Shown here: piece after piece, positions 1 through 64,000 of the stretch
Position numbering within the stretch: position 1 is the stretch's first letter
Layout: each line of letters opens with the position of its first letter
Assembly: GCA_902765395.1 (NCBI GenBank)
Contig: CACWZP010000016.1
Location: 50,205 to 114,204, forward strand
DNA from: an uncultured Eubacteriales bacterium
GTDB taxonomy: Bacteria; Bacillota; Clostridia; Christensenellales; Aristaeellaceae
Length of the DNA: 64,000 nt
Reading direction: 5' to 3'
Program-made: the position numbers and the translations under genes
Notes under the pieces: model-generated
What the model was told of the DNA's origin: nothing
The model's database searches: none
What the model saw: the letters and a program-made list of their open reading frames with translations, nothing else

Positions 1-1
1 C

Positions 2-298
2 GGGGACGCCAAGGTGGATAACCCCCGCTTCAAGGCCCAGTTCCACGCCAAGGCGAAGATGCTGTCCTTCGACGAGTGCGCCGAGTTGATCGGCCACGGC
101 GTGGGCGGCGTGTGTCCCTTCGCGCTGAACGAGGGCGTGAAGGTCTACCTGGACGTGTCGCTGAAGCGCTTCGAGACGGTGTTCCCCGCCTGCGGCAGCG
201 CCAACAGCGCCATCGAGCTGACCCCCGACCGTCTGGCCGACGTCGCCCAGAACTTCGCCGGCTGGGTGGACGTGTGCAAGGCCTGGCGGGAGGAATAA
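2..298 (+). CDS. YbaK/EbsC-type aminoacyl-tRNA editing protein, 3' part
   Basis: The reading frame is open from the left edge, so the N-terminus lies outside the window. The visible 98 residues match the C-terminal half of the YbaK/prolyl-tRNA editing domain. They contain the glycine-rich segment LIGHGVGGVCPFAL, followed by the conserved strand KVYLDVSLKRFETVFPACG and an S-A-I-E-L segment. Members of this family deacylate mischarged tRNAs such as Cys-tRNA(Pro) in the cytoplasm. The substrate cannot be told from this fragment. A short GC-rich hairpin at 301-316 follows the stop codon and could help termination, but it has no T-run. Confidence 0.85.
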   Translation, partial: GDAKVDNPRFKAQFHAKAKMLSFDECAELIGHGVGGVCPFALNEGVKVYLDVSLKRFETVFPACGSANSAIELTPDRLADVAQNFAGWVDVCKAWREE

Positions 299-378
299 GT
301 CGGGGCAGGTGCCCCGGACCCTCCTCGGCAACAGACGAGCGCAGAATACTTTTGTCTGATTAGCCTGCGCAGGCATTT

Positions 379-497
379 TGAGGCCGTGGGCTCACTTGTG
401 CCGGAAATCCGCCGCCAAAAAAGTCCGTTCCCCGGTTCCCTATTGGAAACAGCTTCCAGAAGGGGAACCGAGGGACGGTGTTTTTTTGGCGGCCTGC
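379..497. repeat. Palindromic intergenic repeat, family A (copy 1)
   Basis: This stretch reappears almost unchanged at 26520-26634, starting with the same aggccgtgggctcac segment. It is an inverted repeat. A left arm of the form GCCGCC-A-run-GTCC-GTTCCCCGGTTCCC pairs with a right arm of the form GGGAACCGAGGGACGG-T-run-GGCGGC around a small inner hairpin (ttggaaacagcttccag). Partial or diverged copies lie at 10747-10857, 31815-31858 and 32247-32318. No ORF inside it is convincing. It is probably a non-coding mobile or hairpin repeat. Confidence 0.75.
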
Positions 498-573
498 ACA
501 AAACCCCATTACGCCCCGCGTCTGCCCTGACAGCCAGGCGCGGGGCGTAATGGGGTTTTGGTTGCAGGCCGCC
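488..573. repeat. Large perfect-arm palindrome
   Basis: Positions 499-520 and 539-560 are perfect 22-nt reverse complements separated by 18 nt. The symmetry continues outward with ggcggcctgca (488-498) against tgcaggccgcc (563-573). It adjoins the family A repeat and shares its ggcggcctgc segment. Transcribed from either strand it would fold into a very stable hairpin. It lies 141-227 bp upstream of the promoter for the 801 gene. Confidence 0.8.
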
Positions 574-597
574 CTGTGCTTGGGGTGCAGCAAGGAG

Positions 598-673
598 CGT
601 TACAGTCCTGAAGAGGGAGTGCCCCACCACCGCAAGCGGTCCCCCTCCCCACTGCGGTGGGGAGGCTTTTGGA
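598..673. repeat. Intergenic repeat, family B (GGGGAGGCTTTTGG end)
   Basis: The segment carries CCCCACCACCGCAAGC, then a CCCCACTGCGGTGGGG palindrome followed by AGGCTTTTGG. The same arrangement recurs at 9118-9255, 10977-11037 and 26675-26743. It contains no gene and could act as a bidirectional hairpin. Confidence 0.7.
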
Positions 674-714
674 GCATCTCTCTTCGCCACATATTTTGAT
701 TTTATGAATATATG

Positions 715-743
715 TTGACAAAGTATTTCAGTGATGGTATAAT
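715..743 (+). promoter_or_regulatory. Consensus sigma-A promoter for the 801 gene
   Basis: TTGACA at 715-720 and TATAAT at 738-743 are separated by exactly 17 bp. A TGG directly precedes the -10 box, which makes an extended -10. Both hexamers match consensus perfectly, so strong expression is expected. The start codon at 801 lies about 50 nt downstream of the expected transcription start. Confidence 0.85.
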
Positions 744-800
744 TATTACAGTTTTATGACAGCTATCCCTGAAAATACGCGACTTTGGAGTGCAAACACC

Positions 801-1994
801 ATGAATACAATGCGAAAACCGCTTCTGCTGCTGATCCTGCTCCTGGCCCTGCTGGCGACGATCCTGCCCGCCCAGGCCGAGAGCTTCCAGGCCGTGGTGG
901 CGGTGGACTCCATGAAGGTCTATTCCCAGAAGGCCCCCTACCCCTGCCTGGGCGAGCTGCCCCGGGGCACGGAGGTGACCGTGAAGGGCTACAACGGCTC
1001 CGTGGCGCTGATCAGCGTGGGCGGCAAGAGCGGCCTGGCCCAGGTCAGTGACATGACCCTGGCCAGCCAGAGCGCCCCGGCGCAGACCGAGACCCCGTCC
1101 CGCACCATGACCACCAACCGTGACACCCGCCTCTACAGGAAGGCGAAGAAGTCCTCGAAGTACGCCAAGGTCTCCGCGGGCGCCAGCGTGGAAGTGCTGG
1201 CCGTGAAGGACCAGTGCGCCAAGGTCAGCTATAACGGCAAGGTGGGCTACATGGTCTACAGCCACCTGGACGAGCCCGGCAGCACGCCGGCCGCCGAGCC
1301 CATCGACACCGCCGCGGACGACACCCCGGTGCAGACCGGCAGCGCCCCCGTGGCCGCCAAGACGCTCACCCGCGTCTACGCCAGCGCCAGCCTGACCGGC
1401 GAGAGCATCGCCGTGAACAAGGGCAGCAAGATGACGCTGCTGGCCATTCGCGGTGACGTGGCCATGGTGGAAAAGAACGGCGCCATCGGCTATATGTCCC
1501 TCTCCGACCTGGAGCACAGCACCGCCCAGACCGCCTCCGCCGGCAAGGGCAACCCCTTCCCCGCGGACAGCAACGAGCATGTCATCTACGCCTTCATGGT
1601 GGGCGAAATGGGCTACAACCGCGCCGCGGCCATGGGCGTGGTGGCCAACATCAAGTTTGAGTCCGGCTATCGCCCGGTGTGCAACGGCGACGGCGGCACC
1701 AGCTACGGCATCTGCCAGTGGCACGCGGGCCGCAAGACCAACCTGATCAACTACTGCACCGAGAACAGCCTGGATTACACCACGCTGGAGGCCCAGCTGA
1801 AGTTCTTCAAGTACGAGATCACCACCCGCTACAGCGGCGTGCACGCCTACCTGAAGGGCGTGGAGAACTCCGCCGACGGCGCCTACGACGCGGGCTACTA
1901 CTTCTGCTTCAACTACGAAGCCCCCGCCGCCCGCACCAGCCAGTCCACCAAGCGCGGCACCTACGCCAAGGACACGCTGTGGCCGATGAAGTGA
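801..1994 (+). CDS. Secreted SH3-repeat protein with phage-tail-lysozyme-like domain
   Basis: The 397-residue product begins with a signal peptide (MNTMRKPLLLLILLLALLA, cut near AQA). Three bacterial SH3-like modules follow, at roughly residues 29-88, 103-160 and 188-245. The C-terminal domain (about 260-397) resembles the phage_tail_lysozyme family. It has the segment NIKFESGYRP, whose glutamate is the expected catalytic residue, and then GTSYGICQWH. It probably hydrolyses peptidoglycan outside the cell, with the SH3 units binding the wall. The ATG at 801 is preferred over an upstream in-frame start at 756 because the signal peptide begins there and GGAG lies about 11 nt upstream. No phage genes surround it, so it is likely a cellular enzyme. 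Confidence 0.8.
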   Translation: MNTMRKPLLLLILLLALLATILPAQAESFQAVVAVDSMKVYSQKAPYPCLGELPRGTEVTVKGYNGSVALISVGGKSGLAQVSDMTLASQSAPAQTETPSRTMTTNRDTRLYRKAKKSSKYAKVSAGASVEVLAVKDQCAKVSYNGKVGYMVYSHLDEPGSTPAAEPIDTAADDTPVQTGSAPVAAKTLTRVYASASLTGESIAVNKGSKMTLLAIRGDVAMVEKNGAIGYMSLSDLEHSTAQTASAGKGNPFPADSNEHVIYAFMVGEMGYNRAAAMGVVANIKFESGYRPVCNGDGGTSYGICQWHAGRKTNLINYCTENSLDYTTLEAQLKFFKYEITTRYSGVHAYLKGVENSADGAYDAGYYFCFNYEAPAARTSQSTKRGTYAKDTLWPMK

Positions 1995-2002
1995 GCCACG
2001 TG

Positions 2003-2036
2003 AAAAGCCTTCCCCTTTGGGGGAAGGCTTTTTTAT
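2003..2036. terminator. Bidirectional intrinsic terminator
   Basis: The arms aagccttcccc and ggggaaggctt pair around a short TTTG loop. A T-run follows on the plus strand and an A-run precedes on the other side. It sits between two convergent genes and overlaps the last codon of the minus-strand gene. Confidence 0.85.
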
Positions 2037-2551
2037 TCTTCCAGGGTAAACCGCCAGGCGCAGTTGCAGCTGTCGTCGGTGATGTGGGGATAGCAGCTGA
2101 CCCGCTCGCAGCGGATGCGGTCGTCGATGGCCCGGGCGAACTCGCCGAACTCCACCTCGCCCACCTGCTCGCAGGGATGCAGCGGCATGCCCTTGCGGGC
2201 GCGGGTGTCCTGCACGCGACAGTACACCGTGCGGAACACCACCGCGTTTTCGCCCTCCCAGGCGAACTCGTGCCGGTTATGGTGGGCGTTGAAGCGCAGG
2301 TCCATGGCCCGGGTCAGGCCCTCCAGCCCCGGATGCTCCGAAAGGCCCAGGAACTGCTTGAGCCTGCGCGCTTCGATGGCGGTGTACACCTTCCACACGT
2401 CCACGTCGTGGCGCATGGCGGCGTCCATCCCCTGCTCCCTCTCCACGGACTGGAACCAGAGCCCGTCCAGAGCCAGCCAGTTTTTCGAGTACACGTTCAC
2501 CAGGTCCATCAGCTGTTCCCGGCTCAGATGCTCCAGATGCTCGTTGCCCAT
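2033..2551 (-). CDS. Cytosolic conserved protein, DUF6125-like
   Basis: This 172-residue protein has no signal peptide or membrane segment. The N-terminal motif LSREQLMDLVNVYSKNWLA followed by DGLWFQSVE is characteristic of a clostridial family that I recall as DUF6125. The C-terminal half carries conserved-looking His and Cys residues (HPCEQVGEVEF, CERVSCYPHITDDSCNC), suggesting metal or cofactor binding. No reaction can be assigned. It lies 1 bp downstream of the GH127-type gene and is probably co-transcribed with it. The family name is from memory and should be checked. Confidence 0.55.
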   Translation of the reverse strand: MGNEHLEHLSREQLMDLVNVYSKNWLALDGLWFQSVEREQGMDAAMRHDVDVWKVYTAIEARRLKQFLGLSEHPGLEGLTRAMDLRFNAHHNRHEFAWEGENAVVFRTVYCRVQDTRARKGMPLHPCEQVGEVEFGEFARAIDDRIRCERVSCYPHITDDSCNCAWRFTLEE

Positions 2552-2552
2552 G

Positions 2553-4493
2553 CTATTGCCTGTTCCCCCTGCCCCGGCCCAGCGGGAACTGCCCGATGCG
2601 CAGCGCCGTGCCGCCGAAGGGCACCAGTTCGATCACCCGGGCGTCGCTCTCGCGCACGACGGGCACCATGGGCACGCTGCCCGCGCTGCCGCCGTCCATC
2701 TGCCAATCCACCGGCGCGGCCTTCACCAGCACCTTCACCGGGGCCTCGCCCACGCCGAACGCGCCGGGCTCGCCCTTGGCGTAGACGGCCTTCATGGGCT
2801 CGTCCCGCACCAGCGCCCAGTTCCAGGCGTCGTCGGTGGTTACCTGCCAGCTGCCGTCCTCCAGCTTCTCCCAGTCCTCCTTCGGCTGGAAGGCCATCAG
2901 CACCGGGCCCAGCTCCACCGCGCCGGACTGGTGGTACCACTTGGTCACCCGGGGCACGGTGGGCAGCTCCACGCGGATCACGTCGCCGGAGCGCCACTTG
3001 CGGCGCACGCAGGTCACGTCCCCGGCGCGCACCTGCATGATCTCGCCGTCGGGCAGGTAGACCATGGGCTGGCGCGTCCAGAAGGGCATGCGCAGGTACA
3101 GCGGGAATTCGCAGGGCTGCTTGACGGACACTTGGATTTCCACGGACTGGCTGAAGGGATAGCCGCCGGACACGCGGATGCGGGCGGGCACGCCGTCCAA
3201 CACGGTCCGCACGGTGCAGGGCGCGTAGCTGACGGCCTGCAGGCCGCCGTCGCTGGTGGCGTACCACAGCGAGGAGGCGAACCGCGGCCACGCCTGCTGG
3301 CAGCTGGCCAGTCCGCAGCCGTCGTCCAGGCCCACGCCGTACAGGTTGGCGTCATCGCCGTGGTTGTACCACTTGCGCTTTTCCCTGGACACCTTCACCT
3401 GGTTCACCTGCTCGTCGCACTGGTGGGCGGTCATGTCGGCGGTGAAGGCGGCGGGCAGCGCGTTGTAGGCCAGCTTTTCCAGGATGTCGGCATACTCCTG
3501 GCTGAACTCGCCCAGGCCCAGCAGCGCCTCCAGCGTGCCCATCAGCTCCACGATGGCGCACAGCTCGCTGCCCTGGGTGGGGCTGTTGCCGTTCAGGTGC
3601 TCGTCGCAGATGAACATGCCGCTGGCCACGCCGTGGTGCTTCACCAGCTTGGCCCAGCCGAACCGGAAGCCGCCCTGCTCCTTGAAGCCGGACTTGAACA
3701 GGTTGATGACGCCCGGGGTCTTCAGGCCCATGGCCAGGTTCACGCCGTGGGACAAGTGGTACTGGGTATGGAAATAGGGGCGCTTGTCGCCGATCAGCGG
3801 CTCGTTCTTCTCCTCGCCCAGGGCCTCCTCCAGCCGATCCCACTTCAGGGACTTGCTCATGGGCACCGTGTTGGCGAAGGTGTGGAAGTAGTTGGGCCAG
3901 TCCAGCGTCTGGCCGCGCAGCTTTTTGCACAGCTCGATCAGGTGCTTCTGGCCGGTGATGTTATACAGCCACAGCGCCAGGTCCATGTTCTCGCCGCCCC
4001 GGGCCACAGCCCACTCCTTCAGGGGGTGGTCCTTCAGGTTGGCATACTGGTACTTGAAGAATTTGTCCATCAGCACCAGCACCCGCTTGTCGCCGGTGGC
4101 GGTGAAGTACAGCCGAAGCGCCCGCAGGGCCAGGATCAGCGGCCAGTAGTCGTCGTTGCCCGCGGGGCCGAACCAGCCGTCCTCGCGCTGGCTGTCGATG
4201 ATCCAGTCCACGTACTTCCGGGCCTTCTCCTTGAGATCCGCGTCGTCCAGCGTCCAGGCCAGGGCCACCAGGCCGTCCAGGTAGTAGGGCGCGTGCTCGC
4301 CGCAGTCGCCCTCGCCGCCCAGCCAGCCGGAATCGGGGCCCACGTCGCTCCAGAGCTCGTCCAGCTTCGCCGTCAGGCCGTCCCGCTGGGTCTGAAGCTG
4401 CTCCAGCAGCCAGTCCTCCGGGCGAATGCTGCCCAGCGGCAGCGGGGAGAGGGCGTTGGGCGTCAGGGGCGCGCGGTTAAAGATAGGTTTCAT
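2553..4493 (-). CDS. GH127-type glycoside hydrolase (beta-L-arabinofuranosidase family, DUF1680)
   Basis: The 646-residue protein matches the DUF1680/GH127 fold: an alpha/alpha barrel (DGLVALAWTLDDADL, DGWFGP) followed by beta-sandwich domains. In characterised GH127 enzymes a zinc ion is bound by a Glu, a Cys and a Cys-Cys pair whose first Cys is the nucleophile. Here E-L-C near residues 310-312 fits the first ligands. The usual CCxAN stretch aligns with CGLAS near residue 393, so the second Cys appears replaced. There is no signal peptide, so it probably acts on imported oligosaccharides. The ATG at 4493 is chosen because GAGGTG lies 8 nt upstream; a longer in-frame extension to 4532 lacks support. 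Confidence 0.8.
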   Translation of the reverse strand: MKPIFNRAPLTPNALSPLPLGSIRPEDWLLEQLQTQRDGLTAKLDELWSDVGPDSGWLGGEGDCGEHAPYYLDGLVALAWTLDDADLKEKARKYVDWIIDSQREDGWFGPAGNDDYWPLILALRALRLYFTATGDKRVLVLMDKFFKYQYANLKDHPLKEWAVARGGENMDLALWLYNITGQKHLIELCKKLRGQTLDWPNYFHTFANTVPMSKSLKWDRLEEALGEEKNEPLIGDKRPYFHTQYHLSHGVNLAMGLKTPGVINLFKSGFKEQGGFRFGWAKLVKHHGVASGMFICDEHLNGNSPTQGSELCAIVELMGTLEALLGLGEFSQEYADILEKLAYNALPAAFTADMTAHQCDEQVNQVKVSREKRKWYNHGDDANLYGVGLDDGCGLASCQQAWPRFASSLWYATSDGGLQAVSYAPCTVRTVLDGVPARIRVSGGYPFSQSVEIQVSVKQPCEFPLYLRMPFWTRQPMVYLPDGEIMQVRAGDVTCVRRKWRSGDVIRVELPTVPRVTKWYHQSGAVELGPVLMAFQPKEDWEKLEDGSWQVTTDDAWNWALVRDEPMKAVYAKGEPGAFGVGEAPVKVLVKAAPVDWQMDGGSAGSVPMVPVVRESDARVIELVPFGGTALRIGQFPLGRGRGNRQ

Positions 4494-4532
4494 TGAATAC
4501 ACCTCGTCAGTATGCCTATTGATTCGGTTCAA

Positions 4533-4612
4533 TCAGGAATCAGGAATGAGGAATTAGGAATGAAAAAAGCGCTTCACTGTTAATTCCTCATTCCTCATTT
4601 CTCATTCCTCAT
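4533..4612. repeat. Inverted pair of period-7 arrays at the rlmL stop codon
   Basis: On the plus strand 4533-4563 reads as TCAGGAA, TCAGGAA, TGAGGAA, TTAGGAA, TGA. On the minus strand the rlmL stop codon TGA begins the array TGAGGAA, TGAGAAA, TGAGGAA, TGAGGAA, TTA. The two arms are complementary and flank an 18-nt spacer, so RNA from the minus strand would form a long hairpin ending near a T-rich stretch. It may serve as the rlmL terminator. Confidence 0.75.
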
Positions 4613-5739
4613 TCAAATATGCGGTACTCGCACTCGATCCTGCCGTTATAGTAGCGCCTGCGCCGGGTGGCGCGGCGGCCGTATTCCTTTTCAAAGCCCA
4701 TGTCGGCGCTGAACGCGCACAGCTTCCAGCCGGGGAAGCGCTTTTGCAGCGCGCCCAGCTGCCGGGCCACGGCGTGGGCGGCGCGGGCGTTGTCCAGCCG
4801 CTCGCCATAGGGCGGGTTGGCGATGAACACGCCGGGCTTGTCCTCCACGGGGATGTCCCCCGGCATCACGTCGCGCATGTCCTTGACGGAAAGGCCGATG
4901 CGCCCGGCAAGGCCCGCCTGCTTCACGTGGCGCTGGGCCAGCTCGATGGCCTCGGGATTGATGTCGCTGCCGGAGATGTTCAGTGGGCGCTTGAGGCCCT
5001 CCTCAAACTTCTTGCGCGCCTCGGCCCGGATGGCCTCGAAGGCCTCGTGGGGAACCGTCGGCCAGGCCTCCATGGCGAATTTGCGCGTCAGGCCCGGGGC
5101 CCGGTTCAGCGCGATGAACGCCGCCTCGATCAATATCGTGCCCGTGCCGCAGCAGGGGTCGTACAGGGGCTGCCAGGGGTGCCAGCCGCTCTGCAGCACC
5201 AGCGCCGCCGCCAGCGTCTCCCGCAGGGGCGCCTCGCCGTTCCAGGTGCGATAGCCCCGCTTGGACAACGGCTCGCCGGAGGTATCCAGCGCCACGGTGA
5301 CGATGTCGTTTCGGATGGACACGTCCACCTGGAACACCGCCCCGGTCTCGGAAAACCAGTCCGCGCCATAGGCGGCCTTCAGCCGCTCCACCATGGCCCG
5401 CTTGGCGATCTTCTGCACGTCCGACGGGCTCATCAGCTGGCTCTTCACGCACTTGGCCCGGATGGGAAAGCCGGCGTCCGCGCTCAGCAGCTTTTCCCAC
5501 TGGATGGCCTTCACGCCCTGGAACAGCTCCTCAAAGCTCGTCGCCCTGAACTGGCCCATCACCAGCATGATCCTGTCGCAGGTGCGCAGCCACAGGTTGG
5601 CCGTGAAGGCGTCCTCAAAGCCGCCCTCGAACTCCGCGCCGCCCACGTCCAGCACGCGCACATTCTGCATGCCCAGGTGCTTCAGGTCCCGCCCGGTCAT
5701 GCCCTCCATGCCGAACGCGGCGCTCGCAATCCACTTCAT
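4609..5739 (-). CDS. THUMP-domain rRNA guanine-N2 methyltransferase, RlmL/YpsC type
   Basis: The protein has 376 residues from the ATG at 5739. It has an N-terminal ferredoxin-like/THUMP region (about residues 1-150) and a class I SAM-dependent methyltransferase domain. The SAM loop reads DPCCGTGTILIEAA and the catalytic motif reads NPPYGERL. This is the order seen in YpsC and the N-terminal half of E. coli RlmL, which modify 23S rRNA guanines. The start was chosen because family members begin with a K-[WYL]-I-A-[ST]-A segment like MKWIASAAFGMEG. A GTG at 5781 would add 14 residues. The stop codon lies inside a heptad repeat. Confidence 0.85.
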   Translation of the reverse strand: MKWIASAAFGMEGMTGRDLKHLGMQNVRVLDVGGAEFEGGFEDAFTANLWLRTCDRIMLVMGQFRATSFEELFQGVKAIQWEKLLSADAGFPIRAKCVKSQLMSPSDVQKIAKRAMVERLKAAYGADWFSETGAVFQVDVSIRNDIVTVALDTSGEPLSKRGYRTWNGEAPLRETLAAALVLQSGWHPWQPLYDPCCGTGTILIEAAFIALNRAPGLTRKFAMEAWPTVPHEAFEAIRAEARKKFEEGLKRPLNISGSDINPEAIELAQRHVKQAGLAGRIGLSVKDMRDVMPGDIPVEDKPGVFIANPPYGERLDNARAAHAVARQLGALQKRFPGWKLCAFSADMGFEKEYGRRATRRRRYYNGRIECEYRIFE

Positions 5740-5879
5740 ATCCAAACGCTCTCCGTCGATGTTGATCCAATATTCTTCCACAATCCATTATAAATGATAA
5801 GAGCCCATCCTGCAAGGGATGGGAGGCGCTGTCGTATATTTTAACCTGCCGGCAAAGACAGTGCCTGGAAAACAGCATA

Positions 5880-5908
5880 TTGCATTTTTGTCAAGACAAG
5901 ATTATAAT
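5880..5908 (+). promoter_or_regulatory. Probable promoter for the 5949 gene
   Basis: TTGCAT at 5880-5885 and TATAAT at 5903-5908 are 17 bp apart. The region between the divergent genes at 5739 and 5949 is AT-rich, as expected for promoters. Confidence 0.65.
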
Positions 5909-5948
5909 AGGATTAATGGTATGAATTTCCTTCAAGGGAGGCACGAAC

Positions 5949-7721
5949 ATGCTGAAAAGGACACTCGCGGCGCTGGTGGCACTGCTGCTGGTGGCCCTGC
6001 CCGCCTTCGCGGACGACCAGCCGGACTGCTTCATTCCCGACAGGCTGATCCCCGCGTTCAACGACATGCTCGAATACACCATCGACAACCTGGGCGGCGG
6101 CATGACCCAGGCCGAGAAGGACGGCCTGGCCCAGTCCATGCGCGTCGCCTTCACTGAGAACACGGAAGAGAACAACGCCTTCTATGACAACGCCGACTGG
6201 AGCGTGGAGATCGCCGCCGAATATGGGCGCGATATACCGGATGCCTCCCGACCGGCCCAGCTGATGCTGCTGACGCTGCACGCCGACGGCCTGGACGAGA
6301 ACCGGATGCTGCTGGCGCGCGTGGCGCTGGTCGCTGCGATTCGCGCCTGCGACCCTACCGCGGACTTCAACGCGCTGTACGCCTGGATCACCACCGCCAT
6401 GGACAACGGGGCGCGCTTCGACCTGGATGGCTATCACCTGGAGCTGGAACGGCTGGAGGACATCTGGATCTACCAGCTGCAGGCCGACGCGGCCGGCATC
6501 GCCCTGGATGACAGCGACGCGCTGCAATCACTGCTGTCCGACTACCTGGAGGAGGACAGGCCCGCGGCAAGCTCCGCCGGGGACGACCCCACGCCCGAGC
6601 CATCGCCCGAGCCCGAACCGACGCCTGACGACCGCTATATTTTCAGCTGGAACGGCTTCACGGTGGAGCTGCTGCGCGTCGAGCCCTATGTATTCAGTAC
6701 CAGCGATGTCTCGCTGTACTTCTACTGCCACTTTGTCAACAACACCGATCATACTGTGACCCTGACCATCGACGATGGGACGCTCAACGGCGTGGACGTG
6801 TGGACCACCGGCATAGAGAGCGGCATGGAGCCCGGCAGCGAAATCGGCGCAGACGGCACGGAGAGGTTCTTCATGAGGGCAAACCCCGACAACCAGGAAG
6901 CGGGTTTGAAGGCCTTATGCGCGCCCAGGACCGCCACGGCGACGTTTGTGTTGAAGGATTCCTCGACCTACGAGGAATACTGCAAAGAGGAGGTTACGAT
7001 CCCACTGGACGACGTGCCTGCCATGACACTCCCGCCCACCCCCGCCCCCACGCCCGCACCCACGCCCGCCGACGGCCGCTCGGCGCTGGACAGGCTGAAG
7101 GACATGATGGACGACGATCACAGCGACGAATATGACACGCTCTGCCAGGGCGATCGGGGCGACGGCGTGGCCTGGATGCAGATGGAGCTGATCGACCTGG
7201 GCTACCTGGCCGGGACGGCGGACGGCGTGTTCGGCCAGCAGACCGCCGAAGCGGTGCGCCTGTTCAACGAGGCCAACGGCTTCGGATCCTCCGAAATCGC
7301 CACCCCCGAGATGCAGTACTGCCTGTTCGGCAACGGCCCGGTGCCCTACGAGGAGCCCTGGGTGCCGCTCGTGCTGAATTACGACAGCACCGCCCAGTGG
7401 AAGAAGGTGAGCGGCGATAAGATGAAGGTGCGCGTGAAGGTTTTCAACGAATCCCGCACCCGCACCGTCAAGGCCTTCGAACTCTACTGCTACGCCGAAA
7501 ACGTGTACGGCGACCGCATCTATGGCTATGACACCGTATACTTCGGCACCACCACCGCGAAGGTGAAGCCGGGCAAGGCGAAGTACAGCGACTACCTGGT
7601 ACTGCCCAACCGCAGCGAGGTGGATTCCCTGTACATCGCCATCAAGAAGGTGGTGTTCGACGACGGCGAAGTCCGCGAGAACGACGAGCTGAACTACTGG
7701 AACTGGGACGTCACCTGGTGA
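5949..7721 (+). CDS. Secreted protein with a peptidoglycan-binding-like domain
   Basis: This 590-residue protein starts with a clear signal peptide (MLKRTLAALVALLLVALPAFA), with GGGAGG about 7 nt upstream of the ATG. Residues of about 25-195 form a helical domain I do not recognise. A PEPSPEPEPTP linker leads to a beta-rich domain (about 220-345), then a second Pro/Thr linker. Next comes a PG_binding_1-like module (about 388-455) with the typical D-L-G-Y-L-x-G-T-A-D-G-V-F-G-x-x-T core. The last 120 residues look like a beta-sandwich. It probably attaches to the cell wall. No catalytic residues are evident. Confidence 0.65.
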   Translation: MLKRTLAALVALLLVALPAFADDQPDCFIPDRLIPAFNDMLEYTIDNLGGGMTQAEKDGLAQSMRVAFTENTEENNAFYDNADWSVEIAAEYGRDIPDASRPAQLMLLTLHADGLDENRMLLARVALVAAIRACDPTADFNALYAWITTAMDNGARFDLDGYHLELERLEDIWIYQLQADAAGIALDDSDALQSLLSDYLEEDRPAASSAGDDPTPEPSPEPEPTPDDRYIFSWNGFTVELLRVEPYVFSTSDVSLYFYCHFVNNTDHTVTLTIDDGTLNGVDVWTTGIESGMEPGSEIGADGTERFFMRANPDNQEAGLKALCAPRTATATFVLKDSSTYEEYCKEEVTIPLDDVPAMTLPPTPAPTPAPTPADGRSALDRLKDMMDDDHSDEYDTLCQGDRGDGVAWMQMELIDLGYLAGTADGVFGQQTAEAVRLFNEANGFGSSEIATPEMQYCLFGNGPVPYEEPWVPLVLNYDSTAQWKKVSGDKMKVRVKVFNESRTRTVKAFELYCYAENVYGDRIYGYDTVYFGTTTAKVKPGKAKYSDYLVLPNRSEVDSLYIAIKKVVFDDGEVRENDELNYWNWDVTW

Positions 7722-7860
7722 TTCGCCCATAAAAAAGTTCTTCACGGATACTTGGGGATGACGAACACCTCATCCGCCCCTTCGGGGCACTGACGGGAGC
7801 CTAACCAAACGCGCGCGCCCAATGCCGACGCATCGGGTCCCATCGCGCACGAACGGGCCC

Positions 7861-7985
7861 GGCCTTGCTGAAAACAGTCCACTGGACTGTTTTCAGCAAG
7901 GCCCTCCTCAAGGGGAGGGCTTGGCGCAGAGAGGCTTCCCCCTGGGGGGAAGCTGTCACCGCAGGTGACTGATGAGGGGGAGTTA
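7861..7985. repeat. Intergenic hairpin cluster with a perfect 20-bp stem
   Basis: Positions 7861-7880 and 7884-7903 are perfect reverse complements around the 3-nt loop act. Downstream come further hairpins: ccctcc/ggaggg, ggcttcccc/ggggaagc and gtcacc-gca-ggtgac. The gap 7722-8045 contains nothing else that looks like a gene. This resembles the dispersed GGGGGA-hairpin repeats common in clostridial genomes. Confidence 0.75.
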
Positions 7986-8045
7986 GCCACAACTTTCCGT
8001 GATGAGCCACAAAAAGCGCCTTGCGGCGCTTTTTCTGTATCCTGG

Positions 8046-9056
8046 TCAGCCATTGCTGCCGTCGTTGTCCACATTCCCCCGGAAGTACTCCAGGATCCCG
8101 TGCCACCAGGGGAACAGCACGTCGTCCGGCGAGCGGTAGATCTCGTGCCGCGCGCCCTTCACCAGGATGCGCTGGCCGTTTTTCAGCCGCGCCACGAAGG
8201 CCTTCTGGGCCCCGGGCATCACAGAACCGTCGTTCTCGGCGGTGAACACCCTCACCGGCGTATCGATCTTCTCCACCGCGCCGTCCGCCAGCAGCATGCG
8301 GTTTGCCCGCAGCGCCTGGGCTGTCCAGCCGTAGGTGGGGCCGTTGTTCTGGAAGGCGGGCATGGCAGCCTTCAGGGCGTCGTACCAGTCGAAGCGCTCC
8401 CTGCCGGAGGCCGCGGAAGTATCGAAATCCTCCGGCCCGGAATAGGGCCGGGACGCGAAGATGCGCTTCTTGCCCTTGCCCATCCGCTTGGCGAAATCGC
8501 ACATCAGCCGCGCCGCCCCCACCGGCAGCCCGGACAGGTTCGGCTCGATCATCGGCGCGCAGAGGGCCGCCCGCTGAAAGACGCCGCCGTGCCGCTCCAG
8601 GAACAGCGAGGACACCGCGCCGCCCATGGAGTGGGCGAACAGGAACCAGGGCTTGGGCATGCCGGACAGCAGCCTGTCCACCACGATCTCCAGGTCCCGC
8701 ACGTATTCGTCGAAGTCGTCCACGTGGGTCACCGACCCCTCCGCCAGCCCCGGCGCGCGCCAGGACCGCCCGTGGCCCCGCTGGTCGTAGGCCACGACGC
8801 TGTAGCCCACGGTGAGCAGCGAGTGGATCAGCTCGGCGAACTTGTCCGCGTTCTCGGTGAAGCCGTGGACGATCACCACGGTTCCCTGCGCGTTTTCCGC
8901 GTCGAACCGGCTGGTGAACAGCGGCGCGCCGCCGTCGCCCGGGATCGTCTCGTCCCGCCGCCGGGCGTTGATCGCCGGCAGCACCGTCCCGTTCATCGTC
9001 CGGGCATAGTCCGCCGAAAACACCAGGCCGTCGGGGTTGAAAAGGGAGTTGGACAT
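8046..9056 (-). CDS. Alpha/beta hydrolase, monoglyceride-lipase/lysophospholipase-like
   Basis: This 336-residue protein has the alpha/beta-hydrolase layout. The oxyanion segment is VVIVHGFTENADKF, followed by YDQRGHGRS, the nucleophile elbow AHSMGGA, an acid residue in TAENDGSVM and the histidine in GARHEIY. The order and spacing fit the Hydrolase_4/S33 lipase group that cleaves monoacylglycerols or lysophospholipids. It is cytosolic, with no signal peptide. The ATG at 9056 has AAGGAGG 7 nt upstream; the longer frame to 9215 runs through a repeat and is discarded. The true substrate is unknown. Confidence 0.8.
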   Translation of the reverse strand: MSNSLFNPDGLVFSADYARTMNGTVLPAINARRRDETIPGDGGAPLFTSRFDAENAQGTVVIVHGFTENADKFAELIHSLLTVGYSVVAYDQRGHGRSWRAPGLAEGSVTHVDDFDEYVRDLEIVVDRLLSGMPKPWFLFAHSMGGAVSSLFLERHGGVFQRAALCAPMIEPNLSGLPVGAARLMCDFAKRMGKGKKRIFASRPYSGPEDFDTSAASGRERFDWYDALKAAMPAFQNNGPTYGWTAQALRANRMLLADGAVEKIDTPVRVFTAENDGSVMPGAQKAFVARLKNGQRILVKGARHEIYRSPDDVLFPWWHGILEYFRGNVDNDGSNG

Positions 9057-9117
9057 GGTGGGGCCTCCTTTCGGTGAGAGGGAACAGGGAACGGGAATGG
9101 AGGCTGCCGCGTGGGAG

Positions 9118-9255
9118 TTAAGAGCTTCCCCACCGCAGTGGGGAAGTGACCCGAAGGGCCGATAGGGCTCCTCTTTGCAGCGCTGTGGCCGGATACGCAT
9201 AAAGCGCCCCACCACCGCAAGCGCTCCCCTTCCCCATTGCGATGGGGAGGCATTC
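9118..9255. repeat. Intergenic repeat, family B, two units
   Basis: Two GGGGAAG/GGGGAGG hairpin units occur, at 9125-9147 and 9208-9252. They match the elements at 598-673, 10977-11037 and 26675-26743. The unit at 9208 shares CCCCACCACCGCAAGC with the 598 copy. There is no coding evidence. Confidence 0.65.
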
Positions 9256-9270
9256 AGTACTCGGCAGCAG

Positions 9271-9301
9271 CATTCCCCGATCCCTGTTCTCTGATTCCCT
9301 A
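9271..9301 (-). repeat. Period-7 array starting at the symporter stop codon
   Basis: Read on the minus strand the stop codon TAG opens the series TAGGGAA, TCAGAGA, ACAGGGA, TCGGGGA. This belongs to the same heptad family seen at the rlmL, lspA, sepF and larB stop codons. Confidence 0.65.
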
Positions 9302-10666
9302 CTTCTTCAGTATCCTCGCGTAGACCTTCTTTTCGTTATACAGCATGAACAGCACGCCGCCGAGCACGCAGACCGCAGCCGCGGCGATGGCCGTGATGCG
9401 ATAGCCCAGGCCGGTCTCCTGGCCGATGGTGGCGAAGGCCGTCACCAGCAGCATGGCGATGGACTGGCCCAGCTTGAAGGCGAAGGTGCGGGCGGCGAAG
9501 AACATGCCGCTGCGGTTCTCGCCGCTCTCCAGGGCGTCGCACTCGGAGATGTCCGCCACCACGGCCTGGGGCAGTATGCCGAAGATGGCCATGGCCGGGG
9601 CCGCCACCACGCACAGGATGTAGCCCTGCACGGCGGGCGGGATGGGCAGGCTGCTGCCGAAGAAGGCGGTGTAGACGAAGCTGACGGTGAACACGCAGAA
9701 GGCGAACAGGATCAGCTTTTTCTTGCCGAACTTGGGCGTCAGCTTGTTGATGGGCACGTAGAACAGCACGCTCAGCGCCGTCATCAGCACGAAGTACATC
9801 GTGCTCATGCTCTCGTCCAGCTTGAGCAGGCTGGTGACGAAGAAGGGCAGCGCCGTCTGGAACATGGTGATGCCCAGGAAATAGGCGATGTCCGAAGCCA
9901 CAAACACGCGGAAGTCCTTGTTCTTGAAGGTGGCCGCCAGGGACTTCATCGCCGTGGACTCGCTGGGCGCGGCGGTGACATATTCCTTCTCCTTGATGGT
10001 GAACACGGGCACGAACATGCAGATCATGCCGATCAGCGCCATGCCGGTGAAGGTGAGCCGGATGGCCAGCACGCGCTCCAGGCCCATGCCCTGCAGCAAG
10101 CCCCAGACCACCGGCGCCAGGTAGGCCATGGCCATGCCGGCGATGTAGGTGAAGGAGATGGAGGTGGAGATGGCCATGCGGGTCTTCTGGTCGGCGCCCA
10201 GCTCCGGGATCAGCGCGTTATAGGGCGTGCAGTACATGGTCATGAACAGGTAGAACAGCATCAGCATCACGAACAGGAAACCGGCGTTCAGCCAGCTTTC
10301 GCCGTTCACGGGCGACCAGAACGTGAAGATGCAGGCCAGCGCGAAGGGCACCGCCGCTGCCCGCATGAACGGGATGCGCCGGCCGTCCTTGCTCTTGCAG
10401 CGGTCGGACAGCGAGGCGATCAGCGGGTCGGTCACGGCGTCGAAGATGCGGCCGAAGGCGGTGATCGCGCCCAGGATGGTCAGCACGCCCAGGATCGCCA
10501 GGCCCTGGGGTATAAAGATGGGCTGGCCCGCCTGCTGGGTGGCCAAGTCGGGCTGGTAGTAGTTCACCAGCCAGCTGGAGATCAGCGCCGCCAGTACCGA
10601 CCAGCCGAACTGGCCCACGGCAAAGCACCAAACCTTGCCGGTGGATAATTTCTTGGTTGCACTCAT
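9299..10666 (-). CDS. GPH-family sugar:cation symporter (MFS)
   Basis: The 455-residue integral membrane protein has about 12 hydrophobic segments. It shows glycoside-pentoside-hexuronide family features: a K-x-x-x-F-x-x-G-Q-F-G-W start, FGRIFDAVTDPLIASLSDR after the second helix, and the cytoplasmic loop KSKDGRRIPFM. Such proteins import melibiose, xylosides or glucuronides with Na+ or H+. It may supply the GH127-type enzyme about 4.8 kb away, but they are not adjacent. GGGGGAGAG lies upstream of the ATG, and a promoter is at 10706-10734. Confidence 0.85.
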   Translation of the reverse strand: MSATKKLSTGKVWCFAVGQFGWSVLAALISSWLVNYYQPDLATQQAGQPIFIPQGLAILGVLTILGAITAFGRIFDAVTDPLIASLSDRCKSKDGRRIPFMRAAAVPFALACIFTFWSPVNGESWLNAGFLFVMLMLFYLFMTMYCTPYNALIPELGADQKTRMAISTSISFTYIAGMAMAYLAPVVWGLLQGMGLERVLAIRLTFTGMALIGMICMFVPVFTIKEKEYVTAAPSESTAMKSLAATFKNKDFRVFVASDIAYFLGITMFQTALPFFVTSLLKLDESMSTMYFVLMTALSVLFYVPINKLTPKFGKKKLILFAFCVFTVSFVYTAFFGSSLPIPPAVQGYILCVVAAPAMAIFGILPQAVVADISECDALESGENRSGMFFAARTFAFKLGQSIAMLLVTAFATIGQETGLGYRITAIAAAAVCVLGGVLFMLYNEKKVYARILKK

Positions 10667-10705
10667 GTTTCTCTCCCCCTGTATGCGTTTTTAAGCGGTG
10701 TGAAT

Positions 10706-10734
10706 ATTTTAACATAGAAACCGCACGGGGGCAA
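10706..10734 (-). promoter_or_regulatory. Probable promoter of the GPH symporter gene
   Basis: On the minus strand TTGCCC (10729-10734) and TAAAAT (10706-10711) are separated by 17 bp, about 40 nt upstream of the start codon. Confidence 0.55.
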
Positions 10735-10746
10735 GGGAAAAAACAT

Positions 10747-11037
10747 TTCCGGAGCTCCTTCGGAGATTCAGTTTCCGGAGGGGAACGGAGGATGGTTCTT
10801 TTGGGGGAGTAGTTTCCAGAGGGGGGGAACCAAAGGACGGTCTTTTTTGGCGGCCTTCGCTCGCTGTTCAGTGAAGCATCGCGTTCGGCACCCTGCGCCG
10901 AGCCGCTCGCTTCAATTCACGACTCGGCAGGCCGCCCCGTGATTTGGGAACAGCGAGTAAGGTAACAGTTCTGAATGGGCTGCCCCACCGCCCCTTCGGG
11001 GCACCTCCCCACCGCGGCAGGGAGACTTTGGTTTGCA
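10747..11037. repeat. Composite repeat block (families A and B)
   Basis: This block contains two right arms of family A (ggggaac...ggatggttctttt and ggggaaccaaaggacgg followed by a T-run and ggcggcc). A roughly 100-bp segment at 10843-10943 is repeated with few changes at 31845-31945 and includes gctcgctgttcagtgaagc and cttcaattcacgactcggc. A family B hairpin ends the block. The 432-bp gap 10667-11098 holds no convincing gene. Confidence 0.7.
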
Positions 11038-11098
11038 CAGGCATAAACCAGCGGGGGCGGCGCGATGCCGTCCCCGCTGGGGATGCTTGGATTTTGTT

Positions 11099-11800
11099 TT
11101 ACAGACTCCGGACCAGCTTCACGCACCGACCCAGCACCTTCACGTCCACGATGGTGCCCACGGTGGCGGAAAACTCGTGGTCGAAGGCCTGCATCTGGAT
11201 GCGGCCGCCGTCCAGCTTCAACAGCTTGCGCACCATGCGCTCGCCCTTGTACTCCACCAGCATCAGCGCGTTGTCCTCCACCTTCGCGGTGGGCACCACC
11301 AGCAGAAGGTCGCCGGCGTGGACGCGGAAGCCCCGCAGCATGTCGTCGGGCACGCGGTAGTACAGCACCTTGTCCGGCGCGCCGCCCTCGATCTTGCCGG
11401 AAACGATGGGCGTGAGCACGTGGTCAATCACCAGGCCGTCCTCGGCCATCACCGGCACCCGCTTCACCACGCCGCCCAGGGCGTCCAGCCAGGCGTCGGA
11501 GGACTCCTCCGCTGCCTTGCGGGCGTTCTCGGCCTGCTCCTTCGCGTCCAGCACATAGGCCCGGGGCTTCGGGCGCAGCTTCACCTCCGGCTCCGCCGCC
11601 ACCTCCAGCTCCGTGGACACCGGGTTGGCCACGCCCAGCACCTTCAATATCCGCTGGGCCTGGTCGTCGGAAACGATCTTCCGCCCCGACTCCACGTCCT
11701 TGATGTAGCTCTCCGCCAGGCCGCACTTCTTGCCCAGCGCCTTTTCCGTCATTTTGGCCTTGACCCGCGCCGCGCGGATGGTGTCGCCCAATCGGCTCAT
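11099..11800 (-). CDS. XRE-type regulator with a LexA/S24-like C-terminal domain
   Basis: This 233-residue protein has an N-terminal Cro/CI helix-turn-helix (residues 1-55, ALGKKCGLAESYIKDVESGRK) and a C-terminal beta-rich domain (about 115-230). The latter contains DDMLRGFRVHAGDLLLVVP and MVRKLLKLDGG. These align with the S-M-x-x-x-x-x-x-G-D and V-K-R-L segments of S24 peptidases. The serine position is occupied by Asp and the lysine position by Arg. Self-cleavage is therefore unlikely, and the domain may act only in dimerisation or ligand sensing. Its targets are unknown. Confidence 0.7.
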   Translation of the reverse strand: MSRLGDTIRAARVKAKMTEKALGKKCGLAESYIKDVESGRKIVSDDQAQRILKVLGVANPVSTELEVAAEPEVKLRPKPRAYVLDAKEQAENARKAAEESSDAWLDALGGVVKRVPVMAEDGLVIDHVLTPIVSGKIEGGAPDKVLYYRVPDDMLRGFRVHAGDLLLVVPTAKVEDNALMLVEYKGERMVRKLLKLDGGRIQMQAFDHEFSATVGTIVDVKVLGRCVKLVRSL

Positions 11801-11832
11801 ATCGGTTTCCTCCGGGTTATAATGGATGGGGT

Positions 11833-13800
11833 TTACCCTTCGATTTCTCCAGCCGTCTCTTCTTCGGCCGGCTCCTCAGCGACCGGCTCTTCCTCGATGA
11901 CCAGGCCCTCCTCGGGGCTCTCGGGGGCATCGACGGTCTCCACCGCCTCCGCGCCCATCTCCATGGCGGGCTGCTCCGGCTCGGTGACGACCTCCGGCAG
12001 CGCGTCCGCGAGCGTCACGCTCTTCGCTTCGACCCAGGCCGCGCGGCCGTCGTACTCCACGGCGACCCAATCGCCCTCCAGGCCGGTCACCGCCAGGGAC
12101 GAGCCCTCCGGCAGCAGCGCCAGCGGTTCGGCGTCGCCGATCCCGGCATACACCGCCGCGCCGCCCTCCATCGCCACCGCATAGGCGGGCATGGGTTCAG
12201 GTTCAGGCGTGGCTGTCGGTTCCGGTGTGGGCGTGGCAGTGGGTTCCGGCGTGGGCTTGGCCGTCGGCACGGCCGTCTCTACGGGCGTCGCGGTGGGCGC
12301 GGGCGTGGCCGTCGGGGCCGGGGTGGGCTCCGGCGTGGGCTCGGGCTCGGGGGTGGTAACCTCCACCTCCAGCCCCTCCAGCGGCGCGGCCGCCACCACC
12401 CCGGGCAGGGACGGCGTGGGCATGGGCGTGATCATGGGCTCCGGCGTGGGCTCCGCCGTGGGGGTGGGCGTGGGCGCGGGCTGAAAGGCCACCGTATACT
12501 CCGATCCGGTGAAGAACGTCAGGTACTTGCGCTGCACGTAACCGGTTTTGTTCTTGTACTGCACCTTCGTCCATTTCCCGCTGTCCAACAGCACCTTCAC
12601 CTGCGCGCCCTTCACCAGCTTGGCCTTGTTATGGCCCTTGGTGCTGGCCCTGGACTTCAGGCGGGTGTACTTCTTCACCTTCACGGTGGCCATGGCCACG
12701 GGCGTCTCGGTGGTCACCAGCTCATAATCCGCCGTGCCGAACCGGGCCTTCACGTCCTTCGCCTTCTGGATGGCGTCCTTCTGCAGGGCGCTGTCGGCCT
12801 TGCCCGTGGAGACCTGGTTGTAATACTGCTGGAAGCGGATCACGGCGGCGGCGGTGTCCGCGTTGAAGTTGCCGTCCACCGCGCCGGAATACATCTTCAG
12901 GTCGGCAAGCGCCTGCTGCAGCACCTTCACCGCCGGGCCCTGCCAGCCCTGGGTCAGGGTGCAGGAGGTGCCGGTGGGGGCGCTGTCGGCAAAGATCTTA
13001 TCCCACAGGTCGTTGTTCACCTTGCCGGTCTTCTTCAGGCCCAGGGCGCCCTGGACGGCCTTGACGGCGGTCGTTGTGGAAGCGCCGAACTTCCCGTCCA
13101 GCGTTTTGCCGTAGTAGCCCAGCGCCCGCAGGCGGGTCTGCAGCTGCTTCACCTGGGCACCCTTCTTGCCCTTATACAGGTTGATCTTCGCGGGCGCGGC
13201 AGGCGTGGTGCTGTCGGTGCGGCCCATGAAGCTGGCATAGGTCTGCTCGCTCACGGAGAAGCTCTTCTTCAACAGCCGCTTGCGCAGGTCCGTGTTCTTC
13301 TTGCCGCTCTTGAAGATCTTGCACCTGGTTCCGGCGGGGCAGTTCTGGGCGATGAATTTCGCGTCGGCCACCCGCAGGCGCACGCAGCCATGAGAGGCCT
13401 GGGAGCCCAGGGCGTTCACCGAAGAGGACGTGGGGCCCTTCTTCGCCGCCGAATACAGCACGGAGTGGAACAGGATGCCCTTGTAGATGCGGGTGCCCCA
13501 CTTGGCATAGCAGCTGAACTCCGGGAAGTAGTACCACTCGGTGCGCTCCTTGGCATAGGTCTTGGAGGGCAGCGTGAAGGTGCCCGTGGGCGTGGGCGTG
13601 CCGCTGCGGCCCGTGGAGCAGATCATCTGCCGCACGATGCCGGATTCAGAGGTGTTGCCGTTGTTGTAGACGGTGACGATCTGGTTGGTGATGTCCACCG
13701 TTATGTAATACTTCGGGCTCGCCAGCGCCGCCGTGCCCATAAAGGGCACCGCCGTCACGATCAGGCAGATCAGCGCCAGCAGGCAGAGGATGCGCTTCAT
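11833..13800 (-). CDS. L,D-transpeptidase (YkuD) with PG-binding and SH3 modules
   Basis: The 655-residue secreted protein has, after the signal peptide (about 1-28), a YkuD domain (about 30-165) with the catalytic motif SHGCVRLR. These enzymes make 3-3 peptidoglycan crosslinks or attach proteins. Two PG_binding_1-like repeats follow (about 205-265 and 275-345), then an SH3-like module (about 375-425), a Thr/Pro/Glu linker (about 440-545), a second SH3-like unit and a very acidic tail. The ATG at 13800 lies 12 nt after a GGGGGGA; a TTG at 13806 is the alternative. The linker is low complexity and may span the wall. Confidence 0.85.
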   Translation of the reverse strand: MKRILCLLALICLIVTAVPFMGTAALASPKYYITVDITNQIVTVYNNGNTSESGIVRQMICSTGRSGTPTPTGTFTLPSKTYAKERTEWYYFPEFSCYAKWGTRIYKGILFHSVLYSAAKKGPTSSSVNALGSQASHGCVRLRVADAKFIAQNCPAGTRCKIFKSGKKNTDLRKRLLKKSFSVSEQTYASFMGRTDSTTPAAPAKINLYKGKKGAQVKQLQTRLRALGYYGKTLDGKFGASTTTAVKAVQGALGLKKTGKVNNDLWDKIFADSAPTGTSCTLTQGWQGPAVKVLQQALADLKMYSGAVDGNFNADTAAAVIRFQQYYNQVSTGKADSALQKDAIQKAKDVKARFGTADYELVTTETPVAMATVKVKKYTRLKSRASTKGHNKAKLVKGAQVKVLLDSGKWTKVQYKNKTGYVQRKYLTFFTGSEYTVAFQPAPTPTPTAEPTPEPMITPMPTPSLPGVVAAAPLEGLEVEVTTPEPEPTPEPTPAPTATPAPTATPVETAVPTAKPTPEPTATPTPEPTATPEPEPMPAYAVAMEGGAAVYAGIGDAEPLALLPEGSSLAVTGLEGDWVAVEYDGRAAWVEAKSVTLADALPEVVTEPEQPAMEMGAEAVETVDAPESPEEGLVIEEEPVAEEPAEEETAGEIEG

Positions 13801-13839
13801 ACGCAAAACAATCCCCCCGTTTACTTCAATGGTACGCCC

Positions 13840-13868
13840 ATTTTAGCACAACGAGGGAATAATTTCAA
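13840..13868 (-). promoter_or_regulatory. Probable promoter of the L,D-transpeptidase gene
   Basis: On the minus strand TTGAAA (13863-13868) and TAAAAT (13840-13845) are 17 bp apart, with TGC before the -10 box. The surrounding 60 bp are AT-rich. Confidence 0.65.
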
Positions 13869-13919
13869 GCAAAATTGTAATATTCTGGAAATATCTTATC
13901 ACATTTTGTAATTTTACGT

Positions 13920-14765
13920 TCACCGGCTCCGGCGCATCGCCCGGTGCAGGCAGCGCTCGGCGCGCTTGAGGATGTGGTCGAAGCTGCCCATGATCATGCC
14001 GTCGCGCACGAACAGGAACACGCCCGCCGCCACGATCACCAGCAGCGCCCCCGCGCCCAGCAGCGTCATCCGCTCCGCGTCCAGGATGCCCGCGGCCGTC
14101 ACGGGCACCGCCGACAGCACGCACAGCATCACGCCGTGGGCGATGCTCTGCTTGTACTCCGGGGTGAAATCCCGCTTCTGGTCCTCGATCGCCTGTCGCG
14201 TGGTGTCGGACAGGGCGAAGTCGGTCTTGTCCACGTAGTCATACTTGCCCATCCGCATGCCTGCGGAGATGTAGATGCCCACCGCCGCGGCCACCATCAC
14301 CAGCAGCACCGTGACGCCCAGGGCGTTCACCAGGTTCTCCGAGATCAGGCCGAACACCGCGCCGGTAAAGCCCTGCAGCGCCACCAGCGGGGCCGCGCAG
14401 GCCACGCACAGCGCCGTGGCAAAGGCGATCTGCGGCGCGCACTGGCGGCGATTCTCCAGATACCGGTTCACATCCGCCGCGCCGAGCACGCGCAGCCCAT
14501 ATTCGTTCACCTCGGGCTCCGCCTCCACGGGTGCCGCCTCCGCGGGCGTCACCTCCGCCAATTCCTCCGGCACGTCGTCCTTCAGCAGGAAGTCCGTGCT
14601 GACGCCGAAAAGGCCGCTCATGGCGATGATCTTGTCCACCTCGGGAAGGCTGGCGCCGCTCTCCCACTTGGAGACCGACTGCCGCGAAACGTCCAGCCGC
14701 TCCGCCAACTCCTCCTGCGACCAGCCCGCCTGGCGGCGGAGGTCGGAAATCTTGTCTGAAAGCAT
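13920..14765 (-). CDS. XRE-family regulator with C-terminal membrane helices
   Basis: The protein has 281 residues. Residues 1-60 form a strong HTH_XRE domain (SQEELAERLDVSRQSVSKWE, then SLPEVDKIIAMSGLFGVSTDFLL). A charged, Ala/Glu-rich linker follows, and the rest contains about four hydrophobic segments. This HTH-plus-membrane layout is frequent in clostridial regulators thought to sense envelope state. AAGGAG lies 7 nt before the ATG. No co-directional target gene lies next to it. Confidence 0.8.
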   Translation of the reverse strand: MLSDKISDLRRQAGWSQEELAERLDVSRQSVSKWESGASLPEVDKIIAMSGLFGVSTDFLLKDDVPEELAEVTPAEAAPVEAEPEVNEYGLRVLGAADVNRYLENRRQCAPQIAFATALCVACAAPLVALQGFTGAVFGLISENLVNALGVTVLLVMVAAAVGIYISAGMRMGKYDYVDKTDFALSDTTRQAIEDQKRDFTPEYKQSIAHGVMLCVLSAVPVTAAGILDAERMTLLGAGALLVIVAAGVFLFVRDGMIMGSFDHILKRAERCLHRAMRRSR

Positions 14766-14821
14766 GGGGATTCTCCTTTGTCTGGTCTTGTTGGCCGCCC
14801 CCTGGGGGAAGGCTCGAGGGC

Positions 14822-14850
14822 ATTATAGTGCCAAAGCGCCCTCACCGCAA
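14822..14850 (-). promoter_or_regulatory. Probable promoter of the membrane-bound XRE gene
   Basis: On the minus strand TTGCGG (14845-14850) and TATAAT (14822-14827) are 17 bp apart. An upstream TTGACA-like element lies near 14890. Confidence 0.55.
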
Positions 14851-14896
14851 CCAACCCCGCTTGACATTTTCAAAACGCAACTGCCGGTTGTCAATT

Positions 14897-15814
14897 CTAC
14901 TGACGCAACTTTTGCAACCAGCGGGAGAATCGCTCCTCAGGCGCAGCCTCGAATGTCATACGCTCCCCCGTCCGGGGATGGTCGAAGCCGATGCGGTAGG
15001 CGTGCAGCAGCTGGCCGCCGGTCACGGGATACGGGGACTTCTTCGGCCCGTACACCGGATCGCCCAGCACGGGATGGCCGATGGAGGCCATGTGCACGCG
15101 GATCTGGTGGGTGCGCCCGGTGGTCAGCCGCGCCTCGATCAGCGTCGCGCCGCGCAGCCGCTCCAGCACCGTCCAGTGGGTGACGGCCTCGCGCCCGTTG
15201 GGCACGATGGCCATGCGCTTCCGGTCGGTGGGATGTCGCCCGATGGGCCCCTCCACCGTGCCCTCATTCTCCCTGAAGCCGCCGATGACGATGGCCTTGT
15301 AGGCGCGGCCGACGGTGTGGGCTTTGATCTGCTCCGACAGGCTGAGGTGGGCCATGTCGTTCTTCGCCACCAGCAGCAGGCCCGATGTGTCCTTGTCGAT
15401 GCGGTGCACGATGCCCGGGCGGATCTCCCCGCCGATGCCGGACAGGTTGTCCAGCCGCGCCAGCAGCGCGTTCACCAGCGTGCCGGTCTCGTTCCCCGCT
15501 GCGGGATGCACCACCATGCCCGAGGGCTTGAATACCACGGCCAGGTCCTCGTCCTGATAGACGATGTCCAGGTCGATGTCCTCCGGCTGGGCCGCCGCGG
15601 GCGCCGCCTCAGGGATCTCCACGCGCAAAAGCATGCCCGCCTTCAGCTTGAAGCCGGGTTTCGTCTGTGCCGCGCCGTCCACGGACACGCGCCCGTCCCG
15701 GATCAGCGCCCCCGCCCGGGAGCGGGTCACCTCCGCCGCCTCCGCCGCGACCACGTCCAGGCGCTCGCCCGACTGTTCGGGGGACACGGGAGCTTCGTAA
15801 ATATCAGCAGTCAT
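14897..15814 (-). CDS. rluD: Pseudouridine synthase, RluD/RluA family
   Basis: The 305-residue protein has an N-terminal S4 RNA-binding domain (about 10-70, RLDVVAAEAAEVTRSRAGALI). The catalytic domain carries the motif HRIDKDTSGLLLVAK, whose Asp is the catalytic residue of this family, and the later signature TGRTHQIRVH. It converts uridines to pseudouridine in 23S rRNA. It is the last gene of the division/lipoprotein cluster, directly downstream of lspA, an arrangement common in Bacillota. The ATG at 15814 has GAGGAAG 7 nt upstream, better than the TTG at 15820. Confidence 0.92.
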   Translation of the reverse strand: MTADIYEAPVSPEQSGERLDVVAAEAAEVTRSRAGALIRDGRVSVDGAAQTKPGFKLKAGMLLRVEIPEAAPAAAQPEDIDLDIVYQDEDLAVVFKPSGMVVHPAAGNETGTLVNALLARLDNLSGIGGEIRPGIVHRIDKDTSGLLLVAKNDMAHLSLSEQIKAHTVGRAYKAIVIGGFRENEGTVEGPIGRHPTDRKRMAIVPNGREAVTHWTVLERLRGATLIEARLTTGRTHQIRVHMASIGHPVLGDPVYGPKKSPYPVTGGQLLHAYRIGFDHPRTGERMTFEAAPEERFSRWLQKLRQ

Positions 15815-15834
15815 TCGCAAACTTCCTCGATCAA

Positions 15835-15943
15835 TGAGGAATCAGGAATGAGGAATCCAGGTGCAAATCCTCCGGACTTGTCTTGAGCCAAATGCGATGC
15901 ATTCAGCATTTCAATGACAATCCCTCACTCCTCATTCCTAATT
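15835..15943. repeat. Inverted period-7 arrays between lspA and rluD
   Basis: Plus-strand heptads TGAGGAA, TCAGGAA, TGAGGAA occupy 15835-15855. Minus-strand heptads TTAGGAA, TGAGGAG, TGAGGGA occupy about 15921-15943. The lspA stop TGA is the start of one heptad, and its last codons (for R, N, E, E) are made from the repeat. The two arms can pair. Confidence 0.7.
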
Positions 15944-16389
15944 CTTCTTTCCTTGCGCCACTCCCCGATCACCACCAGCGCGGCGCCCGCGCAGATGCAC
16001 ACGTCCGCCACGTTGAACACGGCGAAGCGCACGAAGGCCAGCTCTAGGAAGTCGGTCACGCCGCCGGCGGTCAGCCGGTCGTAGAGGTTGCCCAGCCCGC
16101 CGCCGACGATCAGCCACAGGCCCGCCCGGGAGAGGGCCGGGGCGTCGGGCCTTGCCAGCAGCCAGAAAAGTATGCCCGCGATCAGCAGCGCGGTGAGCAT
16201 CGTGGTCACCAGCGGCATGCCCCAGAGCATGGAAAAGGCCACGCCCCGGTTTTCCACGGGCCGCAGGTTCAATATCCCCGGGATCAGCGCGCCATGGCTG
16301 GCCGACGCGGCCGCCAGCTTGGTCAGCCGGTCCGCAAGCGCCGCCAGCAGCGCGATCCACCAGAGCCTACATCCTCGCCTCAATTGCAT
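15925..16389 (-). CDS. lspA: Lipoprotein signal peptidase II
   Basis: The 154-residue protein has four hydrophobic helices and both aspartate motifs of the family, N-L-Y-D-R-L and F-N-V-A-D-V. The segment PVENRGVAFSM is also conserved. It cleaves the signal peptide of diacylglyceryl-modified prolipoproteins in the membrane and would act after Lgt (21833-22717). Its start overlaps the preceding DUF5665 gene by 23 nt, which implies coupled translation. The C-terminus RIRNEE is encoded by the heptad repeat. Confidence 0.93.
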   Translation of the reverse strand: MQLRRGCRLWWIALLAALADRLTKLAAASASHGALIPGILNLRPVENRGVAFSMLWGMPLVTTMLTALLIAGILFWLLARPDAPALSRAGLWLIVGGGLGNLYDRLTAGGVTDFLELAFVRFAVFNVADVCICAGAALVVIGEWRKERRIRNEE

Positions 16390-16648
16390 GAATGACCTCC
16401 GCCAGGAAACCGCCGATCAGCGGTATGTTTTCCACCACCAGGCCGCGCAGCAGCACCGCCAGCAGCGCCCCCAGCACGGAAAAGCCCAGCGTGAACCCCA
16501 GCCCCCGGCACACGCCCCAGAGCAGGTTCCGCCACAGCATCCGTCGCCAGTCGCCCACATATGCCACGTATTCGTCCAGCCGCATGCGCTCCAGCGCGCC
16601 CAGCAGCTTTTCGATGCGCTCCCGGTCCCGCCCGGTCATCCGCCCCAC
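16367..16648 (-). CDS. Small membrane protein, DUF5665-like
   Basis: This 93-residue protein has an amphipathic N-terminal half (ERIEKLLGALERMRLDEYVAYV) and one or two membrane segments (GLGFTLGFSVLGALLAVLL). It ends in ENIPLIGGFLAEVI. This matches what I remember of DUF5665, a short clostridial membrane family. Its function is unknown. It overlaps lspA and lies within the division cluster, so a role in envelope biogenesis is possible. Confidence 0.65.
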   Translation of the reverse strand: MGRMTGRDRERIEKLLGALERMRLDEYVAYVGDWRRMLWRNLLWGVCRGLGFTLGFSVLGALLAVLLRGLVVENIPLIGGFLAEVIHAIEARM

Positions 16649-16717
16649 CCCCTCGGGTGGTTAGATTTTCCAGAGGGGCGCCTTCGTATGCGCCACGGGG
16701 CCAGAAAGCCCGGGAAC

Positions 16718-16864
16718 CAGATTGCCACGTCGCTTCGCTCCTTGCGATGACGCAGCCTGGCGCGGGGACGCGCTTCTTTTGCAGCAGAAGCACGCCTCCG
16801 GATTCCAACGGACGTTATTGCGAGGAGACCCGAAGGGTCGACGTGGCAATCTGGTCTTCCTGCC
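16718..16864. repeat. Dispersed inverted repeat, ATTGCCACGTCG family
   Basis: The left end reads ccagattgccacgtcgcttc and the right end reads gacgtggcaatctgg. They are reverse complements enclosing about 120 bp with the core ttgcgatgac and ttattgcgagg. A diverged copy lies at 31985-32140. No gene is present in 16649-16901. Confidence 0.75.
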
Positions 16865-16901
16865 CGCAAGGGCAGCGATTGTATGATCGGTTATCCTTTC
16901 C

Positions 16902-17483
16902 TCAGAACACCCCGTTGCTGTCGCGCAGCGCGGTGGCCTGCTGATCCAGGATGCGGCTGAACTCCGCCTTGTAGTTCGCGGCGGCGGTCTTCAGCGCCTC
17001 GTACTTCTGCTCCAGCAGATCCAGGCGGCCCTGGGCGTCGGCAGTCAGCTGGTCGGCCTGCTTCTGGGCGTCGCCCACCAGCGCGTCGGCCTTTTCCTTG
17101 GCGGACACGGTGATCTGGTCGGCCTGCACCTGGGCGTCGCTGACGGTCTTCTGGGCCTTGCGGTTGGCCTCCTCCAGGGTCTCGTCCGCGATGCGCTGGG
17201 CGCCGATCAGGCTCTCGCGCATGGCGTTCTGCAGGTTGGCAAAATAGCCCTTCTCGTTGTAGTCGGGGGTCTTGGCCTCGGCGGCCTCGGCAGCCTGGCG
17301 CGCGGCCTTCACGTCGCCCTCCAGGGTCTTGATCTGCTTGTTCAGCTCCAGGTTCTCGCGCACGAGGGTCGCCATCTGCTCGGAGATCTCGTCCAGGAAA
17401 TCGTCCACCTGCTCGATGTTGTAGCCGCCGCTGGCCTGGGTGCCAAATTCCTTCTCCTGAATGTCCCTAACGCTGATCGCCAT
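16902..17483 (-). CDS. divIVA: DivIVA-domain cell division protein
   Basis: The 193-residue protein begins ISVRDIQEKEF, followed by GYNIEQVDDFLDEISEQM. This is the DivIVA/GpsB membrane-binding N-terminal domain. The rest (about 55-185) is a long coiled coil rich in Ala, Gln, Asp and Lys. DivIVA marks curved membrane at septa and poles and recruits division factors. It stands in the usual place next to ylmH and yggT. The ATG at 17483 is preferred; a TTG at 17489 has a closer AAGGA and cannot be ruled out. Confidence 0.9.
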   Translation of the reverse strand: MAISVRDIQEKEFGTQASGGYNIEQVDDFLDEISEQMATLVRENLELNKQIKTLEGDVKAARQAAEAAEAKTPDYNEKGYFANLQNAMRESLIGAQRIADETLEEANRKAQKTVSDAQVQADQITVSAKEKADALVGDAQKQADQLTADAQGRLDLLEQKYEALKTAAANYKAEFSRILDQQATALRDSNGVF

Positions 17484-17585
17484 ATTCAAAACCGTCCTTT
17501 CATCGCTGTTGTATATGTCGATTTTATCTAAAACTCTTTCGACGCCCGGAGGCTCGTTTCCTGCAAAATAACGTTACGTTACGAA

Positions 17586-18350
17586 TTATTTCCCATTGCC
17601 GCCATATTTGAACACGCTCACCACCAGCCGGCCCCGCCGGGTCTCGCCGCCGAAGGCGTCCACGCGGATGCGGCCGTGGCCCCGGGCGGAGATCAGGTCG
17701 CCCTCGCCGAGCTTCGCGTCGGCGTGGGTGTCCACCACGTGGTTCAGCTTCACCAGCCCCGCCGAAATCAGCTTCTGGGCCTCGCTCCGGGACAATTTGC
17801 AGGCTGCCGCCAGCACCGCGTCCAGCCGCGGCTGCTGCACCGTCAGGCGCATTTCCGTCCCTTCCGGGGGAAGCAGCTCGGGCGTCTCCTCCGCCACGCG
17901 CACCTTCACGGCGGCGCGGCCCGCGCCCTCCAGGCTGGCGGCGATGTAGTCCGCCATGTCGTTCAGCGCGAACAGGTACGCGCACCTCTCGCCCCGGTAC
18001 TCGCCCATGGCGATGTCGCCGGTGGTCTCCCGCTCGATGCCCAGGCCCATCACGGCCCCCAGCAGGTCCCGGTGGCCGGGGTTGGAAAACTTCGCGTTCC
18101 ACTGGATGCGCAGCGCGACGACGGGGTATTCCCACATCTCGGGCGCGTCCGCGTCGTAAAACGCCGCCACCACCCGCTCCGCGCCGTCGAAGCCGCCCCA
18201 GAAAGCGACGTTCGCGCCCGCGCGATTGGCCGCGGCGCGGGCCATGTCCAGCTGGCTGGGCTCCAGGAACCGGGAAGCGCACACCCTTCCGCTGTGGGCG
18301 GCGCGCAGGGCCAGCTCGTTCAAGCGCTTCTCCAGCGCGTCCCCGTTCAC
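17586..18350 (-). CDS. ylmH: YlmH, S4-domain RNA-binding protein
   Basis: The 254-residue protein has a central alpha/beta domain. Its C-terminal S4 domain (about 165-235) reads RLDAVLAAACKLSRSEAQKLI, then GLVKLNHVVDTHADAKLGEGDLISARG. In B. subtilis YlmH (RqcP2) binds the 50S subunit and helps ribosome quality control, and it lies in the division cluster. Translation starts at a GTG that overlaps the yggT stop codon in a GTGA, so the two are coupled. Confidence 0.9.
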   Translation of the reverse strand: MNGDALEKRLNELALRAAHSGRVCASRFLEPSQLDMARAAANRAGANVAFWGGFDGAERVVAAFYDADAPEMWEYPVVALRIQWNAKFSNPGHRDLLGAVMGLGIERETTGDIAMGEYRGERCAYLFALNDMADYIAASLEGAGRAAVKVRVAEETPELLPPEGTEMRLTVQQPRLDAVLAAACKLSRSEAQKLISAGLVKLNHVVDTHADAKLGEGDLISARGHGRIRVDAFGGETRRGRLVVSVFKYGGNGK

Positions 18351-18637
18351 AGCGCCCGGGCCAGGATGAAGTACAGCCGCCAGAGCAGCCGTCCCAGCAG
18401 CTGGTAACCCAGCACCGCGAAGAAGAACGTGAGGTCCACGGGGGCGTTGAAATACCGTGCCACCTTCATGGACAGCTTCTGGAAGGGGATCACGAAGGGC
18501 CGCAGGAAGTTCCCGAGCATGTAGAACGCACGGAAGTTGGGCCGGAACCAGCTGAGCACGCAGTAGATCAGGATGCCCGCCGAAATCAGCCGCAGGAAGA
18601 TGTACACCGCGTAGAAGACCTCGTACAGGCCGCGCAT
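18347..18637 (-). CDS. YggT-family membrane protein
   Basis: The 96-residue protein has two hydrophobic stretches and the conserved segments YCVLSWFRPN and FLRPFVIPFQKL typical of YggT/YlmG. YggT proteins are small membrane proteins linked to division and membrane organisation, with no known enzymatic activity. Its stop overlaps the ylmH start. Confidence 0.88.
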   Translation of the reverse strand: MRGLYEVFYAVYIFLRLISAGILIYCVLSWFRPNFRAFYMLGNFLRPFVIPFQKLSMKVARYFNAPVDLTFFFAVLGYQLLGRLLWRLYFILARAL

Positions 18638-18660
18638 GATCTCACCTCGCTTGTCGTTGG

Positions 18661-18787
18661 AGCCCCCTCTCCGCCCCTGCGGGGCACCTCTCCCCCCTCT
18701 CGGGAATGAGGCAGGGACAACATCAAATCCCCTTGGCTCGCCCCCGTGAAGGGGAGAGCTGGCGCGAAGCGCCTGAGAGGGGGCTTC
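18661..18787. repeat. Intergenic repeat, family C (CCCCCTCTCC ends)
   Basis: It begins with gccccctctccgcccctgcg and ends with ggggagagctggcgcgaag followed by CGCCTGAGAGGGGG. The ends are inverted repeats. The same element is at 60049-60168, between larB and larE. It lies between yggT and sepF without coding capacity. Confidence 0.75.
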
Positions 18788-18820
18788 CCCTACTCCCTGA
18801 TCCCTACTCCCTGCTCCCTA
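18788..18820 (-). repeat. Period-7 G-rich array starting at the sepF stop codon
   Basis: On the minus strand the sepF stop TAG starts TAGGGAG, CAGGGAG, TAGGGAT, CAGGGAG, TAGGGGA. Five GGG runs spaced by 4 nt could form a G-quadruplex in the coding-sense strand or the mRNA. Confidence 0.7.
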
Positions 18821-19561
18821 AAACCGCCGATCCAGGTCGTAGGCTTCGTTGATCTCCACGGACATCGGCGCCACCAGATAGGTCTTGTCCGAGGCTTTGC
18901 GGATGCTGGCGTGCAGCGCGAACACCGCGCCGGACAGGGTATCCACCGCCCGCTGGAGCAGACGGCCGTCCAGCTCGTCCATGGTCAGCACCACGGTGTT
19001 GTTGGCGATCAGCTGGTCGATCACCTCGCAGCAATCCTCCAGCGAGTGCAGCGAATACATCACCGTGCGGCTGCGGGGGCTGACCCGCATGCGCTGGTGC
19101 GCGGTGCGGGCGGGCACGTTTGCGCTGCTGGCGCCATAGCGCTCGTCCGGCTGCTGGCTGTAGCGGGAGGACGAACGCGCGCTGCGGGACGCGCCGTAGC
19201 CGGAATCGTCGAAGCGGGACTGGGTGCGGCGCTCGTCGGCGCGATAGTCGTCATAGCCCCGGCTGGCGCGGCTGGAGGACGCGCTGCGGCTCTCGTAGCG
19301 GCTCGCGCCGGAATCATAGCGGCTCTCATAGCGGCTGCGCGTGCCGGAATCGGGCAGGCGGCCGGCGCTGCTCTGCCGGGAAAAGGAGGTGGTGCGGCCG
19401 GAAGAAGCCGTGCGGGTCTGCCGCGCGGGGGAATAGCCGGATTGACGGCCGTAGCCGTCGCCGGAATACTCCTCGCCGTAGGTGTCCCGGGTGTCCTCGT
19501 CGTCCACCAGGCCTATGAAGTTCAACAGCTTGTTAAAGCCACCGGATTTGTTGCGCGCCAT
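18818..19561 (-). CDS. sepF: SepF, cell division protein
   Basis: The 247-residue protein starts with an amphipathic helix (NKSGGFNKLLNFIGLVDDED) that would bind the membrane. A long Arg/Ser/Tyr/Gly-rich disordered region follows (about 25-155). The SepF core (about 160-245) contains V-S-P-R-S-x-x-V-M-Y-S-L, then V-V-L-T-M-D-E-L-D and F-A-L-H-A-S-I-R-K-A. SepF bundles FtsZ filaments at the septum. The linker is longer than in B. subtilis SepF (about 150 residues in total). A ribosome binding site is plausible at GGGAG upstream. Confidence 0.9.
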   Translation of the reverse strand: MARNKSGGFNKLLNFIGLVDDEDTRDTYGEEYSGDGYGRQSGYSPARQTRTASSGRTTSFSRQSSAGRLPDSGTRSRYESRYDSGASRYESRSASSSRASRGYDDYRADERRTQSRFDDSGYGASRSARSSSRYSQQPDERYGASSANVPARTAHQRMRVSPRSRTVMYSLHSLEDCCEVIDQLIANNTVVLTMDELDGRLLQRAVDTLSGAVFALHASIRKASDKTYLVAPMSVEINEAYDLDRRF

Positions 19562-19605
19562 GGATCTTCACTCCCAAATACAGCGTATGTAAGAAATCGT
19601 CGTGT

Positions 19606-20301
19606 TCAAAGCTTCGGCCTCGCGCCGAACAGCGCCCGGCCCAGCCGGACCATCGTGGCGCCCTCCTGGGCGGCAACGACGGCGTCGTCGGACATGCCCA
19701 TGGACAGGGTGTTCATCGCTACGCCCGGCAGGTCCATGTCCCGCAGCCGGTCGAACCAGCCGCGCATGCGCCTGAAGTACGGCCGCACGTCCTCCGGGTC
19801 GTCCGCGATGGGCATGATGGCCATCAGGCCGTCCACCTTCACGCCGGGCAGGCCCGCGCACAGCTTCAAGAGCGGCACGAGCTGCTCCTCGTCCACGCCG
19901 GCCTTCTGGCTCTCCCGGGCGATGTTCACCTGGACGAGCACCGGCATCTCAACGCCCGCGTTCACCGCGCGGCGGGAGATCTCCCGGGCCAGGGCCTCCC
20001 GGTCCACCGACTGGATCATGGCGACGCGGTCGATGATGGGCTTGACCTTGTTGGTCTGGAGCCGGCCGATCAGGTGAATCCTGTAATCCGGGTTCAGCGC
20101 GTCGATCTTGCCCATCAACTCCTGCACCCGGTTCTCGCCCAGGGTGCGGATGCCGCCCTCCCAGGCCAGGTTGATGGTGTCCGCGTCCACGGTCTTGCTG
20201 ACGGCGCAGATCTCCGCCCCGCCCCACTTCGCCGACGCCTCGCCGATGCGCTCGCGCCATTCGGCGATGTTCGCCAATAAATCTTCGCGGTTCAAACTCA
20301 T
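19606..20301 (-). CDS. YggS, PLP homeostasis protein
   Basis: This is a 231-residue alanine-racemase-like single-domain protein. The PLP lysine is in the segment ICAVSKTV (about residue 36), with IHLIGRLQTNK and LVQVNIARESQKAG downstream. YggS/YBL036C proteins bind PLP and balance vitamin B6 pools. It lies upstream of sepF as in many Bacillota. The chosen ATG has AAGGAG only 2 nt away, which is tight; the in-frame ATG at 20319 would add six residues but has no clear ribosome binding site. Confidence 0.88.
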   Translation of the reverse strand: MSLNREDLLANIAEWRERIGEASAKWGGAEICAVSKTVDADTINLAWEGGIRTLGENRVQELMGKIDALNPDYRIHLIGRLQTNKVKPIIDRVAMIQSVDREALAREISRRAVNAGVEMPVLVQVNIARESQKAGVDEEQLVPLLKLCAGLPGVKVDGLMAIMPIADDPEDVRPYFRRMRGWFDRLRDMDLPGVAMNTLSMGMSDDAVVAAQEGATMVRLGRALFGARPKL

Positions 20302-20380
20302 ATCTCCTTGAAGCGACATAAACCGATTCGCCCGGGGGTATCGGGGGCGACATCGGCGGGAGCTGGCTCCCCCGTCCACA

Positions 20381-21562
20381 TCACTTGATCAGCACCGTCT
20401 GACCCAGCTGCAGCGCCCCGTCCACCAGCGGCTGGATCATGGCGATGGTGCCGTCGGTGGAGAGCACCTCCACGGGCACGAAGGTACCGCCGGGCACGTC
20501 GTACACCCAGACGCCCATCTGGCCGTTCTGGTTGTAGAGCGCCTCCACCCGCACGGACAGGCCGGTCAGCTCGATGTTGAACTGGGCCTTGCCGCTGCGG
20601 CGATAGATCAGCGGGCCGATGGGGTCCTTGATCTCGAACACCGCCAGGGTGGTGTCCCCTTCCTTCTGCACGCTGTAGACCGACGCGGTATAGATCAGGT
20701 CGTCGAAGCCCTCCAGCTGCATGAAGTAGTTGTCCTGGCCCACCACGGGGGTCCAGGTGTTGCCGTTGGCCAGCACGGCCACGTACCAGTGGTCCTGGTC
20801 CACGATGCGATAGATGCCGCTGGCGCGGGTCTGGCGGGTATTGGCCAGGTTGCTGCCGGCGAGCACCGTGCGCACGTCCGCGATGGACAGCGTGTTCAGC
20901 GCACTGGGGGTCAGGTCGTTCTCGTAGCCGTCGATATAGAAGGAAACCACGCCCGCCTGCTCCGCCGTGGCGGCCTTGCGCCAGGACTGTATGCCGGAGA
21001 GCCGGGCACTCTCCTCGTCATAGAGCTTGGTCAGCTTGTTGTCGCCGCGCTTGTTCTGGCGCAGGTAGTCCTGCCGGTTCACCATGGCCGTCTCCAGCTG
21101 GCTGGTCACGGTCTTCAGGTTGCCCTTGGTCTGACGGGTGATCAGGTTCTTCAGTTCCAGGGACATGTAGTTGACCACGCTGTCCAGCTTGTTCAGCTCC
21201 GTGTCCACGATGTTGGCCAGCAGCTCCTTGTGGTAGTCCTGGATCTTCTTGCGGGTGGCCTCCAGGTTGTTCAGCAGGCTCTCGGAATAGCCGGTGGTGT
21301 ACAGGTTGGCCACGTTGTCGCCCTCGGCCACCAGGGAATCCTCCGGGGCGATGTACTCCACCCGGGCGGTGGAGTCCGAGGCGAACACGGCCTCGTCCCG
21401 GATGATCACGCAGTCCACCGTCTGGCGCTGGGCCGCGTTGGCCATCATGATGACCGTCTCCTTCGAGTGCGTCACCAGCAGCGGCCGAAGCAGCAGGAAC
21501 GCGATCACCAGTATGGCCGCCAGGAACAGGTAAAACCTGCCGGTCACTCTCTTTTTGCGCAT
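20381..21562 (-). CDS. HlyD-like membrane-anchored protein of the sepF cluster
   Basis: The 393-residue protein has one N-terminal membrane helix (FYLFLAAILVIAFLLLRPLLV). A barrel-sandwich segment follows (ARVEYIAPEDSLVAEGDNVANLY), then a coiled coil (about 95-190) and C-terminal beta domains. That order fits HlyD/periplasmic-adaptor-like proteins. In clostridia such a gene commonly precedes yggS and sepF. No transporter gene is adjacent, so its role is probably in division or envelope assembly. It is the first gene of the minus-strand cluster, with a promoter at 21644-21672. Confidence 0.75.
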   Translation of the reverse strand: MRKKRVTGRFYLFLAAILVIAFLLLRPLLVTHSKETVIMMANAAQRQTVDCVIIRDEAVFASDSTARVEYIAPEDSLVAEGDNVANLYTTGYSESLLNNLEATRKKIQDYHKELLANIVDTELNKLDSVVNYMSLELKNLITRQTKGNLKTVTSQLETAMVNRQDYLRQNKRGDNKLTKLYDEESARLSGIQSWRKAATAEQAGVVSFYIDGYENDLTPSALNTLSIADVRTVLAGSNLANTRQTRASGIYRIVDQDHWYVAVLANGNTWTPVVGQDNYFMQLEGFDDLIYTASVYSVQKEGDTTLAVFEIKDPIGPLIYRRSGKAQFNIELTGLSVRVEALYNQNGQMGVWVYDVPGGTFVPVEVLSTDGTIAMIQPLVDGALQLGQTVLIK

Positions 21563-21643
21563 AGCCCACGCTCCCGCTCGCAAGTATTGTCGTCTCCCCG
21601 CCCATGACGCTGGCATGGACAGGGTACAACCATCGTATTCTAT

Positions 21644-21672
21644 ATTATACGCCCTATTGTGCTAAGATTCAA
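21644..21672 (-). promoter_or_regulatory. Promoter of the division cluster
   Basis: On the minus strand TTGAAT (21667-21672) and TATAAT (21644-21649) have a 17-bp spacer. It stands back to back with the lgt promoter. Confidence 0.7.
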
Positions 21673-21682
21673 TGCGCATGAA

Positions 21683-21712
21683 TTGACTTTTTCATGCCAT
21701 AAACATTATAAT
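21683..21712 (+). promoter_or_regulatory. Promoter of lgt
   Basis: TTGACT (21683-21688) and TATAAT (21707-21712) are separated by 18 bp. The transcript would begin near 21719 and include the hairpin element at 21718-21800. Confidence 0.7.
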
Positions 21713-21717
21713 GTTAT

Positions 21718-21800
21718 TTGTGGACGGGGGCGCAAGCTCCCCCGCGGCGTACACGCCGCCGCGGACGATTGGATATCGGGGCGCTGCCGCCCCCGATAAC
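21718..21800. repeat. Hairpin element in the lgt leader, GGGGGAGC family
   Basis: It contains acgggggcgcaagctcccccg, then cggcgtacacgccg, then a tatcgggggc/gcccccgata pair. Related pieces lie at 20335-20385 (between hlyD and yggS) and at 41229-41258 (gyrB-gyrA gap). No coding function is seen. Confidence 0.65.
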
Positions 21801-21832
21801 TCCCGGCAAATTGGTTTTTGGATGTGTAAGGT

Positions 21833-22717
21833 ATGATTCATAATTCTATTAAGATTTTCGGCCTCGAGGTCCACTGGTACGGCGTGATCATCGCCTGCGG
21901 GATGGCGCTGGCGGTGTGGCTGGCGTCGGCGCGGGAAAAGCGGCTGGGGCTGCCGAAGGAGACGACGCTGGATCTGGCGCTGCTGGGCATCCCCGCGGCC
22001 ATCGTGTGCGCGCGGATCTATTACGTCATATTCTCCTGGAGCGCCTACGCGGACGACCCGGTGAAGGCGCTGTACATCTGGGAGGGCGGCATGGCCATCT
22101 ACGGCGGCATCATCGGCGGCGTGCTGGCGGGCTGGCTCTACGGTCGCAAAAAGAAGCTGCCCTTCCTGCGGCTGGCGGACCTGGCCGCGCCGTCCATCGC
22201 CCTGGGTCAGGGCATCGGCCGCTGGGGCAACTTCGTCAACCAGGAGGCCTACGGCGCCGCCGTGGCCCACGCCTGGCAGCAGCGCTTCCCCATCGGCGTG
22301 TTCATCCAGGCTGACGGAATGTGGCACTACGCCACGTTCTTCTATGAGTCCGCCTGGTGCCTTCTGATCGTGGCGCTGCTGCTGATCGCGGAGAGGAAGC
22401 GCCAGATGAACCGCGAAGGCGACATCTTCCTGGCCTATGTGTTCCTCTACGCGTTGGAGCGGGCGCTGGTGGAGGGCCTGCGCACCGACAGCCTGTACCT
22501 GGGGCCGCTGCGGGTGTCCCAGCTGTTGAGCCTGGCGGCGCTGATCGTCTGCGCGATCATCCTGCTGAAGCGCACAAAAAAGGCGGCCTCCTCCGCCGCG
22601 CTGGCCTGCGCCGTCGTCATGGCCCCGCTGTGCCTGACGGGTCGCATGGCCCTGGCGCTGATCCCTGCCGCCGGCGCACTGGTGTGCGAGGGAATCGGCT
22701 TGCTGAAAAAAGTGTAG
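21833..22717 (+). CDS. lgt: Prolipoprotein diacylglyceryl transferase
   Basis: This 294-residue polytopic membrane protein has the Lgt signature GRWGNFVNQE, the conserved Y-G-G-I-I-G-G segment and the N-terminal HWYGVIIACGM. Lgt transfers diacylglycerol from phosphatidylglycerol to the lipobox cysteine, the step before LspA. It starts at the ATG at 21833 behind AAGG. The stop codon falls inside the terminator shared with the convergent phosphatase gene. Confidence 0.95.
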   Translation: MIHNSIKIFGLEVHWYGVIIACGMALAVWLASAREKRLGLPKETTLDLALLGIPAAIVCARIYYVIFSWSAYADDPVKALYIWEGGMAIYGGIIGGVLAGWLYGRKKKLPFLRLADLAAPSIALGQGIGRWGNFVNQEAYGAAVAHAWQQRFPIGVFIQADGMWHYATFFYESAWCLLIVALLLIAERKRQMNREGDIFLAYVFLYALERALVEGLRTDSLYLGPLRVSQLLSLAALIVCAIILLKRTKKAASSAALACAVVMAPLCLTGRMALALIPAAGALVCEGIGLLKKV

Positions 22718-22742
22718 CGGCTGTGCCGCTACACTTTTTTCA
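22705..22742. terminator. Shared bidirectional terminator holding both stop codons
   Basis: The arms aaaagtgtagcgg and ccgctacactttt form a perfect stem with runs of A and T outside. The lgt stop (22715-22717) and the phosphatase stop (22729-22731) both lie inside the hairpin. Confidence 0.9.
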
Positions 22743-23175
22743 GTATCCCTTTGCACCCTCTCAAAATCTGCCCGTACACCTCCTCGAACCGCCCGGTGTA
22801 CCAGGGGTCGTCGATGGCCTCGTCGCTGCCGGCGAAGGACATCAGCAGGCGGATCTTGTCGTCGGGATCGCCCCCGGCGATGCGCCTCATGTTGCGGATG
22901 TTCCAGGGCTCCATGCCCACCAGGTAGTCGTAGTAATCGTAGTCGGCGCGGGTCATCTGCCGGGCGGCGTGGCCGCTGCAGGAGATGCCGTGCTTCGCCA
23001 GCTCCCGCCGCGCCGGGGGATACACCGGGTTGCCGATCTCCTCGGTGCTGGTGGCGGCGGAGGCGATCTCGAATTCATCCTCCCGGCCCGCGTCCTTCAC
23101 CAGCTTCTTCATCACATACTCCGCCATGGGCGAACGGCAGATGTTGCCCAGGCAGACAAACAGGATCCTCGTCAT
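22729..23175 (-). CDS. Low-molecular-weight protein-tyrosine phosphatase
   Basis: The 148-residue protein has the P-loop C-L-G-N-I-C-R-S-P near the N-terminus (C-x5-R-S) and the general-acid segment DPWYTG near residue 123. This is a complete LMW-PTP. Such enzymes dephosphorylate protein tyrosines, or protein arginines in the YwlE subgroup. The residue after the first Cys of the loop is Leu. The target cannot be inferred from the neighbours. Confidence 0.9.
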   Translation of the reverse strand: MTRILFVCLGNICRSPMAEYVMKKLVKDAGREDEFEIASAATSTEEIGNPVYPPARRELAKHGISCSGHAARQMTRADYDYYDYLVGMEPWNIRNMRRIAGGDPDDKIRLLMSFAGSDEAIDDPWYTGRFEEVYGQILRGCKGILKKV

Positions 23176-23206
23176 ATCGCACCTCGCGCTTTTATTTCAT
23201 CAATTC

Positions 23207-23235
23207 ATTATACACAGTGCCGGCGCGATTGGCAA
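23207..23235 (-). promoter_or_regulatory. Promoter of the phosphatase gene
   Basis: On the minus strand TTGCCA (23230-23235) and TATAAT (23207-23212) are 17 bp apart. Confidence 0.65.
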
Positions 23236-23278
23236 GAAACAAAAAGGGATCTGTCCCGGAATGGTATACATAGACAGA

Positions 23279-23308
23279 TGCAGGAGCGCCGTTGCGACGC
23301 CCCTGCAA
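23279..23308. repeat. Short GC hairpin, family D
   Basis: gcaggagcg and cgcccctgc pair around a CGTTG-type centre. Similar GCAGGGGCGCC hairpins occur near 26757, 26832 and 32152. It could end the metY transcript, which stops at 23362. Confidence 0.5.
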
Positions 23309-23361
23309 ACGCCATACTCATTTAATGGCTATGCGCATGAATACAGCGCCTTTTGAGCCTG

Positions 23362-24666
23362 TCACTTCACCGCCTCGAACGCCGCGTCCAGCGCCGCGAT
23401 CAGGTCCTCGGCCTTCTCGATGCCGATGGACAGGCGGATGGTGTTGGGCTTGATGCCCTGCTCCAGCAGCTCCACCTCGGTCAGCTGGCTGTGGGTGGTG
23501 CTGGCGGGATGGATCACCAGGCTCTTCACGTCGGCCACGTTGGCCAGCAGGCTGAAGATGGGCAGGTGGTCGATGAACGCCTTTGCCGTCCCGGCATCGC
23601 CCTTCACCTCGAATGTGAAGATGCTACCGCCGCCGCCCGGCAGGTACTTGGCGTACAGGTCGTGGCTGGGCTCGCCGGGGATGGAGGGATGGTGCACCGC
23701 CTCCACCTGGGGGTGCTTCGACAGGTAGTCCACGATCCTGATGGCATTCTCGGCGTGGCGCTCCACCCGAAGGGAAAGCGTCTCCAGGCCCTGGAGGAAT
23801 ATGAAGGCGTGGAAGGGCGAGAGGGTGGCGCCGGTGTCGCGCAGCAGTATGGCGCGGATGTAGGTGACGAAGGCCGCCGGGCCCACCGCGTCGGCAAAGC
23901 TGACGCCGTGATAGCTGGGGTTCGGCTCGGCGATCCAGGGGTACTTCCCGCCCGCCTTCCAGTCGAACCGGCCCGCCTCCACGATCACGCCGCCGATGGC
24001 CGTACCGTGGCCGCCGATGAACTTGGTGGCGCTGTGCACCACGATGTCCGCGCCCCAGTCCAGCGGACGCACCAGGTAGGGCGTGGCAAAGGTGCTGTCC
24101 ACCACCAGTGGGATGCCGTGGGCGTGGGCCACCTTCGCGACGGCCTCGATGTCGATCAGGTTCGAGTTCGGGTTGCCCAGGGTCTCGATGAAGACGGCCT
24201 TGGTCCTGTCGGTGATGGCGGCCTCGAAGCTGCCCGGCACGTCCGGGTCCACGAAGGTGGTGGTGATGCCGGTGGTCAGCGGCAGCGTGTGGGCCAGCAG
24301 GTTGTAGGTGCCGCCGTAGATGGTCTTGGAGGCCACGATGTGCTCCCCCGCCCTGGCCAGCGCCTGGAAGGTGTAGCTGATGGCCGCCGCGCCGGATGCC
24401 ACCGCCAGCGCCGCCGAACCGTTCTCAAGCGCGGCGATGCGCCTTTCGAAGATGTCGTTGGTGGGGTTGGTCAGGCGGCCGTAGATGTTGCCGGCGTCCC
24501 GCAGGCCGAAGCGGTCGGCGGCGTGCTGGCTGTTGTGGAACACGAATGAAGTCGAGGCGTAGATCGGCACGGCGCGGGCGTCGGTGACGGGATCGGCGGT
24601 CTCCTGGCCGATGTGCAGCTGCTTGGTCTCAAAGGCCCAGTTGGCGGAATTGCGGATATCAGACAT
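23362..24666 (-). CDS. metY: O-acetylhomoserine sulfhydrylase (Cys/Met metabolism PLP enzyme)
   Basis: This 434-residue gamma-family PLP enzyme has TLGNPNSNLIDIEAVA, VVDSTFATPYLVRPLDWGAD and the PLP lysine in VHSATKFIGGHG. The length and insertions (GGKYPWIAEPNPSYHG) fit MetY/CysD rather than the shorter MetB/MetC. It would make homocysteine from O-acetylhomoserine and sulfide. AGGAGG lies 8 nt before the ATG at 24666. The mRNA leader contains a 17-codon ORF and a hairpin that may regulate it. Confidence 0.9.
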   Translation of the reverse strand: MSDIRNSANWAFETKQLHIGQETADPVTDARAVPIYASTSFVFHNSQHAADRFGLRDAGNIYGRLTNPTNDIFERRIAALENGSAALAVASGAAAISYTFQALARAGEHIVASKTIYGGTYNLLAHTLPLTTGITTTFVDPDVPGSFEAAITDRTKAVFIETLGNPNSNLIDIEAVAKVAHAHGIPLVVDSTFATPYLVRPLDWGADIVVHSATKFIGGHGTAIGGVIVEAGRFDWKAGGKYPWIAEPNPSYHGVSFADAVGPAAFVTYIRAILLRDTGATLSPFHAFIFLQGLETLSLRVERHAENAIRIVDYLSKHPQVEAVHHPSIPGEPSHDLYAKYLPGGGGSIFTFEVKGDAGTAKAFIDHLPIFSLLANVADVKSLVIHPASTTHSQLTEVELLEQGIKPNTIRLSIGIEKAEDLIAALDAAFEAVK

Positions 24667-24687
24667 GGTGTTGCCTCCTGTTATATC

Positions 24688-24741
24688 AATCGAATGTGGT
24701 TCTTGCTTGCGCCTGGGGATCAAGCCCGGTCACATTCGGTT
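24688..24741 (-). promoter_or_regulatory. Leader hairpin overlapping the end of the metY upstream ORF
   Basis: In the transcript AACCGAATGTG (24741-24731) can pair with CACATTCGATT (24698-24688), 11 positions with one mismatch. The 5' arm covers the last codons and part of the stop codon of the small ORF, so a ribosome stopped there would melt the stem. No T-run follows, so control of translation or RNA stability is more likely than termination. Confidence 0.5.
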
Positions 24742-24783
24742 GACGCTCAGCAGCGCGGCCACCCGATAGCTCTTGTTCGTCAT
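24730..24783 (-). CDS. Candidate 17-residue leader peptide upstream of metY
   Basis: A small ORF encodes MTNKSYRVAALLSVNRM and has AAAGGA about 9 nt before its ATG. It lies between the promoter at 24818-24847 and the metY start, with 63 nt from its stop to the metY ATG. It ends with Asn-Arg-Met and has no Cys. Its last codons sit in the stem at 24731-24741. I do not recognise the peptide. Position and ribosome binding site suggest a regulatory leader peptide for sulfur metabolism. Translation is not proven. Confidence 0.5.
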   Translation of the reverse strand: MTNKSYRVAALLSVNRM

Positions 24784-24817
24784 GGTCGGTTTTTCCTTTC
24801 CTCACGTCGGTGATACA

Positions 24818-24847
24818 ATCATACATGATTCATGGGTTATTGTCCAA
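24818..24847 (-). promoter_or_regulatory. Promoter of the metY leader
   Basis: On the minus strand TTGGAC (24842-24847) and TATGAT (24818-24823) are 18 bp apart, placing transcription start about 25 nt before the leader ORF. Confidence 0.55.
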
Positions 24848-24907
24848 TACTCTGTTTGTATCATATGTTATAGGTTATTCCTATATATACAAAATGGCCC
24901 GCGACTG

Positions 24908-24916
24908 TGCTATAAT
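24908..24916 (+). promoter_or_regulatory. Extended -10 promoter for the 24950 gene
   Basis: TGCTATAAT is an extended -10 element 34 nt before the start codon. No good -35 is visible. Confidence 0.5.
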
Positions 24917-24949
24917 GGCATCATCCATCATCTTGAAGGGAGCATCCCC

Positions 24950-25702
24950 ATGGCGGACTGGATCATGAAGGGGCTGGACTGGAGCGACCCGCGGCGGCTG
25001 AAGAGCCCGGCGGAGCTGGAGGACTGGATCGAGGAAGTGGGCTTCGCGCCTTACTTTGCCAGCGACATTCCCGGCTTTTCGGCGGAGGAGATGGTCTCGC
25101 CGGACTTCTGGTGGACGGGCGACCCTGCCCAGGACCCCTGGGAGTGGCGGGAGGCCGTGGCGGCGAACCACCGCGTGGCCTACGGCAAGTTCTTTGCGGG
25201 CCGCGCCGGGTTCATCAGCCGCCAATGGCTGCCCGTATTCGCCAACGCCCGCCGGGACGGCTTCGACTTCGACGGCAAGTGGCAGAGCGGCGCAGCCAGC
25301 CGCCGGGAGAAGGCCATCATGGAGCACTTCATGGACGTGGAATCCGAGGACGAGCCGGTGTTCAACGGGGCAGGCATACTGTCCACGGAGCTGAAGAAGC
25401 TGGCCGGGTTCGGCAAGGGCGGCGAGAAGAACTATCCCGGCATACTCACGGGGCTGCAAATGCAGTTATACCTGGTGATCGGGGGCTTCCGCCGTCGGGA
25501 GAACAAGCGGGGCGAGCCCTACGGCATGGCGGTCTCCGTGATGCAGGCGCCGGAGAGCATTTGGGGCTACGAGGCCCTGTCCGCCGCCTACGACGAGGCG
25601 CCCGCCGATTCCTGGCAGCGCATCTTTGACCACGTGAAGGCCCTGTTCCCCGCGGACGACGAGGCCGTTATCCGTTTGATCGGCAGGAGGCCGGCATCAT
25701 GA
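24950..25702 (+). CDS. AlkZ-related winged-helix-type protein
   Basis: This 250-residue soluble protein contains GKFFAGRAGFISRQWLPVF, then ARRDGFDFD, and later EKNYPGILTGLQMQLYLV. I associate these segments with proteins annotated as AlkZ-related (a DNA glycosylase-like winged-helix family). The catalytic features of true AlkZ are not obvious here, so DNA-repair activity is an inference. AGGGAG precedes the ATG; an upstream in-frame extension to 24773 is rejected because it crosses the promoter. The gene overlaps the next by 4 nt (ATGA). Confidence 0.55.
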   Translation: MADWIMKGLDWSDPRRLKSPAELEDWIEEVGFAPYFASDIPGFSAEEMVSPDFWWTGDPAQDPWEWREAVAANHRVAYGKFFAGRAGFISRQWLPVFANARRDGFDFDGKWQSGAASRREKAIMEHFMDVESEDEPVFNGAGILSTELKKLAGFGKGGEKNYPGILTGLQMQLYLVIGGFRRRENKRGEPYGMAVSVMQAPESIWGYEALSAAYDEAPADSWQRIFDHVKALFPADDEAVIRLIGRRPAS

Positions 25703-26298
25703 ACGATCGCGAATGGGACAAGCGGCTGAGGATCAAGACCATCGGCCGGGAGGACGAATCCAACCCCAACTACGCCCCCTACGAGCCCACGCCATACGAA
25801 GTGCTTAAGCGGGTGGCCGAGAGCGGATACATCCGCCGCAGGCAGCACGTGCTGGACTACGGCTGCGGCAAGGGCCGGGTAGCCTTCTTCCTGGCGGACG
25901 CGGTGGGCTGCCGGGCGACGGGCATCGACCAGTCCCAGAAGCTGATCGACCTGGCCGTGGAAAACCGCCGCACGGCCCGCAGTGGCAGCCGGGTGCGGCT
26001 GGGGCGCGTGCTGGCCGAACAGTACCTGCCCGGTGAGGAGGACGTATTCTTTTTCTTCAACCCCTTCTCCGCCAAGGTGTTCGAGGGCGTGCTGCGCAAC
26101 ATCGCCGTCGCCTGGTTCCACAACCCCCGGCCCATGACGCTTCTCATGTACTATCCATCGGAGGACTACGTGCGCGCGCTGGAGGCCGCGGAGGGCTTCA
26201 CGCGGCTTTCCCCCATCGACTGCCGCGACCTGTTCGGCGGCAAAAACGAGCGCGAGCGGGTGGAGGTGTGGAAGTATGAGGGTGCCGGCGCGCAATGA
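25699..26298 (+). CDS. Class I SAM-dependent methyltransferase
   Basis: The 199-residue protein has SAM motif I as V-L-D-Y-G-C-G-K-G-R and the acidic residue after beta2 in T-G-I-D-Q-S. Downstream is a VFFFFNPFS segment in the place of motif IV. The N-terminus (NPNYAPYEPTPYEVLKRV) is conserved in small clostridial methyltransferases of unknown substrate. It is translationally coupled to the AlkZ-related gene, so the two may act together. Confidence 0.75.
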   Translation: MNDREWDKRLRIKTIGREDESNPNYAPYEPTPYEVLKRVAESGYIRRRQHVLDYGCGKGRVAFFLADAVGCRATGIDQSQKLIDLAVENRRTARSGSRVRLGRVLAEQYLPGEEDVFFFFNPFSAKVFEGVLRNIAVAWFHNPRPMTLLMYYPSEDYVRALEAAEGFTRLSPIDCRDLFGGKNERERVEVWKYEGAGAQ

Positions 26299-26332
26299 GC
26301 GCGGTATCGCGAGAGCAGACCTTCTGACGCAA

Positions 26333-26395
26333 CGCCGCCCCTGCAAGAGCATTTACGCAATCCCGATCCTCGTCGATCCTTCATCGCTGGGCGGC
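26333..26395. repeat. Dispersed repeat, family D/E segment
   Basis: The sequence gcccctgcaagagcatttac-gcaat-cccgat followed by catcgctgggcgg is paralleled at 32168-32227. The gap 26299-26875 (577 bp) is entirely made of such repeat pieces and contains no gene. Confidence 0.6.
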
Positions 26396-26519
26396 GGATT
26401 TCCCAGAGGGTTTTCGCCGAAGCCCGGCGAACCGGACAACCGCGCTTTGCGCCGGTTGCCTGACCTTGGCACTATTGAGCGACGCGGCAAACGAATGATT
26501 TATCCTCCACAAACATAGT

Positions 26520-26660
26520 GAGGCCGTGGGCTCACTTGTGCCGGGAATCCGCCGCGAAAAAAACGTTCCCCGGCTCCCTATTGGATATAGCTTCCAGAAG
26601 GGGAACCGAGGAACGGTTCTTTTTGGCGGCCTGCGCTCGCTGTTAGAGGGGAACAGCGAG
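26520..26660. repeat. Palindromic intergenic repeat, family A (copy 2)
   Basis: Nearly the same as 379-497, with arms ccgttcccc-type/ggggaaccg-type and the ending ggcggcctgcgctcgctgtt. An extra hairpin follows (cgctcgctgtt/aacagcgag). Confidence 0.75.
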
Positions 26661-26674
26661 GGATGGGGGAAGTT

Positions 26675-26743
26675 CTGTAAGAGGTGCCCCACCGCCTGCT
26701 CCGCAGACACCTCCCCATTGAGATGGGGAGGCTTTTGGTTTGC
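26675..26743. repeat. Intergenic repeat, family B
   Basis: gtgccccaccgcctgctccg leads into ctccccattgagatggggag and gcttttggtttgcgc. It closely matches 10977-11037, including the tail TTTGGTTTGC. Confidence 0.65.
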
Positions 26744-26826
26744 GCATAATTATCTGCAGGGGCGCCGTTGCGCCGCCCGCCCAAAGCTTTTCTTTCGGAC
26801 GGCGCGGCGCCTGGGCTTTCCCAAAA

Positions 26827-26862
26827 ATGACGCAGGGGCGGCCATGAGCCGCCCCTGCGCTG
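26827..26862 (-). terminator. Terminator downstream of rubredoxin
   Basis: On the minus strand GCAGGGGCGGC and GCCGCCCCTGC flank TCATG, followed by GTCATTTTTGG. It lies 14 bp after the rubredoxin stop codon. Confidence 0.75.
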
Positions 26863-26875
26863 TCGTCGCACTGAA

Positions 26876-27034
26876 TCAGGCCTCCGAGAAGGAATCCTTG
26901 CCCACGCCGCAGAGGGGACACTCGAAATCCTCGGGCAGGTCCTCAAACTTGGTGCCGGGGGCGATGCCGTTCTCGGGGCTGCCCAGCTCCTCGTCGTACT
27001 CCCAGCCGCAAACATCGCAAACATACTTCGCCAT
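26876..27034 (-). CDS. Rubredoxin
   Basis: This 52-residue protein starts [18 protein letters not shown] and ends with [15 protein letters not shown]. The two C-x-x-C-G/C-x-x-C-G knuckles bind a single iron. The length and the segments [13 protein letters not shown] and DFECP are typical. It is a one-electron carrier in oxidative-stress pathways of anaerobes and could serve the rubrerythrin at 44206. ACAGGAGG lies 8 nt before the ATG. It was found by direct translation of the minus strand. Confidence 0.95.
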
Positions 27035-27096
27035 GATGAATACCTCCTGTTTAGAATGTAAAGGTATTATACACTATATTAACGGAAAATGGAAGA

Positions 27097-27132
27097 GGAA
27101 AAAAAGAATTGCCGGGCATGGCCCGGCAATTC
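27097..27132 (-). terminator. Terminator of the ABC importer operon
   Basis: On the minus strand GAATTGCCGGG and CCCGGCAATTC form a perfect 11-bp stem with a 5-nt loop, followed by a run of seven T. It starts 2 bp after the last permease gene. Confidence 0.92.
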
Positions 27133-27134
27133 CT

Positions 27135-28115
27135 TTATCTTTCTTCCCTGAAGTAGTGCAGTCCCAGGCTCTCCGGCGGCTGGTCCTCCTTCTTCTTGCG
27201 AAGGCTGGTGAGGATCAGCACGATGATGGTGACCACGTAGGGCAGCATCTTGAAGATCTCCTGGGTGGCGCGGCCCAGGCCGGGGATGTACAGGTAGAGG
27301 ATGTACAGCGCGCCGAACAGCAGCGAGCCCCAGATGGCGTTCAGCGGACGCCAGCGGGCGAATATCACCAGCGCCACAGCCAGCCAGCCGCGGTCGCCGA
27401 AGCCGTTGTTGGTCCAGGTGCCGCCGGAATACTCCATCACGAAGTACAGCCCGCCCAGCCCGGCGATGGCGCCGCCGATGACGGTGGCCATGTACTTGTA
27501 CAGCTGCACGTTGATGCCGGCCGCGTCGGCAGTGGCGGGGCTTTCGCCCACGGCCCGCAGGCACAGGCCCTGGCGGGTGCGGTTCAGGTACCAGCTCATC
27601 ACGATGCTCACCGCCACGGCCAGGTAGGTCAGTATGCCGTAGCTGAACAGCACATCGCCCAGGATGGGGATGTCGCTGAGCAGCGGCAGCTTGATGCGAA
27701 AGGCGCTGGCCGTCGCCGCGGTGGAGATCTGGCCCACGCCGCCGGACAGCTTCGCCAGTGACCCGCCGAAGAAGTTGCCCAGGCCCATGCCGAAGGTGGT
27801 CAGCGCCAGGCCGGACACGTTCTGGTTGGCCCGCAGGGTGATGGTCAGCACGCTGTAGATCAGCCCGCCCAGGCCGCCCGCCAGCAGCGCCGCCAGCAGC
27901 GCCAGGAAGAAGCCCACGAAGGCGTTGGGCACGGCCACGGCCCGCTCATACATGAACGCCGCCGCCAAGCCCGCGATGCCGCCCATGTACATCATGCCCG
28001 GCACGCCCAGGTTCAGGTTGCCCGATTTTTCCGTCAGGATCTCGCCGTCCGCGCCAAAGAGTATGCAAACGCCCTGGCCGATGGCCTTTTGGATGAATAC
28101 GGTGATCACGCCCAT
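27135..28115 (-). CDS. ABC transporter permease, nucleoside/BMP type (NupQ/YufQ-like)
   Basis: This 326-residue membrane protein has the branched-chain/ribose permease (BPD_transp_2) features GNLNLGVPGMMYMGG and ATADAAGINVQLYKYMATVIGGAIAG. It would form the importer channel with the 28120 permease. The ATG at 28115 follows GGAGGG by 9 nt. The likely substrates are purine nucleosides, by family resemblance to YufOPQ. Confidence 0.85.
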   Translation of the reverse strand: MGVITVFIQKAIGQGVCILFGADGEILTEKSGNLNLGVPGMMYMGGIAGLAAAFMYERAVAVPNAFVGFFLALLAALLAGGLGGLIYSVLTITLRANQNVSGLALTTFGMGLGNFFGGSLAKLSGGVGQISTAATASAFRIKLPLLSDIPILGDVLFSYGILTYLAVAVSIVMSWYLNRTRQGLCLRAVGESPATADAAGINVQLYKYMATVIGGAIAGLGGLYFVMEYSGGTWTNNGFGDRGWLAVALVIFARWRPLNAIWGSLLFGALYILYLYIPGLGRATQEIFKMLPYVVTIIVLILTSLRKKKEDQPPESLGLHYFREER

Positions 28116-28119
28116 GGCT

Positions 28120-29226
28120 TCAGCCCTCCCTGCGGCGGTGGCGGAACTCCACCCTGTAGTTGATAAAGAACTCGCAGCCCAGCACGAAGAACAGTATGAT
28201 GCCGGTGATGATCTCGCTGGCATTCTCGTTCAGGCTGAACTGGCTGGCGATCTGGATGGCGCCCTTCTCCATGAACACCAGCAGGAAGGACACCAGCATC
28301 ATCGTAAACGTGTTCAGCTTGCTCAGCCAGGCCACGATGATGGCGGTGAAGCCGCGGCCGCCCGCCAGGGTGGTGGAGATGGTGTGGCCGGAGCCGCTGA
28401 CCAGCACGAAGCCGGTCAGTCCGCACAGCGCGCCAGAGATGGCCATGGTGCGGATGATGACGGTCTTCACGTTGATGCCGGCATAGCGGGCGGTGTTCAC
28501 GCTCTGGCCCACGTAGGCGATCTCATAGCCCTGCTTGGAATAGCGCAGGTACACGTACATGAACGCCGTCAGCGCCAAGATGATCACCAGGTTCCAGCCG
28601 TAGGTCAGCCCGAACAGCCCCGGCAGCCAGCCGGCCTTGCCGGAGGCGTTGATGATGCCCACGCTGTTGGAGCCGGCGGGGTTCTCCCAGTAGACCACGC
28701 AGAAGGCCACGAACTGGGTGGCCACGTAGTTCATCATCAGGGTGAACAGCGTCTCGTTGGTGTTCCAGCCCGCCTTGAACAGCGCCGGGATCACGCCCCA
28801 GACCATGCCGGACAGCACGGCGGCGCCGATCATGGCCAGGAACAGCACCGGCGCGGACAGCTTGTCCGCGAAGTTGATCATCACCGCGGCGGTGGCCGTG
28901 GCGCCGATCAGCACCTGGCCCTCGCCGCCCACGTTCCAGAAGCGCATCTTGAACGCCGGCGTCAGCGCCACCGCCACCAGCAGCAGCGACAGCGTGTCGC
29001 GGATGGTGACCCACAGGCGGCGGCTGGAGCCCACCGCGCCGTCGATCACCCCGGCGTAGACCTCCACGGGGTTCAGGCCCGTCAGCGCGATGATCACGCC
29101 GCCGCAGGCCACCAGCGCCAGGGCGATGGCCGCCAGGCGCACCCCGCAGGCCCGCAGGAAGCCGCAGTCCTCCCGCTTGGAAATGTGCATCAGCGGCTCG
29201 TGCGCGCCGTGTATGTTCTTCGCCAT
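28120..29226 (-). CDS. ABC transporter permease, nucleoside/BMP type (NupP/YufP-like)
   Basis: This 368-residue polytopic protein has KMRFWNVGGEGQVLIGA and ARYAGINVKTVIIRTMAISGALCGL, which are typical of the YufP-like partner. Its start codon shares one base with the stop of the ATPase gene (TGATG). It pairs with the next permease to form the membrane channel. Confidence 0.85.
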   Translation of the reverse strand: MAKNIHGAHEPLMHISKREDCGFLRACGVRLAAIALALVACGGVIIALTGLNPVEVYAGVIDGAVGSSRRLWVTIRDTLSLLLVAVALTPAFKMRFWNVGGEGQVLIGATATAAVMINFADKLSAPVLFLAMIGAAVLSGMVWGVIPALFKAGWNTNETLFTLMMNYVATQFVAFCVVYWENPAGSNSVGIINASGKAGWLPGLFGLTYGWNLVIILALTAFMYVYLRYSKQGYEIAYVGQSVNTARYAGINVKTVIIRTMAISGALCGLTGFVLVSGSGHTISTTLAGGRGFTAIIVAWLSKLNTFTMMLVSFLLVFMEKGAIQIASQFSLNENASEIITGIILFFVLGCEFFINYRVEFRHRRREG

Positions 29227-30758
29227 CAGTGCGCGCCCCCCTTTCCGGTATGGGTCATCAGCAGGCCGACTTCCTCTTTCGTGGTGGTGCGGGCGTCCAC
29301 GATGCCCGTCACCTTGCCGTCACACAGCACCAGGATCCTGTCGCACAGCGCCAGCAGCACGTCCAGGTCCTCGCCCACGCACAGCACGGCCACGCCCCGC
29401 TTCTTCTGCTCGTTCAGCAGCCGATAGATCGTATAGGACGAGTTGATGTCCAGCCCGCGCACGGGATAGGCCACCATCAGCACGATGGGCGCGGAGGAGA
29501 TCTCGCGGCCCACCAGCACCTTCTGCACGTTGCCGCCGGACAGCTTGCCCACGGGCGTGCTCACGCCGGGGGTGGCCACCTCCAGCTCGCTGATGATGTG
29601 CTCGGCCAAGGTCTTCGGCGCGCGCCGGTCGGCCCAGAACACGCCGCCCTTCTTGTAGCTGCGGATCATCATGTTGTCCACCATGTCCATGGGACCCACC
29701 AGGCCCATGCCCAGCCGGTCCTCCGGCACGAAGGACAGCTTGATGCCCAGCTTGCTGATCTCCACGGCGGAGAGCTTTGAGATCTCCTGCATGGGCATAT
29801 TCGGCGGATAGTAGTCGATTTCGCCGGACTCCTTGGGCGTCAGGCCCGCGATGGACTCCAGCAGCTCCTTCTGGCCGCTGCCGGCCACGCCCGCGATGCC
29901 CAGGATCTCGCCGCCGTTGGCGGTGAAGGAGGCGTGGTTCAGGGTGATGACGCCCTCCTTGTTCACGCAGGTGATGTCCTTCACCTTCAGCCGCAGCTCC
30001 GGGTTCACCGGGTCGGGCCGCTCGATGTCCAGCGTCACCTTCTTGCCCACCATCATCTCGGTGAGGCTCTCCACGGTGGCCTCTTTCGTCTCCACGGTGC
30101 CGATATACCTGCCCTTGTGCAGCACGGCCACCCGGTCGGAGAGGGCCAGCACCTCGTTCAGCTTGTGGGTGATGATGATGATGGCGTTGCCGGCGTCGCG
30201 CATGTTGCGCAGCACGGCAAACAGCGCGTCCGTCTCCTGGGGCGTCAGCACGGCGGTGGGCTCGTCCAGGATCAGTATGTTCGCGCCGCGGTAGAGCATC
30301 TTCACGATCTCCACCGTCTGCTTCTCCGACACGCTCATCTCATAGATCTTCTTGAACGGGTCGATGTCAAAGCCGTACTTGTGGGCCAGCTTGCTGATGC
30401 GGGTGGCCACGGCGGTGATATCCAGCTTCGTGGGGCCGGACAGCCCCAGCACGATGTTCTCCGCCGCGGTGAGCACGTCCACGAGCTTGAAGTGCTGGTG
30501 GATCATGCCGATGCCCAGCGGGAAGGCGTCCTTCGGGCTGCGAATGGTCACTTCCTCGCCATGCACGAAGATCTGGCCCTCGTCCGGATAGTAGATGCCG
30601 GAGATCATGTTCATCAGCGTGGTCTTGCCGCTGCCGTTCTCGCCCAGTATGGCCAGGATCTCCCCGTCCCGCACGGACAGGTTGATCCGGTCGTTGGCGA
30701 TCACCTTGCCGAACCGCTTGGATATGTTCCTTAGCTCGATGGCGTTCGCGTCCTTCAC
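29226..30758 (-). CDS. ABC transporter ATP-binding protein, duplicated domain (NupO/YufO-like)
   Basis: The protein has 510 residues and two ABC domains. Domain 1 has Walker A GENGSGKTTL, the signature-like VSEKQTVEI and Walker B ILILDEPTA. Domain 2 has a degenerate Walker A (GVAGSGQKEL), the signature LSGGNVQK and a degenerate Walker B ending YPVRGLD. This asymmetry is normal in ribose/nucleoside importers. It starts at GTG with AAGGGGGG upstream. No BMP-family binding lipoprotein is found next to the operon, which is unusual. Confidence 0.88.
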   Translation of the reverse strand: MKDANAIELRNISKRFGKVIANDRINLSVRDGEILAILGENGSGKTTLMNMISGIYYPDEGQIFVHGEEVTIRSPKDAFPLGIGMIHQHFKLVDVLTAAENIVLGLSGPTKLDITAVATRISKLAHKYGFDIDPFKKIYEMSVSEKQTVEIVKMLYRGANILILDEPTAVLTPQETDALFAVLRNMRDAGNAIIIITHKLNEVLALSDRVAVLHKGRYIGTVETKEATVESLTEMMVGKKVTLDIERPDPVNPELRLKVKDITCVNKEGVITLNHASFTANGGEILGIAGVAGSGQKELLESIAGLTPKESGEIDYYPPNMPMQEISKLSAVEISKLGIKLSFVPEDRLGMGLVGPMDMVDNMMIRSYKKGGVFWADRRAPKTLAEHIISELEVATPGVSTPVGKLSGGNVQKVLVGREISSAPIVLMVAYPVRGLDINSSYTIYRLLNEQKKRGVAVLCVGEDLDVLLALCDRILVLCDGKVTGIVDARTTTKEEVGLLMTHTGKGGAH

Positions 30759-30965
30759 CCGGTAATCCCCCCTTGCGGGCAGTGCCCGCTGACATTCGCT
30801 TCCGCGCTGTCATTCCCGCCGCCGGCGCCATTGGCGCCAGCGCTCGCGCGGCGTATGCGGATAATGATACAGCTTGATTATACCATGTATGGCCGTCCTT
30901 CCGCGACAGTTCATTGCAAATTTACGGTTATATTTGTCGAAGCGCGGCCCGTGGCGCGTTTGTAC

Positions 30966-30994
30966 TTGTCATAAGGCTGCGCTTATGGTACTAT
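30966..30994 (+). promoter_or_regulatory. Probable promoter for the 31048 gene
   Basis: TTGTCA (30966-30971) and TACTAT (30989-30994) have a 17-bp spacer. The rest of 30759-31047 is AT-rich promoter-like DNA plus a ggcgcc-att-ggcgcc palindrome at 30828-30842. Confidence 0.5.
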
Positions 30995-31047
30995 AAGGAC
31001 AACCGCCCCGGCGGGCGGCAGCTCATAGAATGGGAGGAGAAGGGAAC

Positions 31048-31767
31048 ATGGCTAAAAACGGAGGATTTGGCAGCAGGATGCTGGGCGTACTGGTCTACCT
31101 GATCGTGGGTATCGTGATCGTCGCCCTGTTTTCCGGCGGACGGAACTATCTGCACCAGCACAACAGCTTTCTTCGCCAGGGCGACGCGCCCAGCCTGAAT
31201 GAGATGCGCGCCCGGGGCGAGGCCTTTCCCGATGGGGAGTTCGTTAACCTGGAAGTGAAGGGGGTCATGGGCAGCTACGCCACCAACACCTCCAGCACCG
31301 AGACCCACGGGGCCAAGTTCCAGACCGGCGTGGACTATTACTACCTGGTCGTGCTGGAAGATTTGACGGTGATAACCGTCATCGCCTCCGACCAGGAGGA
31401 CATCCGCCAGCTGGATGCTCTGGTGGACGCGGTAAACAAATACAATGGCACCTCCCTGTTCTCGGAACCCGACTTTCCCTCCTACACCATCACCGGCAAG
31501 GTGCAGGAGCTGAAGAACAAGGATGTGCTGCGCTATTACGACGAGGCCCTGAGCTACGGCGGATTCGATAATTCCTATTTCAACGTCACCCATATCGCGG
31601 TGAACGCCAGCGACGTTCGCACCGACAGGGTGCTGCTGTACATCGTGCTGCCCATCGCGGCGCTGATCCTCATCGCCATACTGATCCATCGCCGCAACAA
31701 GCGCATCCGCGACGAGGAGGCCCGGTACCAGCGCGAGGCCGCCGAACGGGCGGAAGGCGGGCTGTAG
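31048..31767 (+). CDS. Two-helix membrane protein of unknown function
   Basis: This 239-residue protein has an N-terminal membrane helix (about 11-31, LGVLVYLIVGIVIVALF) and a second helix near residues 193-215. In between is a domain of about 160 residues with EFVNLEVKGVMGSYA, an F-Q-T-G-V-D-Y-Y-Y-L-V strand and YTITGKVQELKNKDVLRYY. The layout resembles clostridial proteins that display an extracytoplasmic loop domain. I do not recognise a characterised family. GGAGGAGAAGG precedes the ATG. Confidence 0.6.
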   Translation: MAKNGGFGSRMLGVLVYLIVGIVIVALFSGGRNYLHQHNSFLRQGDAPSLNEMRARGEAFPDGEFVNLEVKGVMGSYATNTSSTETHGAKFQTGVDYYYLVVLEDLTVITVIASDQEDIRQLDALVDAVNKYNGTSLFSEPDFPSYTITGKVQELKNKDVLRYYDEALSYGGFDNSYFNVTHIAVNASDVRTDRVLLYIVLPIAALILIAILIHRRNKRIRDEEARYQREAAERAEGGL

Positions 31768-31814
31768 AGGGATTGGGGAGCATACGAGAGGTCAATGAGG
31801 TCTTCGCGGCAGTT

Positions 31815-31945
31815 GTTCCGTTACAGGGAAACCGGGGGACGGTTCTTTTTGGCGGCCCGCGCTCGCTGTTCAGTGAAGCATCGCTTTCGGCACCCTGCGC
31901 CAAACTGCTCGCTTCAATTCACGACTCGGCAGGCCGCCCCGTGAT
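31815..31945. repeat. Composite repeat sharing about 100 bp with 10843-10943
   Basis: It starts with a family A right arm (gaaaccgggggacggttc, T-run, ggcggcc). It continues through gctcgctgttcagtgaagc, ttcggcaccctgcgcc, cttcaattcacgactcggc and aggccgccccgtgat. The flanking ggcggcc and ggccgcc are inverted. Confidence 0.75.
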
Positions 31946-31984
31946 AGAGGAGCAACGAGGGATGAGGCAGGGCTGAACGGGGGG

Positions 31985-32140
31985 ACCGGATTGCCACGTC
32001 GGGCCATGGGATGGCCCTCCTCGCAACGACGCATTGTCTAACCGTCAGGCTGCTTTTCTGTTGCAAAAGGAGGAAAACCCACTGTCCACTACAATGTCAT
32101 TGCGAGGAGGTGCGCAGCGACGACGTGGCAATCCGGCTTC
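31985..32140. repeat. Dispersed inverted repeat, ATTGCCACGTCG family (copy 2)
   Basis: Ends are ccggattgccacgtcgg and cgacgtggcaatccgg, inverted, enclosing catt-gcgaggagg-type pieces. It is diverged from 16718-16864. Confidence 0.75.
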
Positions 32141-32167
32141 CTCGGCATCTTCTGTAGGGCCGCCATT

Positions 32168-32318
32168 GCGGCGCCCCTACAGAAGTATTTTCGCAATTCC
32201 GATGCTCGCTGGTCCCCATCGCTGGGCGTTCTGTTCTGAAACCATGCCGCCGAAAAAAACCGTCCCCCGGTTCCTTCCCGAAACAGTATTTGGGAAGAAA
32301 CCGAAGAACGGCTCTGGA
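32168..32318. repeat. Repeat segment D/E followed by diverged family A palindrome
   Basis: 32168-32227 parallels 26333-26395. 32247-32318 is a palindrome with a left arm of gccgaaaaaaaccg and cggttccttccc, and a right arm of gggaagaaaccgaag. The whole 621-bp gap 31768-32388 is repeat-derived and has no gene. Confidence 0.6.
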
Positions 32319-32325
32319 AAACGCA

Positions 32326-32360
32326 GATTCCCCGCGCTTGAATCAATGGCGCGGGGAATC
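32326..32360 (-). terminator. Hairpin downstream of iorB
   Basis: A perfect 12-bp stem (gattccccgcgc/gcgcggggaatc) with an 11-nt loop. Only a few T follow on the minus strand, so termination is plausible but not certain. Confidence 0.6.
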
Positions 32361-32388
32361 GTCTTTGAAATGGCGTCAGCAAACGGCA

Positions 32389-32967
32389 TCAAGCGTCCAG
32401 CGCCTGCCGGCCCAGCTGGAATGCCTTTTTGTTCATCTCCAGGAACTTTGCCGGCACGGTCTCCTCGATGGCCTTGATCCAGGCCGCCTCGGGAATGTCC
32501 ATGCGCCGGGACAGCACGCCGATCAGCACCACGTTCACGGCCTTGGCGCTGCCGGCCTGCTCGGCCAGGGACAGCGCGTCCACGGCGGTGACGTCGGCCA
32601 TGGCGGACAGCTTCTCCACGATGCCCTCGGGATAGGCCATCGCGCCGGTGATGACGGGCATGGGCCAGGTCTTCTGGGTGTTGGTCAGCAGCACGCCGCC
32701 CTCCTTCAGGTAGGAAATCCACCGCGCGGATTCCAGGATCTCGAAGGAGAGGATATAGTCCGCCTCGCCCTGGTCCACGATGGGCGAATACACCTTATCG
32801 CCATACTTCACGTAGGTCACCACGCTGCCGCCGCGCTGGCTCATGCCGTGCACCTCGGAAAGCTTCACGTCGTAACCCGCGCCCAGCAGCACGTTGCCCA
32901 GCAGCTTGGAGGCCAGCAGGGTGCCCTGCCCGCCCACGCCGACGATCATAATGGAAGTGGTCTTCAT
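32389..32967 (-). CDS. iorB: Indolepyruvate:ferredoxin oxidoreductase, beta subunit
   Basis: This 192-residue protein of the pyruvate-ferredoxin oxidoreductase gamma-domain type has IMIVGVGGQGTLLASKLLG, SEVHGMSQRGGSVVTYVKYG and a C-terminal helix region. It pairs with IorA to oxidise aryl-pyruvates to aryl-acetyl-CoA using ferredoxin. It overlaps iorA by 4 nt (ATGA). GGGAGG precedes the start at 32967. Confidence 0.92.
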   Translation of the reverse strand: MKTTSIMIVGVGGQGTLLASKLLGNVLLGAGYDVKLSEVHGMSQRGGSVVTYVKYGDKVYSPIVDQGEADYILSFEILESARWISYLKEGGVLLTNTQKTWPMPVITGAMAYPEGIVEKLSAMADVTAVDALSLAEQAGSAKAVNVVLIGVLSRRMDIPEAAWIKAIEETVPAKFLEMNKKAFQLGRQALDA

Positions 32968-34703
32968 GCCTTTTCGCCTCCCTCGAACGCGCCGAATTTG
33001 CACATCTGCTCGCACAGGCCGCAGCCCACGCAGATGGTGGGATCGATGGTGGCCTTTTTATTCACGAACCGGATCGCCGGGCAGCCGATCTTCATGCAGC
33101 TGCGGCAGCCCTTGCACTTGTTGGGATCGATGGACAGCGGGGGCTTGGCCTTCACGTACTTCAGCAGCTGGCAGGGCCGCCTGACGATGATCACGCTGGG
33201 GGCGTCGGCGGCGATCTCCTCCTTGATGGCGGCCTCGGTGGCGGCCATGTCGTGGGGATCGACCACGCGCACGCGCTCGATGCCCATGGCGCGGCACACG
33301 TCCTCGATCTTGATGGGATAGGTCGGCTCGTTCTTCAGCGTCAGGCCCGTTGTGGGGTTCTGCTGGTGGCCGGTCATGCCGGTGATGGAGTTGTCCAGCA
33401 CCAGCACCGTGGCGATGGACTTGTTGTAGGCCAGGTTCACCACGCCGGTGATGCCGGAGTGCATGAAGGTGCTGTCGCCGATGACGGCCACGGACTTGCG
33501 CGCGGCCTCCTCGCCCAGGATCTTGGTAAAGCCGTGGGCCATGCCGATGGAGGCGCCCATGCACAGCACGCTGTCCACCGCGTTCAGCGGCGCGCCGCTG
33601 CCCAGGGTGTAGCAGCCGATGTCGCCCAGCACGGTCAGCTTCAGCTTGGAGAGCACCGAGAACAACCCGCGATGGGGGCAGCCGGGGCACATCACCGGCG
33701 GGCGGCCGGGCACGGCCTCGTCATAGGTGTTGAACCTGGGCAACGCCTCGCCCATGGCGGCGCGCAGCTTGTTCTGGGAAAGCTCGCCCAGGCAGCCGAA
33801 GATGTCCTTGCCGCCGTCCACGCGGATGCCGTTTGCGCGCAGGTGGCGCTCGATGACACCGTCCAGCTCCTCCACCACGATCAGCCTGTCCACCTTCGCG
33901 GCGAAATCGCGGATCTTCTGGACCGGCATCGGGTTCACCAGGCCCAGCTTCAGCACGCTGGCCCGGGGGAAGGCCTCCTTCACATACAGATAGCAGGTGC
34001 CGGAGGTGACGAAGCCGATGGCCGTATCCCCCATCTCCACCCGGTTCAGGGGCGTGGTCTCGGCAAAGGCCTGCAGCTCCACCAGTCGCTTCTCCACCTC
34101 GATGTGACGCTTGACGGCGTTGGCCGGGGCGGCCACGTTCTTCTGGGGGTTCTTCTCGTAGGGCCTGATGGCCTTCTCCTGGCGGTCGTGCAGCTCCACC
34201 AGGCTCTGGGAATGGGCCACGCGGGTGCAGGTGCGCAGGATCACGGGGGTGTCGAACCGCTCGGAGATCTCATAGGCCTCGCCCACGAACGCGGCGCACT
34301 CGCCGGAGTCCGACGGCTCCAGCATGGGCAGCTTCGCGGCGATGGCGTAGTGGCGGCTGTCCTGCTCGTTCTGGCTGGAGTGCATGCCCGGGTCATCCGC
34401 CACGCACACCACCATGCCGCCGTTCACGCCGTTGTAGGACGCGGTGAACAGCGGGTCCGCCGCCACGTTGAAGCCCACGTGCTTCATGGCGCAGAAGCTG
34501 CGCGCGCCGGCCAGGCTGGCGCCCACGGCGCTCTCCGCGGCCACCTTCTCGTTGGGGGCCCACTCCGCGTAAATCTCGTCATACAGCGCCGCCTGCTCCG
34601 TGATCTCGGTGGACGGCGTGCCCGGATAGGACGACACAAAACGGCAGCCCGCTTCATACAGTCCGCGCGCCACCGCCTGGTTGCCCAGCATCAGCTTTTT
34701 CAT
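32964..34703 (-). CDS. iorA: Indolepyruvate:ferredoxin oxidoreductase, alpha subunit
   Basis: The 579-residue protein has an N-terminal pyrimidine-binding domain (GNQAVARGLYEAG, YPGTPSTEI), a C-terminal TPP-binding domain (GDSTFMHSGITGVVNLAYN) and an 8-Fe ferredoxin tail. The tail motifs are CKGCRSCMKIGCP and CVGCGLCEQMCKFG. It is used in amino-acid fermentation, degrading aromatic amino acids, or in the reverse direction. A strong promoter lies at 34760-34788. Confidence 0.95.
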   Translation of the reverse strand: MKKLMLGNQAVARGLYEAGCRFVSSYPGTPSTEITEQAALYDEIYAEWAPNEKVAAESAVGASLAGARSFCAMKHVGFNVAADPLFTASYNGVNGGMVVCVADDPGMHSSQNEQDSRHYAIAAKLPMLEPSDSGECAAFVGEAYEISERFDTPVILRTCTRVAHSQSLVELHDRQEKAIRPYEKNPQKNVAAPANAVKRHIEVEKRLVELQAFAETTPLNRVEMGDTAIGFVTSGTCYLYVKEAFPRASVLKLGLVNPMPVQKIRDFAAKVDRLIVVEELDGVIERHLRANGIRVDGGKDIFGCLGELSQNKLRAAMGEALPRFNTYDEAVPGRPPVMCPGCPHRGLFSVLSKLKLTVLGDIGCYTLGSGAPLNAVDSVLCMGASIGMAHGFTKILGEEAARKSVAVIGDSTFMHSGITGVVNLAYNKSIATVLVLDNSITGMTGHQQNPTTGLTLKNEPTYPIKIEDVCRAMGIERVRVVDPHDMAATEAAIKEEIAADAPSVIIVRRPCQLLKYVKAKPPLSIDPNKCKGCRSCMKIGCPAIRFVNKKATIDPTICVGCGLCEQMCKFGAFEGGEKA

Positions 34704-34759
34704 GGTCCATTCTTCCTTTCAAGTCCAGCGCGACATTTGTCGATTATGCGCTATACTTT

Positions 34760-34788
34760 ATTATAGCACGTGGATAAAGATCACGCAA
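34760..34788 (-). promoter_or_regulatory. Promoter of iorAB
   Basis: On the minus strand TTGCGT (34783-34788), a 17-bp spacer ending in TGC and TATAAT (34760-34765) form an extended -10 promoter. Confidence 0.7.
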
Positions 34789-34896
34789 GGAAATTGATAA
34801 GTAAATGCACGCATGCACGATGCCGCCAATATGGATCGCGCTTCTGTGCCGCATCAACGCAGGACACAATCGAGTATCATGCGAATGATCTCCATA

Positions 34897-34927
34897 CAAA
34901 AGGGAACCGCCCGTCGAGGCGGTTCCC
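34897..34927 (-). terminator. Terminator of the 34949-36856 gene
   Basis: On the minus strand GGGAACCGCC pairs with GGCGGTTCCC around a 6-nt loop, followed by TTTTG. Confidence 0.85.
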
Positions 34928-34948
34928 TGTGTGTTTGTATGGGTTTTC

Positions 34949-36856
34949 TTACGGCTGTTCGCTGTACAGTTTGGCCTGGAAGTTGCCGTCGGCGATGCCG
35001 TTGGCCTCCATGCCGAAGGCCGCCTGGGCCTTCTTCACGGCGTTCTCGGTCATGGCGCCGTAGCCGCCGTCGGCCCGGCCGTCGTAGTAGCCCAGCTCCC
35101 GCAGCCGCAGCTGCAGGTTCACCACCAATTCGCCTGTGGAGCTGGTGTTCAGCGTCTCATAGTTCACGTCGGCGGCAGGCGCGGGCGTGGGCCGGGGCGC
35201 GCCTTCGAACAGCTTTTGCTGGAAGGCGTTGTCGGCGATGCCGTTGGCCTCCATGCCGAAGGCTTCCTGGGCGGCCTTGATGGCGTCCTCGGTCATCTGG
35301 CCGAAGGAGCCGTCGGCGGTGCCGGTCAGGTAGCCCAGGTCGATCAGCCGCTGCTGCATGGCGGCGACGTCGTCGCTCTTGATGCCGCGCTGCAGGATGC
35401 CGTAGACGATCTCCGGCTCCTCCTCCACCTCGTCGCTCTCCAGCTGGAACAGGATCTGCTGGGGCACGCCGTCGTTGTAGGTGGTGACGACCAAGTAGGC
35501 CATCTCCTCCCGCTCGGTGGAGTACTCATAGCGCTTGTACAGCATCTGGGGCACGTTGGTGTTCAGGGCCACGTTGTAATTGCCGCCCATCTCCGCGTCC
35601 ATCAGCTGATAGCCGCGCTCCACGGTGTCGCCGGACTCGCTGCGCAGGGTGATGTCCACCACGTTCTGGGGCACGATGGTGGTCTCGCCGGTATAGTCGT
35701 TCAGGACCAGCTCGAAGCCGGCGCCGGCCTCGTTGCCCTGGAGCTTGTACACGGTGGAATACTTGTTGGCGAAGTCGGTGGGGCGCATGAACTGCTTCAT
35801 GGTCTGGGTGAAGCTGACGGTCTCATAGGGATCATCGGTGGCCTCCACGCGGGCATTGCCGTCGGCCTTGACCTGGGTGGCATAGGTGAAGCTCTCGCCG
35901 TAGGGCACGATGGCGATCACCTGCGGGCCGTCCGGGTTCTGGGGCACAGCCGGCTCCTCGGCGGGGGTCTCCTCGGCGGAGGTCTCCTCGGCGGAGGTCT
36001 CCTCGGCGGAGGTCTCCTCCGCGGGGGCGGCCTCGGCAGGGGCGGCCTCGGCGGGGGCGTTCTCCTCGGCCTCGGATTCGCCGTTCTCGTCCTCCAGGTT
36101 CAGATACTCCTCGGGCACTTCGGCCTCGGCGGGATCGAACTCGCCCACCTCGTCGGAGGACATGCCAGAGGACGCCTCAGTCTCAGCTTCCACAGCCGCT
36201 TCCTCTGCGCCCTGCTCGGCAGGCGCTTCAGACGCGGGCGCTTCGGCGGGCTCTTCCGCCGCGGGCTCTTCCGCCGCGGGTTCCTCGGCGGCAGGTTCCT
36301 CAGCCGCTTCCGCCGCGGGCGCTTCGGCGGGCGCTTCCGCCGCGGGCGCTTCGGCGGGCGCTTCCGCCGCGGGCTCCCCGGCGGGCGCTTCCGCCGCGGG
36401 CTCCCCGGCGATGGCGGAGGCCACGGCGTTCTCCTCCTCGGCGGGCTCCTCCAGGGAGTTCTCCTGCTCGGCCTCGGGGAAGGCCACGTCCTCGGACTGG
36501 GCCTCGGCCTCGGGTGCGGCGACCTCCTGGTCGGCCTCGGGGAAGATGTCCTCGTCGGCGGTATCGGCGGTGTTGTCGAACAGCTCCCAGCCGAATTCGT
36601 CCTCCACGTCCGCTTCCTCCTCCGGCTCGGCCTCGGCCGGCTCGGTGGGCTGCGGCGCGACGGTCACCTCAGGCGCGACCACGGCGGCGTCCCTGGGCTT
36701 GGTGTTGTTGTACCACCGGCCCGCCAGCACGCCGGCCACCGCGCCGACGATGAACAGCAGCACGCCCAGGATGGCCATGCGCCTGCGGTACTGCTTGCGC
36801 AGACGGCGCATGCGGGCCTTCGTGGCGGCGCTCTGTCTCGCGGAATTGTCTTTCAT
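34949..36856 (-). CDS. Membrane-anchored protein with Ala/Glu/Pro-rich stalk and two PG-binding modules
   Basis: The 635-residue protein has a basic N-terminus, then one membrane helix (about 28-47, MAILGVLLFIVGAVAGVLAG). A very long Ala/Glu/Pro stalk follows (about 60-310, built from AEAPA-type and EETSA repeats). A beta-rich domain spans about 315-480. Two PG_binding_1 units close the protein; each contains G-x-x-G-x-x-T-E-x-A and FGMEANGIAD. The topology puts the C-terminus in the wall. It probably links membrane and peptidoglycan. The stalk DNA is low complexity, so its length may vary between strains. AGGAGG precedes the start at 36856. Confidence 0.75.
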   Translation of the reverse strand: MKDNSARQSAATKARMRRLRKQYRRRMAILGVLLFIVGAVAGVLAGRWYNNTKPRDAAVVAPEVTVAPQPTEPAEAEPEEEADVEDEFGWELFDNTADTADEDIFPEADQEVAAPEAEAQSEDVAFPEAEQENSLEEPAEEENAVASAIAGEPAAEAPAGEPAAEAPAEAPAAEAPAEAPAAEAAEEPAAEEPAAEEPAAEEPAEAPASEAPAEQGAEEAAVEAETEASSGMSSDEVGEFDPAEAEVPEEYLNLEDENGESEAEENAPAEAAPAEAAPAEETSAEETSAEETSAEETPAEEPAVPQNPDGPQVIAIVPYGESFTYATQVKADGNARVEATDDPYETVSFTQTMKQFMRPTDFANKYSTVYKLQGNEAGAGFELVLNDYTGETTIVPQNVVDITLRSESGDTVERGYQLMDAEMGGNYNVALNTNVPQMLYKRYEYSTEREEMAYLVVTTYNDGVPQQILFQLESDEVEEEPEIVYGILQRGIKSDDVAAMQQRLIDLGYLTGTADGSFGQMTEDAIKAAQEAFGMEANGIADNAFQQKLFEGAPRPTPAPAADVNYETLNTSSTGELVVNLQLRLRELGYYDGRADGGYGAMTENAVKKAQAAFGMEANGIADGNFQAKLYSEQP

Positions 36857-37000
36857 ATCGTTATTCCTCCTGTATTTGAAGAAAGTTATACCTATTAACA
36901 TTATAGCCGCCGCGCCAGAAAAGCGTCAAGTTTCAACCATGGCACGGGGGCTAAAATATCATGATGAAATTGTGACCGGCTCAATTGTCCGCACCGGGTA

Positions 37001-37531
37001 TTAGACGCCGATTTCCTCCTTTTGGTTCAATTCCTCCACGCTGGGCAGGTCGGCCAGGGTCTCCATGCCGAAGTGCTGGAGGAATTTGTCGGTGGTGCCG
37101 TAGAGGATGGGCCGGCCCAGGGTCTCCCGGCGCCCCTGCTCCTCGATGAAGCCCTTGTTCAGCAGGCTCTGCACCGAATAATCGCACTTCACGCCGCGCA
37201 CGGCCTCGATGTCGCCCTTGGTGACGGGCTGGCGATAGGCGATGATGGACAGCGTCTCCAGCACGGCCTGGGACAGGGGCTGCTTCTGCAGCGGCTGCAG
37301 GAACGCCTCCACCTGCTCGGCATACTTTGGGCAGATGGACAGGAACACGGTCTCCCCGCTGCGGTTCAGCTGAAGGCCCCGGTTCTCCAGCGCCAGGTGG
37401 TCCCCCAGCTCTGCCAGCGCCTCGTTCAGCTCCGACACCGTCAGGTTCATGGCGTGGGCCAGCGCGTCCGTGCGCACCGGGTCCCCCGACACGAACAGGA
37501 TCGCCTCGATGATCGCCGATAAGTTCTCCAT
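37001..37531 (-). CDS. scpB: Segregation and condensation protein B
   Basis: The 176-residue winged-helix protein has the ScpB segments IIEAILFVSGDPV, LSQAVLETLSIIAYRQPVTK and RGVKCDYSVQSLLNKGFIEE. ScpB bridges the SMC-ScpA ring that organises chromosomes. scpA, usually upstream, is not in the neighbourhood; a structured repeat occupies that place. The ATG at 37531 has GAGGCG about 9 nt upstream; the longer frame to 37642 reads through the repeat. Confidence 0.9.
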   Translation of the reverse strand: MENLSAIIEAILFVSGDPVRTDALAHAMNLTVSELNEALAELGDHLALENRGLQLNRSGETVFLSICPKYAEQVEAFLQPLQKQPLSQAVLETLSIIAYRQPVTKGDIEAVRGVKCDYSVQSLLNKGFIEEQGRRETLGRPILYGTTDKFLQHFGMETLADLPSVEELNQKEEIGV

Positions 37532-37548
37532 GACGTACGCCTCTTTCC

Positions 37549-37793
37549 AGAGTGTATTTCCAAATGCCGGGAGATGCAGTTTCGAGGGGAGAGGCTGAAA
37601 ACCCAGAGGGTTTTCAGGTCTGGCCATAGGCCAGACTGCCACGGCTCAAATCGAAGATTTGAGGCGCGGCACCTTTGACTGCATTTCAAGGCGATTTTCC
37701 GCAGGCTTAGTGGCGCTAAGTCAAGGAAAAGCAACACAGAAATGCAGTCAAATCACCCGAAAATGCGGTTCAGGCAGTTTTGAAACACACTCT
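37549..37793. repeat. 245-bp multi-hairpin element with inverted ends
   Basis: The ends agagtgtatttccaaa (37549-37564) and ttttgaaacacactct (37778-37793) are imperfect inverted repeats. Inside are three hairpins with 3-nt loops: 37595-37617 (10-bp stem), 37618-37636 (8 bp) and 37645-37663 (8 bp). A perfect 14-bp stem follows (37674-37687 with 37739-37752) enclosing a smaller cttag/ctaag stem. It has no ORF. It looks like a mobile non-coding element or a structured RNA. Confidence 0.75.
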
Positions 37794-37860
37794 AATGTAT
37801 GCCGGGATATTTTATCACATTGTGGTTGTGGTGGCAAGTTAATGTTGGTGGAGAGGGGTC

Positions 37861-37908
37861 CCACTGTTCCCTGTTCCCTGTTCCCTGCTCCCTCTTCCCT
37901 GCTCCCTG
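37861..37908 (-). repeat. Period-7 G-tract array
   Basis: On the minus strand seven units of the form NNAGGGA (for example TCAGGGA, GCAGGGA, ACAGGGA) are arranged head to tail. No stop codon of a recognised gene lies here, unlike the other arrays. Six GGG runs make a G-quadruplex possible. Confidence 0.7.
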
Positions 37909-37963
37909 AATTATGACAGAAACCGTCAATCTGGGCAATTGTTTCACATTTATTACAGGTCTA

Positions 37964-37992
37964 TTGCAAGCCATTGCGGAATGATGTATAAT
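37964..37992 (+). promoter_or_regulatory. Promoter of the SleB-like gene
   Basis: TTGCAA (37964-37969) and TATAAT (37987-37992) with a 17-bp spacer, about 59 nt before the start codon. Confidence 0.7.
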
Positions 37993-38050
37993 CGCAGTTG
38001 CAAATGAAAGAAATCACAGTCCCACCGGACTTGGATGGAAGGCGGTAACC

Positions 38051-38455
38051 ATGCGGAAATGGATAGCCCTGCTGGCGCTGGCGGCGCTGCTGGCCTGCGC
38101 CCTGGTCCCGAACGTCAGCTTCACCGAGGACAAGAACACGGTGCTGCTGGCGCGGGCCATTTACGCCCTGGCGCGCAACGACAGCTATGACGCCAAGCTG
38201 GCCATCGGCACGGTGGCCATGAACCGGCTGGACAGCGTGTGGTTCGCGGACGACCTGGGCGGCGTGCTGAACGAGCAGCACCAGTTCCCCATCGGCAGCC
38301 GCTACGACGCCGAGAGCCTGCGCGCCGCCCACGCGGTGCTGTCCGGCAGGCGCGTCCTGGGGCCCGAGGCGCTGCACTACCAGTCCCTCGCCGCCTCCCA
38401 GCCCCGCACCGACGCTCCCCTGGCCGTGGTCGGCGGCTTCGCATTCTACGGCTAA
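38051..38455 (+). CDS. SleB/CwlJ-like cell-wall hydrolase domain protein
   Basis: This 134-residue secreted protein has a signal peptide (MRKWIALLALAALLACALV). The mature part follows the SleB/Hydrolase_2 pattern: LARAIYALARND, AIGTVAMNRLDS, LNEQHQFPIG and AAHAVLSGRRVLGPEALHY. In active members the first motif is normally IYxEAR with a catalytic Glu. Here it reads IYALAR, so the Glu appears to be lost. It may be inactive or use another residue. GGAAGG lies upstream of the start. Confidence 0.65.
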   Translation: MRKWIALLALAALLACALVPNVSFTEDKNTVLLARAIYALARNDSYDAKLAIGTVAMNRLDSVWFADDLGGVLNEQHQFPIGSRYDAESLRAAHAVLSGRRVLGPEALHYQSLAASQPRTDAPLAVVGGFAFYG

Positions 38456-38466
38456 ACTGCCAATTC

Positions 38467-38497
38467 AAAACCCGCACGATAGTGCGGGTTTTTTTAT
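38467..38497. terminator. Terminator between the SleB-like gene and gyrA
   Basis: aacccgcac and gtgcgggtt pair around GATA, followed by seven T on the plus strand and flanked by A on the other. A second hairpin (ggctgcccgag/ccggacagcc, 38500-38525) lies directly downstream of gyrA. Confidence 0.85.
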
Positions 38498-38544
38498 TGG
38501 GCTGCCCGAGGTACCCCGGACAGCCCGTTTCCATGCGCAATCGA

Positions 38545-41037
<2,493 letters not shown>

Positions 41038-41088
41038 GGTGTAACCCTCCGTAAATAACTTGTTTGCGATTTATGTACCAATTTCAAT

Positions 41089-41252
41089 CGTTCGCGGCGG
41101 CATGTACGGCGCGAACGGAGGTAATTTTTCAGGAGGGAAATCACATTTCCCGGATGAAAAATACCAACCTTGCAGATTTTGCGGCCGGAACCCTTCAGGG
41201 TTCAAGCAAAATCTGGAGGGGGGTGGCAGTGGCGGGGGAGCTTGCTCCCCCG
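41089..41252. repeat. Four-hairpin element between gyrB and gyrA
   Basis: Successive stems are cgttcgc/gcgaacg (41089-41117); atttttca and gggaaat with atttccc and tgaaaaat (41124-41162); cagattttgc/gcaaaatctg with inner gaaccct/agggttc (41173-41215); and cgggggag/ctcccccg (41233-41252). The last is shared with 21718-21740 and 20365-20383. It begins 6 bp after the gyrB stop. It could affect gyrA expression or be a mobile repeat. Confidence 0.75.
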
Positions 41253-41258
41253 TCCACA

Positions 41259-43196
<1,938 letters not shown>

Positions 43197-43253
43197 TCAG
43201 CCTTTCACGCCGCCCTTTCCGGCGGCCTTGAAAATATTTTTCTTCTTATAGTA

Positions 43254-43262
43254 ATTATACCA
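43254..43262 (-). promoter_or_regulatory. Extended -10 promoter of gyrB
   Basis: On the minus strand TGGTATAAT lies about 60 nt before the gyrB start in an AT-rich stretch. No good -35 is seen. Confidence 0.5.
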
Positions 43263-43432
43263 CTTTTCACCCCTTCCAGACTTGCATAAACAGGTTAAAG
43301 AACGGCGGAGATTATACATTTAACGGACAATAAAAAAAGCAGCCATAAACGGCCGGCTTCGAGGCGTTCGACAGGTTGGACTGATGCATGCCGAAGATCG
43401 GGGGACACAAGGCAAATCTCTGACTGCGCCAC

Positions 43433-43459
43433 GCAAAAAGCAGCCCCTTCGGGCTGCTT
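43433..43459 (-). terminator. Terminator after tRNA-Arg
   Basis: On the minus strand AAGCAGCCC-GAAG-GGGCTGCTT is a perfect 9-bp stem with a tetraloop, continuing into TTTGCG. It begins 6 nt after the tRNA CCA end. Confidence 0.85.
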
Positions 43460-43464
43460 CTGCG

Positions 43465-43541
43465 TGGCGCACCCAAAGGGATTCGAACCCCTGACCTACC
43501 GCTTAGGAGGCGGTCGCTCTATCCTGCTGAGCTATGGGTGC
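43465..43541 (-). tRNA. tRNA-Arg, anticodon CCU
   Basis: A full cloverleaf can be drawn: acceptor GCACCCA/TGGGTGC, D-stem GCTC/GAGC, anticodon stem ACCGC/GCGGT, anticodon loop CTCCTAA, and T-stem AGGGG/CCCTT (one G-T pair) with loop TTCGAAT. The discriminator is G and CCA is encoded. The anticodon CCT reads the codon AGG. Confidence 0.97.
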
Positions 43542-43597
43542 ATGACCGTGCCTGATTATTATGGCACGAAGCGCGGCGGTTGTCAAGGGAAGAAATG

Positions 43598-43626
43598 TTG
43601 TAAATCCCGCGCTTTTGCGCTATAAT
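43598..43626 (+). promoter_or_regulatory. Promoter of the VanZ-like gene
   Basis: TTGTAA (43598-43603) and TATAAT (43621-43626) with a 17-bp spacer. Confidence 0.7.
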
Positions 43627-43656
43627 GGGGAAAGCATCGGAAAGGGAATTGCTTTG

Positions 43657-44154
43657 ATGAAACACCGCGTGTTCTGGACCCGCTTCTTCCTGGCCGCATC
43701 GATCCTGACGGCGGCGCTGATCTTTTTCTTCTCCGCCCAGCAGGGGCCGGATTCCTCCGCGATGAGCGACGGCATAACCCTCGCCCTGGCGAAGCTGCTG
43801 CGGCCCGGCCTGATGGAGCTGCCCCCGGCGGAGCAGCTGTCGTATCTGGAGAAGCTGGGATTCATCGTGCGCAAGTGCGCCCACTTCAGCGAATTTGCGC
43901 TGCTGGCCTTCAACCTGGCCTGCTGGCTGCGGCTGAAATTTCTCGAAAAGCCCCGGGCCTTTGCCCCGCCCCGGGCCTGGCTGATCGCCACGCTGTACGC
44001 CGGCTCCGACGAGCTGCACCAGATGTTCGTGGCAGAGCGCGCGCCCGCGGTGGTAGACGTGTGCATCGACAGCGCCGGGGCGCTGACGGGTGTGCTGGTG
44101 GCGCTGGCAGGGATGCTCATCATTGCGAAAAAAGCCAAAAGACCTTCCTCCTGA
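43657..44154 (+). CDS. VanZ-family membrane protein
   Basis: This 165-residue protein has about four membrane segments and the VanZ segments FFFSAQQGPDSS, VRKCAHFSEFALLAF, YAGSDELHQMFVAERAPAVVDVCIDSAG. The family is named after VanZ of teicoplanin-resistance clusters, but most members have unknown envelope roles and no link to resistance. The start at 43657 follows AAAGGG; the upstream frame to 43561 crosses the promoter. Its stop codon lies in the terminator hairpin. Confidence 0.88.
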   Translation: MKHRVFWTRFFLAASILTAALIFFFSAQQGPDSSAMSDGITLALAKLLRPGLMELPPAEQLSYLEKLGFIVRKCAHFSEFALLAFNLACWLRLKFLEKPRAFAPPRAWLIATLYAGSDELHQMFVAERAPAVVDVCIDSAGALTGVLVALAGMLIIAKKAKRPSS

Positions 44155-44168
44155 GGGGAAGGTCTTTT
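44137..44168. terminator. Terminator shared by VanZ-like and rubrerythrin genes
   Basis: aaaagaccttcc and ggaaggtctttt form a perfect 12-bp stem whose A and T ends make it suited to both strands. Confidence 0.85.
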
Positions 44169-44205
44169 CCATTCGGCGGCGGAAGCAGGCCCCCCGCCAA
44201 ACTAT

Positions 44206-44745
44206 TCAATAGTTCTCCGCCTTGATCTGGAAATAGCTCTGGGGATGGTTGCACACGGGGCACACCTCGGGGGCCTGCTTGCCGATGTGGATGTGGCCGC
44301 AGTTGCTGCACTGCCAGATCATGTCGCCGTCGCGGCTGAACACCAGTCCGCCTTCGATATTGGCCAGCAGCTTGCGATAGCGCTCCTCGTGCTCCTTCTC
44401 GATGGCGGCCACGCCCTCAAACTGTTTGGCGATGTCCTCAAAGCCCTCCTCCCGGGCCTCCCGGGCAAACTGGGCATACATGTCCGTCCACTCGAAGTTC
44501 TCGCCGTCGGCAGCGTCGGAAAGGTTCTGGGTGGTGGTGGGCACCTTGCCGCCGTGCAGCAGCTTGAACCACAGCTTGGCATGCTCCTTCTCGTTCTTCG
44601 CGGTCTCCTCGAAGATGGCCGCGATCTGCACATAGCCGTCCTTCTTGGCCTGGGAAGCGTAGTAATCGTACTTGTTGCGGGCCTGGCTCTCGCCGGCGAA
44701 CGCGGCCATCAAATTGGCCTCGGTCCTTGAACCCTTGAATTCCAT
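44206..44745 (-). CDS. rbr: Rubrerythrin
   Basis: The 179-residue protein has a four-helix di-iron domain with E-x-x-H motifs ([27 protein letters not shown]) and the N-terminal [15 protein letters not shown]. The C-terminal rubredoxin-like domain has CSNCGHIH and CPVCNHP. Rubrerythrin reduces hydrogen peroxide in anaerobes, taking electrons from rubredoxin. A promoter is at 44779-44807. Confidence 0.96.
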
Positions 44746-44778
44746 AAAAACGCACCTCCACGTGATTATTCTGTGCGT

Positions 44779-44807
44779 ATAGTAGCATGGATTATGCAGA
44801 TAGTCAA
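44779..44807 (-). promoter_or_regulatory. Promoter of rubrerythrin
   Basis: On the minus strand TTGACT (44802-44807), 17 bp ending in TGC, and TACTAT (44779-44784). Confidence 0.65.
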
Positions 44808-44982
44808 TTGTAACTTTGCGCTGTCTAATAGCTTTCCCATCTGGCAGAAATCAGCATTCAAACCTTACTTTGTTTGCTGATATGGCTTTCTGCCCTTATG
44901 TCAACTTCTCCCGCACTCGATGTATGCTTCTGCAAGATATTAGAACAGACGCAAGCATGCCCGAACAAATGTCATTTGCCGA

Positions 44983-46110
44983 TCAATCCAAGTAATCAAC
45001 ATATAGGGCCAGCTGTTTTTCCGCAAACGCGACAGCGTCTTGTAATTGCTTTTTATTCAGCAGGCAATCCGAATAAGGAGCAATTTTCTCCATAGCCATT
45101 GCGTCATCCAAGGTAATGAGCCCCTTCCCTATGCTGGTTAGAGTGCCAAGGGTCTTAATCCCTGCCTTTGAAAAGTCAACGGTCATCATGGTATCCGTGA
45201 TTGCAACGATTGGCCCATCTCCAAATACACGATGATGGACAATGACGCCAGGTTTAATGATCTCATCCAACAGCCGCTTGCCCTCTTCGACGGGAAGCAA
45301 ACGTTCCTTGGCCTTTGATAACTCGGCAGAAAGCCGCGCCGCCTTTTCCTTGCGCTCTTGCATGAGCTTGCGTTCATCGTTCTTCGGAACAACAAAATGA
45401 ATTCCGTGGAACAGGTTGTAGGTGGAACAACAATAAATCATGTCAAAGAGAAGGATGTGCTTATTGGTATCGGGATGCATGCCAAGTGGGTCAATGTCAA
45501 ACCTGCTGGCGGCTGTCGCCAAAAGCGGCTGATTGGCATTGATGGCTTCGAGAACCTCATCACACATCCGAAAGTACACGTCAAGCCTGGTATTGGCACC
45601 ATATCCCCAGTCGTCATAGAACTCTATGCAATCCGCAAATTTCCGTGCATGGCTTGCTTTATACAAATAGTTATGATCCGGGTCATAGAGGAACATATAG
45701 CCCGTCACAGAATGCATATCATCGTTGTACAGAAAACTCTCTGGATAATACTTTTCGCGAAGAGCAGCGCTCTTTTCCAGAAACATACTGACCTTCTCTT
45801 GCTTTGAGTAATCGTCCTCCCGGAACAAATCGAGGAACATCTGCCGTACTGTGGCAGGCTCCCTCTCGGCGAACTTGCACAGGCCGTGGAACGGCTGGGT
45901 ATAACTATCAATGACATTACGGCTGTGCTTTTTGACTGCATACAGCTTCGCGGGAAGCTTGTCGTCAGAAGCTGATAGGGCCACGTCCATCATGGGCTTG
46001 AATTGCTTAGCAATCTGCCATTTATAGTATTCCTGATGAACGCTATTGTTCGTCATTTCAAATTTGTCAATATAGTGGTTGACAATCTGCTGAAAATTAG
46101 CCAAGTTCAT
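44983..46110 (-). CDS. Unknown protein with a C-terminal Tudor-like (UvrD/PcrA-tail) segment, AT-rich
   Basis: This 375-residue protein is encoded by visibly AT-richer DNA than its neighbours, with codons such as aat, aaa and att. The C-terminal part has PGVIVHHRVFGDGPIVAI, then VDFSKAGIKTL. This resembles the Tudor-like tail of UvrD/PcrA helicases (DUF3553), a nucleic-acid or RNA-polymerase-binding module. The N-terminal 250 residues (EREPATVRQMFLDLF, YYPESFLYNDD, FLYDPDHNYLYKASHA) match no family I know. It stands alone with GGAGG 9 nt before the ATG. Composition suggests recent transfer, and a defence-related role is possible but unproven. Confidence 0.7.
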   Translation of the reverse strand: MNLANFQQIVNHYIDKFEMTNNSVHQEYYKWQIAKQFKPMMDVALSASDDKLPAKLYAVKKHSRNVIDSYTQPFHGLCKFAEREPATVRQMFLDLFREDDYSKQEKVSMFLEKSAALREKYYPESFLYNDDMHSVTGYMFLYDPDHNYLYKASHARKFADCIEFYDDWGYGANTRLDVYFRMCDEVLEAINANQPLLATAASRFDIDPLGMHPDTNKHILLFDMIYCCSTYNLFHGIHFVVPKNDERKLMQERKEKAARLSAELSKAKERLLPVEEGKRLLDEIIKPGVIVHHRVFGDGPIVAITDTMMTVDFSKAGIKTLGTLTSIGKGLITLDDAMAMEKIAPYSDCLLNKKQLQDAVAFAEKQLALYVDYLD

Positions 46111-46253
46111 ATGGAATAGTCCTCCATAATGCAGATGATGAGACAGCAAAATTATAACGCTTCCGTTCGTAAAAATCAACGCTGATTACATCGACCAGAA
46201 AGGCCTATAACCACATAAAATCAATTCAGATCGGTACTATCAGTAGATGGCAT

Positions 46254-46285
46254 AAAAAGCCGCTGACTTTCGCCAGCGGCTTTTA
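46254..46285 (-). terminator. Terminator of ilvE
   Basis: AAAAGCCGCTG and CAGCGGCTTTT pair around a 8-nt loop, with T-rich ends on both strands. It lies 6 bp after the ilvE stop. Confidence 0.88.
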
Positions 46286-46291
46286 TTGTTA

Positions 46292-47362
46292 TCAGTCGGC
46301 TCTCACCCTCCAGCCGAACTCGTCCGCCAGCTTGCCGGTCTGGATGCCGGTGATGGTGTCGTACAGCTTCTGAGTCACCGGGCCGATGGAGCCGTCGCCG
46401 ATGGTCATGACCTCGTCCATGTAGCGCAGCTTTCCCACGGGGCTGATGACGGCGGCGGTGCCGGTGCCGAAGACCTCCTCCAGCTTGCCGGTCTTCTGGG
46501 CCTCGATCAGCTCGTCCACGGACACCTTGCGCTCCTCCACCTCCATGCCCCAGTGGCGGCACAGGTGCAGCACGCTGTTGCGGGTGATGCCGGGCAGGAT
46601 GGAGCCGTTCAGCATGGGCGTGACGATCTTGCCGTCGATCTTGAACATGATGTTCATGGCGCCGACTTCCTCGATGTACTTGCGCTCCACGCCGTCCAGC
46701 CACAGCACCTGGCTGTAGCCGCCGTCATGGGCCTTCACCTGGGCGATCAGGGACGCGGCGTAGTTGCCGCCGGTCTTGGCAAAGCCGATGCCGCCGCGAA
46801 CGGCGCGCACGTACTCGTCCTCGATCCAGATGCCCACGGGCGCCAGGCCGCTCTCGTAGTAGGCGCCGGAGGGGCTGAGGATGACGATAAACAGATAGGT
46901 CTTGCTGGGGGCCACGCCCAGGAACTCATCGGTGGCGATGATGAACGGGCGGATGTACAGGCTGGTGCCCGGCTCGGTGGGGATCCAGTCCTTGTCGATG
47001 GCCACGACTTCCTTGATGGCCTGCACGAAGTCCTCCTCCGGGATCCGCGGGATGCACAGGCGGTCGTTGGAATTGTTGGCGCGCTTGGCGTTCATGTCCG
47101 GGCGGAACAGGTAGGCTTCGCCGTTCGCGCCGCGATAGGCCTTCAGGCCCTCGAACATGGTCTGGCCGTAGTGGAACACCATGGCGGAGGGGTCCAGCTC
47201 GATCTTCTGGTAGGGCACGATGCGGGCGTCATGCCAGCCCTGGCCCTCGGTGTAGTTCATGATGAACATGTGGTCGGTGAAGATGTGGCCGAAGCCCAGC
47301 TTCTGGCCCGGTGCCGGCTTGGCCTTGGGGGCCGTGGTGCGCTCGACGCGGATATTCAGCAT
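46292..47362 (-). CDS. ilvE: Branched-chain amino acid aminotransferase
   Basis: This 356-residue fold-type IV PLP enzyme has the lysine region GGIGFAKTGGNYAASL, then SQVLWLDG and EEVGAMNIMF. The segment VFHYGQTMFEGLKAY is a hallmark of IlvE. It transfers amino groups between glutamate and the keto acids of Leu, Ile and Val. The start at 47362 follows GGAG; the 96-nt upstream extension is unsupported. I see no T-box or other recognised riboswitch before it. Confidence 0.94.
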   Translation of the reverse strand: MLNIRVERTTAPKAKPAPGQKLGFGHIFTDHMFIMNYTEGQGWHDARIVPYQKIELDPSAMVFHYGQTMFEGLKAYRGANGEAYLFRPDMNAKRANNSNDRLCIPRIPEEDFVQAIKEVVAIDKDWIPTEPGTSLYIRPFIIATDEFLGVAPSKTYLFIVILSPSGAYYESGLAPVGIWIEDEYVRAVRGGIGFAKTGGNYAASLIAQVKAHDGGYSQVLWLDGVERKYIEEVGAMNIMFKIDGKIVTPMLNGSILPGITRNSVLHLCRHWGMEVEERKVSVDELIEAQKTGKLEEVFGTGTAAVISPVGKLRYMDEVMTIGDGSIGPVTQKLYDTITGIQTGKLADEFGWRVRAD

Positions 47363-47480
47363 TGTGAATCGCTCCAATCTGCAATTTATTGGGTACCGAC
47401 TTGCATTTATGATACCGCGGTAAATCGCGAAAATCAAGGGGAAAGGGCGATTTTTCATTCTATGTTTACATTAACTCCCC

Positions 47481-47509
47481 TTGCAATCCCCCGCCCATGC
47501 AGATATAAT
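47481..47509 (+). promoter_or_regulatory. Promoter of queT
   Basis: TTGCAA (47481-47486) and TATAAT (47504-47509) with a 17-bp spacer. The transcript should begin near 47516. Confidence 0.75.
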
Positions 47510-47543
47510 AGCAACCGTCAATTGAATACGAGACAGTTCGAAG

Positions 47544-47689
47544 TCCTCCTGTCTGACGGACGCGCAGGCGTCCCGAAAAAACAAAACCAGGTAGCGCGCC
47601 GGATCAAGGCGCCTGTGAGGGCATGGAAAACCATGTCCTCATTGATTCATGGGGGATTTCCCTGTCCGATCAGACAGGAGGATTCCCCC
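47544..47689 (+). promoter_or_regulatory. Structured leader of queT, candidate preQ1 riboswitch
   Basis: TCCTCCTGTCTGA (47544-47556) is perfectly complementary to TCAGACAGGAGGA (47670-47682), which contains the ribosome binding site. Between them lie hairpins GGACGC-GCAG-GCGTCC, GCGCC/GGCGC and TGAGGGCATGG-AAAA-CCATGTCCTCA. A competing hairpin pairs TCATGGGGGA with TCCCCCATGA over the start codon, and CCTGTC with GACAGG. This is the layout of an RNA switch controlling translation. preQ1-III riboswitches precede queT in clostridia, so that class is the likeliest, but I cannot confirm its consensus. Confidence 0.6.
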
Positions 47690-48211
47690 ATGACTTATTC
47701 CGACAACAGGTATCGCTTCACCACCCTTTCCATCGTGCGGGCCGGGCTGATCGCCGCGCTTTATGTGGTGTTGACGATGATCTTCCAGCCCATCAGCTTC
47801 GGCGCGATTCAGTTCCGCGTGGCCGAGGCGTTGACCCTCATGCCCATACTGACCGTGGACGCCGTGCCCGGGCTGTTCGTGGGCTGCCTGCTGGCCAACT
47901 GGCTGGGCGGCGGCGTATGGTTCGACGTGGCGCTGGGCTCCGTCGCCACGCTGCTGGCCGCACTGTGCAGCCGGAAATTCCGCTCCAGGCCCATCCTGGC
48001 CGCCCTCTTCCCCACCGTGTTCAACGGCCTGATCGTGGGCCCGGTGGTATACTTCGCCTACGTGCGCGCCCCCGGCGACCCCGTGAGCGCGGGCACGCTG
48101 CTGTTCAACATGGCCACGGTGGCCTTCGGCGAGCTGGTCGTGTGCTACGTGCTGGGCCTGCCCCTGCTGTACGGGCTGAAGAAGCTGCCGGAGAACGTGC
48201 TGGGAGAATAA
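47690..48211 (+). CDS. queT: QueT-family transporter for queuosine precursors
   Basis: The 173-residue membrane protein has the QueT segments IFQPISFGAIQFRVAEALTLMP, DAVPGLFVGCLLANWLGG and FPTVFNGLIVGPVVYFAY. It is probably the substrate component of an ECF-type importer of preQ0 or preQ1. ECF energy subunits are not in the window. The start at 47690 has AGGAGGA 7-8 nt upstream, inside the leader fold. Confidence 0.9.
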   Translation: MTYSDNRYRFTTLSIVRAGLIAALYVVLTMIFQPISFGAIQFRVAEALTLMPILTVDAVPGLFVGCLLANWLGGGVWFDVALGSVATLLAALCSRKFRSRPILAALFPTVFNGLIVGPVVYFAYVRAPGDPVSAGTLLFNMATVAFGELVVCYVLGLPLLYGLKKLPENVLGE

Positions 48212-48263
48212 GGTTCATCACGGAAGTCTGTGGAACGAACTTGATGTGGCAAAGAAACACAGT

Positions 48264-48338
48264 GTACAGATCCTTCGCTTCGCTCAGGATGACAACGAAT
48301 CGAGCCCTGTCATCCTGAGCGAAGCGAAGGATCTGTAC
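48264..48338. repeat. Perfect 31-bp inverted repeat, GATCCTTCG family
   Basis: Arms 48264-48294 and 48308-48338 are exact reverse complements with a 13-nt spacer. The core ccttcgcttcgctcaggatg is a dispersed repeat, also present in diverged form at 61045-61132. It may end the queT transcript. Confidence 0.85.
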
Positions 48339-48429
48339 TTTTCATTGTCTAACCACATTGTGAAAAGCATCTTGTGGATTATTCTGATGCTTTATCCGGC
48401 GCTTTCCCACGAAGAGCCGGAGTTTATCA

Positions 48430-49383
48430 CTACCGCTTCTCTCCCCGCCTGCCCACCGCCGCGGCGACGGTCAACACCAGCCACACCGCCAGCGCCACGG
48501 CCAGGAAACCGATGACGGCATAGGGCCAGGAGAAGCTGAGCCGGTGCTGGAAGGGGGCCTCCGGAACGAACCAGTCCTCCGCCCGCAGGGCGAACGCCGC
48601 CTGGAAGCCGTAGTCCCCGCCGCGCTGGTAGGGTCCCGCCAGCTTGAGCGCGCCGGTGGCGTTGTAGGCGTTGATGTTGATGATGAGCGTCACCAGGTTC
48701 ACCACAAGTGAAACCCCCGCGGCGATCAGCAGGCGGAGCCTGCGCCCCGTACGGCGCTCCTCGCCCAGCTGTTCGTCCCGGACCTCCGCGTCGGCGCGGC
48801 TGACGATGTAATCCTCCACCAGGTCGTAGTCCTCCGGCGGCACGAAGATCATGCTCCGGAAGACCGCCCGCTTGAGCACCAGCAGGTCGTTCTCCCGGCG
48901 ACGGACGACGCGCCGCACCCAGGAGAAATAGCAGGTGCTGTTCCGGGTGCTGTTGTACAGGTTCGTGGACGTGCCCAGCGCCTGGCCCGCGTGGCCCGTA
49001 GCGAGGCCCGCCACCAGTGCCACCGCCGCCAGCGCGTCGGTGGTGCTCTGCTCCTTCGGGGTGTAGACCTGGGTCACCAGCTCGTCCGTCATCACGAAGT
49101 GCATCGGCATCACGCCCCGGTACGCCAGCAGCATGATCCCATAGATCAACAGGCCCACGGCCGTGAAGCCGCCCGCGAAGACCAGCCCCATGAACCAGCC
49201 GGGGACGCCGGCCCAGTCGCCCAGCGCCATGGCGAACAGGCCCATGGCCAGGCCGATGGCGGCGATGATCTTCATCATCATGCTGAATACCGCCCGGTTG
49301 CGGCGCAGGTCCAGCGGATACGTCCAGCGCAGCGCGCCGTTCTCGTCCACCGTCACCCGGTATTTCAGGTCCTGCCCTTCCAT
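48430..49383 (-). CDS. Membrane protein with YcxB/PH-like loop
   Basis: This 317-residue protein has two hydrophobic hairpins, near residues 35-85 and 215-240, plus a C-terminal helix (about 290-312). The cytoplasmic part between them contains YFSWVRRVVRRRENDLLVLKRAVFR and then FVPPEDYDLVEDYI. This resembles the YcxB-like (PH-like) domain of unknown function. It is last in a run of three minus-strand genes with the two CPEQ-domain secreted proteins, so it may be part of the same export or envelope unit. Confidence 0.6.
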   Translation of the reverse strand: MEGQDLKYRVTVDENGALRWTYPLDLRRNRAVFSMMMKIIAAIGLAMGLFAMALGDWAGVPGWFMGLVFAGGFTAVGLLIYGIMLLAYRGVMPMHFVMTDELVTQVYTPKEQSTTDALAAVALVAGLATGHAGQALGTSTNLYNSTRNSTCYFSWVRRVVRRRENDLLVLKRAVFRSMIFVPPEDYDLVEDYIVSRADAEVRDEQLGEERRTGRRLRLLIAAGVSLVVNLVTLIININAYNATGALKLAGPYQRGGDYGFQAAFALRAEDWFVPEAPFQHRLSFSWPYAVIGFLAVALAVWLVLTVAAAVGRRGEKR

Positions 49384-49414
49384 GTCCGTTCCTCCGTTCT
49401 CCCGTCCGCAGCCG

Positions 49415-50482
49415 TCACTCGCCCTGCTGCATGCAGCGTACCAGGTCGTCCAGCGCCGTCAGGGTGTCCCCGCCCTCGCCGTTGATCGTCTTGGCGGTGT
49501 AGATCACGGTGCCCTGGGTCGTGCTCTCGATGATGCGCAGCAAGTCGATCAGATAGCCCTGCAGCCGGTAGGTGTACAGCCCGGCGGGCAGCTTCTTGCC
49601 GCCCACGTCGTAGTACTCATACTCCACGTAAGACACCAGGTCGTCGCCATACTGCTGCTGGATGTGGGGCGTGTACTGCTCGCGGATGTACTCGGCGGGC
49701 TCGCCAATGACATCGCCGGTGCGGTAGATCAGCACATAGGGGATCTTGCCCTCGCCGCTCAGGCTGACGTACAGGCCGTCTTCCTCGTCGTAAAGGGCGC
49801 TGAAGGCCGGGTCCACCGCGGTGGTGAAGCCCAGCTCCGGACAGGCAACGGCCTTCAATCCTGCGGTATCCGGCGCGCCCTCCGGGTTCTGGGGATGGCT
49901 GTCGTCGCAGCCGGGCTCGCTGTCGCCGGGGATGCCGTTTGCGTAGTAATCCGCGTCGGGCTGGTAGCAGTAAGCCGCGATGGCCAGCGCGGACAGGCAG
50001 TCCTCGCTGTCATCGGCATAGTAGCGGGCCTCGTAGCGCACGAAGCCGTCCTCCCGCAGGTCGAACACGCACAGGCAGTTGCGCTCGCGGCCGTTGGCGG
50101 TGTAGGCGTACATCACGCCCGGCATCTGGATGCCGGAGACGGTGTAGGTCTGGAACTCGCCCACGCTGAGCAGGTCGCCGCCCAGGCTGTCCTGCATCTG
50201 GGGCGTGAAGGCGTTTTCAAAGTAGCCCTGGGCGTTGAACTGGCTGCCGGGGCCGTCGGCCCGGGCGATCATCAGCCAGGGGCTGTCCGCGTCATTGCCC
50301 AGGTCGATGTACAGCCCCGCCTCCTCGAAATACCAATTCAGGCCGGGGGCCGTGAGGGTGGAAAAGCCCTGCTCGGGGCAGCTGACCACCTGATAGCCCG
50401 CGTCCCCGTCCTCGGCGACGCCCACGGCCGGCATCGAAGCCGCCAGCAGCAGCGCCACAAGCATCGAAATGAATCTGCGCAC
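49415..50482 (-). CDS. Secreted protein with two CPEQ-type repeat domains
   Basis: The 355-residue protein has a signal peptide (RRFISMLVALLLAASMPAVGVA). Two homologous domains of about 150 residues follow. They start SCPEQGFSTL and ACPELGFTTA, continue with G-L-Y-[IV]-[DS]-L and ...FTPQMQ/YTPHIQQQYGDDL, and finish with a two-strand M-P-G-V-[MQ]-Y-x-Y-type segment. The same domain occurs once in the 50504-52114 product. I recognise no known family. Translation starts at GTG with AAGGAGG upstream. Confidence 0.65.
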   Translation of the reverse strand: MRRFISMLVALLLAASMPAVGVAEDGDAGYQVVSCPEQGFSTLTAPGLNWYFEEAGLYIDLGNDADSPWLMIARADGPGSQFNAQGYFENAFTPQMQDSLGGDLLSVGEFQTYTVSGIQMPGVMYAYTANGRERNCLCVFDLREDGFVRYEARYYADDSEDCLSALAIAAYCYQPDADYYANGIPGDSEPGCDDSHPQNPEGAPDTAGLKAVACPELGFTTAVDPAFSALYDEEDGLYVSLSGEGKIPYVLIYRTGDVIGEPAEYIREQYTPHIQQQYGDDLVSYVEYEYYDVGGKKLPAGLYTYRLQGYLIDLLRIIESTTQGTVIYTAKTINGEGGDTLTALDDLVRCMQQGE

Positions 50483-50503
50483 GGTATTCGCCTCCTTGAT
50501 GTT

Positions 50504-52114
50504 CTATCGGGTGATGGTGTAGTCCACGCCCTTGAGGTAGTAATCCTGGGTGGCGTCGTCGATGATCTGCAGGTTGGGGTTGTCGTAGGCATAGGGGTTC
50601 AGGCTGTACTCGTCCCAGAAACCCGTCTCCGCCCGGTACACCTCCCCGGTCACGCTGTCGTAGAGCCGGTCATAGCCCAGCGTGGCATCGCTGCGCTGCT
50701 GGGAGAGGATGTCGTAAGTGGTCTCGCGGCTGGACCAGGCGTCGTTGCAGCGGTCGTAGGCGGCCTGCAGGTTCTCGTTCATCTGCCGGATGATCTCGGC
50801 CTCCTCCCCGGCGGCGCGGATGCTCTGGCGCACGAATTCCTCGTTGTAGCGGAAGGAGGTCACGCAGCGGTTCAGCACGTCCTCCAGCTCGATCAGCTCG
50901 CCCTCGGGCGCCATGAAGCCCATGGCGTCATAGACGATGTCGGGGCTGATGTCCACGCCGTTCATGTACAGGCTGGTCCCGATGCGGGTGGGCTGGGCGG
51001 TGATCCAGCCCTCGCAGGCCACGCCCCGCTCGGAGTTGAAGACCACGCGCACCAGGGAGTTGTCGTAGCAGGTGGGCATGCAGGCCAGGCCGCTGGGCTT
51101 CACCTCCAGCACCCGGGCGTCGTACACCTCCGGGCAGGCGTTGTAATCCAGGAACTGGCTGTTGCCCGCGTACTTCTTGCCGTACTCCCGCAGGTCGGCC
51201 AGGTGCTGCACATAGCAGGCCACCGTCAGCTCCTCCAGCGCCGGGGCGTCGGCGAAGGCGGCGTACATGAAGTCCAGCCCGGCGTACTGCCCGTACCAGT
51301 CCTTGGCCGCCTGGCTGCGCAGGAAGGGCTGCGCCTTGCCCGCGCGGAAGTAGGTGCGCTCGGGGCAGTCGGGGTCGTAGGCCCGCACGGACAGGTCCGC
51401 GGCGGAGGTGCCGGTGGTGACGATCTTCCAGCCCACGGGCACCTCCATGGAGAAGCGGCCGTCGTCGTAGGTATAGGTTTCGGACACGATGGGCTGGACA
51501 GGCGCGGCGTGAATGGCCGCCCCGGCGGAGGTGTCGTCACTGCCGCCGTCCGTGGGCGCGGGCTCCGGGGACGCCTCGTCGTAGCCGTCCGCGCTGTCCC
51601 GGTAGAAGTTCACCGCGATGGCCAGCGCCTCCAGCGTGGCCTCCGGGTCGTCCTGGCGATACTTGGCCGTATAGCACACGTTGCCGCCGAAGCGGGTGTC
51701 GAACACCCGCAGCAGCACCACGGGCACGTCCCCCACCAGGTAAGTGTACTGCACGCCGGGCATGTCCACGCCCTGCACGGTGTAGGTCTGGAACGCGCCC
51801 ACCTCGATCAGCCTGTCGCCGTAGTCAGCCTGCATCTCGGGGGTGAACACGTCCCGGAAGTAGCCCTCGACATCGCCGCCGCCCCCGCGATTGCGATAGA
51901 TCAGCAGATAGGGAATGCTCCCCTCGCCGTCCAGCCACAGGTTCAGCCCGGTGTCGTCCATCCAGGCCCAGGGCAGGCCCTCCCGGCAGGCGGTGACAAA
52001 GTCCTGCTCGGGGCACTTCATCAGCTGGAGCCGGGTGTCTTCGCCCTCCGCGCCCGCGGCCGCGCCGCACAGCACCAGCACCAGCATCAGTATCGCGCAC
52101 ATCATTCGCTTCAT
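50504..52114 (-). CDS. Secreted protein with one CPEQ-type domain and a large C-terminal region
   Basis: The 536-residue protein has a signal peptide (KRMMCAILMLVLVLCGAAAGA). A CPEQ-type domain follows (about 28-170, KCPEQDFVTA, FTPEMQADYGDRL, MPGVQYTYLV), then a linker and a C-terminal part of about 340 residues with YDDGRFSMEVPVGW, which resembles PsbP/secreted beta domains. The cysteine in the signal region (VLCGA) could be a lipobox but lacks the usual spacing. It is the first gene of the three-gene run, divergent from the tandem-HTH regulator. GGGAGGG precedes the start at 52114. Confidence 0.6.
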   Translation of the reverse strand: MKRMMCAILMLVLVLCGAAAGAEGEDTRLQLMKCPEQDFVTACREGLPWAWMDDTGLNLWLDGEGSIPYLLIYRNRGGGGDVEGYFRDVFTPEMQADYGDRLIEVGAFQTYTVQGVDMPGVQYTYLVGDVPVVLLRVFDTRFGGNVCYTAKYRQDDPEATLEALAIAVNFYRDSADGYDEASPEPAPTDGGSDDTSAGAAIHAAPVQPIVSETYTYDDGRFSMEVPVGWKIVTTGTSAADLSVRAYDPDCPERTYFRAGKAQPFLRSQAAKDWYGQYAGLDFMYAAFADAPALEELTVACYVQHLADLREYGKKYAGNSQFLDYNACPEVYDARVLEVKPSGLACMPTCYDNSLVRVVFNSERGVACEGWITAQPTRIGTSLYMNGVDISPDIVYDAMGFMAPEGELIELEDVLNRCVTSFRYNEEFVRQSIRAAGEEAEIIRQMNENLQAAYDRCNDAWSSRETTYDILSQQRSDATLGYDRLYDSVTGEVYRAETGFWDEYSLNPYAYDNPNLQIIDDATQDYYLKGVDYTITR

Positions 52115-52190
52115 GGTGGATCCCTCCCGCATTTGGTTGGTAATTGGACGTGGCATGCACCACCCCGGTTCCGGATATTGGAAAAGGGTG

Positions 52191-52219
52191 TTGCGCCAGC
52201 GTAACTTCTGTGTTATGAT
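52191..52219 (+). promoter_or_regulatory. Promoter of the tandem-HTH regulator
   Basis: TTGCGC (52191-52196) and TATGAT (52214-52219), 17-bp spacer, TGT before the -10. It lies in the 225-bp divergent region 52115-52339. Confidence 0.55.
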
Positions 52220-52339
52220 ATTCAACAGCATAGGTTTCCCATATACTTATCATACCTTTGGCACGGGCGCTGCGCCAGATTGTTGCCGGGTCTGTCAATG
52301 ACCTCTCCGGCAAATCGCCCGGCCATCAGGAGGCACCGC

Positions 52340-54070
52340 ATGACGTTTCGGGAACAGCTCAACGCCTATATCGACACCCTGCACTGCACGGCCCGCCAGC
52401 TGGCGGAGGCCTCGGGCCTCTCCCCCGCTGTGATCAGCCGCTATCGCTCCGGCGATCGGGAGCCCGGCGCGGAAAGCCCCCAGCTGGACGCCCTGTGCCA
52501 GGCCCTGGAATCGCTGGCCGTTCAGGCCGGGCTGGGCTCCCCCACCCGGCTGGAGGCCCGCGCCGCGCTGTCCGCCGCCCTCGCCAGCCCCGAACCGGAC
52601 GACGGCGCGCTGGCGGAAAACCTGAACGCGCTGATGGAGGCGCTGGACGTGTCCTCCGGGGAGGTGGCCCGGGCGCTGAACTACGACGCCTCCTACATCT
52701 CCCGCATCCGCTCCGGCGCCCGCCGCCCCGCCGACAGGCATGCCTTCGCCGACAAGCTGTGCGCCTACCTGGCCCGCCGCTGCGCCCGGCCGGAGCAGGT
52801 GGAGGCGCTGGCCAGGCTCACGGGCGCGGATGCCGCCGAACTGGCCGACGCCACGGCCCGCCAGGCGGCCATGGCGGGCTTCCTGCTGCGGTCCGCGACG
52901 AAGCGCCCCACGCCCGCGGTGGATTTCCTGGAGAAGCTGGACGAATTCGACCTGGCGGCCTACATCCGCTCCATCCGCTTCGACGAGCTGAAGGTGCCCA
53001 GCGTGCCCTTCGCGCCGGTGCGCAGCCGCGTCTATCCCGGCTTGGAGGGTCGCAAGGCCGCGGAGCTGGCGTTTTTGAAGGCCACGGTGCTGTCCCGCTC
53101 CATGGAGGACGTGTTCATGTGCTGCGACATGCCCATGGAGAAGCTGGCCGGGGACATCGACTTCGGCAAGAAGTGGATGCTGGGCATTGCGATGATGCTG
53201 AAAAAGGGCCTGCGGCTGCAGATCATCCACGACCTGAACCGCCCCTTTAACGAGATGATGCTGGGGCTGGAGAGCTGGATCCCCCTGTACATGACGGGGC
53301 AGATCTCCCCCTGGGCGCTGCAAAAGCCCCAGAACGGCGTCTACTGCCACATGACCTATGTCTCCGGCGCGGCGGCGCTGCACGGCGAGTGCATGGCCGG
53401 CTATGAAGAGGAGGGCCGCTTTGCGCTGTCCGGGCGGCGGGAGGAGCTGGAATACCAGCGCCAGCGCTCCCGGCGGCTGTTGAAGAAGGCCCAGCCGGTG
53501 ATGGACATCTACCGGGAGGACGCCTGGAAGGCCTTCATGGAGTTCCTGGCCGCGGAGGCGGACGCCCCCGGCTCCTGGCGCAGCGTGCTCACCGCGCCGC
53601 CGCTGTACACCCTGCCGGAGGAGATCCTGGACGGGATTCTCCGCCGGGGCGGCGCTTCCGGCGACGAAGCCGAGGCGCTGAAGGCGCACGTCAGGCGGGA
53701 TCGGGAGCGCTTCAACGCCATCGTGGCCCAGGCCCCCGTGCGGGACGAGATCCACCTGCTGGAGGAGGCGGAATTCGCGGCGCACCCGGCGCTTTTGCCC
53801 CTGGCCGGGGCCTTCTGCGAGCGGGACTTCCCCTACACCTACGCCGAGTACCGCGCCCACCTGGACGCCACCCTCGACCGGGCCGGGCGCGAGGCCAACT
53901 ACGCCGTGGAGCTCACCCGGAAGCGGGCCTTCCGCAACCTGCAGATCGTGATGCGCGAGGGCGAGTGGGTGATGCTGAGCAAGCAGAAGTCCCCCGCCAT
54001 CCACTTCGTCATCCGCCAGAGCCAGCTGCGCCGCGCCATCGAGAACATGGTGCTGCCGGTGGTGGAGTAG
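52340..54070 (+). CDS. Large regulator with two N-terminal HTH domains
   Basis: The protein has 576 residues. The first HTH spans about 1-55 (TARQLAEASGLSPAVISRYRSG) and a second spans about 95-160 (VSSGEVARALNYDASYISRIRSG). Both are Cro/CI-like. The remaining 400 residues are soluble, with the segments KKWMLGIAMMLKKGLRLQIIHDL and NRPFNEMMLGLESWIPLYMTG, which look like an effector or signalling domain. AGGAGG precedes the ATG. It is divergent from the secreted-protein operon and may regulate it. The effector is unknown. Confidence 0.7.
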   Translation: MTFREQLNAYIDTLHCTARQLAEASGLSPAVISRYRSGDREPGAESPQLDALCQALESLAVQAGLGSPTRLEARAALSAALASPEPDDGALAENLNALMEALDVSSGEVARALNYDASYISRIRSGARRPADRHAFADKLCAYLARRCARPEQVEALARLTGADAAELADATARQAAMAGFLLRSATKRPTPAVDFLEKLDEFDLAAYIRSIRFDELKVPSVPFAPVRSRVYPGLEGRKAAELAFLKATVLSRSMEDVFMCCDMPMEKLAGDIDFGKKWMLGIAMMLKKGLRLQIIHDLNRPFNEMMLGLESWIPLYMTGQISPWALQKPQNGVYCHMTYVSGAAALHGECMAGYEEEGRFALSGRREELEYQRQRSRRLLKKAQPVMDIYREDAWKAFMEFLAAEADAPGSWRSVLTAPPLYTLPEEILDGILRRGGASGDEAEALKAHVRRDRERFNAIVAQAPVRDEIHLLEEAEFAAHPALLPLAGAFCERDFPYTYAEYRAHLDATLDRAGREANYAVELTRKRAFRNLQIVMREGEWVMLSKQKSPAIHFVIRQSQLRRAIENMVLPVVE

Positions 54071-54096
54071 CCGCGCCGCGTTCGTCCAAAACCGCC

Positions 54097-54172
54097 AGGG
54101 GCTGTCTCAAGCTCGCGTTGGCCGGGAACCGCAGATGCAATCCCCGTCAGCCGCGCTCTGAGGCAGCCCCTT
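54097..54172. repeat. Imperfect inverted repeat, AGGGGCTGTCTCA ends
   Basis: aggggctgtctcaagc and gctctgaggcagcccctt are inverted with a few mismatches, 45 bp apart. AGGGGCTGTCTCA is reminiscent of ends of some insertion sequences in Bacillota, but no transposase is near. It lies between convergent genes and could also act as a terminator. Confidence 0.6.
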
Positions 54173-54185
54173 GTCGCGCAATCGG

Positions 54186-55475
54186 CTATTTGGCCAGCTT
54201 CTTGGTCTTGGACCAGCTGGGCGAGAAGCCGCCCCAGGCGGAATCCTGGCCGGAGCAAACGCTGACGTTGAACTTATAGCGGCCCTTCGGCTTCTTGGCA
54301 AAGTAGTTCACGGTGGGCGTAAAGGTGGCCGAATAGGTCTTCTTGTTGCCCTTCACCCACTTGCGCTGGCCGTCAAAGGTGATCCAGACGCCGTTGGTCC
54401 CCGGCTTTTTCTTCAGCTTGACGGTGACCTTGACATTGCAGGTGTAGAACTTCTCGGTCCACGCCTTGTGCCAGAACAGCTTGCCGCCCGCGTAGTTGTA
54501 ATAGCCGGGCTGCTTGATCTTGTGATACTTGATCTTGGTGGCCTTGCACGTCACCGACTTGATCTTGGGCGCCTCGCCCATGCCGGTGGTGATGGTGGCG
54601 GTGTTCAGCACCGGGCCGCCGAAGAAATAGCTCTTGCCGTCGCCGCCAAAGCCCGTGGCATAGGTGACATAATCGCCGTAGCGCAGCCGGGTATTGTAGG
54701 TGGTGCCGGGCTTCAGTCCGCTGATCCTGTAGCTCTCCTGGCTGGCCACCTTGATCCCGCCGGGCTTCATGGAGCCGGAGCGCGACCACGTCTTGCCGCC
54801 GTCGGCGCTGTATTCCAGGAAGAGCTTGGGCGCCAGGTAGCCAAAGGCGGTCAGCTGGAAGGGATAGATGTCGAAGTAGTTGCTGTACACGTCGAACACG
54901 CCGCCATAGGTGGGCCTGTCCTTGAAGGTGTTGGTGACCATGTACTTCTTGATCACCGTATCCACATGCTTGAACTCAGCGCCCACCCACTGGCCGATGC
55001 CCACGTAAACCGTGTGGTAGCCGGTGGCGAATGTGCCGCTGTCCATATTGACGGTCTGGTTGATGGAGGAGCCGAACAGCTTGTTGGAAACCTCCGTTCC
55101 GTCCACGATGATGCCGAACAGCTGGTAGGGAGAGGGCACCGAGCCCTTGATGGTGACGATGGAGCCGCTCTGCGTGATGGACACCGAGTGGCTGACGGCC
55201 ATCGGCAGCGGCGCGGCCACGGCAAACTCGCTCTCGTCCTCCGGCAGCGGCGCGGCCACGGCGAAATCCCCCTCGTCCTCCGGCAGGTCCTCCGGCAAGG
55301 CATCGTCCGCGCCTTCGTCCACGCCGATCATGAATTCGTCCAGCTCGGGGACAAGCTCGTCCACCATATCCGCTTCGTCAGCCGCATCCTCGGCCAGGGC
55401 CGCGCCGACATTCAGCGGCAGGAGCGCCACGATCAACGCCAGCATCAGCAACAGGGAAGACAATCTCTTGAACAT
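54186..55475 (-). CDS. Secreted beta-rich protein, fibronectin-III-like
   Basis: The 429-residue protein has a signal peptide (MFKRLSSLLLMLALIVALL), then an acidic, low-complexity stretch (about 30-90, with the repeated F-A-V-A-A-P-L-P-E-D-E). An Ig-like region follows (SHSVSITQSGSIVTIKG) and an Fn3-like segment (FLEYSADGGKTWSRSGSMKPGG, YRISGLKPGTTYNTRLRYGDY). The C-terminal part is Lys-rich (VKLKKKPGTNGVW). It may bind the wall or sugars. No enzyme motif is visible. AAAGGAGG lies upstream of the ATG. Confidence 0.6.
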   Translation of the reverse strand: MFKRLSSLLLMLALIVALLPLNVGAALAEDAADEADMVDELVPELDEFMIGVDEGADDALPEDLPEDEGDFAVAAPLPEDESEFAVAAPLPMAVSHSVSITQSGSIVTIKGSVPSPYQLFGIIVDGTEVSNKLFGSSINQTVNMDSGTFATGYHTVYVGIGQWVGAEFKHVDTVIKKYMVTNTFKDRPTYGGVFDVYSNYFDIYPFQLTAFGYLAPKLFLEYSADGGKTWSRSGSMKPGGIKVASQESYRISGLKPGTTYNTRLRYGDYVTYATGFGGDGKSYFFGGPVLNTATITTGMGEAPKIKSVTCKATKIKYHKIKQPGYYNYAGGKLFWHKAWTEKFYTCNVKVTVKLKKKPGTNGVWITFDGQRKWVKGNKKTYSATFTPTVNYFAKKPKGRYKFNVSVCSGQDSAWGGFSPSWSKTKKLAK

Positions 55476-55530
55476 GATGGGTTACCTCCTTTGTCGTTGA
55501 ATGGCTTTTTGTTTGTAACTCTCTGACGTA

Positions 55531-55560
55531 ATTATATAGGAAAACGATCCGTCCAGACAA
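55531..55560 (-). promoter_or_regulatory. Promoter of the 54186-55475 gene
   Basis: On the minus strand TTGTCT (55555-55560) and TATAAT (55531-55536) with an 18-bp spacer. Confidence 0.55.
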
Positions 55561-55689
55561 GCGATCCAAACCGATGTTGCCGGTTTGTCATTGACAAGCT
55601 GGCAACATCCGGGCTCATCACGGAGAGCTGCGGGATAATGCGGGATGATCCGAAAGCGCCTCTCTCGATGCGGTCAGTCAATGAAACAG

Positions 55690-55717
55690 AAAATCCCCGC
55701 TTCCGGGGAAGCGGGGG
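55690..55717 (-). terminator. Terminator of htrA
   Basis: On the minus strand CCCCGCTTCC-CC-GGAAGCGGGG is followed by ATTTTC. It lies 36 bp after the htrA stop. Confidence 0.8.
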
Positions 55718-55752
55718 TCTTGAAAAGAGGGGGTATTCCAAGTTGTTCTGGC

Positions 55753-57072
55753 TTATTCCTTCTCCTCCAGGGTGACCTGGATGTCGAGGGTCTGGTAGCC
55801 GCCGCCAACGACCAGCGTGCCGTTGTTGTAGTAGCTGCCGCCGTAGCTGTCGCTGCCGTTGCCGTTGCCGTTGCCGTAGCCATAGCTGTAGCCGCCGAAG
55901 GGGAAGCCGAAGCCATAGCCGAAGGGGCTGCCGTAGTAGCTGTCATAGCCGTTGTTCTGCTGCTGGATGTACGCGTTGTTGTAGCGCACGATGGTCAGCG
56001 TCACGGTATCGCCGGGCTTGAAGCCGTCCAGAATGGTGGTCAGCTCGCGGCTGGTGGTCACGCGCTCGCCGTTCACAGCGGTGATGAAGTCATACTGCTT
56101 CAGGCCGGCGGTCTCGCCCGCGCTGCCCGCGTTGACGCCCATCACGCACACGCTGGCGGGGGCATAGTCGTTCATGGGCTCGTCCGGGCCATCCTGGTCG
56201 GCCACGGTCACGCCGATCTGCGGGCGGATGACCTTGCCGTTCTCCATCAGCTGCTGGGCGATGGGATAGGCCGTCTCCACGGGGATGGCGAAGCCCAGGC
56301 CCTCATAGCTGCCGGAGGAATAGAAGCTGCCGCCGTACTTCAGGGTGTTGATGCCGATCAGGTTGCCCTGGTAGTCGAACAGGCCGCCGCCAGAGTTACC
56401 GCTGGAGATGGGGGCGTCGTGCTGAATGTAGTTCACGTTGCGGGTGGTGTTGTTGCTGGTCACGCTGCTGCGCTCCAGGGCAGAGATGATGCCGCGGGTG
56501 ACGGTGTTGGCCAGGATCTCGCCGCCGGGGTTGCCGATGGCGATGACGGTGGAGCCCACGGGCAGGGTGGCGGAGGCGCCGATGGTGACGGGCACCAGGG
56601 CGTCGGCCTGGTCCTCAACCTTCAGCACGGCCAGGTCCATGGCGGAGTCCGTGCCCACGACGGTGGCGTCCACCTTGTCGCCGTTGGGCATGAGCACCTG
56701 GAAGGCGCTGCCGTCCTCGATGACGTGGTAGTTGGTCAGCACATAGCCGCCCTCGGCGATCACCACGCCGCTGCCCTGGGCCACGGGGGTGTTCTGCACG
56801 CCGGTGCTGCGGCTCCAGCCCTCGGTGCTGGTGATGATGCCGACCACGGAATTGGCGTTCTTCTGGGCCACGTAGATGGCCGGGCTGGTGTCCTCGGTGG
56901 GGGCGGACACCTCCACCTGGGTGGTCTCGGCGATGGCCGCGCGGCTGCCGCCGGTCAGGGCGAAGGTGCCGCCCACGGCCAGCGCGCATACCAGCGCCAG
57001 CGTCGCGATCAGCGCATAGCCGCGGTTCCTGCGCGCGCGCTTGACATTCATCTTTTTCTCATTGGTCTTCAT
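55753..57072 (-). CDS. htrA: HtrA/DegP-type serine protease with PDZ domain
   Basis: The 439-residue protein has one N-terminal membrane helix (GYALIATLALVCALAVGG). The chymotrypsin-like domain has the triad His in LTNYHVIEDG, Asp in SAMDLAVLKV and Ser in SSGNSGGGLF (the usual text is GNSGGPL). One PDZ domain follows (about 290-435). A Gly/Tyr/Asn-rich stretch of about 45 residues (from NNGYDSYYGSPFGYG) interrupts it between the last two strands (VTLTIVRYN and LDIQVTLEEK). It would degrade misfolded envelope proteins. The start at 57072 follows AAGGAG. Confidence 0.9.
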   Translation of the reverse strand: MKTNEKKMNVKRARRNRGYALIATLALVCALAVGGTFALTGGSRAAIAETTQVEVSAPTEDTSPAIYVAQKNANSVVGIITSTEGWSRSTGVQNTPVAQGSGVVIAEGGYVLTNYHVIEDGSAFQVLMPNGDKVDATVVGTDSAMDLAVLKVEDQADALVPVTIGASATLPVGSTVIAIGNPGGEILANTVTRGIISALERSSVTSNNTTRNVNYIQHDAPISSGNSGGGLFDYQGNLIGINTLKYGGSFYSSGSYEGLGFAIPVETAYPIAQQLMENGKVIRPQIGVTVADQDGPDEPMNDYAPASVCVMGVNAGSAGETAGLKQYDFITAVNGERVTTSRELTTILDGFKPGDTVTLTIVRYNNAYIQQQNNGYDSYYGSPFGYGFGFPFGGYSYGYGNGNGNGSDSYGGSYYNNGTLVVGGGYQTLDIQVTLEEKE

Positions 57073-57154
57073 ATCTATCTGCTCCTTTCGCGGAATGATC
57101 TGTGAATAAGGTCTCCATTTTGCCAGCCGGGCTTCCTTCCCGGTTGCTGGGAAT

Positions 57155-57183
57155 ATTATAAAATCAGGAAAGATCAAAGTCAA
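57155..57183 (-). promoter_or_regulatory. Promoter of htrA
   Basis: On the minus strand TTGACT (57178-57183) and TATAAT (57155-57160), 17-bp spacer. The leader contains a hairpin ccagcaaccggg/cccggctgg (57125-57152). Confidence 0.75.
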
Positions 57184-57216
57184 TAAACAAACATTGCATG
57201 ATTTGTGAACGAATTG

Positions 57217-57244
57217 AAAACGCTGCGACTCTTCAGCCGCAGCG
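57217..57244 (-). terminator. Terminator of the rhomboid gene
   Basis: On the minus strand CGCTGCG pairs with CGCAGCG, followed by TTTTC. Confidence 0.75.
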
Positions 57245-57260
57245 CTATCTGTTTGGTTTT

Positions 57261-57854
57261 TCAGCCCTTCTCCCCCGCCCGGTTCAGCACAAAGCCCAGG
57301 CCCGCGCCCACCGCGCCGCCAGCGATATGGGCCATGTAGGAAACGTTGTCCCGCACGGTGATGGCCTGCCAGACCTGTTGGCCGATATAGAGGATGGCCA
57401 CCAGCAGGAACGTGACCGGGATCGTGCCCTCGCCGCCGCGGGTGATGGAGGACAGCAGGATCATGGCGAACACGATGCCGCTGGCGCCCAGCAGCATGGT
57501 GGACGGGAAGAAGATGAAGTTGATCAGCCCCGTGAGCAGCGCCGCCGCCAGCATCACCAGGATCAGGTTCACCGAGCCGTACTTTTCCTCCAGCATCGGG
57601 CCCAGCAGCAGTATGTACATCATGTTGTTCAGCAGGTGGTTCCAGTCGGCGTGGCCGAAGGCGTGGCACACCATGCGCAGCCAGGTGAGCGGATTCGTCA
57701 GCGGCGCGCGGTACACGCTGAACAGCAGCCGGTTGCTCTCGCCGCCGGTGAGCCGGTTCAGCACCATCGCCAGAAGGCATATGGCCGCGAAGCCCAGCAC
57801 CGCCGGGGAGTTGAACGCCAGGCGGACGCCCTTGCGATTGGAGGATGTGGTCAT
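57261..57854 (-). CDS. Rhomboid-family intramembrane serine protease
   Basis: The 197-residue protein has about six hydrophobic helices. The first catalytic feature is the loop HADWNHLLNNMMYILLLG; the nucleophile serine is in LLGASGIVFA, and the partner histidine is in YMAHIAGGAVGAGLG. These are the defining rhomboid motifs. Rhomboids cleave membrane proteins; the substrate is unknown. AAAGGA precedes the ATG. Confidence 0.9.
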   Translation of the reverse strand: MTTSSNRKGVRLAFNSPAVLGFAAICLLAMVLNRLTGGESNRLLFSVYRAPLTNPLTWLRMVCHAFGHADWNHLLNNMMYILLLGPMLEEKYGSVNLILVMLAAALLTGLINFIFFPSTMLLGASGIVFAMILLSSITRGGEGTIPVTFLLVAILYIGQQVWQAITVRDNVSYMAHIAGGAVGAGLGFVLNRAGEKG

Positions 57855-57914
57855 GGGGCAGGTTCCTTTCGTAGTGGATTGCGCAGAGATGACGGATCAG
57901 GACATACCGCTGCG

Positions 57915-59162
57915 TCACTCGACCCGGATCTCCCGCACGGCGACGCCGTCGCGCCTGGCGATCTGGGCCAGGTCGTCAAACTCGGGCTTGACGCGCTCGA
58001 CGCCATAGCCGAAGGAGCGCTTGGCCCGCACGGGGCCGTGGGAGGTGTTCAGGGTGACGGCCTCGCGGTCCAGGGTGTAGCGGCGCAGGGTCTGCGCGCG
58101 CACGCCGATGGTGGTGGTGTGCCTGAGCATCAGGGCGGCGAAATCCCTCTCCTGTCCGCTTTCGCACAGGCAGGAAAGCACCGTGCCCGGGCGGCCCTTC
58201 TTCATCTGGATGGCCTCCGTCCACACGTCCAGCGCCCCGGCGTCCCGCAGCACATCCGCGGCGAAGGCGATCTCCTCGCCGGTCATGTCGTCCAGGTTGC
58301 AGCACAGCTCGCATACCTCGCCGGCTGCCTCCTCCGTCTCGCCCAGCATCGCGCGCACGCAGTTGGCCCACTCGAAGTCCTTGGTGCCCATGCCGTAGCC
58401 GATCTTTTCAACCGTCATGGCGGGCATGGGGCCGAAGGCCGTCGCGAAGTGCTTCAGCAGCGCAGCGCCGGTGGGGGTGCAGAGCTCGCCGCGGATCGCG
58501 CCGCCGTAGATGGGCACGCCCGCGAGGATCTTCGCCGTGGCCGGGGCGGGCACAGGCAGCACGCCGTGGGCGCAGCGCACCTGGCCGCTGCCCACGTGCA
58601 CGGGCGAGGCCACGATCCTGTCCGGCGCGATTTCCGCCAGCAGCGCGCACACGCCCACCACGTCGGCCACCGCGTCCAGCGTGCCCACCTCGTGGAAGTG
58701 GATGTGTTCCACCGGCGCGCCGTGCACCTCGGACTCCGCCTTCGCGATCAGCCCGTACACCGCCGCCGCGTTCTGCTTCACCTCGTCAGACACCGGCAGG
58801 CCGTCGATGATGGCGCGGATGTCGCTCAGGTGGGCGTGGTGGTGATGGTGAGCGTGGGGCTCAGAGTGTTCATGCTCGTGGTCGTGATGATGCTCATGCT
58901 CGTGTTCATGATCGTGGTGGTGTTCATGCTCGTGGTCGTGCACATCCTCGCTGACCTCTTCCTCGCCGTCCACGGTCACGGCAATGTGGGTGCCCGTGAC
59001 GCCGCACTTCACGGCGGCCTGCCGCTCAAAGCGCACGCCGGGGATACCCAGGCCGTTCATGCGGTCGATGAAATCCCCGGGGTTGTCGATCAGCTCCGAC
59101 AGCGCGGACATCAACATGTCCCCCGCCGCGCCCATGTTGCATTCGATGTAAAGTGTCTTCAT
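57915..59162 (-). CDS. larC: LarC, nickel insertion for the nickel-pincer cofactor
   Basis: The 415-residue protein starts MKTLYIECNMGAAGDMLMSA and contains a His-rich stretch (about 75-115, repeated D-H-E-H) for nickel binding. It continues through HFHEVGTLDAVADVVG, CTPTGAALLKHFA and CNLDDMTGEEIAFA. Unlike in Lactiplantibacillus plantarum, where LarC is made by a frameshift, this frame is uninterrupted. LarC inserts Ni into the pyridinium bisthiocarboxylate intermediate. It lies after larE and larB. Confidence 0.95.
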   Translation of the reverse strand: MKTLYIECNMGAAGDMLMSALSELIDNPGDFIDRMNGLGIPGVRFERQAAVKCGVTGTHIAVTVDGEEEVSEDVHDHEHEHHHDHEHEHEHHHDHEHEHSEPHAHHHHHAHLSDIRAIIDGLPVSDEVKQNAAAVYGLIAKAESEVHGAPVEHIHFHEVGTLDAVADVVGVCALLAEIAPDRIVASPVHVGSGQVRCAHGVLPVPAPATAKILAGVPIYGGAIRGELCTPTGAALLKHFATAFGPMPAMTVEKIGYGMGTKDFEWANCVRAMLGETEEAAGEVCELCCNLDDMTGEEIAFAADVLRDAGALDVWTEAIQMKKGRPGTVLSCLCESGQERDFAALMLRHTTTIGVRAQTLRRYTLDREAVTLNTSHGPVRAKRSFGYGVERVKPEFDDLAQIARRDGVAVREIRVE

Positions 59163-59261
59163 TTCATTTCTCCATTGTCGATATTTACAGCGGGCCGCGT
59201 TCCTTGAAAGGGGAGACATGGCGGCATGGTCGCCGCCGCTGCAGGCTCGCGCCACTATTCC

Positions 59262-59290
59262 TGCTCCCTACTCCCTGCTCCCTAATCCCT
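59262..59290 (-). repeat. Period-7 G-rich array over the larB stop codon
   Basis: On the minus strand TTAGGGA, GCAGGGA, GTAGGGA, GCAGGAA, TAG run through the last codons of larB (for Leu, Gly, Ser, Arg, Glu) and the stop TAG. Four GGG runs with 4-nt spacing fit a G-quadruplex. Confidence 0.75.
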
Positions 59291-60032
59291 TCATCTGGTT
59301 GATCCGGTTGGCCAGGAACCCGGCCCCGAAGCCGTTGTCGATGTTCACAACGCTGATGCCGCTGGCGCAGGAGTTCAGCATGCTCAGCAGCGCGGACAGC
59401 CCGCCGAAGTTGGCCCCGTAGCCCACAGAGGTGGGCACGGCGATCACCGGGCAGTCCACCAGCCCGCCGATGACGCTGGCCAGCGCACCCTCCATGCCCG
59501 CCACGGCCACCACCGCCCGGGCGGACTGCAGCTGATCCATGTGGGAAAGCAGCCGGTGCAGCCCCGCCACGCCCACGTCGTACAGGCGCGTGACCCGGCT
59601 GCCCAGGCATTCGGCGGTCAGGGCGGCCTCCTCGCAGACGGGCAGGTCGCTGGTGCCGCCGGAGGCCACCACCACGCTGCCCACCAGCGGCTTTTCCACC
59701 TTGTTGGCAATGCCCACATGGCTGAGCTCGTCGTAGAACAGCGGCGCGGACTTCGCCACGAACGCCGCCTTTTCCCCGTCCATGCGGGTGATGAGTATAT
59801 TCTCGCCCCCCGCCGCGAGCATGCGCTCCACGATCCCGGCGATCTGCTCCGCGGTCTTGCTCGCGCCGTAGATCACCTCGCCGGAGCCGTTGCGCAGGCC
59901 GCGGTGGTGGTCGATCTTGGCATAGCCGATGTCCTCATAGGGGGCCTGGGCGAACAGGCCCAGCGCCGCCTCCGGGGTCATGTCCCCGGCCTGCACCGCC
60001 TGCAGGGCGGTGAGAAGCTCGTCTCGATTCAT
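59268..60032 (-). CDS. larB: LarB, nicotinic-acid adenine dinucleotide carboxylase/hydrolase
   Basis: The 254-residue protein has an AIR-carboxylase-like C-terminal domain with VVASGGTSDLPVCEEAALTAE, AGMEGALASVIGGLVDCPVIAVPTS-type text and GYGANFGGLSALLSMLNSCASG. LarB carboxylates and cleaves NaAD to start the cofactor. The start at 60032 follows GGGAGG. The last residues (GLGSRE) derive from the heptad array, so the natural C-terminus may have been changed by repeat insertion. Confidence 0.94.
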   Translation of the reverse strand: MNRDELLTALQAVQAGDMTPEAALGLFAQAPYEDIGYAKIDHHRGLRNGSGEVIYGASKTAEQIAGIVERMLAAGGENILITRMDGEKAAFVAKSAPLFYDELSHVGIANKVEKPLVGSVVVASGGTSDLPVCEEAALTAECLGSRVTRLYDVGVAGLHRLLSHMDQLQSARAVVAVAGMEGALASVIGGLVDCPVIAVPTSVGYGANFGGLSALLSMLNSCASGISVVNIDNGFGAGFLANRINQMKGLGSRE

Positions 60033-60048
60033 ACTGCCTCCCGGATGC

Positions 60049-60168
60049 CCCCTCTCCGTCTGCTTCGCAGACACCTCTCCCCCTCACGGGGGCGAGGCAA
60101 GGGCGCGGAACCACCCTCCTGGTTCTCCCCCGTGAGGGGAGAGCTGGCGCGCAACGCCTGAGAGGGGG
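60049..60168. repeat. Intergenic repeat, family C (copy 2)
   Basis: ccccctctccgtctgcttcg, a ctctccccctcacggggg segment and the end ggggagagctggcgcgcaac with GCCTGAGAGGGGG match the element at 18661-18787. It fills most of the larB-larE gap. Confidence 0.75.
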
Positions 60169-60936
60169 TTATCTTTCCTTCAAATCCAAAAGCACCGTCT
60201 CAAACCAGGGCATAAGCGCCTTCCGGATCGCCTCGCGGCCTTCCACGGCCCGCGCCAGCTGGTCGGCGGGCAGCTGCAGCCGCGCGACGCCGTTGAACAG
60301 GCGCACGCGGAAGTCGGTGTAGCCCAGGTCAAACAGCGCCGTCTCCGCGCCCTCCACCCGGGAAAGCACTTCCTGGGTGATGGCCGTGCCGGCAGGGATC
60401 CGCGTGGCCAGACAGGCGTAGGCGGGCTTGTCCCAGGTGAACAGCCCGGCCTCGCGGGAATACGCGCGCACCTGCGCCTTGGTCACACCGCAGAGCCGCA
60501 GCGGCGACAGCACGTTCAGCTCCTTGAGCGCGCGCATGCCCGGGCGGTCCCCGGCGTCGTCGGAGGCGTTGGTGCCGTCCATGACGGCGGTATAGCCATC
60601 CCCCCGGGCGGCGTCGAGCAGCGCGGTGAATATGGCCTGCTTGCAGTAATAGCAGCGGTTTTGCGGGTTTGCCCGCACCGCCTCCACGGCCAGCACGTCC
60701 AGCGGCACCTCCACCATATCCGCGCCCAGCGTCTGCGCCAGGCGGCGGGCGTCGGCGCGCTCAAAGGCGGGCTGGAAGGCCGAGCGGGCATAGTAGGCCC
60801 GCACGTCGCAGCCGCAGGCGATGGCGGCGTACAGCAGGTAACCACTGTCCACCCCGCCGGAAAAGGCCAGCGCCAGCCGGGGGTATTCCCGGAAGAAGGT
60901 CTGCAGCGCGTCCGGCACGGCGATCGTTGGTTTCAT
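60169..60936 (-). CDS. larE: LarE, ATP-dependent sulfur transferase
   Basis: The 255-residue protein has the PP-loop LAFSGGVDSGYLL, the segment NRCYYCKQAIF and YACLATRIPAGTAI. LarE activates the cofactor precursor with ATP and converts its carboxylates to thiocarboxylates. Both the C-x-x-C and the Cys in ACLATRI are present. In some LarE proteins three cysteines hold an iron-sulfur cluster, whereas others sacrifice a single Cys; the pattern here would allow the cluster type. It is the first gene of the lar run. Confidence 0.93.
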   Translation of the reverse strand: MKPTIAVPDALQTFFREYPRLALAFSGGVDSGYLLYAAIACGCDVRAYYARSAFQPAFERADARRLAQTLGADMVEVPLDVLAVEAVRANPQNRCYYCKQAIFTALLDAARGDGYTAVMDGTNASDDAGDRPGMRALKELNVLSPLRLCGVTKAQVRAYSREAGLFTWDKPAYACLATRIPAGTAITQEVLSRVEGAETALFDLGYTDFRVRLFNGVARLQLPADQLARAVEGREAIRKALMPWFETVLLDLKER

Positions 60937-60967
60937 GGCGATTCCCCTCGGTTTGATTTACCGTAAT

Positions 60968-60996
60968 ATCATATCACAACGCTCGGATAATTGCAA
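60968..60996 (-). promoter_or_regulatory. Promoter of larE
   Basis: On the minus strand TTGCAA (60991-60996) and TATGAT (60968-60973), 17-bp spacer. Confidence 0.65.
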
Positions 60997-60998
60997 CG

Positions 60999-61132
60999 CA
61001 GTCATTCGACGGAATATAAAACAGTCATTCGACAGAATATAAAAGATCCTTCGACTCCGCTGCCGCTCCGCTCAGGATGACAGACGAAGCGCATGTCATT
61101 TTGAGCGAAGGCGCACCCGGAGTCGAAGAATC
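60999..61132. repeat. Tandem 23-bp repeat and GATCCTTCG inverted repeat
   Basis: cagtcattcgac followed by [g/a]gaatataaaa occurs twice in tandem (60999-61021 and 61022-61044). It is followed by an inverted repeat with a left arm starting gatccttcgactccg and ending aggatgaca, and a right arm from tgtcattttgagcg to gtcgaagaatc. The latter belongs with 48264-48338. Confidence 0.75.
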
Positions 61133-61164
61133 CGCATTTTATCCGATTGTCGCCGTCCCGGTCA

Positions 61165-62685
61165 TCAACCCGCCACGTTCAGCGTCACGGGCACGCGGGT
61201 GGTCAGCTGGGCCTCGCCCTTGTCGTCCACCACGGTGGTGACGGCCATGGCCTGGTAGGTGCCGGGCTCCAGGGGCTTGTCCAGGGTGATGCTGTCCAGC
61301 GTCTCGCCGGGCTTCACGTTGGTGAGGAACACGGTCTCGCCGTCGTCCAGCACCAGGCTCAGCAGGGCCACGTTGCCGGACAGGTCGCTGTTGGCGTACT
61401 GCCAGTTGGCGGTCACGCCGTCCTCGGCCACTTCGATGGCGTTGTTCACGGCGGTGGCGATGTGGGCCTCGCCGCTGGCGGGGTCGCGCTGCACGTGATA
61501 GGCCTCCACCTCGTCCAGGCTCTTCTCGTAGGTCGCCTGGGCGTCGGCCAGCTCGGTGCTCTTGGCCTCGGCGGCGGCCTCGGCGGCGGTGAGCTGCTCC
61601 TGCAGGTCGGCAAGCGCCTCGGCGTCGGTCTCGGCCTGCTCTCCCATGGCCTCGATCTGGGCGTTCAGGTCGTCGATGGTGGTCAGCTTCTCCACCAGCT
61701 CGCCGGACAGCTTCTCCACCTCGGCCTCGGCAGCCTCCAGCTGCGCCTGCACCTGGGCCACATCGCCTTCGGCTTCCGCGGTCTCCTCGGGCAGGACTTC
61801 CATCAGCTGCTGCTCGATGGCGTTCAGGGCCTCGACCTGCTCCTCGGCGGTCTTGGTGTCGTCCTTCATGACGGCTTCCACTTCCGCCTTCAGGGCCTCC
61901 GCGTCCACGGCGGCCACGGCCTCGGGCACCTCTTCCGCCGCCTGCAGCCCGCTCAGCTGCACCAGCTTGCCCTCCACGCTGGTCACCGCGGCAGTCAGGG
62001 CATCCTTTTCCTCTTCCTTGTCCGCGGCATTGGGCTCGGCTTCAGGCTTGGCTTCCGCTTCGGGCTCGGCTTCGGCACCGGCTTCGGCCTCCGGCTTGTC
62101 TTCCGCGCCGGGCTTGCCGGCGTTCAGCGCCTCGATGGCGGCATCCTTCTCGTTGACCGCGGTCTCCAGCTCGGCGATCTTCGCCGTGGCTTCCTCGGCG
62201 GCGGCCTTGAGCGTCTCGATATCGGCGTCCTTGGTCTGGACGGTGGTCTCCAGCTCGGCGATCTTCGCCGTGGCTTCCTCGGCGGAGGCCTTGAGCGTCT
62301 CGATGTCGGCGTCCTTGGTCTGGACGGCGGTCTCCAGCTCCGCCACCCGGCCGTTGGCGGCGTCCAGGTCGCCCTGCAGCTGCTCGGCGGCGGCCTTGCC
62401 GCTCTCCACCTCGCCGGTGAGGGTCTCCACGCTGGCCTGGGCCTCGGTCAGCTTGCCGCTGACGTCCTCATAGTCCGTGCGGGCGGTCTCCAGGTCCGCC
62501 TTGGTGGCGTCCAGGTCCGCCTGCAGGGCCGCGGAGTTCTCCTGTTCCTCGGTGAGCTGCGCCATGGTATCGGACAGGGTCGCCTTGCTGGCGTTCAGCT
62601 TGTTGTTGAAAAACAGTATGGCTGCGATGGCCAGCACCAGCAGCACCAACAGCACGATCTGCCAGATTTTGCTTTTGGAATTCAT
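61165..62685 (-). CDS. Membrane-anchored coiled-coil protein
   Basis: The 506-residue protein has one N-terminal membrane helix (about 8-26, WQIVLLVLLVLAIAAILFF). A long coiled coil (about 35-400) contains near-identical units A-E-L-E-T-x-V-Q-T-K-D-A-D-I-E-T-L-K repeated three times, and a Pro/Glu/Ala-rich gap (about 190-220). The C-terminal beta-like domain of about 95 residues reads ALLSLVLDDGETVFLTNVKPGE and PLEPGTYQAMAV. It presumably spans from membrane to wall and displays the C-terminal domain. Its function is unknown. Confidence 0.65.
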   Translation of the reverse strand: MNSKSKIWQIVLLVLLVLAIAAILFFNNKLNASKATLSDTMAQLTEEQENSAALQADLDATKADLETARTDYEDVSGKLTEAQASVETLTGEVESGKAAAEQLQGDLDAANGRVAELETAVQTKDADIETLKASAEEATAKIAELETTVQTKDADIETLKAAAEEATAKIAELETAVNEKDAAIEALNAGKPGAEDKPEAEAGAEAEPEAEAKPEAEPNAADKEEEKDALTAAVTSVEGKLVQLSGLQAAEEVPEAVAAVDAEALKAEVEAVMKDDTKTAEEQVEALNAIEQQLMEVLPEETAEAEGDVAQVQAQLEAAEAEVEKLSGELVEKLTTIDDLNAQIEAMGEQAETDAEALADLQEQLTAAEAAAEAKSTELADAQATYEKSLDEVEAYHVQRDPASGEAHIATAVNNAIEVAEDGVTANWQYANSDLSGNVALLSLVLDDGETVFLTNVKPGETLDSITLDKPLEPGTYQAMAVTTVVDDKGEAQLTTRVPVTLNVAG

Positions 62686-62778
62686 AGAACAGCCTCCCCG
62701 TAATGTTTTACATACTTCTAATCATATTATATCATGAAACGCCGCCCGTGAACAGCCCCCCGGACAACTTTTTCCGCG

Positions 62779-63852
62779 TCAATTCCCGTCGATGATCGCG
62801 CCGCCCAGGCAGACGCGGTCCTGATAGAACACCGCGGACTGGCCGGGGGTCACGGCGCGCTGGGCCACGGGAAATTCCATGTAGGCCCGGCCGCCCTTCA
62901 GCGTCAGCCGGCAGTCCTGCAGCGGCTGGCGGTGGCGCAGGCGCACCTGGCAATCATAGGTCGCGCCCTCCCCCGTCGGCGGATGCCCCGCCAGCCAGGT
63001 CAGATCGCTGCCGACGGCCTCGTGGCTGTAGAGCAGCGCCTCGTCCTCGCCCTGGTGCACCACCAGCACGTTGTTCTTCAAATCCTTCTTCACAACGAAC
63101 CAGCGCTGGCCGTTGCCGCCCCCGCCGATGCCCAGGCCCCGGCGCTGGCCGAGGGTATAGTACATCAGCCCGTCGTGGCGGCCCACCACCTTCCCGTCGG
63201 TGGTCACCATGTCCCCCGGCTGGGCCGGCAGGAAGCCGGACAGGAACTGCTTGAAGTTGCGCTCGCCGATGAAGCACACGCCGGTGGAGTCCTTCTTCTC
63301 GCTGACGGGAATGCCCGCGTCCCGGGCGATCTGGCGAATCTCGCCCTTCATCAGCCCGCCCACCGGGAACATGGCCTTCGACAGCGCCCGCTGGTCGATC
63401 ATATATAAGAAGTAGGTCTGGTCCTTGTTCTCGTCCGCCGCCCGCAGCAGCCGATACTCGCCGTCCACCCGGTCGATATTGGCGAAGTGGCCGGTGACCA
63501 GCTTTTGGGCGCCCAGCTCCTCGGCGAAGTCCAGGAACACGTTGAACTTGATCTCCCGGTTGCACAGCACGTCCGGGTTGGGCGTGCGGCCCTTCTTGTA
63601 CTCCTCCAGGAAGTGATCGAACACCCGCTCGCGGTACTGCCGGGCGAAGTTCACGGAGTAATAGGGGATGTCCAGGTGATCGCACACGGCGCGCACGTCG
63701 GCCCAGTCGGCCTCGCTGGTGCAGACGCCGTTTTCGTCCTTCTCCTCCCAGTTCTTCATGAACACGCCGATCACCTCGTGACCGGCCCGCTTCATCAGCA
63801 GCGCCGCCACCGAGCTGTCCACGCCGCCGGACATGCCAACCACCACGCGCAT
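62779..63852 (-). CDS. mnmA: tRNA-specific 2-thiouridylase MnmA
   Basis: The 357-residue protein starts with the PP-loop GMSGGVDSSVAALLMK. The two catalytic cysteines are in NPDVLCNREIKF and STGVCFIGER, and the segments ADENKDQTYFLY and LGQRRGLGI are conserved. It puts sulfur on U34 of tRNA-Lys, -Glu and -Gln. GAGGTG 6-7 nt upstream is the ribosome binding site, and it lies within the 85-bp tandem repeat. Confidence 0.96.
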   Translation of the reverse strand: MRVVVGMSGGVDSSVAALLMKRAGHEVIGVFMKNWEEKDENGVCTSEADWADVRAVCDHLDIPYYSVNFARQYRERVFDHFLEEYKKGRTPNPDVLCNREIKFNVFLDFAEELGAQKLVTGHFANIDRVDGEYRLLRAADENKDQTYFLYMIDQRALSKAMFPVGGLMKGEIRQIARDAGIPVSEKKDSTGVCFIGERNFKQFLSGFLPAQPGDMVTTDGKVVGRHDGLMYYTLGQRRGLGIGGGGNGQRWFVVKKDLKNNVLVVHQGEDEALLYSHEAVGSDLTWLAGHPPTGEGATYDCQVRLRHRQPLQDCRLTLKGGRAYMEFPVAQRAVTPGQSAVFYQDRVCLGGAIIDGN

Positions 63853-63858
63853 ATCGTC

Positions 63859-64000
63859 ACCTCACTATGATTTCCGGCGAAGCCCTGCGGCCTCCGCCGG
63901 ACCGCGCAACCGCTCGCTTCTCTCGCCGGTTCGCTAATCATGTACCTCACTATGATTTCCGGCGAAGCCCTGCGGCCTCCGCCGGACCGCGCAACCGCTC
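63859..64000. repeat. 85-bp tandem repeat upstream of mnmA
   Basis: The 57-bp block at 63859-63915 is repeated exactly at 63944-64000, giving a period of 85 bp. The window ends inside copy 2, so more units may follow. Each unit contains the ggcgaagccctgcggcctcc palindrome-like core. Read on the minus strand, a GTGAGGT ribosome-binding-like site leads to a short ORF from an ATG at 63941. Confidence 0.85.

Follow-up and report, generated by a model that had tools for sequence, protein, structure and literature searches.

A putative leader-peptide family ending in a CGA-ATG codon pair precedes metY and other sulfur genes in Clostridia

In Bacillota, SAM-I riboswitches and T-boxes control the methionine genes considered here. 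Ligand-sensing arrest peptides of bacteria, TnaC among them, carry conserved residues at a fixed distance from a stop or pause codon. To our knowledge, no described bacterial arrest peptide ends in Arg-Met or guards methionine genes. Short upstream open reading frames (uORFs) that respond to cysteine were reportedly described in mycobacteria and other Actinobacteria by Canestrari et al. in 2020. In the plant enzyme CGS1, codon identity plays, as far as we know, no part in the MTO1 region. Excerpts of one report describe an arrest near the MTO1 stretch of Arabidopsis CGS1 in response to AdoMet (PMC8137854). Among open-licence papers, as far as their accessible text goes, no paper was found on a leader of the kind described below. 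An earlier, sequence-only reading of this DNA had known of no described leader with this peptide, and nothing in print was found in that literature to set against it.

The window, which is the whole stretch of 64,000 nucleotides that was analysed, comes from an uncultured gut bacterium and contains a metY gene whose product is a clear O-acetylhomoserine sulfhydrylase. On the same strand lies a 17-codon ORF; its start is 117 nt upstream of the metY start, and its stop is 63 nt before it (Table 1). The ORF seen in the sequence-only reading was confirmed, together with a likely ribosome binding site of its own. The uORF contains one internal Met and zero Cys codons, and within the genome of the window metY alone carries such a uORF. 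The region upstream of metY is shared with a divergent AlkZ-related gene (PF24741; 24951-25702, plus strand), and a probable methyltransferase gene (25699-26298, plus strand) is located 3' of the latter.

Table 1. Features of the metY leader in the window, and tRNAs found in the leaders of relatives
Feature	Position	Strand	Remarks
Leader ORF (uORF) MTNKSYRVAALLSVNRM	24733..24783	(-)	stop TGA 24730-24732; same kind of uORF at 44/81 close metY (among matches listed, plus window)
CGA-ATG (Arg16-Met17), invariant codon pair, then TGA	24733..24738	(-)	
AGGAAAGG, likely ribosome binding site of uORF	24794..24801	(-)	11 nt before ATG, by eye
AGGAGG, SD of metY	24674..24679	(-)	
metY, O-acetylhomoserine aminocarboxypropyltransferase (homocysteine synthase)	23362..24666	(-)	TIGR01326, E 4e-179
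Hairpin 5' arm GUCAACCGAAUGUG	24731..24744	(-)	spans codons Val14 to part of stop
Hairpin 3' arm CACAUUCGAUUGAU	24685..24698	(-)	just upstream of metY SD; common to closest relatives only
Promoter-like site TGGACA-17-TATGAT	24818..24846	(-)	
Inverted repeat TATAGG-5-CCTATA, probable operator	24869..24885	(-)	by eye
tRNA-Cys-like tRNA, CAT anticodon	L018:2826-2898, L151:1537-1611, L153:1427-1499	L153 minus	ARAGORN

At least 80 close metY loci (the matches listed; MetY identity 77-95%) and the window gave 81 upstream regions. Among these matches and the window, CGAATG lies within 300 nt upstream of metY in 44 of 81, compared with a mean of 9.0 and a maximum of 14 in 100 shuffles, and is missing from the other 37; CGAATGTG is the commonest upstream 8-mer, present in 35/81 of the same regions. 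In 44/44 cases the hexamer falls as CGA-ATG into the frame of an SD-led ORF, and the other two frames offer such an ORF in only 4 and 1. One locus, L069, has no stop before metY and was omitted from most uORF counts. The residues that precede the codon pair are conserved as well: Val at -6 (28/44), Leu at -5 (28/44), Leu at -4 (31/44), Ser at -3 (31/44), and Asn at -1 (26/44). The codon that follows ATG is Cys in 24 leaders, TGA in 12, and another codon in 8. Four leaders (L063, L070, L071, and L077) retain only Arg-Met. When the 37 metY genes without CGAATG were searched without bias for a uORF with Arg-Met at its end, the sole find was a possible uORF in L022, which ends in Arg(CGG)-Met. The 17-codon ORF is thus real, and it is a member of a large leader-peptide family; looking for a conserved ORF end in related metY leaders, as had been suggested earlier, revealed the type A peptide, [AS]VLLSx[ND]RM(C), which includes that of the window. 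Two nucleotide patterns were also tried and set aside. The matches of a broad pattern outside the family, in 396 genomes of the order, resembled noise when compared with a reversed control, and the pattern was unused for counts. The CGAATGTGYCGATGY pattern gave 7 matches in 391 genomes and 0 in the reversed control; six were in genes or at a contig end, and one (L246) was a metY uORF.

A class-wide search of 216 genomes found metY in 109 genomes at 118 places, of which 110 were taken and 109 examined (8 places were partial copies, contig ends, or the weakest matches, and L315 was too short). Five of these metY repeat the first sample (L252 and L253 duplicate the genes of L029 and L039; L261, L262, and L264 match L076, L078, and L080), so the class-wide sample is not wholly independent. 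CGAATG was present within 300 nt upstream in 40/109, compared with a mean of 8.3 and a maximum of 16 in 50 shuffles. It lies inside an in-frame short SD-led ORF in 33 of the 40 cases; in L282, L288, and L300 its frame is open but no SD was recognised, and four occurrences look like chance. The commonest upstream 8-mer is again CGAATGTG (27). A second recurrent peptide, type B, L[VL]RxN[FYW]RxGRM(C), emerges in this sample beside type A.

The codons of these peptides are informative. In 23 type B sequences, Arg at -7 uses five codons, Asn at -5 two, Arg at -3 five, and Gly at -1 four, and the Arg of the final pair uses CGA only; the members were chosen by residue, so that the residue invariance is partly by choice, and the codon spread is not. 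When leaders were chosen by upstream residues and the final two codons were ignored, CGA-ATG came next in 22/22 type B and 19/19 type A leaders (these counts exclude one spurious pattern match, L008, which is not a leader). CGA makes up 1.8% of 567 Arg codons in metY genes; in long open frames of the same loci, its share is 6.7% of those Arg codons that are followed by neither Met nor Cys. At three internal Arg-Met pairs (L142, L281, and L293), Arg is encoded by AGA or CGT. The uORF therefore has its own SD, a conserved frame, and a coding sequence that appears to be selected as a peptide, as a leader peptide should. Conserved residues stand at a fixed distance and tolerate synonymous change, as in arrest peptides, save at the last Arg. 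What is conserved is the peptide end together with the CGA-ATG codon pair, and the latter had not been singled out before. A wider preference for CGA before Cys was considered as a rule and dropped: Arg before Cys was CGA in 20/22 cases in the first sample, versus 24/137 before other residues, and in only 2/9 class-wide. CGATGT or CGATGC as a second in-frame unit was likewise in frame in 20/20 in the first sample and was unrepeated class-wide, and no rule is claimed.

Six invariant bases, mostly followed by T, and a single 8-mer that ranks first upstream of metY in each of the two samples might also be expected if a protein or small RNA recognised CGAAUG(UG) as an RNA or DNA element and the surrounding ORF were incidental. 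The in-frame SD-led ORF at 44/44 sites, the confinement of drift at conserved residues to synonymous codons, and the tandem in-frame CGA-ATG copies in the metQ leaders L187, L188, and L192 argue against such an element, which we consider improbable.

A profile built from the sequences of 43 type A-like leaders was run on 150 genomes of the family, some of which were training genomes. The best 20 matches (E up to 0.0112, the level below which chance matches begin) preceded genes of metY (15), MetQ-family lipoproteins (2), a LivK-like protein (1), an OppA-like binding protein (1), and an SDF symporter (1). Class-wide, this profile matched in just 3/391 genomes, so type A is local. The type B profile, run on 331 genomes, gave 35 matches at E up to 7e-6, followed by a gap to 0.0025. 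They precede 31 metY genes (four of them read by eye), two MetQ genes, one gene for a sulfate-binding protein, and one for an SsuA/NMT1-like protein that falls under the curated cut-off. All 13 strong matches outside the training set contain CGAATG (13/13) and lie before metY (9), MetQ (2), the sulfate-binding protein, and the SsuA/NMT1-like protein. Among the MetQ-like genes of motif-bearing genomes, such a uORF precedes 8/28, and in several of these cases the CGA-ATG pair occurs twice. Some MetQ-family lipoproteins (L244, G000:C11:89836-90600; L215-L238; L368) have their halves swapped, profile positions 98-234 coming before 1-95; this circular permutation is usual in the genus of the window. 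In a quick tree of 111 MetY proteins, leader absence needs 20 changes, at least 8 of them on well-supported branches, which implies frequent gains or losses, and leaders are present in both deep halves. Within the genomes drawn, to which these statements on distribution apply, conservation reaches far past the genus level, and the earlier suggestion of a translated leader ORF tied to methionine or sulfur supply is supported. Such uORFs are too short for gene finders, and the regulon is thus invisible in annotations.

Transcription signals form part of the same upstream region. The promoter proposed earlier is there as a promoter-like site, which is weak evidence by itself, as shuffled sequence yields 0.6 such sites on average. 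Among the 8-mers found upstream of the 81 metY genes, TATTGGAC ranks second (28/81, among the matches listed plus the window). The start of transcription predicted from this site would lie just past it, upstream of 24783; a start downstream of that position, which would have undermined the leader, is therefore not indicated. In the genome of the window, metQ has a similar inverted repeat and a GTATTGGAC box upstream and has no uORF, which suggests that control of transcription forms a layer separate from the uORF. No intrinsic terminator was found in window positions 24600-25000. The Rfam scan of the window found one tRNA and no riboswitch, in agreement with the earlier statement that no SAM riboswitch is seen. 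At gathering scores, no SAM riboswitch, T-box, or other Rfam cis element was found at the window and 80 metY loci, and a permissive scan of 15 loci (E up to 10) found nothing at the uORFs. SAM-I riboswitches occur in 23/40 leader-bearing genomes, including that of the window; the leader thus coexists with them. The genome of the window has two, L242 (G000:C26), before a gene that reads as metK, and L243 (G000:C1). Sequences that look by eye like SAM-I riboswitches are located upstream of metY in L335 and L337, where the uORF is missing. A T-box-like match at cysS (L164) was set aside as probable chance.

The sequence-only reading had placed control in an 11-position hairpin that locks the end of the ORF and is opened by ribosome occupancy, freeing metY translation. 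The hairpin exists and is slightly longer, with 13/14 positions paired; pairing of its ORF-end arm with the intercistronic stretch surpasses that of shuffles (duplex z -2.38), and the 3' arm (ATTCGATTGA) is common, by eye, to five close leaders only, those of the window, L147, L002/L149, L006, and L020. As a working part it was not supported. Folding of the entire 171-nt window leader is no stronger than that of shuffles (z -0.66), and over 42 leaders (L004, with a short gap, and L069 left out) pairing between the ORF end and the intercistronic stretch is at chance level (mean z -0.08, s.e.m. 0.14). By eye, no compensating changes are found in the stem among the five leaders, and two leaders of the same genus (L118 and L146) are without the 3' arm. 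Conservation in relatives thus holds for the ORF; that of the stem is limited to the closest ones, with no covariation. Modelled accessibility of the metY SD hardly shifts, being 0.29 free and 0.34 with a stalled ribosome in the window, and 0.49 free and 0.50 with a ribosome footprint at CGA-AUG as a mean of 42 leaders (L057, with no SD found, and L069 left out). Over the 42 leaders, the models do not predict an SD that is sequestered and then released by stalling, and a hairpin lock of this kind is very unlikely. A different short hairpin, GCGG..CCGC with varying loops, was seen by eye directly before AGGAGG in L033, L037, L042, L045, L046, L047, L055, L056, and L039.

With no general SD lock and no terminator in the window, the output would be neither an SD lock nor, here, an intrinsic terminator; our guess is a step via Rho or RNA decay. 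The same two negative results, together with variable leader lengths, would suit a uORF that has no sensing role and serves constant expression by shielding the RNA from Rho or RNases. The fixed CGA-ATG, the conserved residues, and the confinement to sulfur genes would then be left unexplained, and we give this explanation little credence.

We consider it somewhat probable (roughly 0.55), judging from sequence comparison, that the uORF encodes a leader peptide with a regulatory role in a sulfur-amino-acid regulon, in which ribosome pausing at CGA-AUG reports the supply of methionine or cysteine. A ribosome on the uORF would pause at or just past Arg(CGA)-Met(AUG), where the next codon in most relatives is Cys or stop; alternatively, the pause may occur one codon on, when AUG occupies the P site and the A site holds Cys or stop. 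The pause would be set by the codon pair and probably by the residues immediately upstream, and would be lengthened by shortage of charged Met-tRNA (or Cys-tRNA). The paused ribosome may then raise expression of metY, and of metQ and sulfur transporters elsewhere; most likely, it would leave the next 60-120 nt of RNA covered or coupled, which would spare expression from Rho or RNases. Several observations count against a pausing leader: for a classical attenuator, a lone Met codon makes a thin sensor; Arg is AGA or CGT in three internal Arg-Met pairs and CGG in L022; and 37/81 of the listed metY have no motif.

The conserved residues 1 to 9 before the pair, with their codon drift, are what a nascent-chain arrest peptide requires, and the regulated enzyme is functionally related to cystathionine gamma-synthase. 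The peptide may accordingly act within the ribosome as a sensor of a small molecule, namely SAM, methionine, homocysteine, or cysteine, much as plant CGS1 responds to SAM and TnaC to tryptophan, and tRNA charging would not be the signal; the AdoMet-responsive arrest near MTO1, as given in the excerpts of PMC8137854, is a plant precedent. From a purely peptide-level sensor, however, an invariant last Arg codon is unexpected; moreover, types A and B differ, and the four leaders with Arg-Met alone lack the residues in question. Such sensing is possible, although we doubt it.

For the pausing leader, a tentative mechanism, in our view less probable than the reading itself, would begin with CGA read by inosine wobble: the P-site tRNA would make decoding of the next codon (AUG, often then Cys or stop) unusually sensitive to the supply of charged tRNA, helped by tunnel-facing residues. 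In yeast, the available portion of PMC6301793 reports that CGA in the P site, through inosine wobble, destabilises decoding of the next codon; in B. subtilis, according to part of PMC10454642, four consecutive CGA codons do not impede lacZ. CGA therefore need not be slow in Bacillota, and its sensitising of the next codon is put forward as a hypothesis. In some lineages, the leader adds a further element. A co-oriented tRNA stands one codon after CGA-ATG in three relatives, before metY in L018 and L151 and before a LivK-like gene in L153. ARAGORN named it tRNA-Met (CAT); its body matches tRNA-Cys of L036/L141 at 75-83% identity and the two tRNA-Met of L020 at 55-69%, and the tRNA of L151 retains T73 and CCA. 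A tRNA-Cys body with a Met (CAU) anticodon may link the two sulfur amino acids through a single RNA. Between uORF and gene, the 81 + 110 upstream regions and 53 other loci scanned gave no further call of a co-oriented tRNA. The L036 leader resembles, by eye, a decayed copy of the leader tRNA (uncalled by cmscan at E up to 10).

Among known systems, the classical trp/his attenuator differs in its tandem regulatory codons, which are absent here (one Met in the window, Met and optional Cys in relatives), and in its terminator and antiterminator, neither of which was found in window positions 24600-25000. SAM-I and T-box elements are missing from the window metY and from the 80 metY loci scanned, though the genome of the window has its two SAM-I copies. 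The cysteine-responsive uORFs of mycobacteria and other Actinobacteria are among the closest known systems: as far as the accessible part of PMC1262725 describes them, they are also short ORFs with sulfur-amino-acid codons near the stop, located before sulfur genes with no obvious terminator. From the same partial source, the mycobacterial uORFs have runs of Cys codons and are called leaderless, whereas the Clostridia leaders have an SD and a constant Arg(CGA)-Met, with Cys optional; the uORF of the window, with an SD and without Cys, is not a polycysteine uORF. The genes behind the Clostridia leaders also differ in that they include metY and metQ. Arabidopsis CGS1 shares peptide-encoded control of a homocysteine/methionine enzyme and a short conserved stretch with Arg, Ser, and Gly as key sites, as excerpts of PMC8137854 and PMC6284425 present it. 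The MTO1 stretch, unlike the Clostridia leader, lies inside the coding region of the enzyme itself, in a eukaryote, and no homology is claimed. The likeness to TnaC, taken from partial sources, lies in conserved residues at a fixed distance from the stop or pause codon. If the pausing reading holds, these uORFs would make up a system of leader peptides for the supply of methionine and sulfur in a class, Clostridia, for which textbooks give SAM riboswitches and T-boxes as the answer. Unlike in TnaC-type arrest peptides, the Arg codon itself is fixed in the Clostridia leaders: evolution has held one synonymous codon of six beside neighbours that drift freely.
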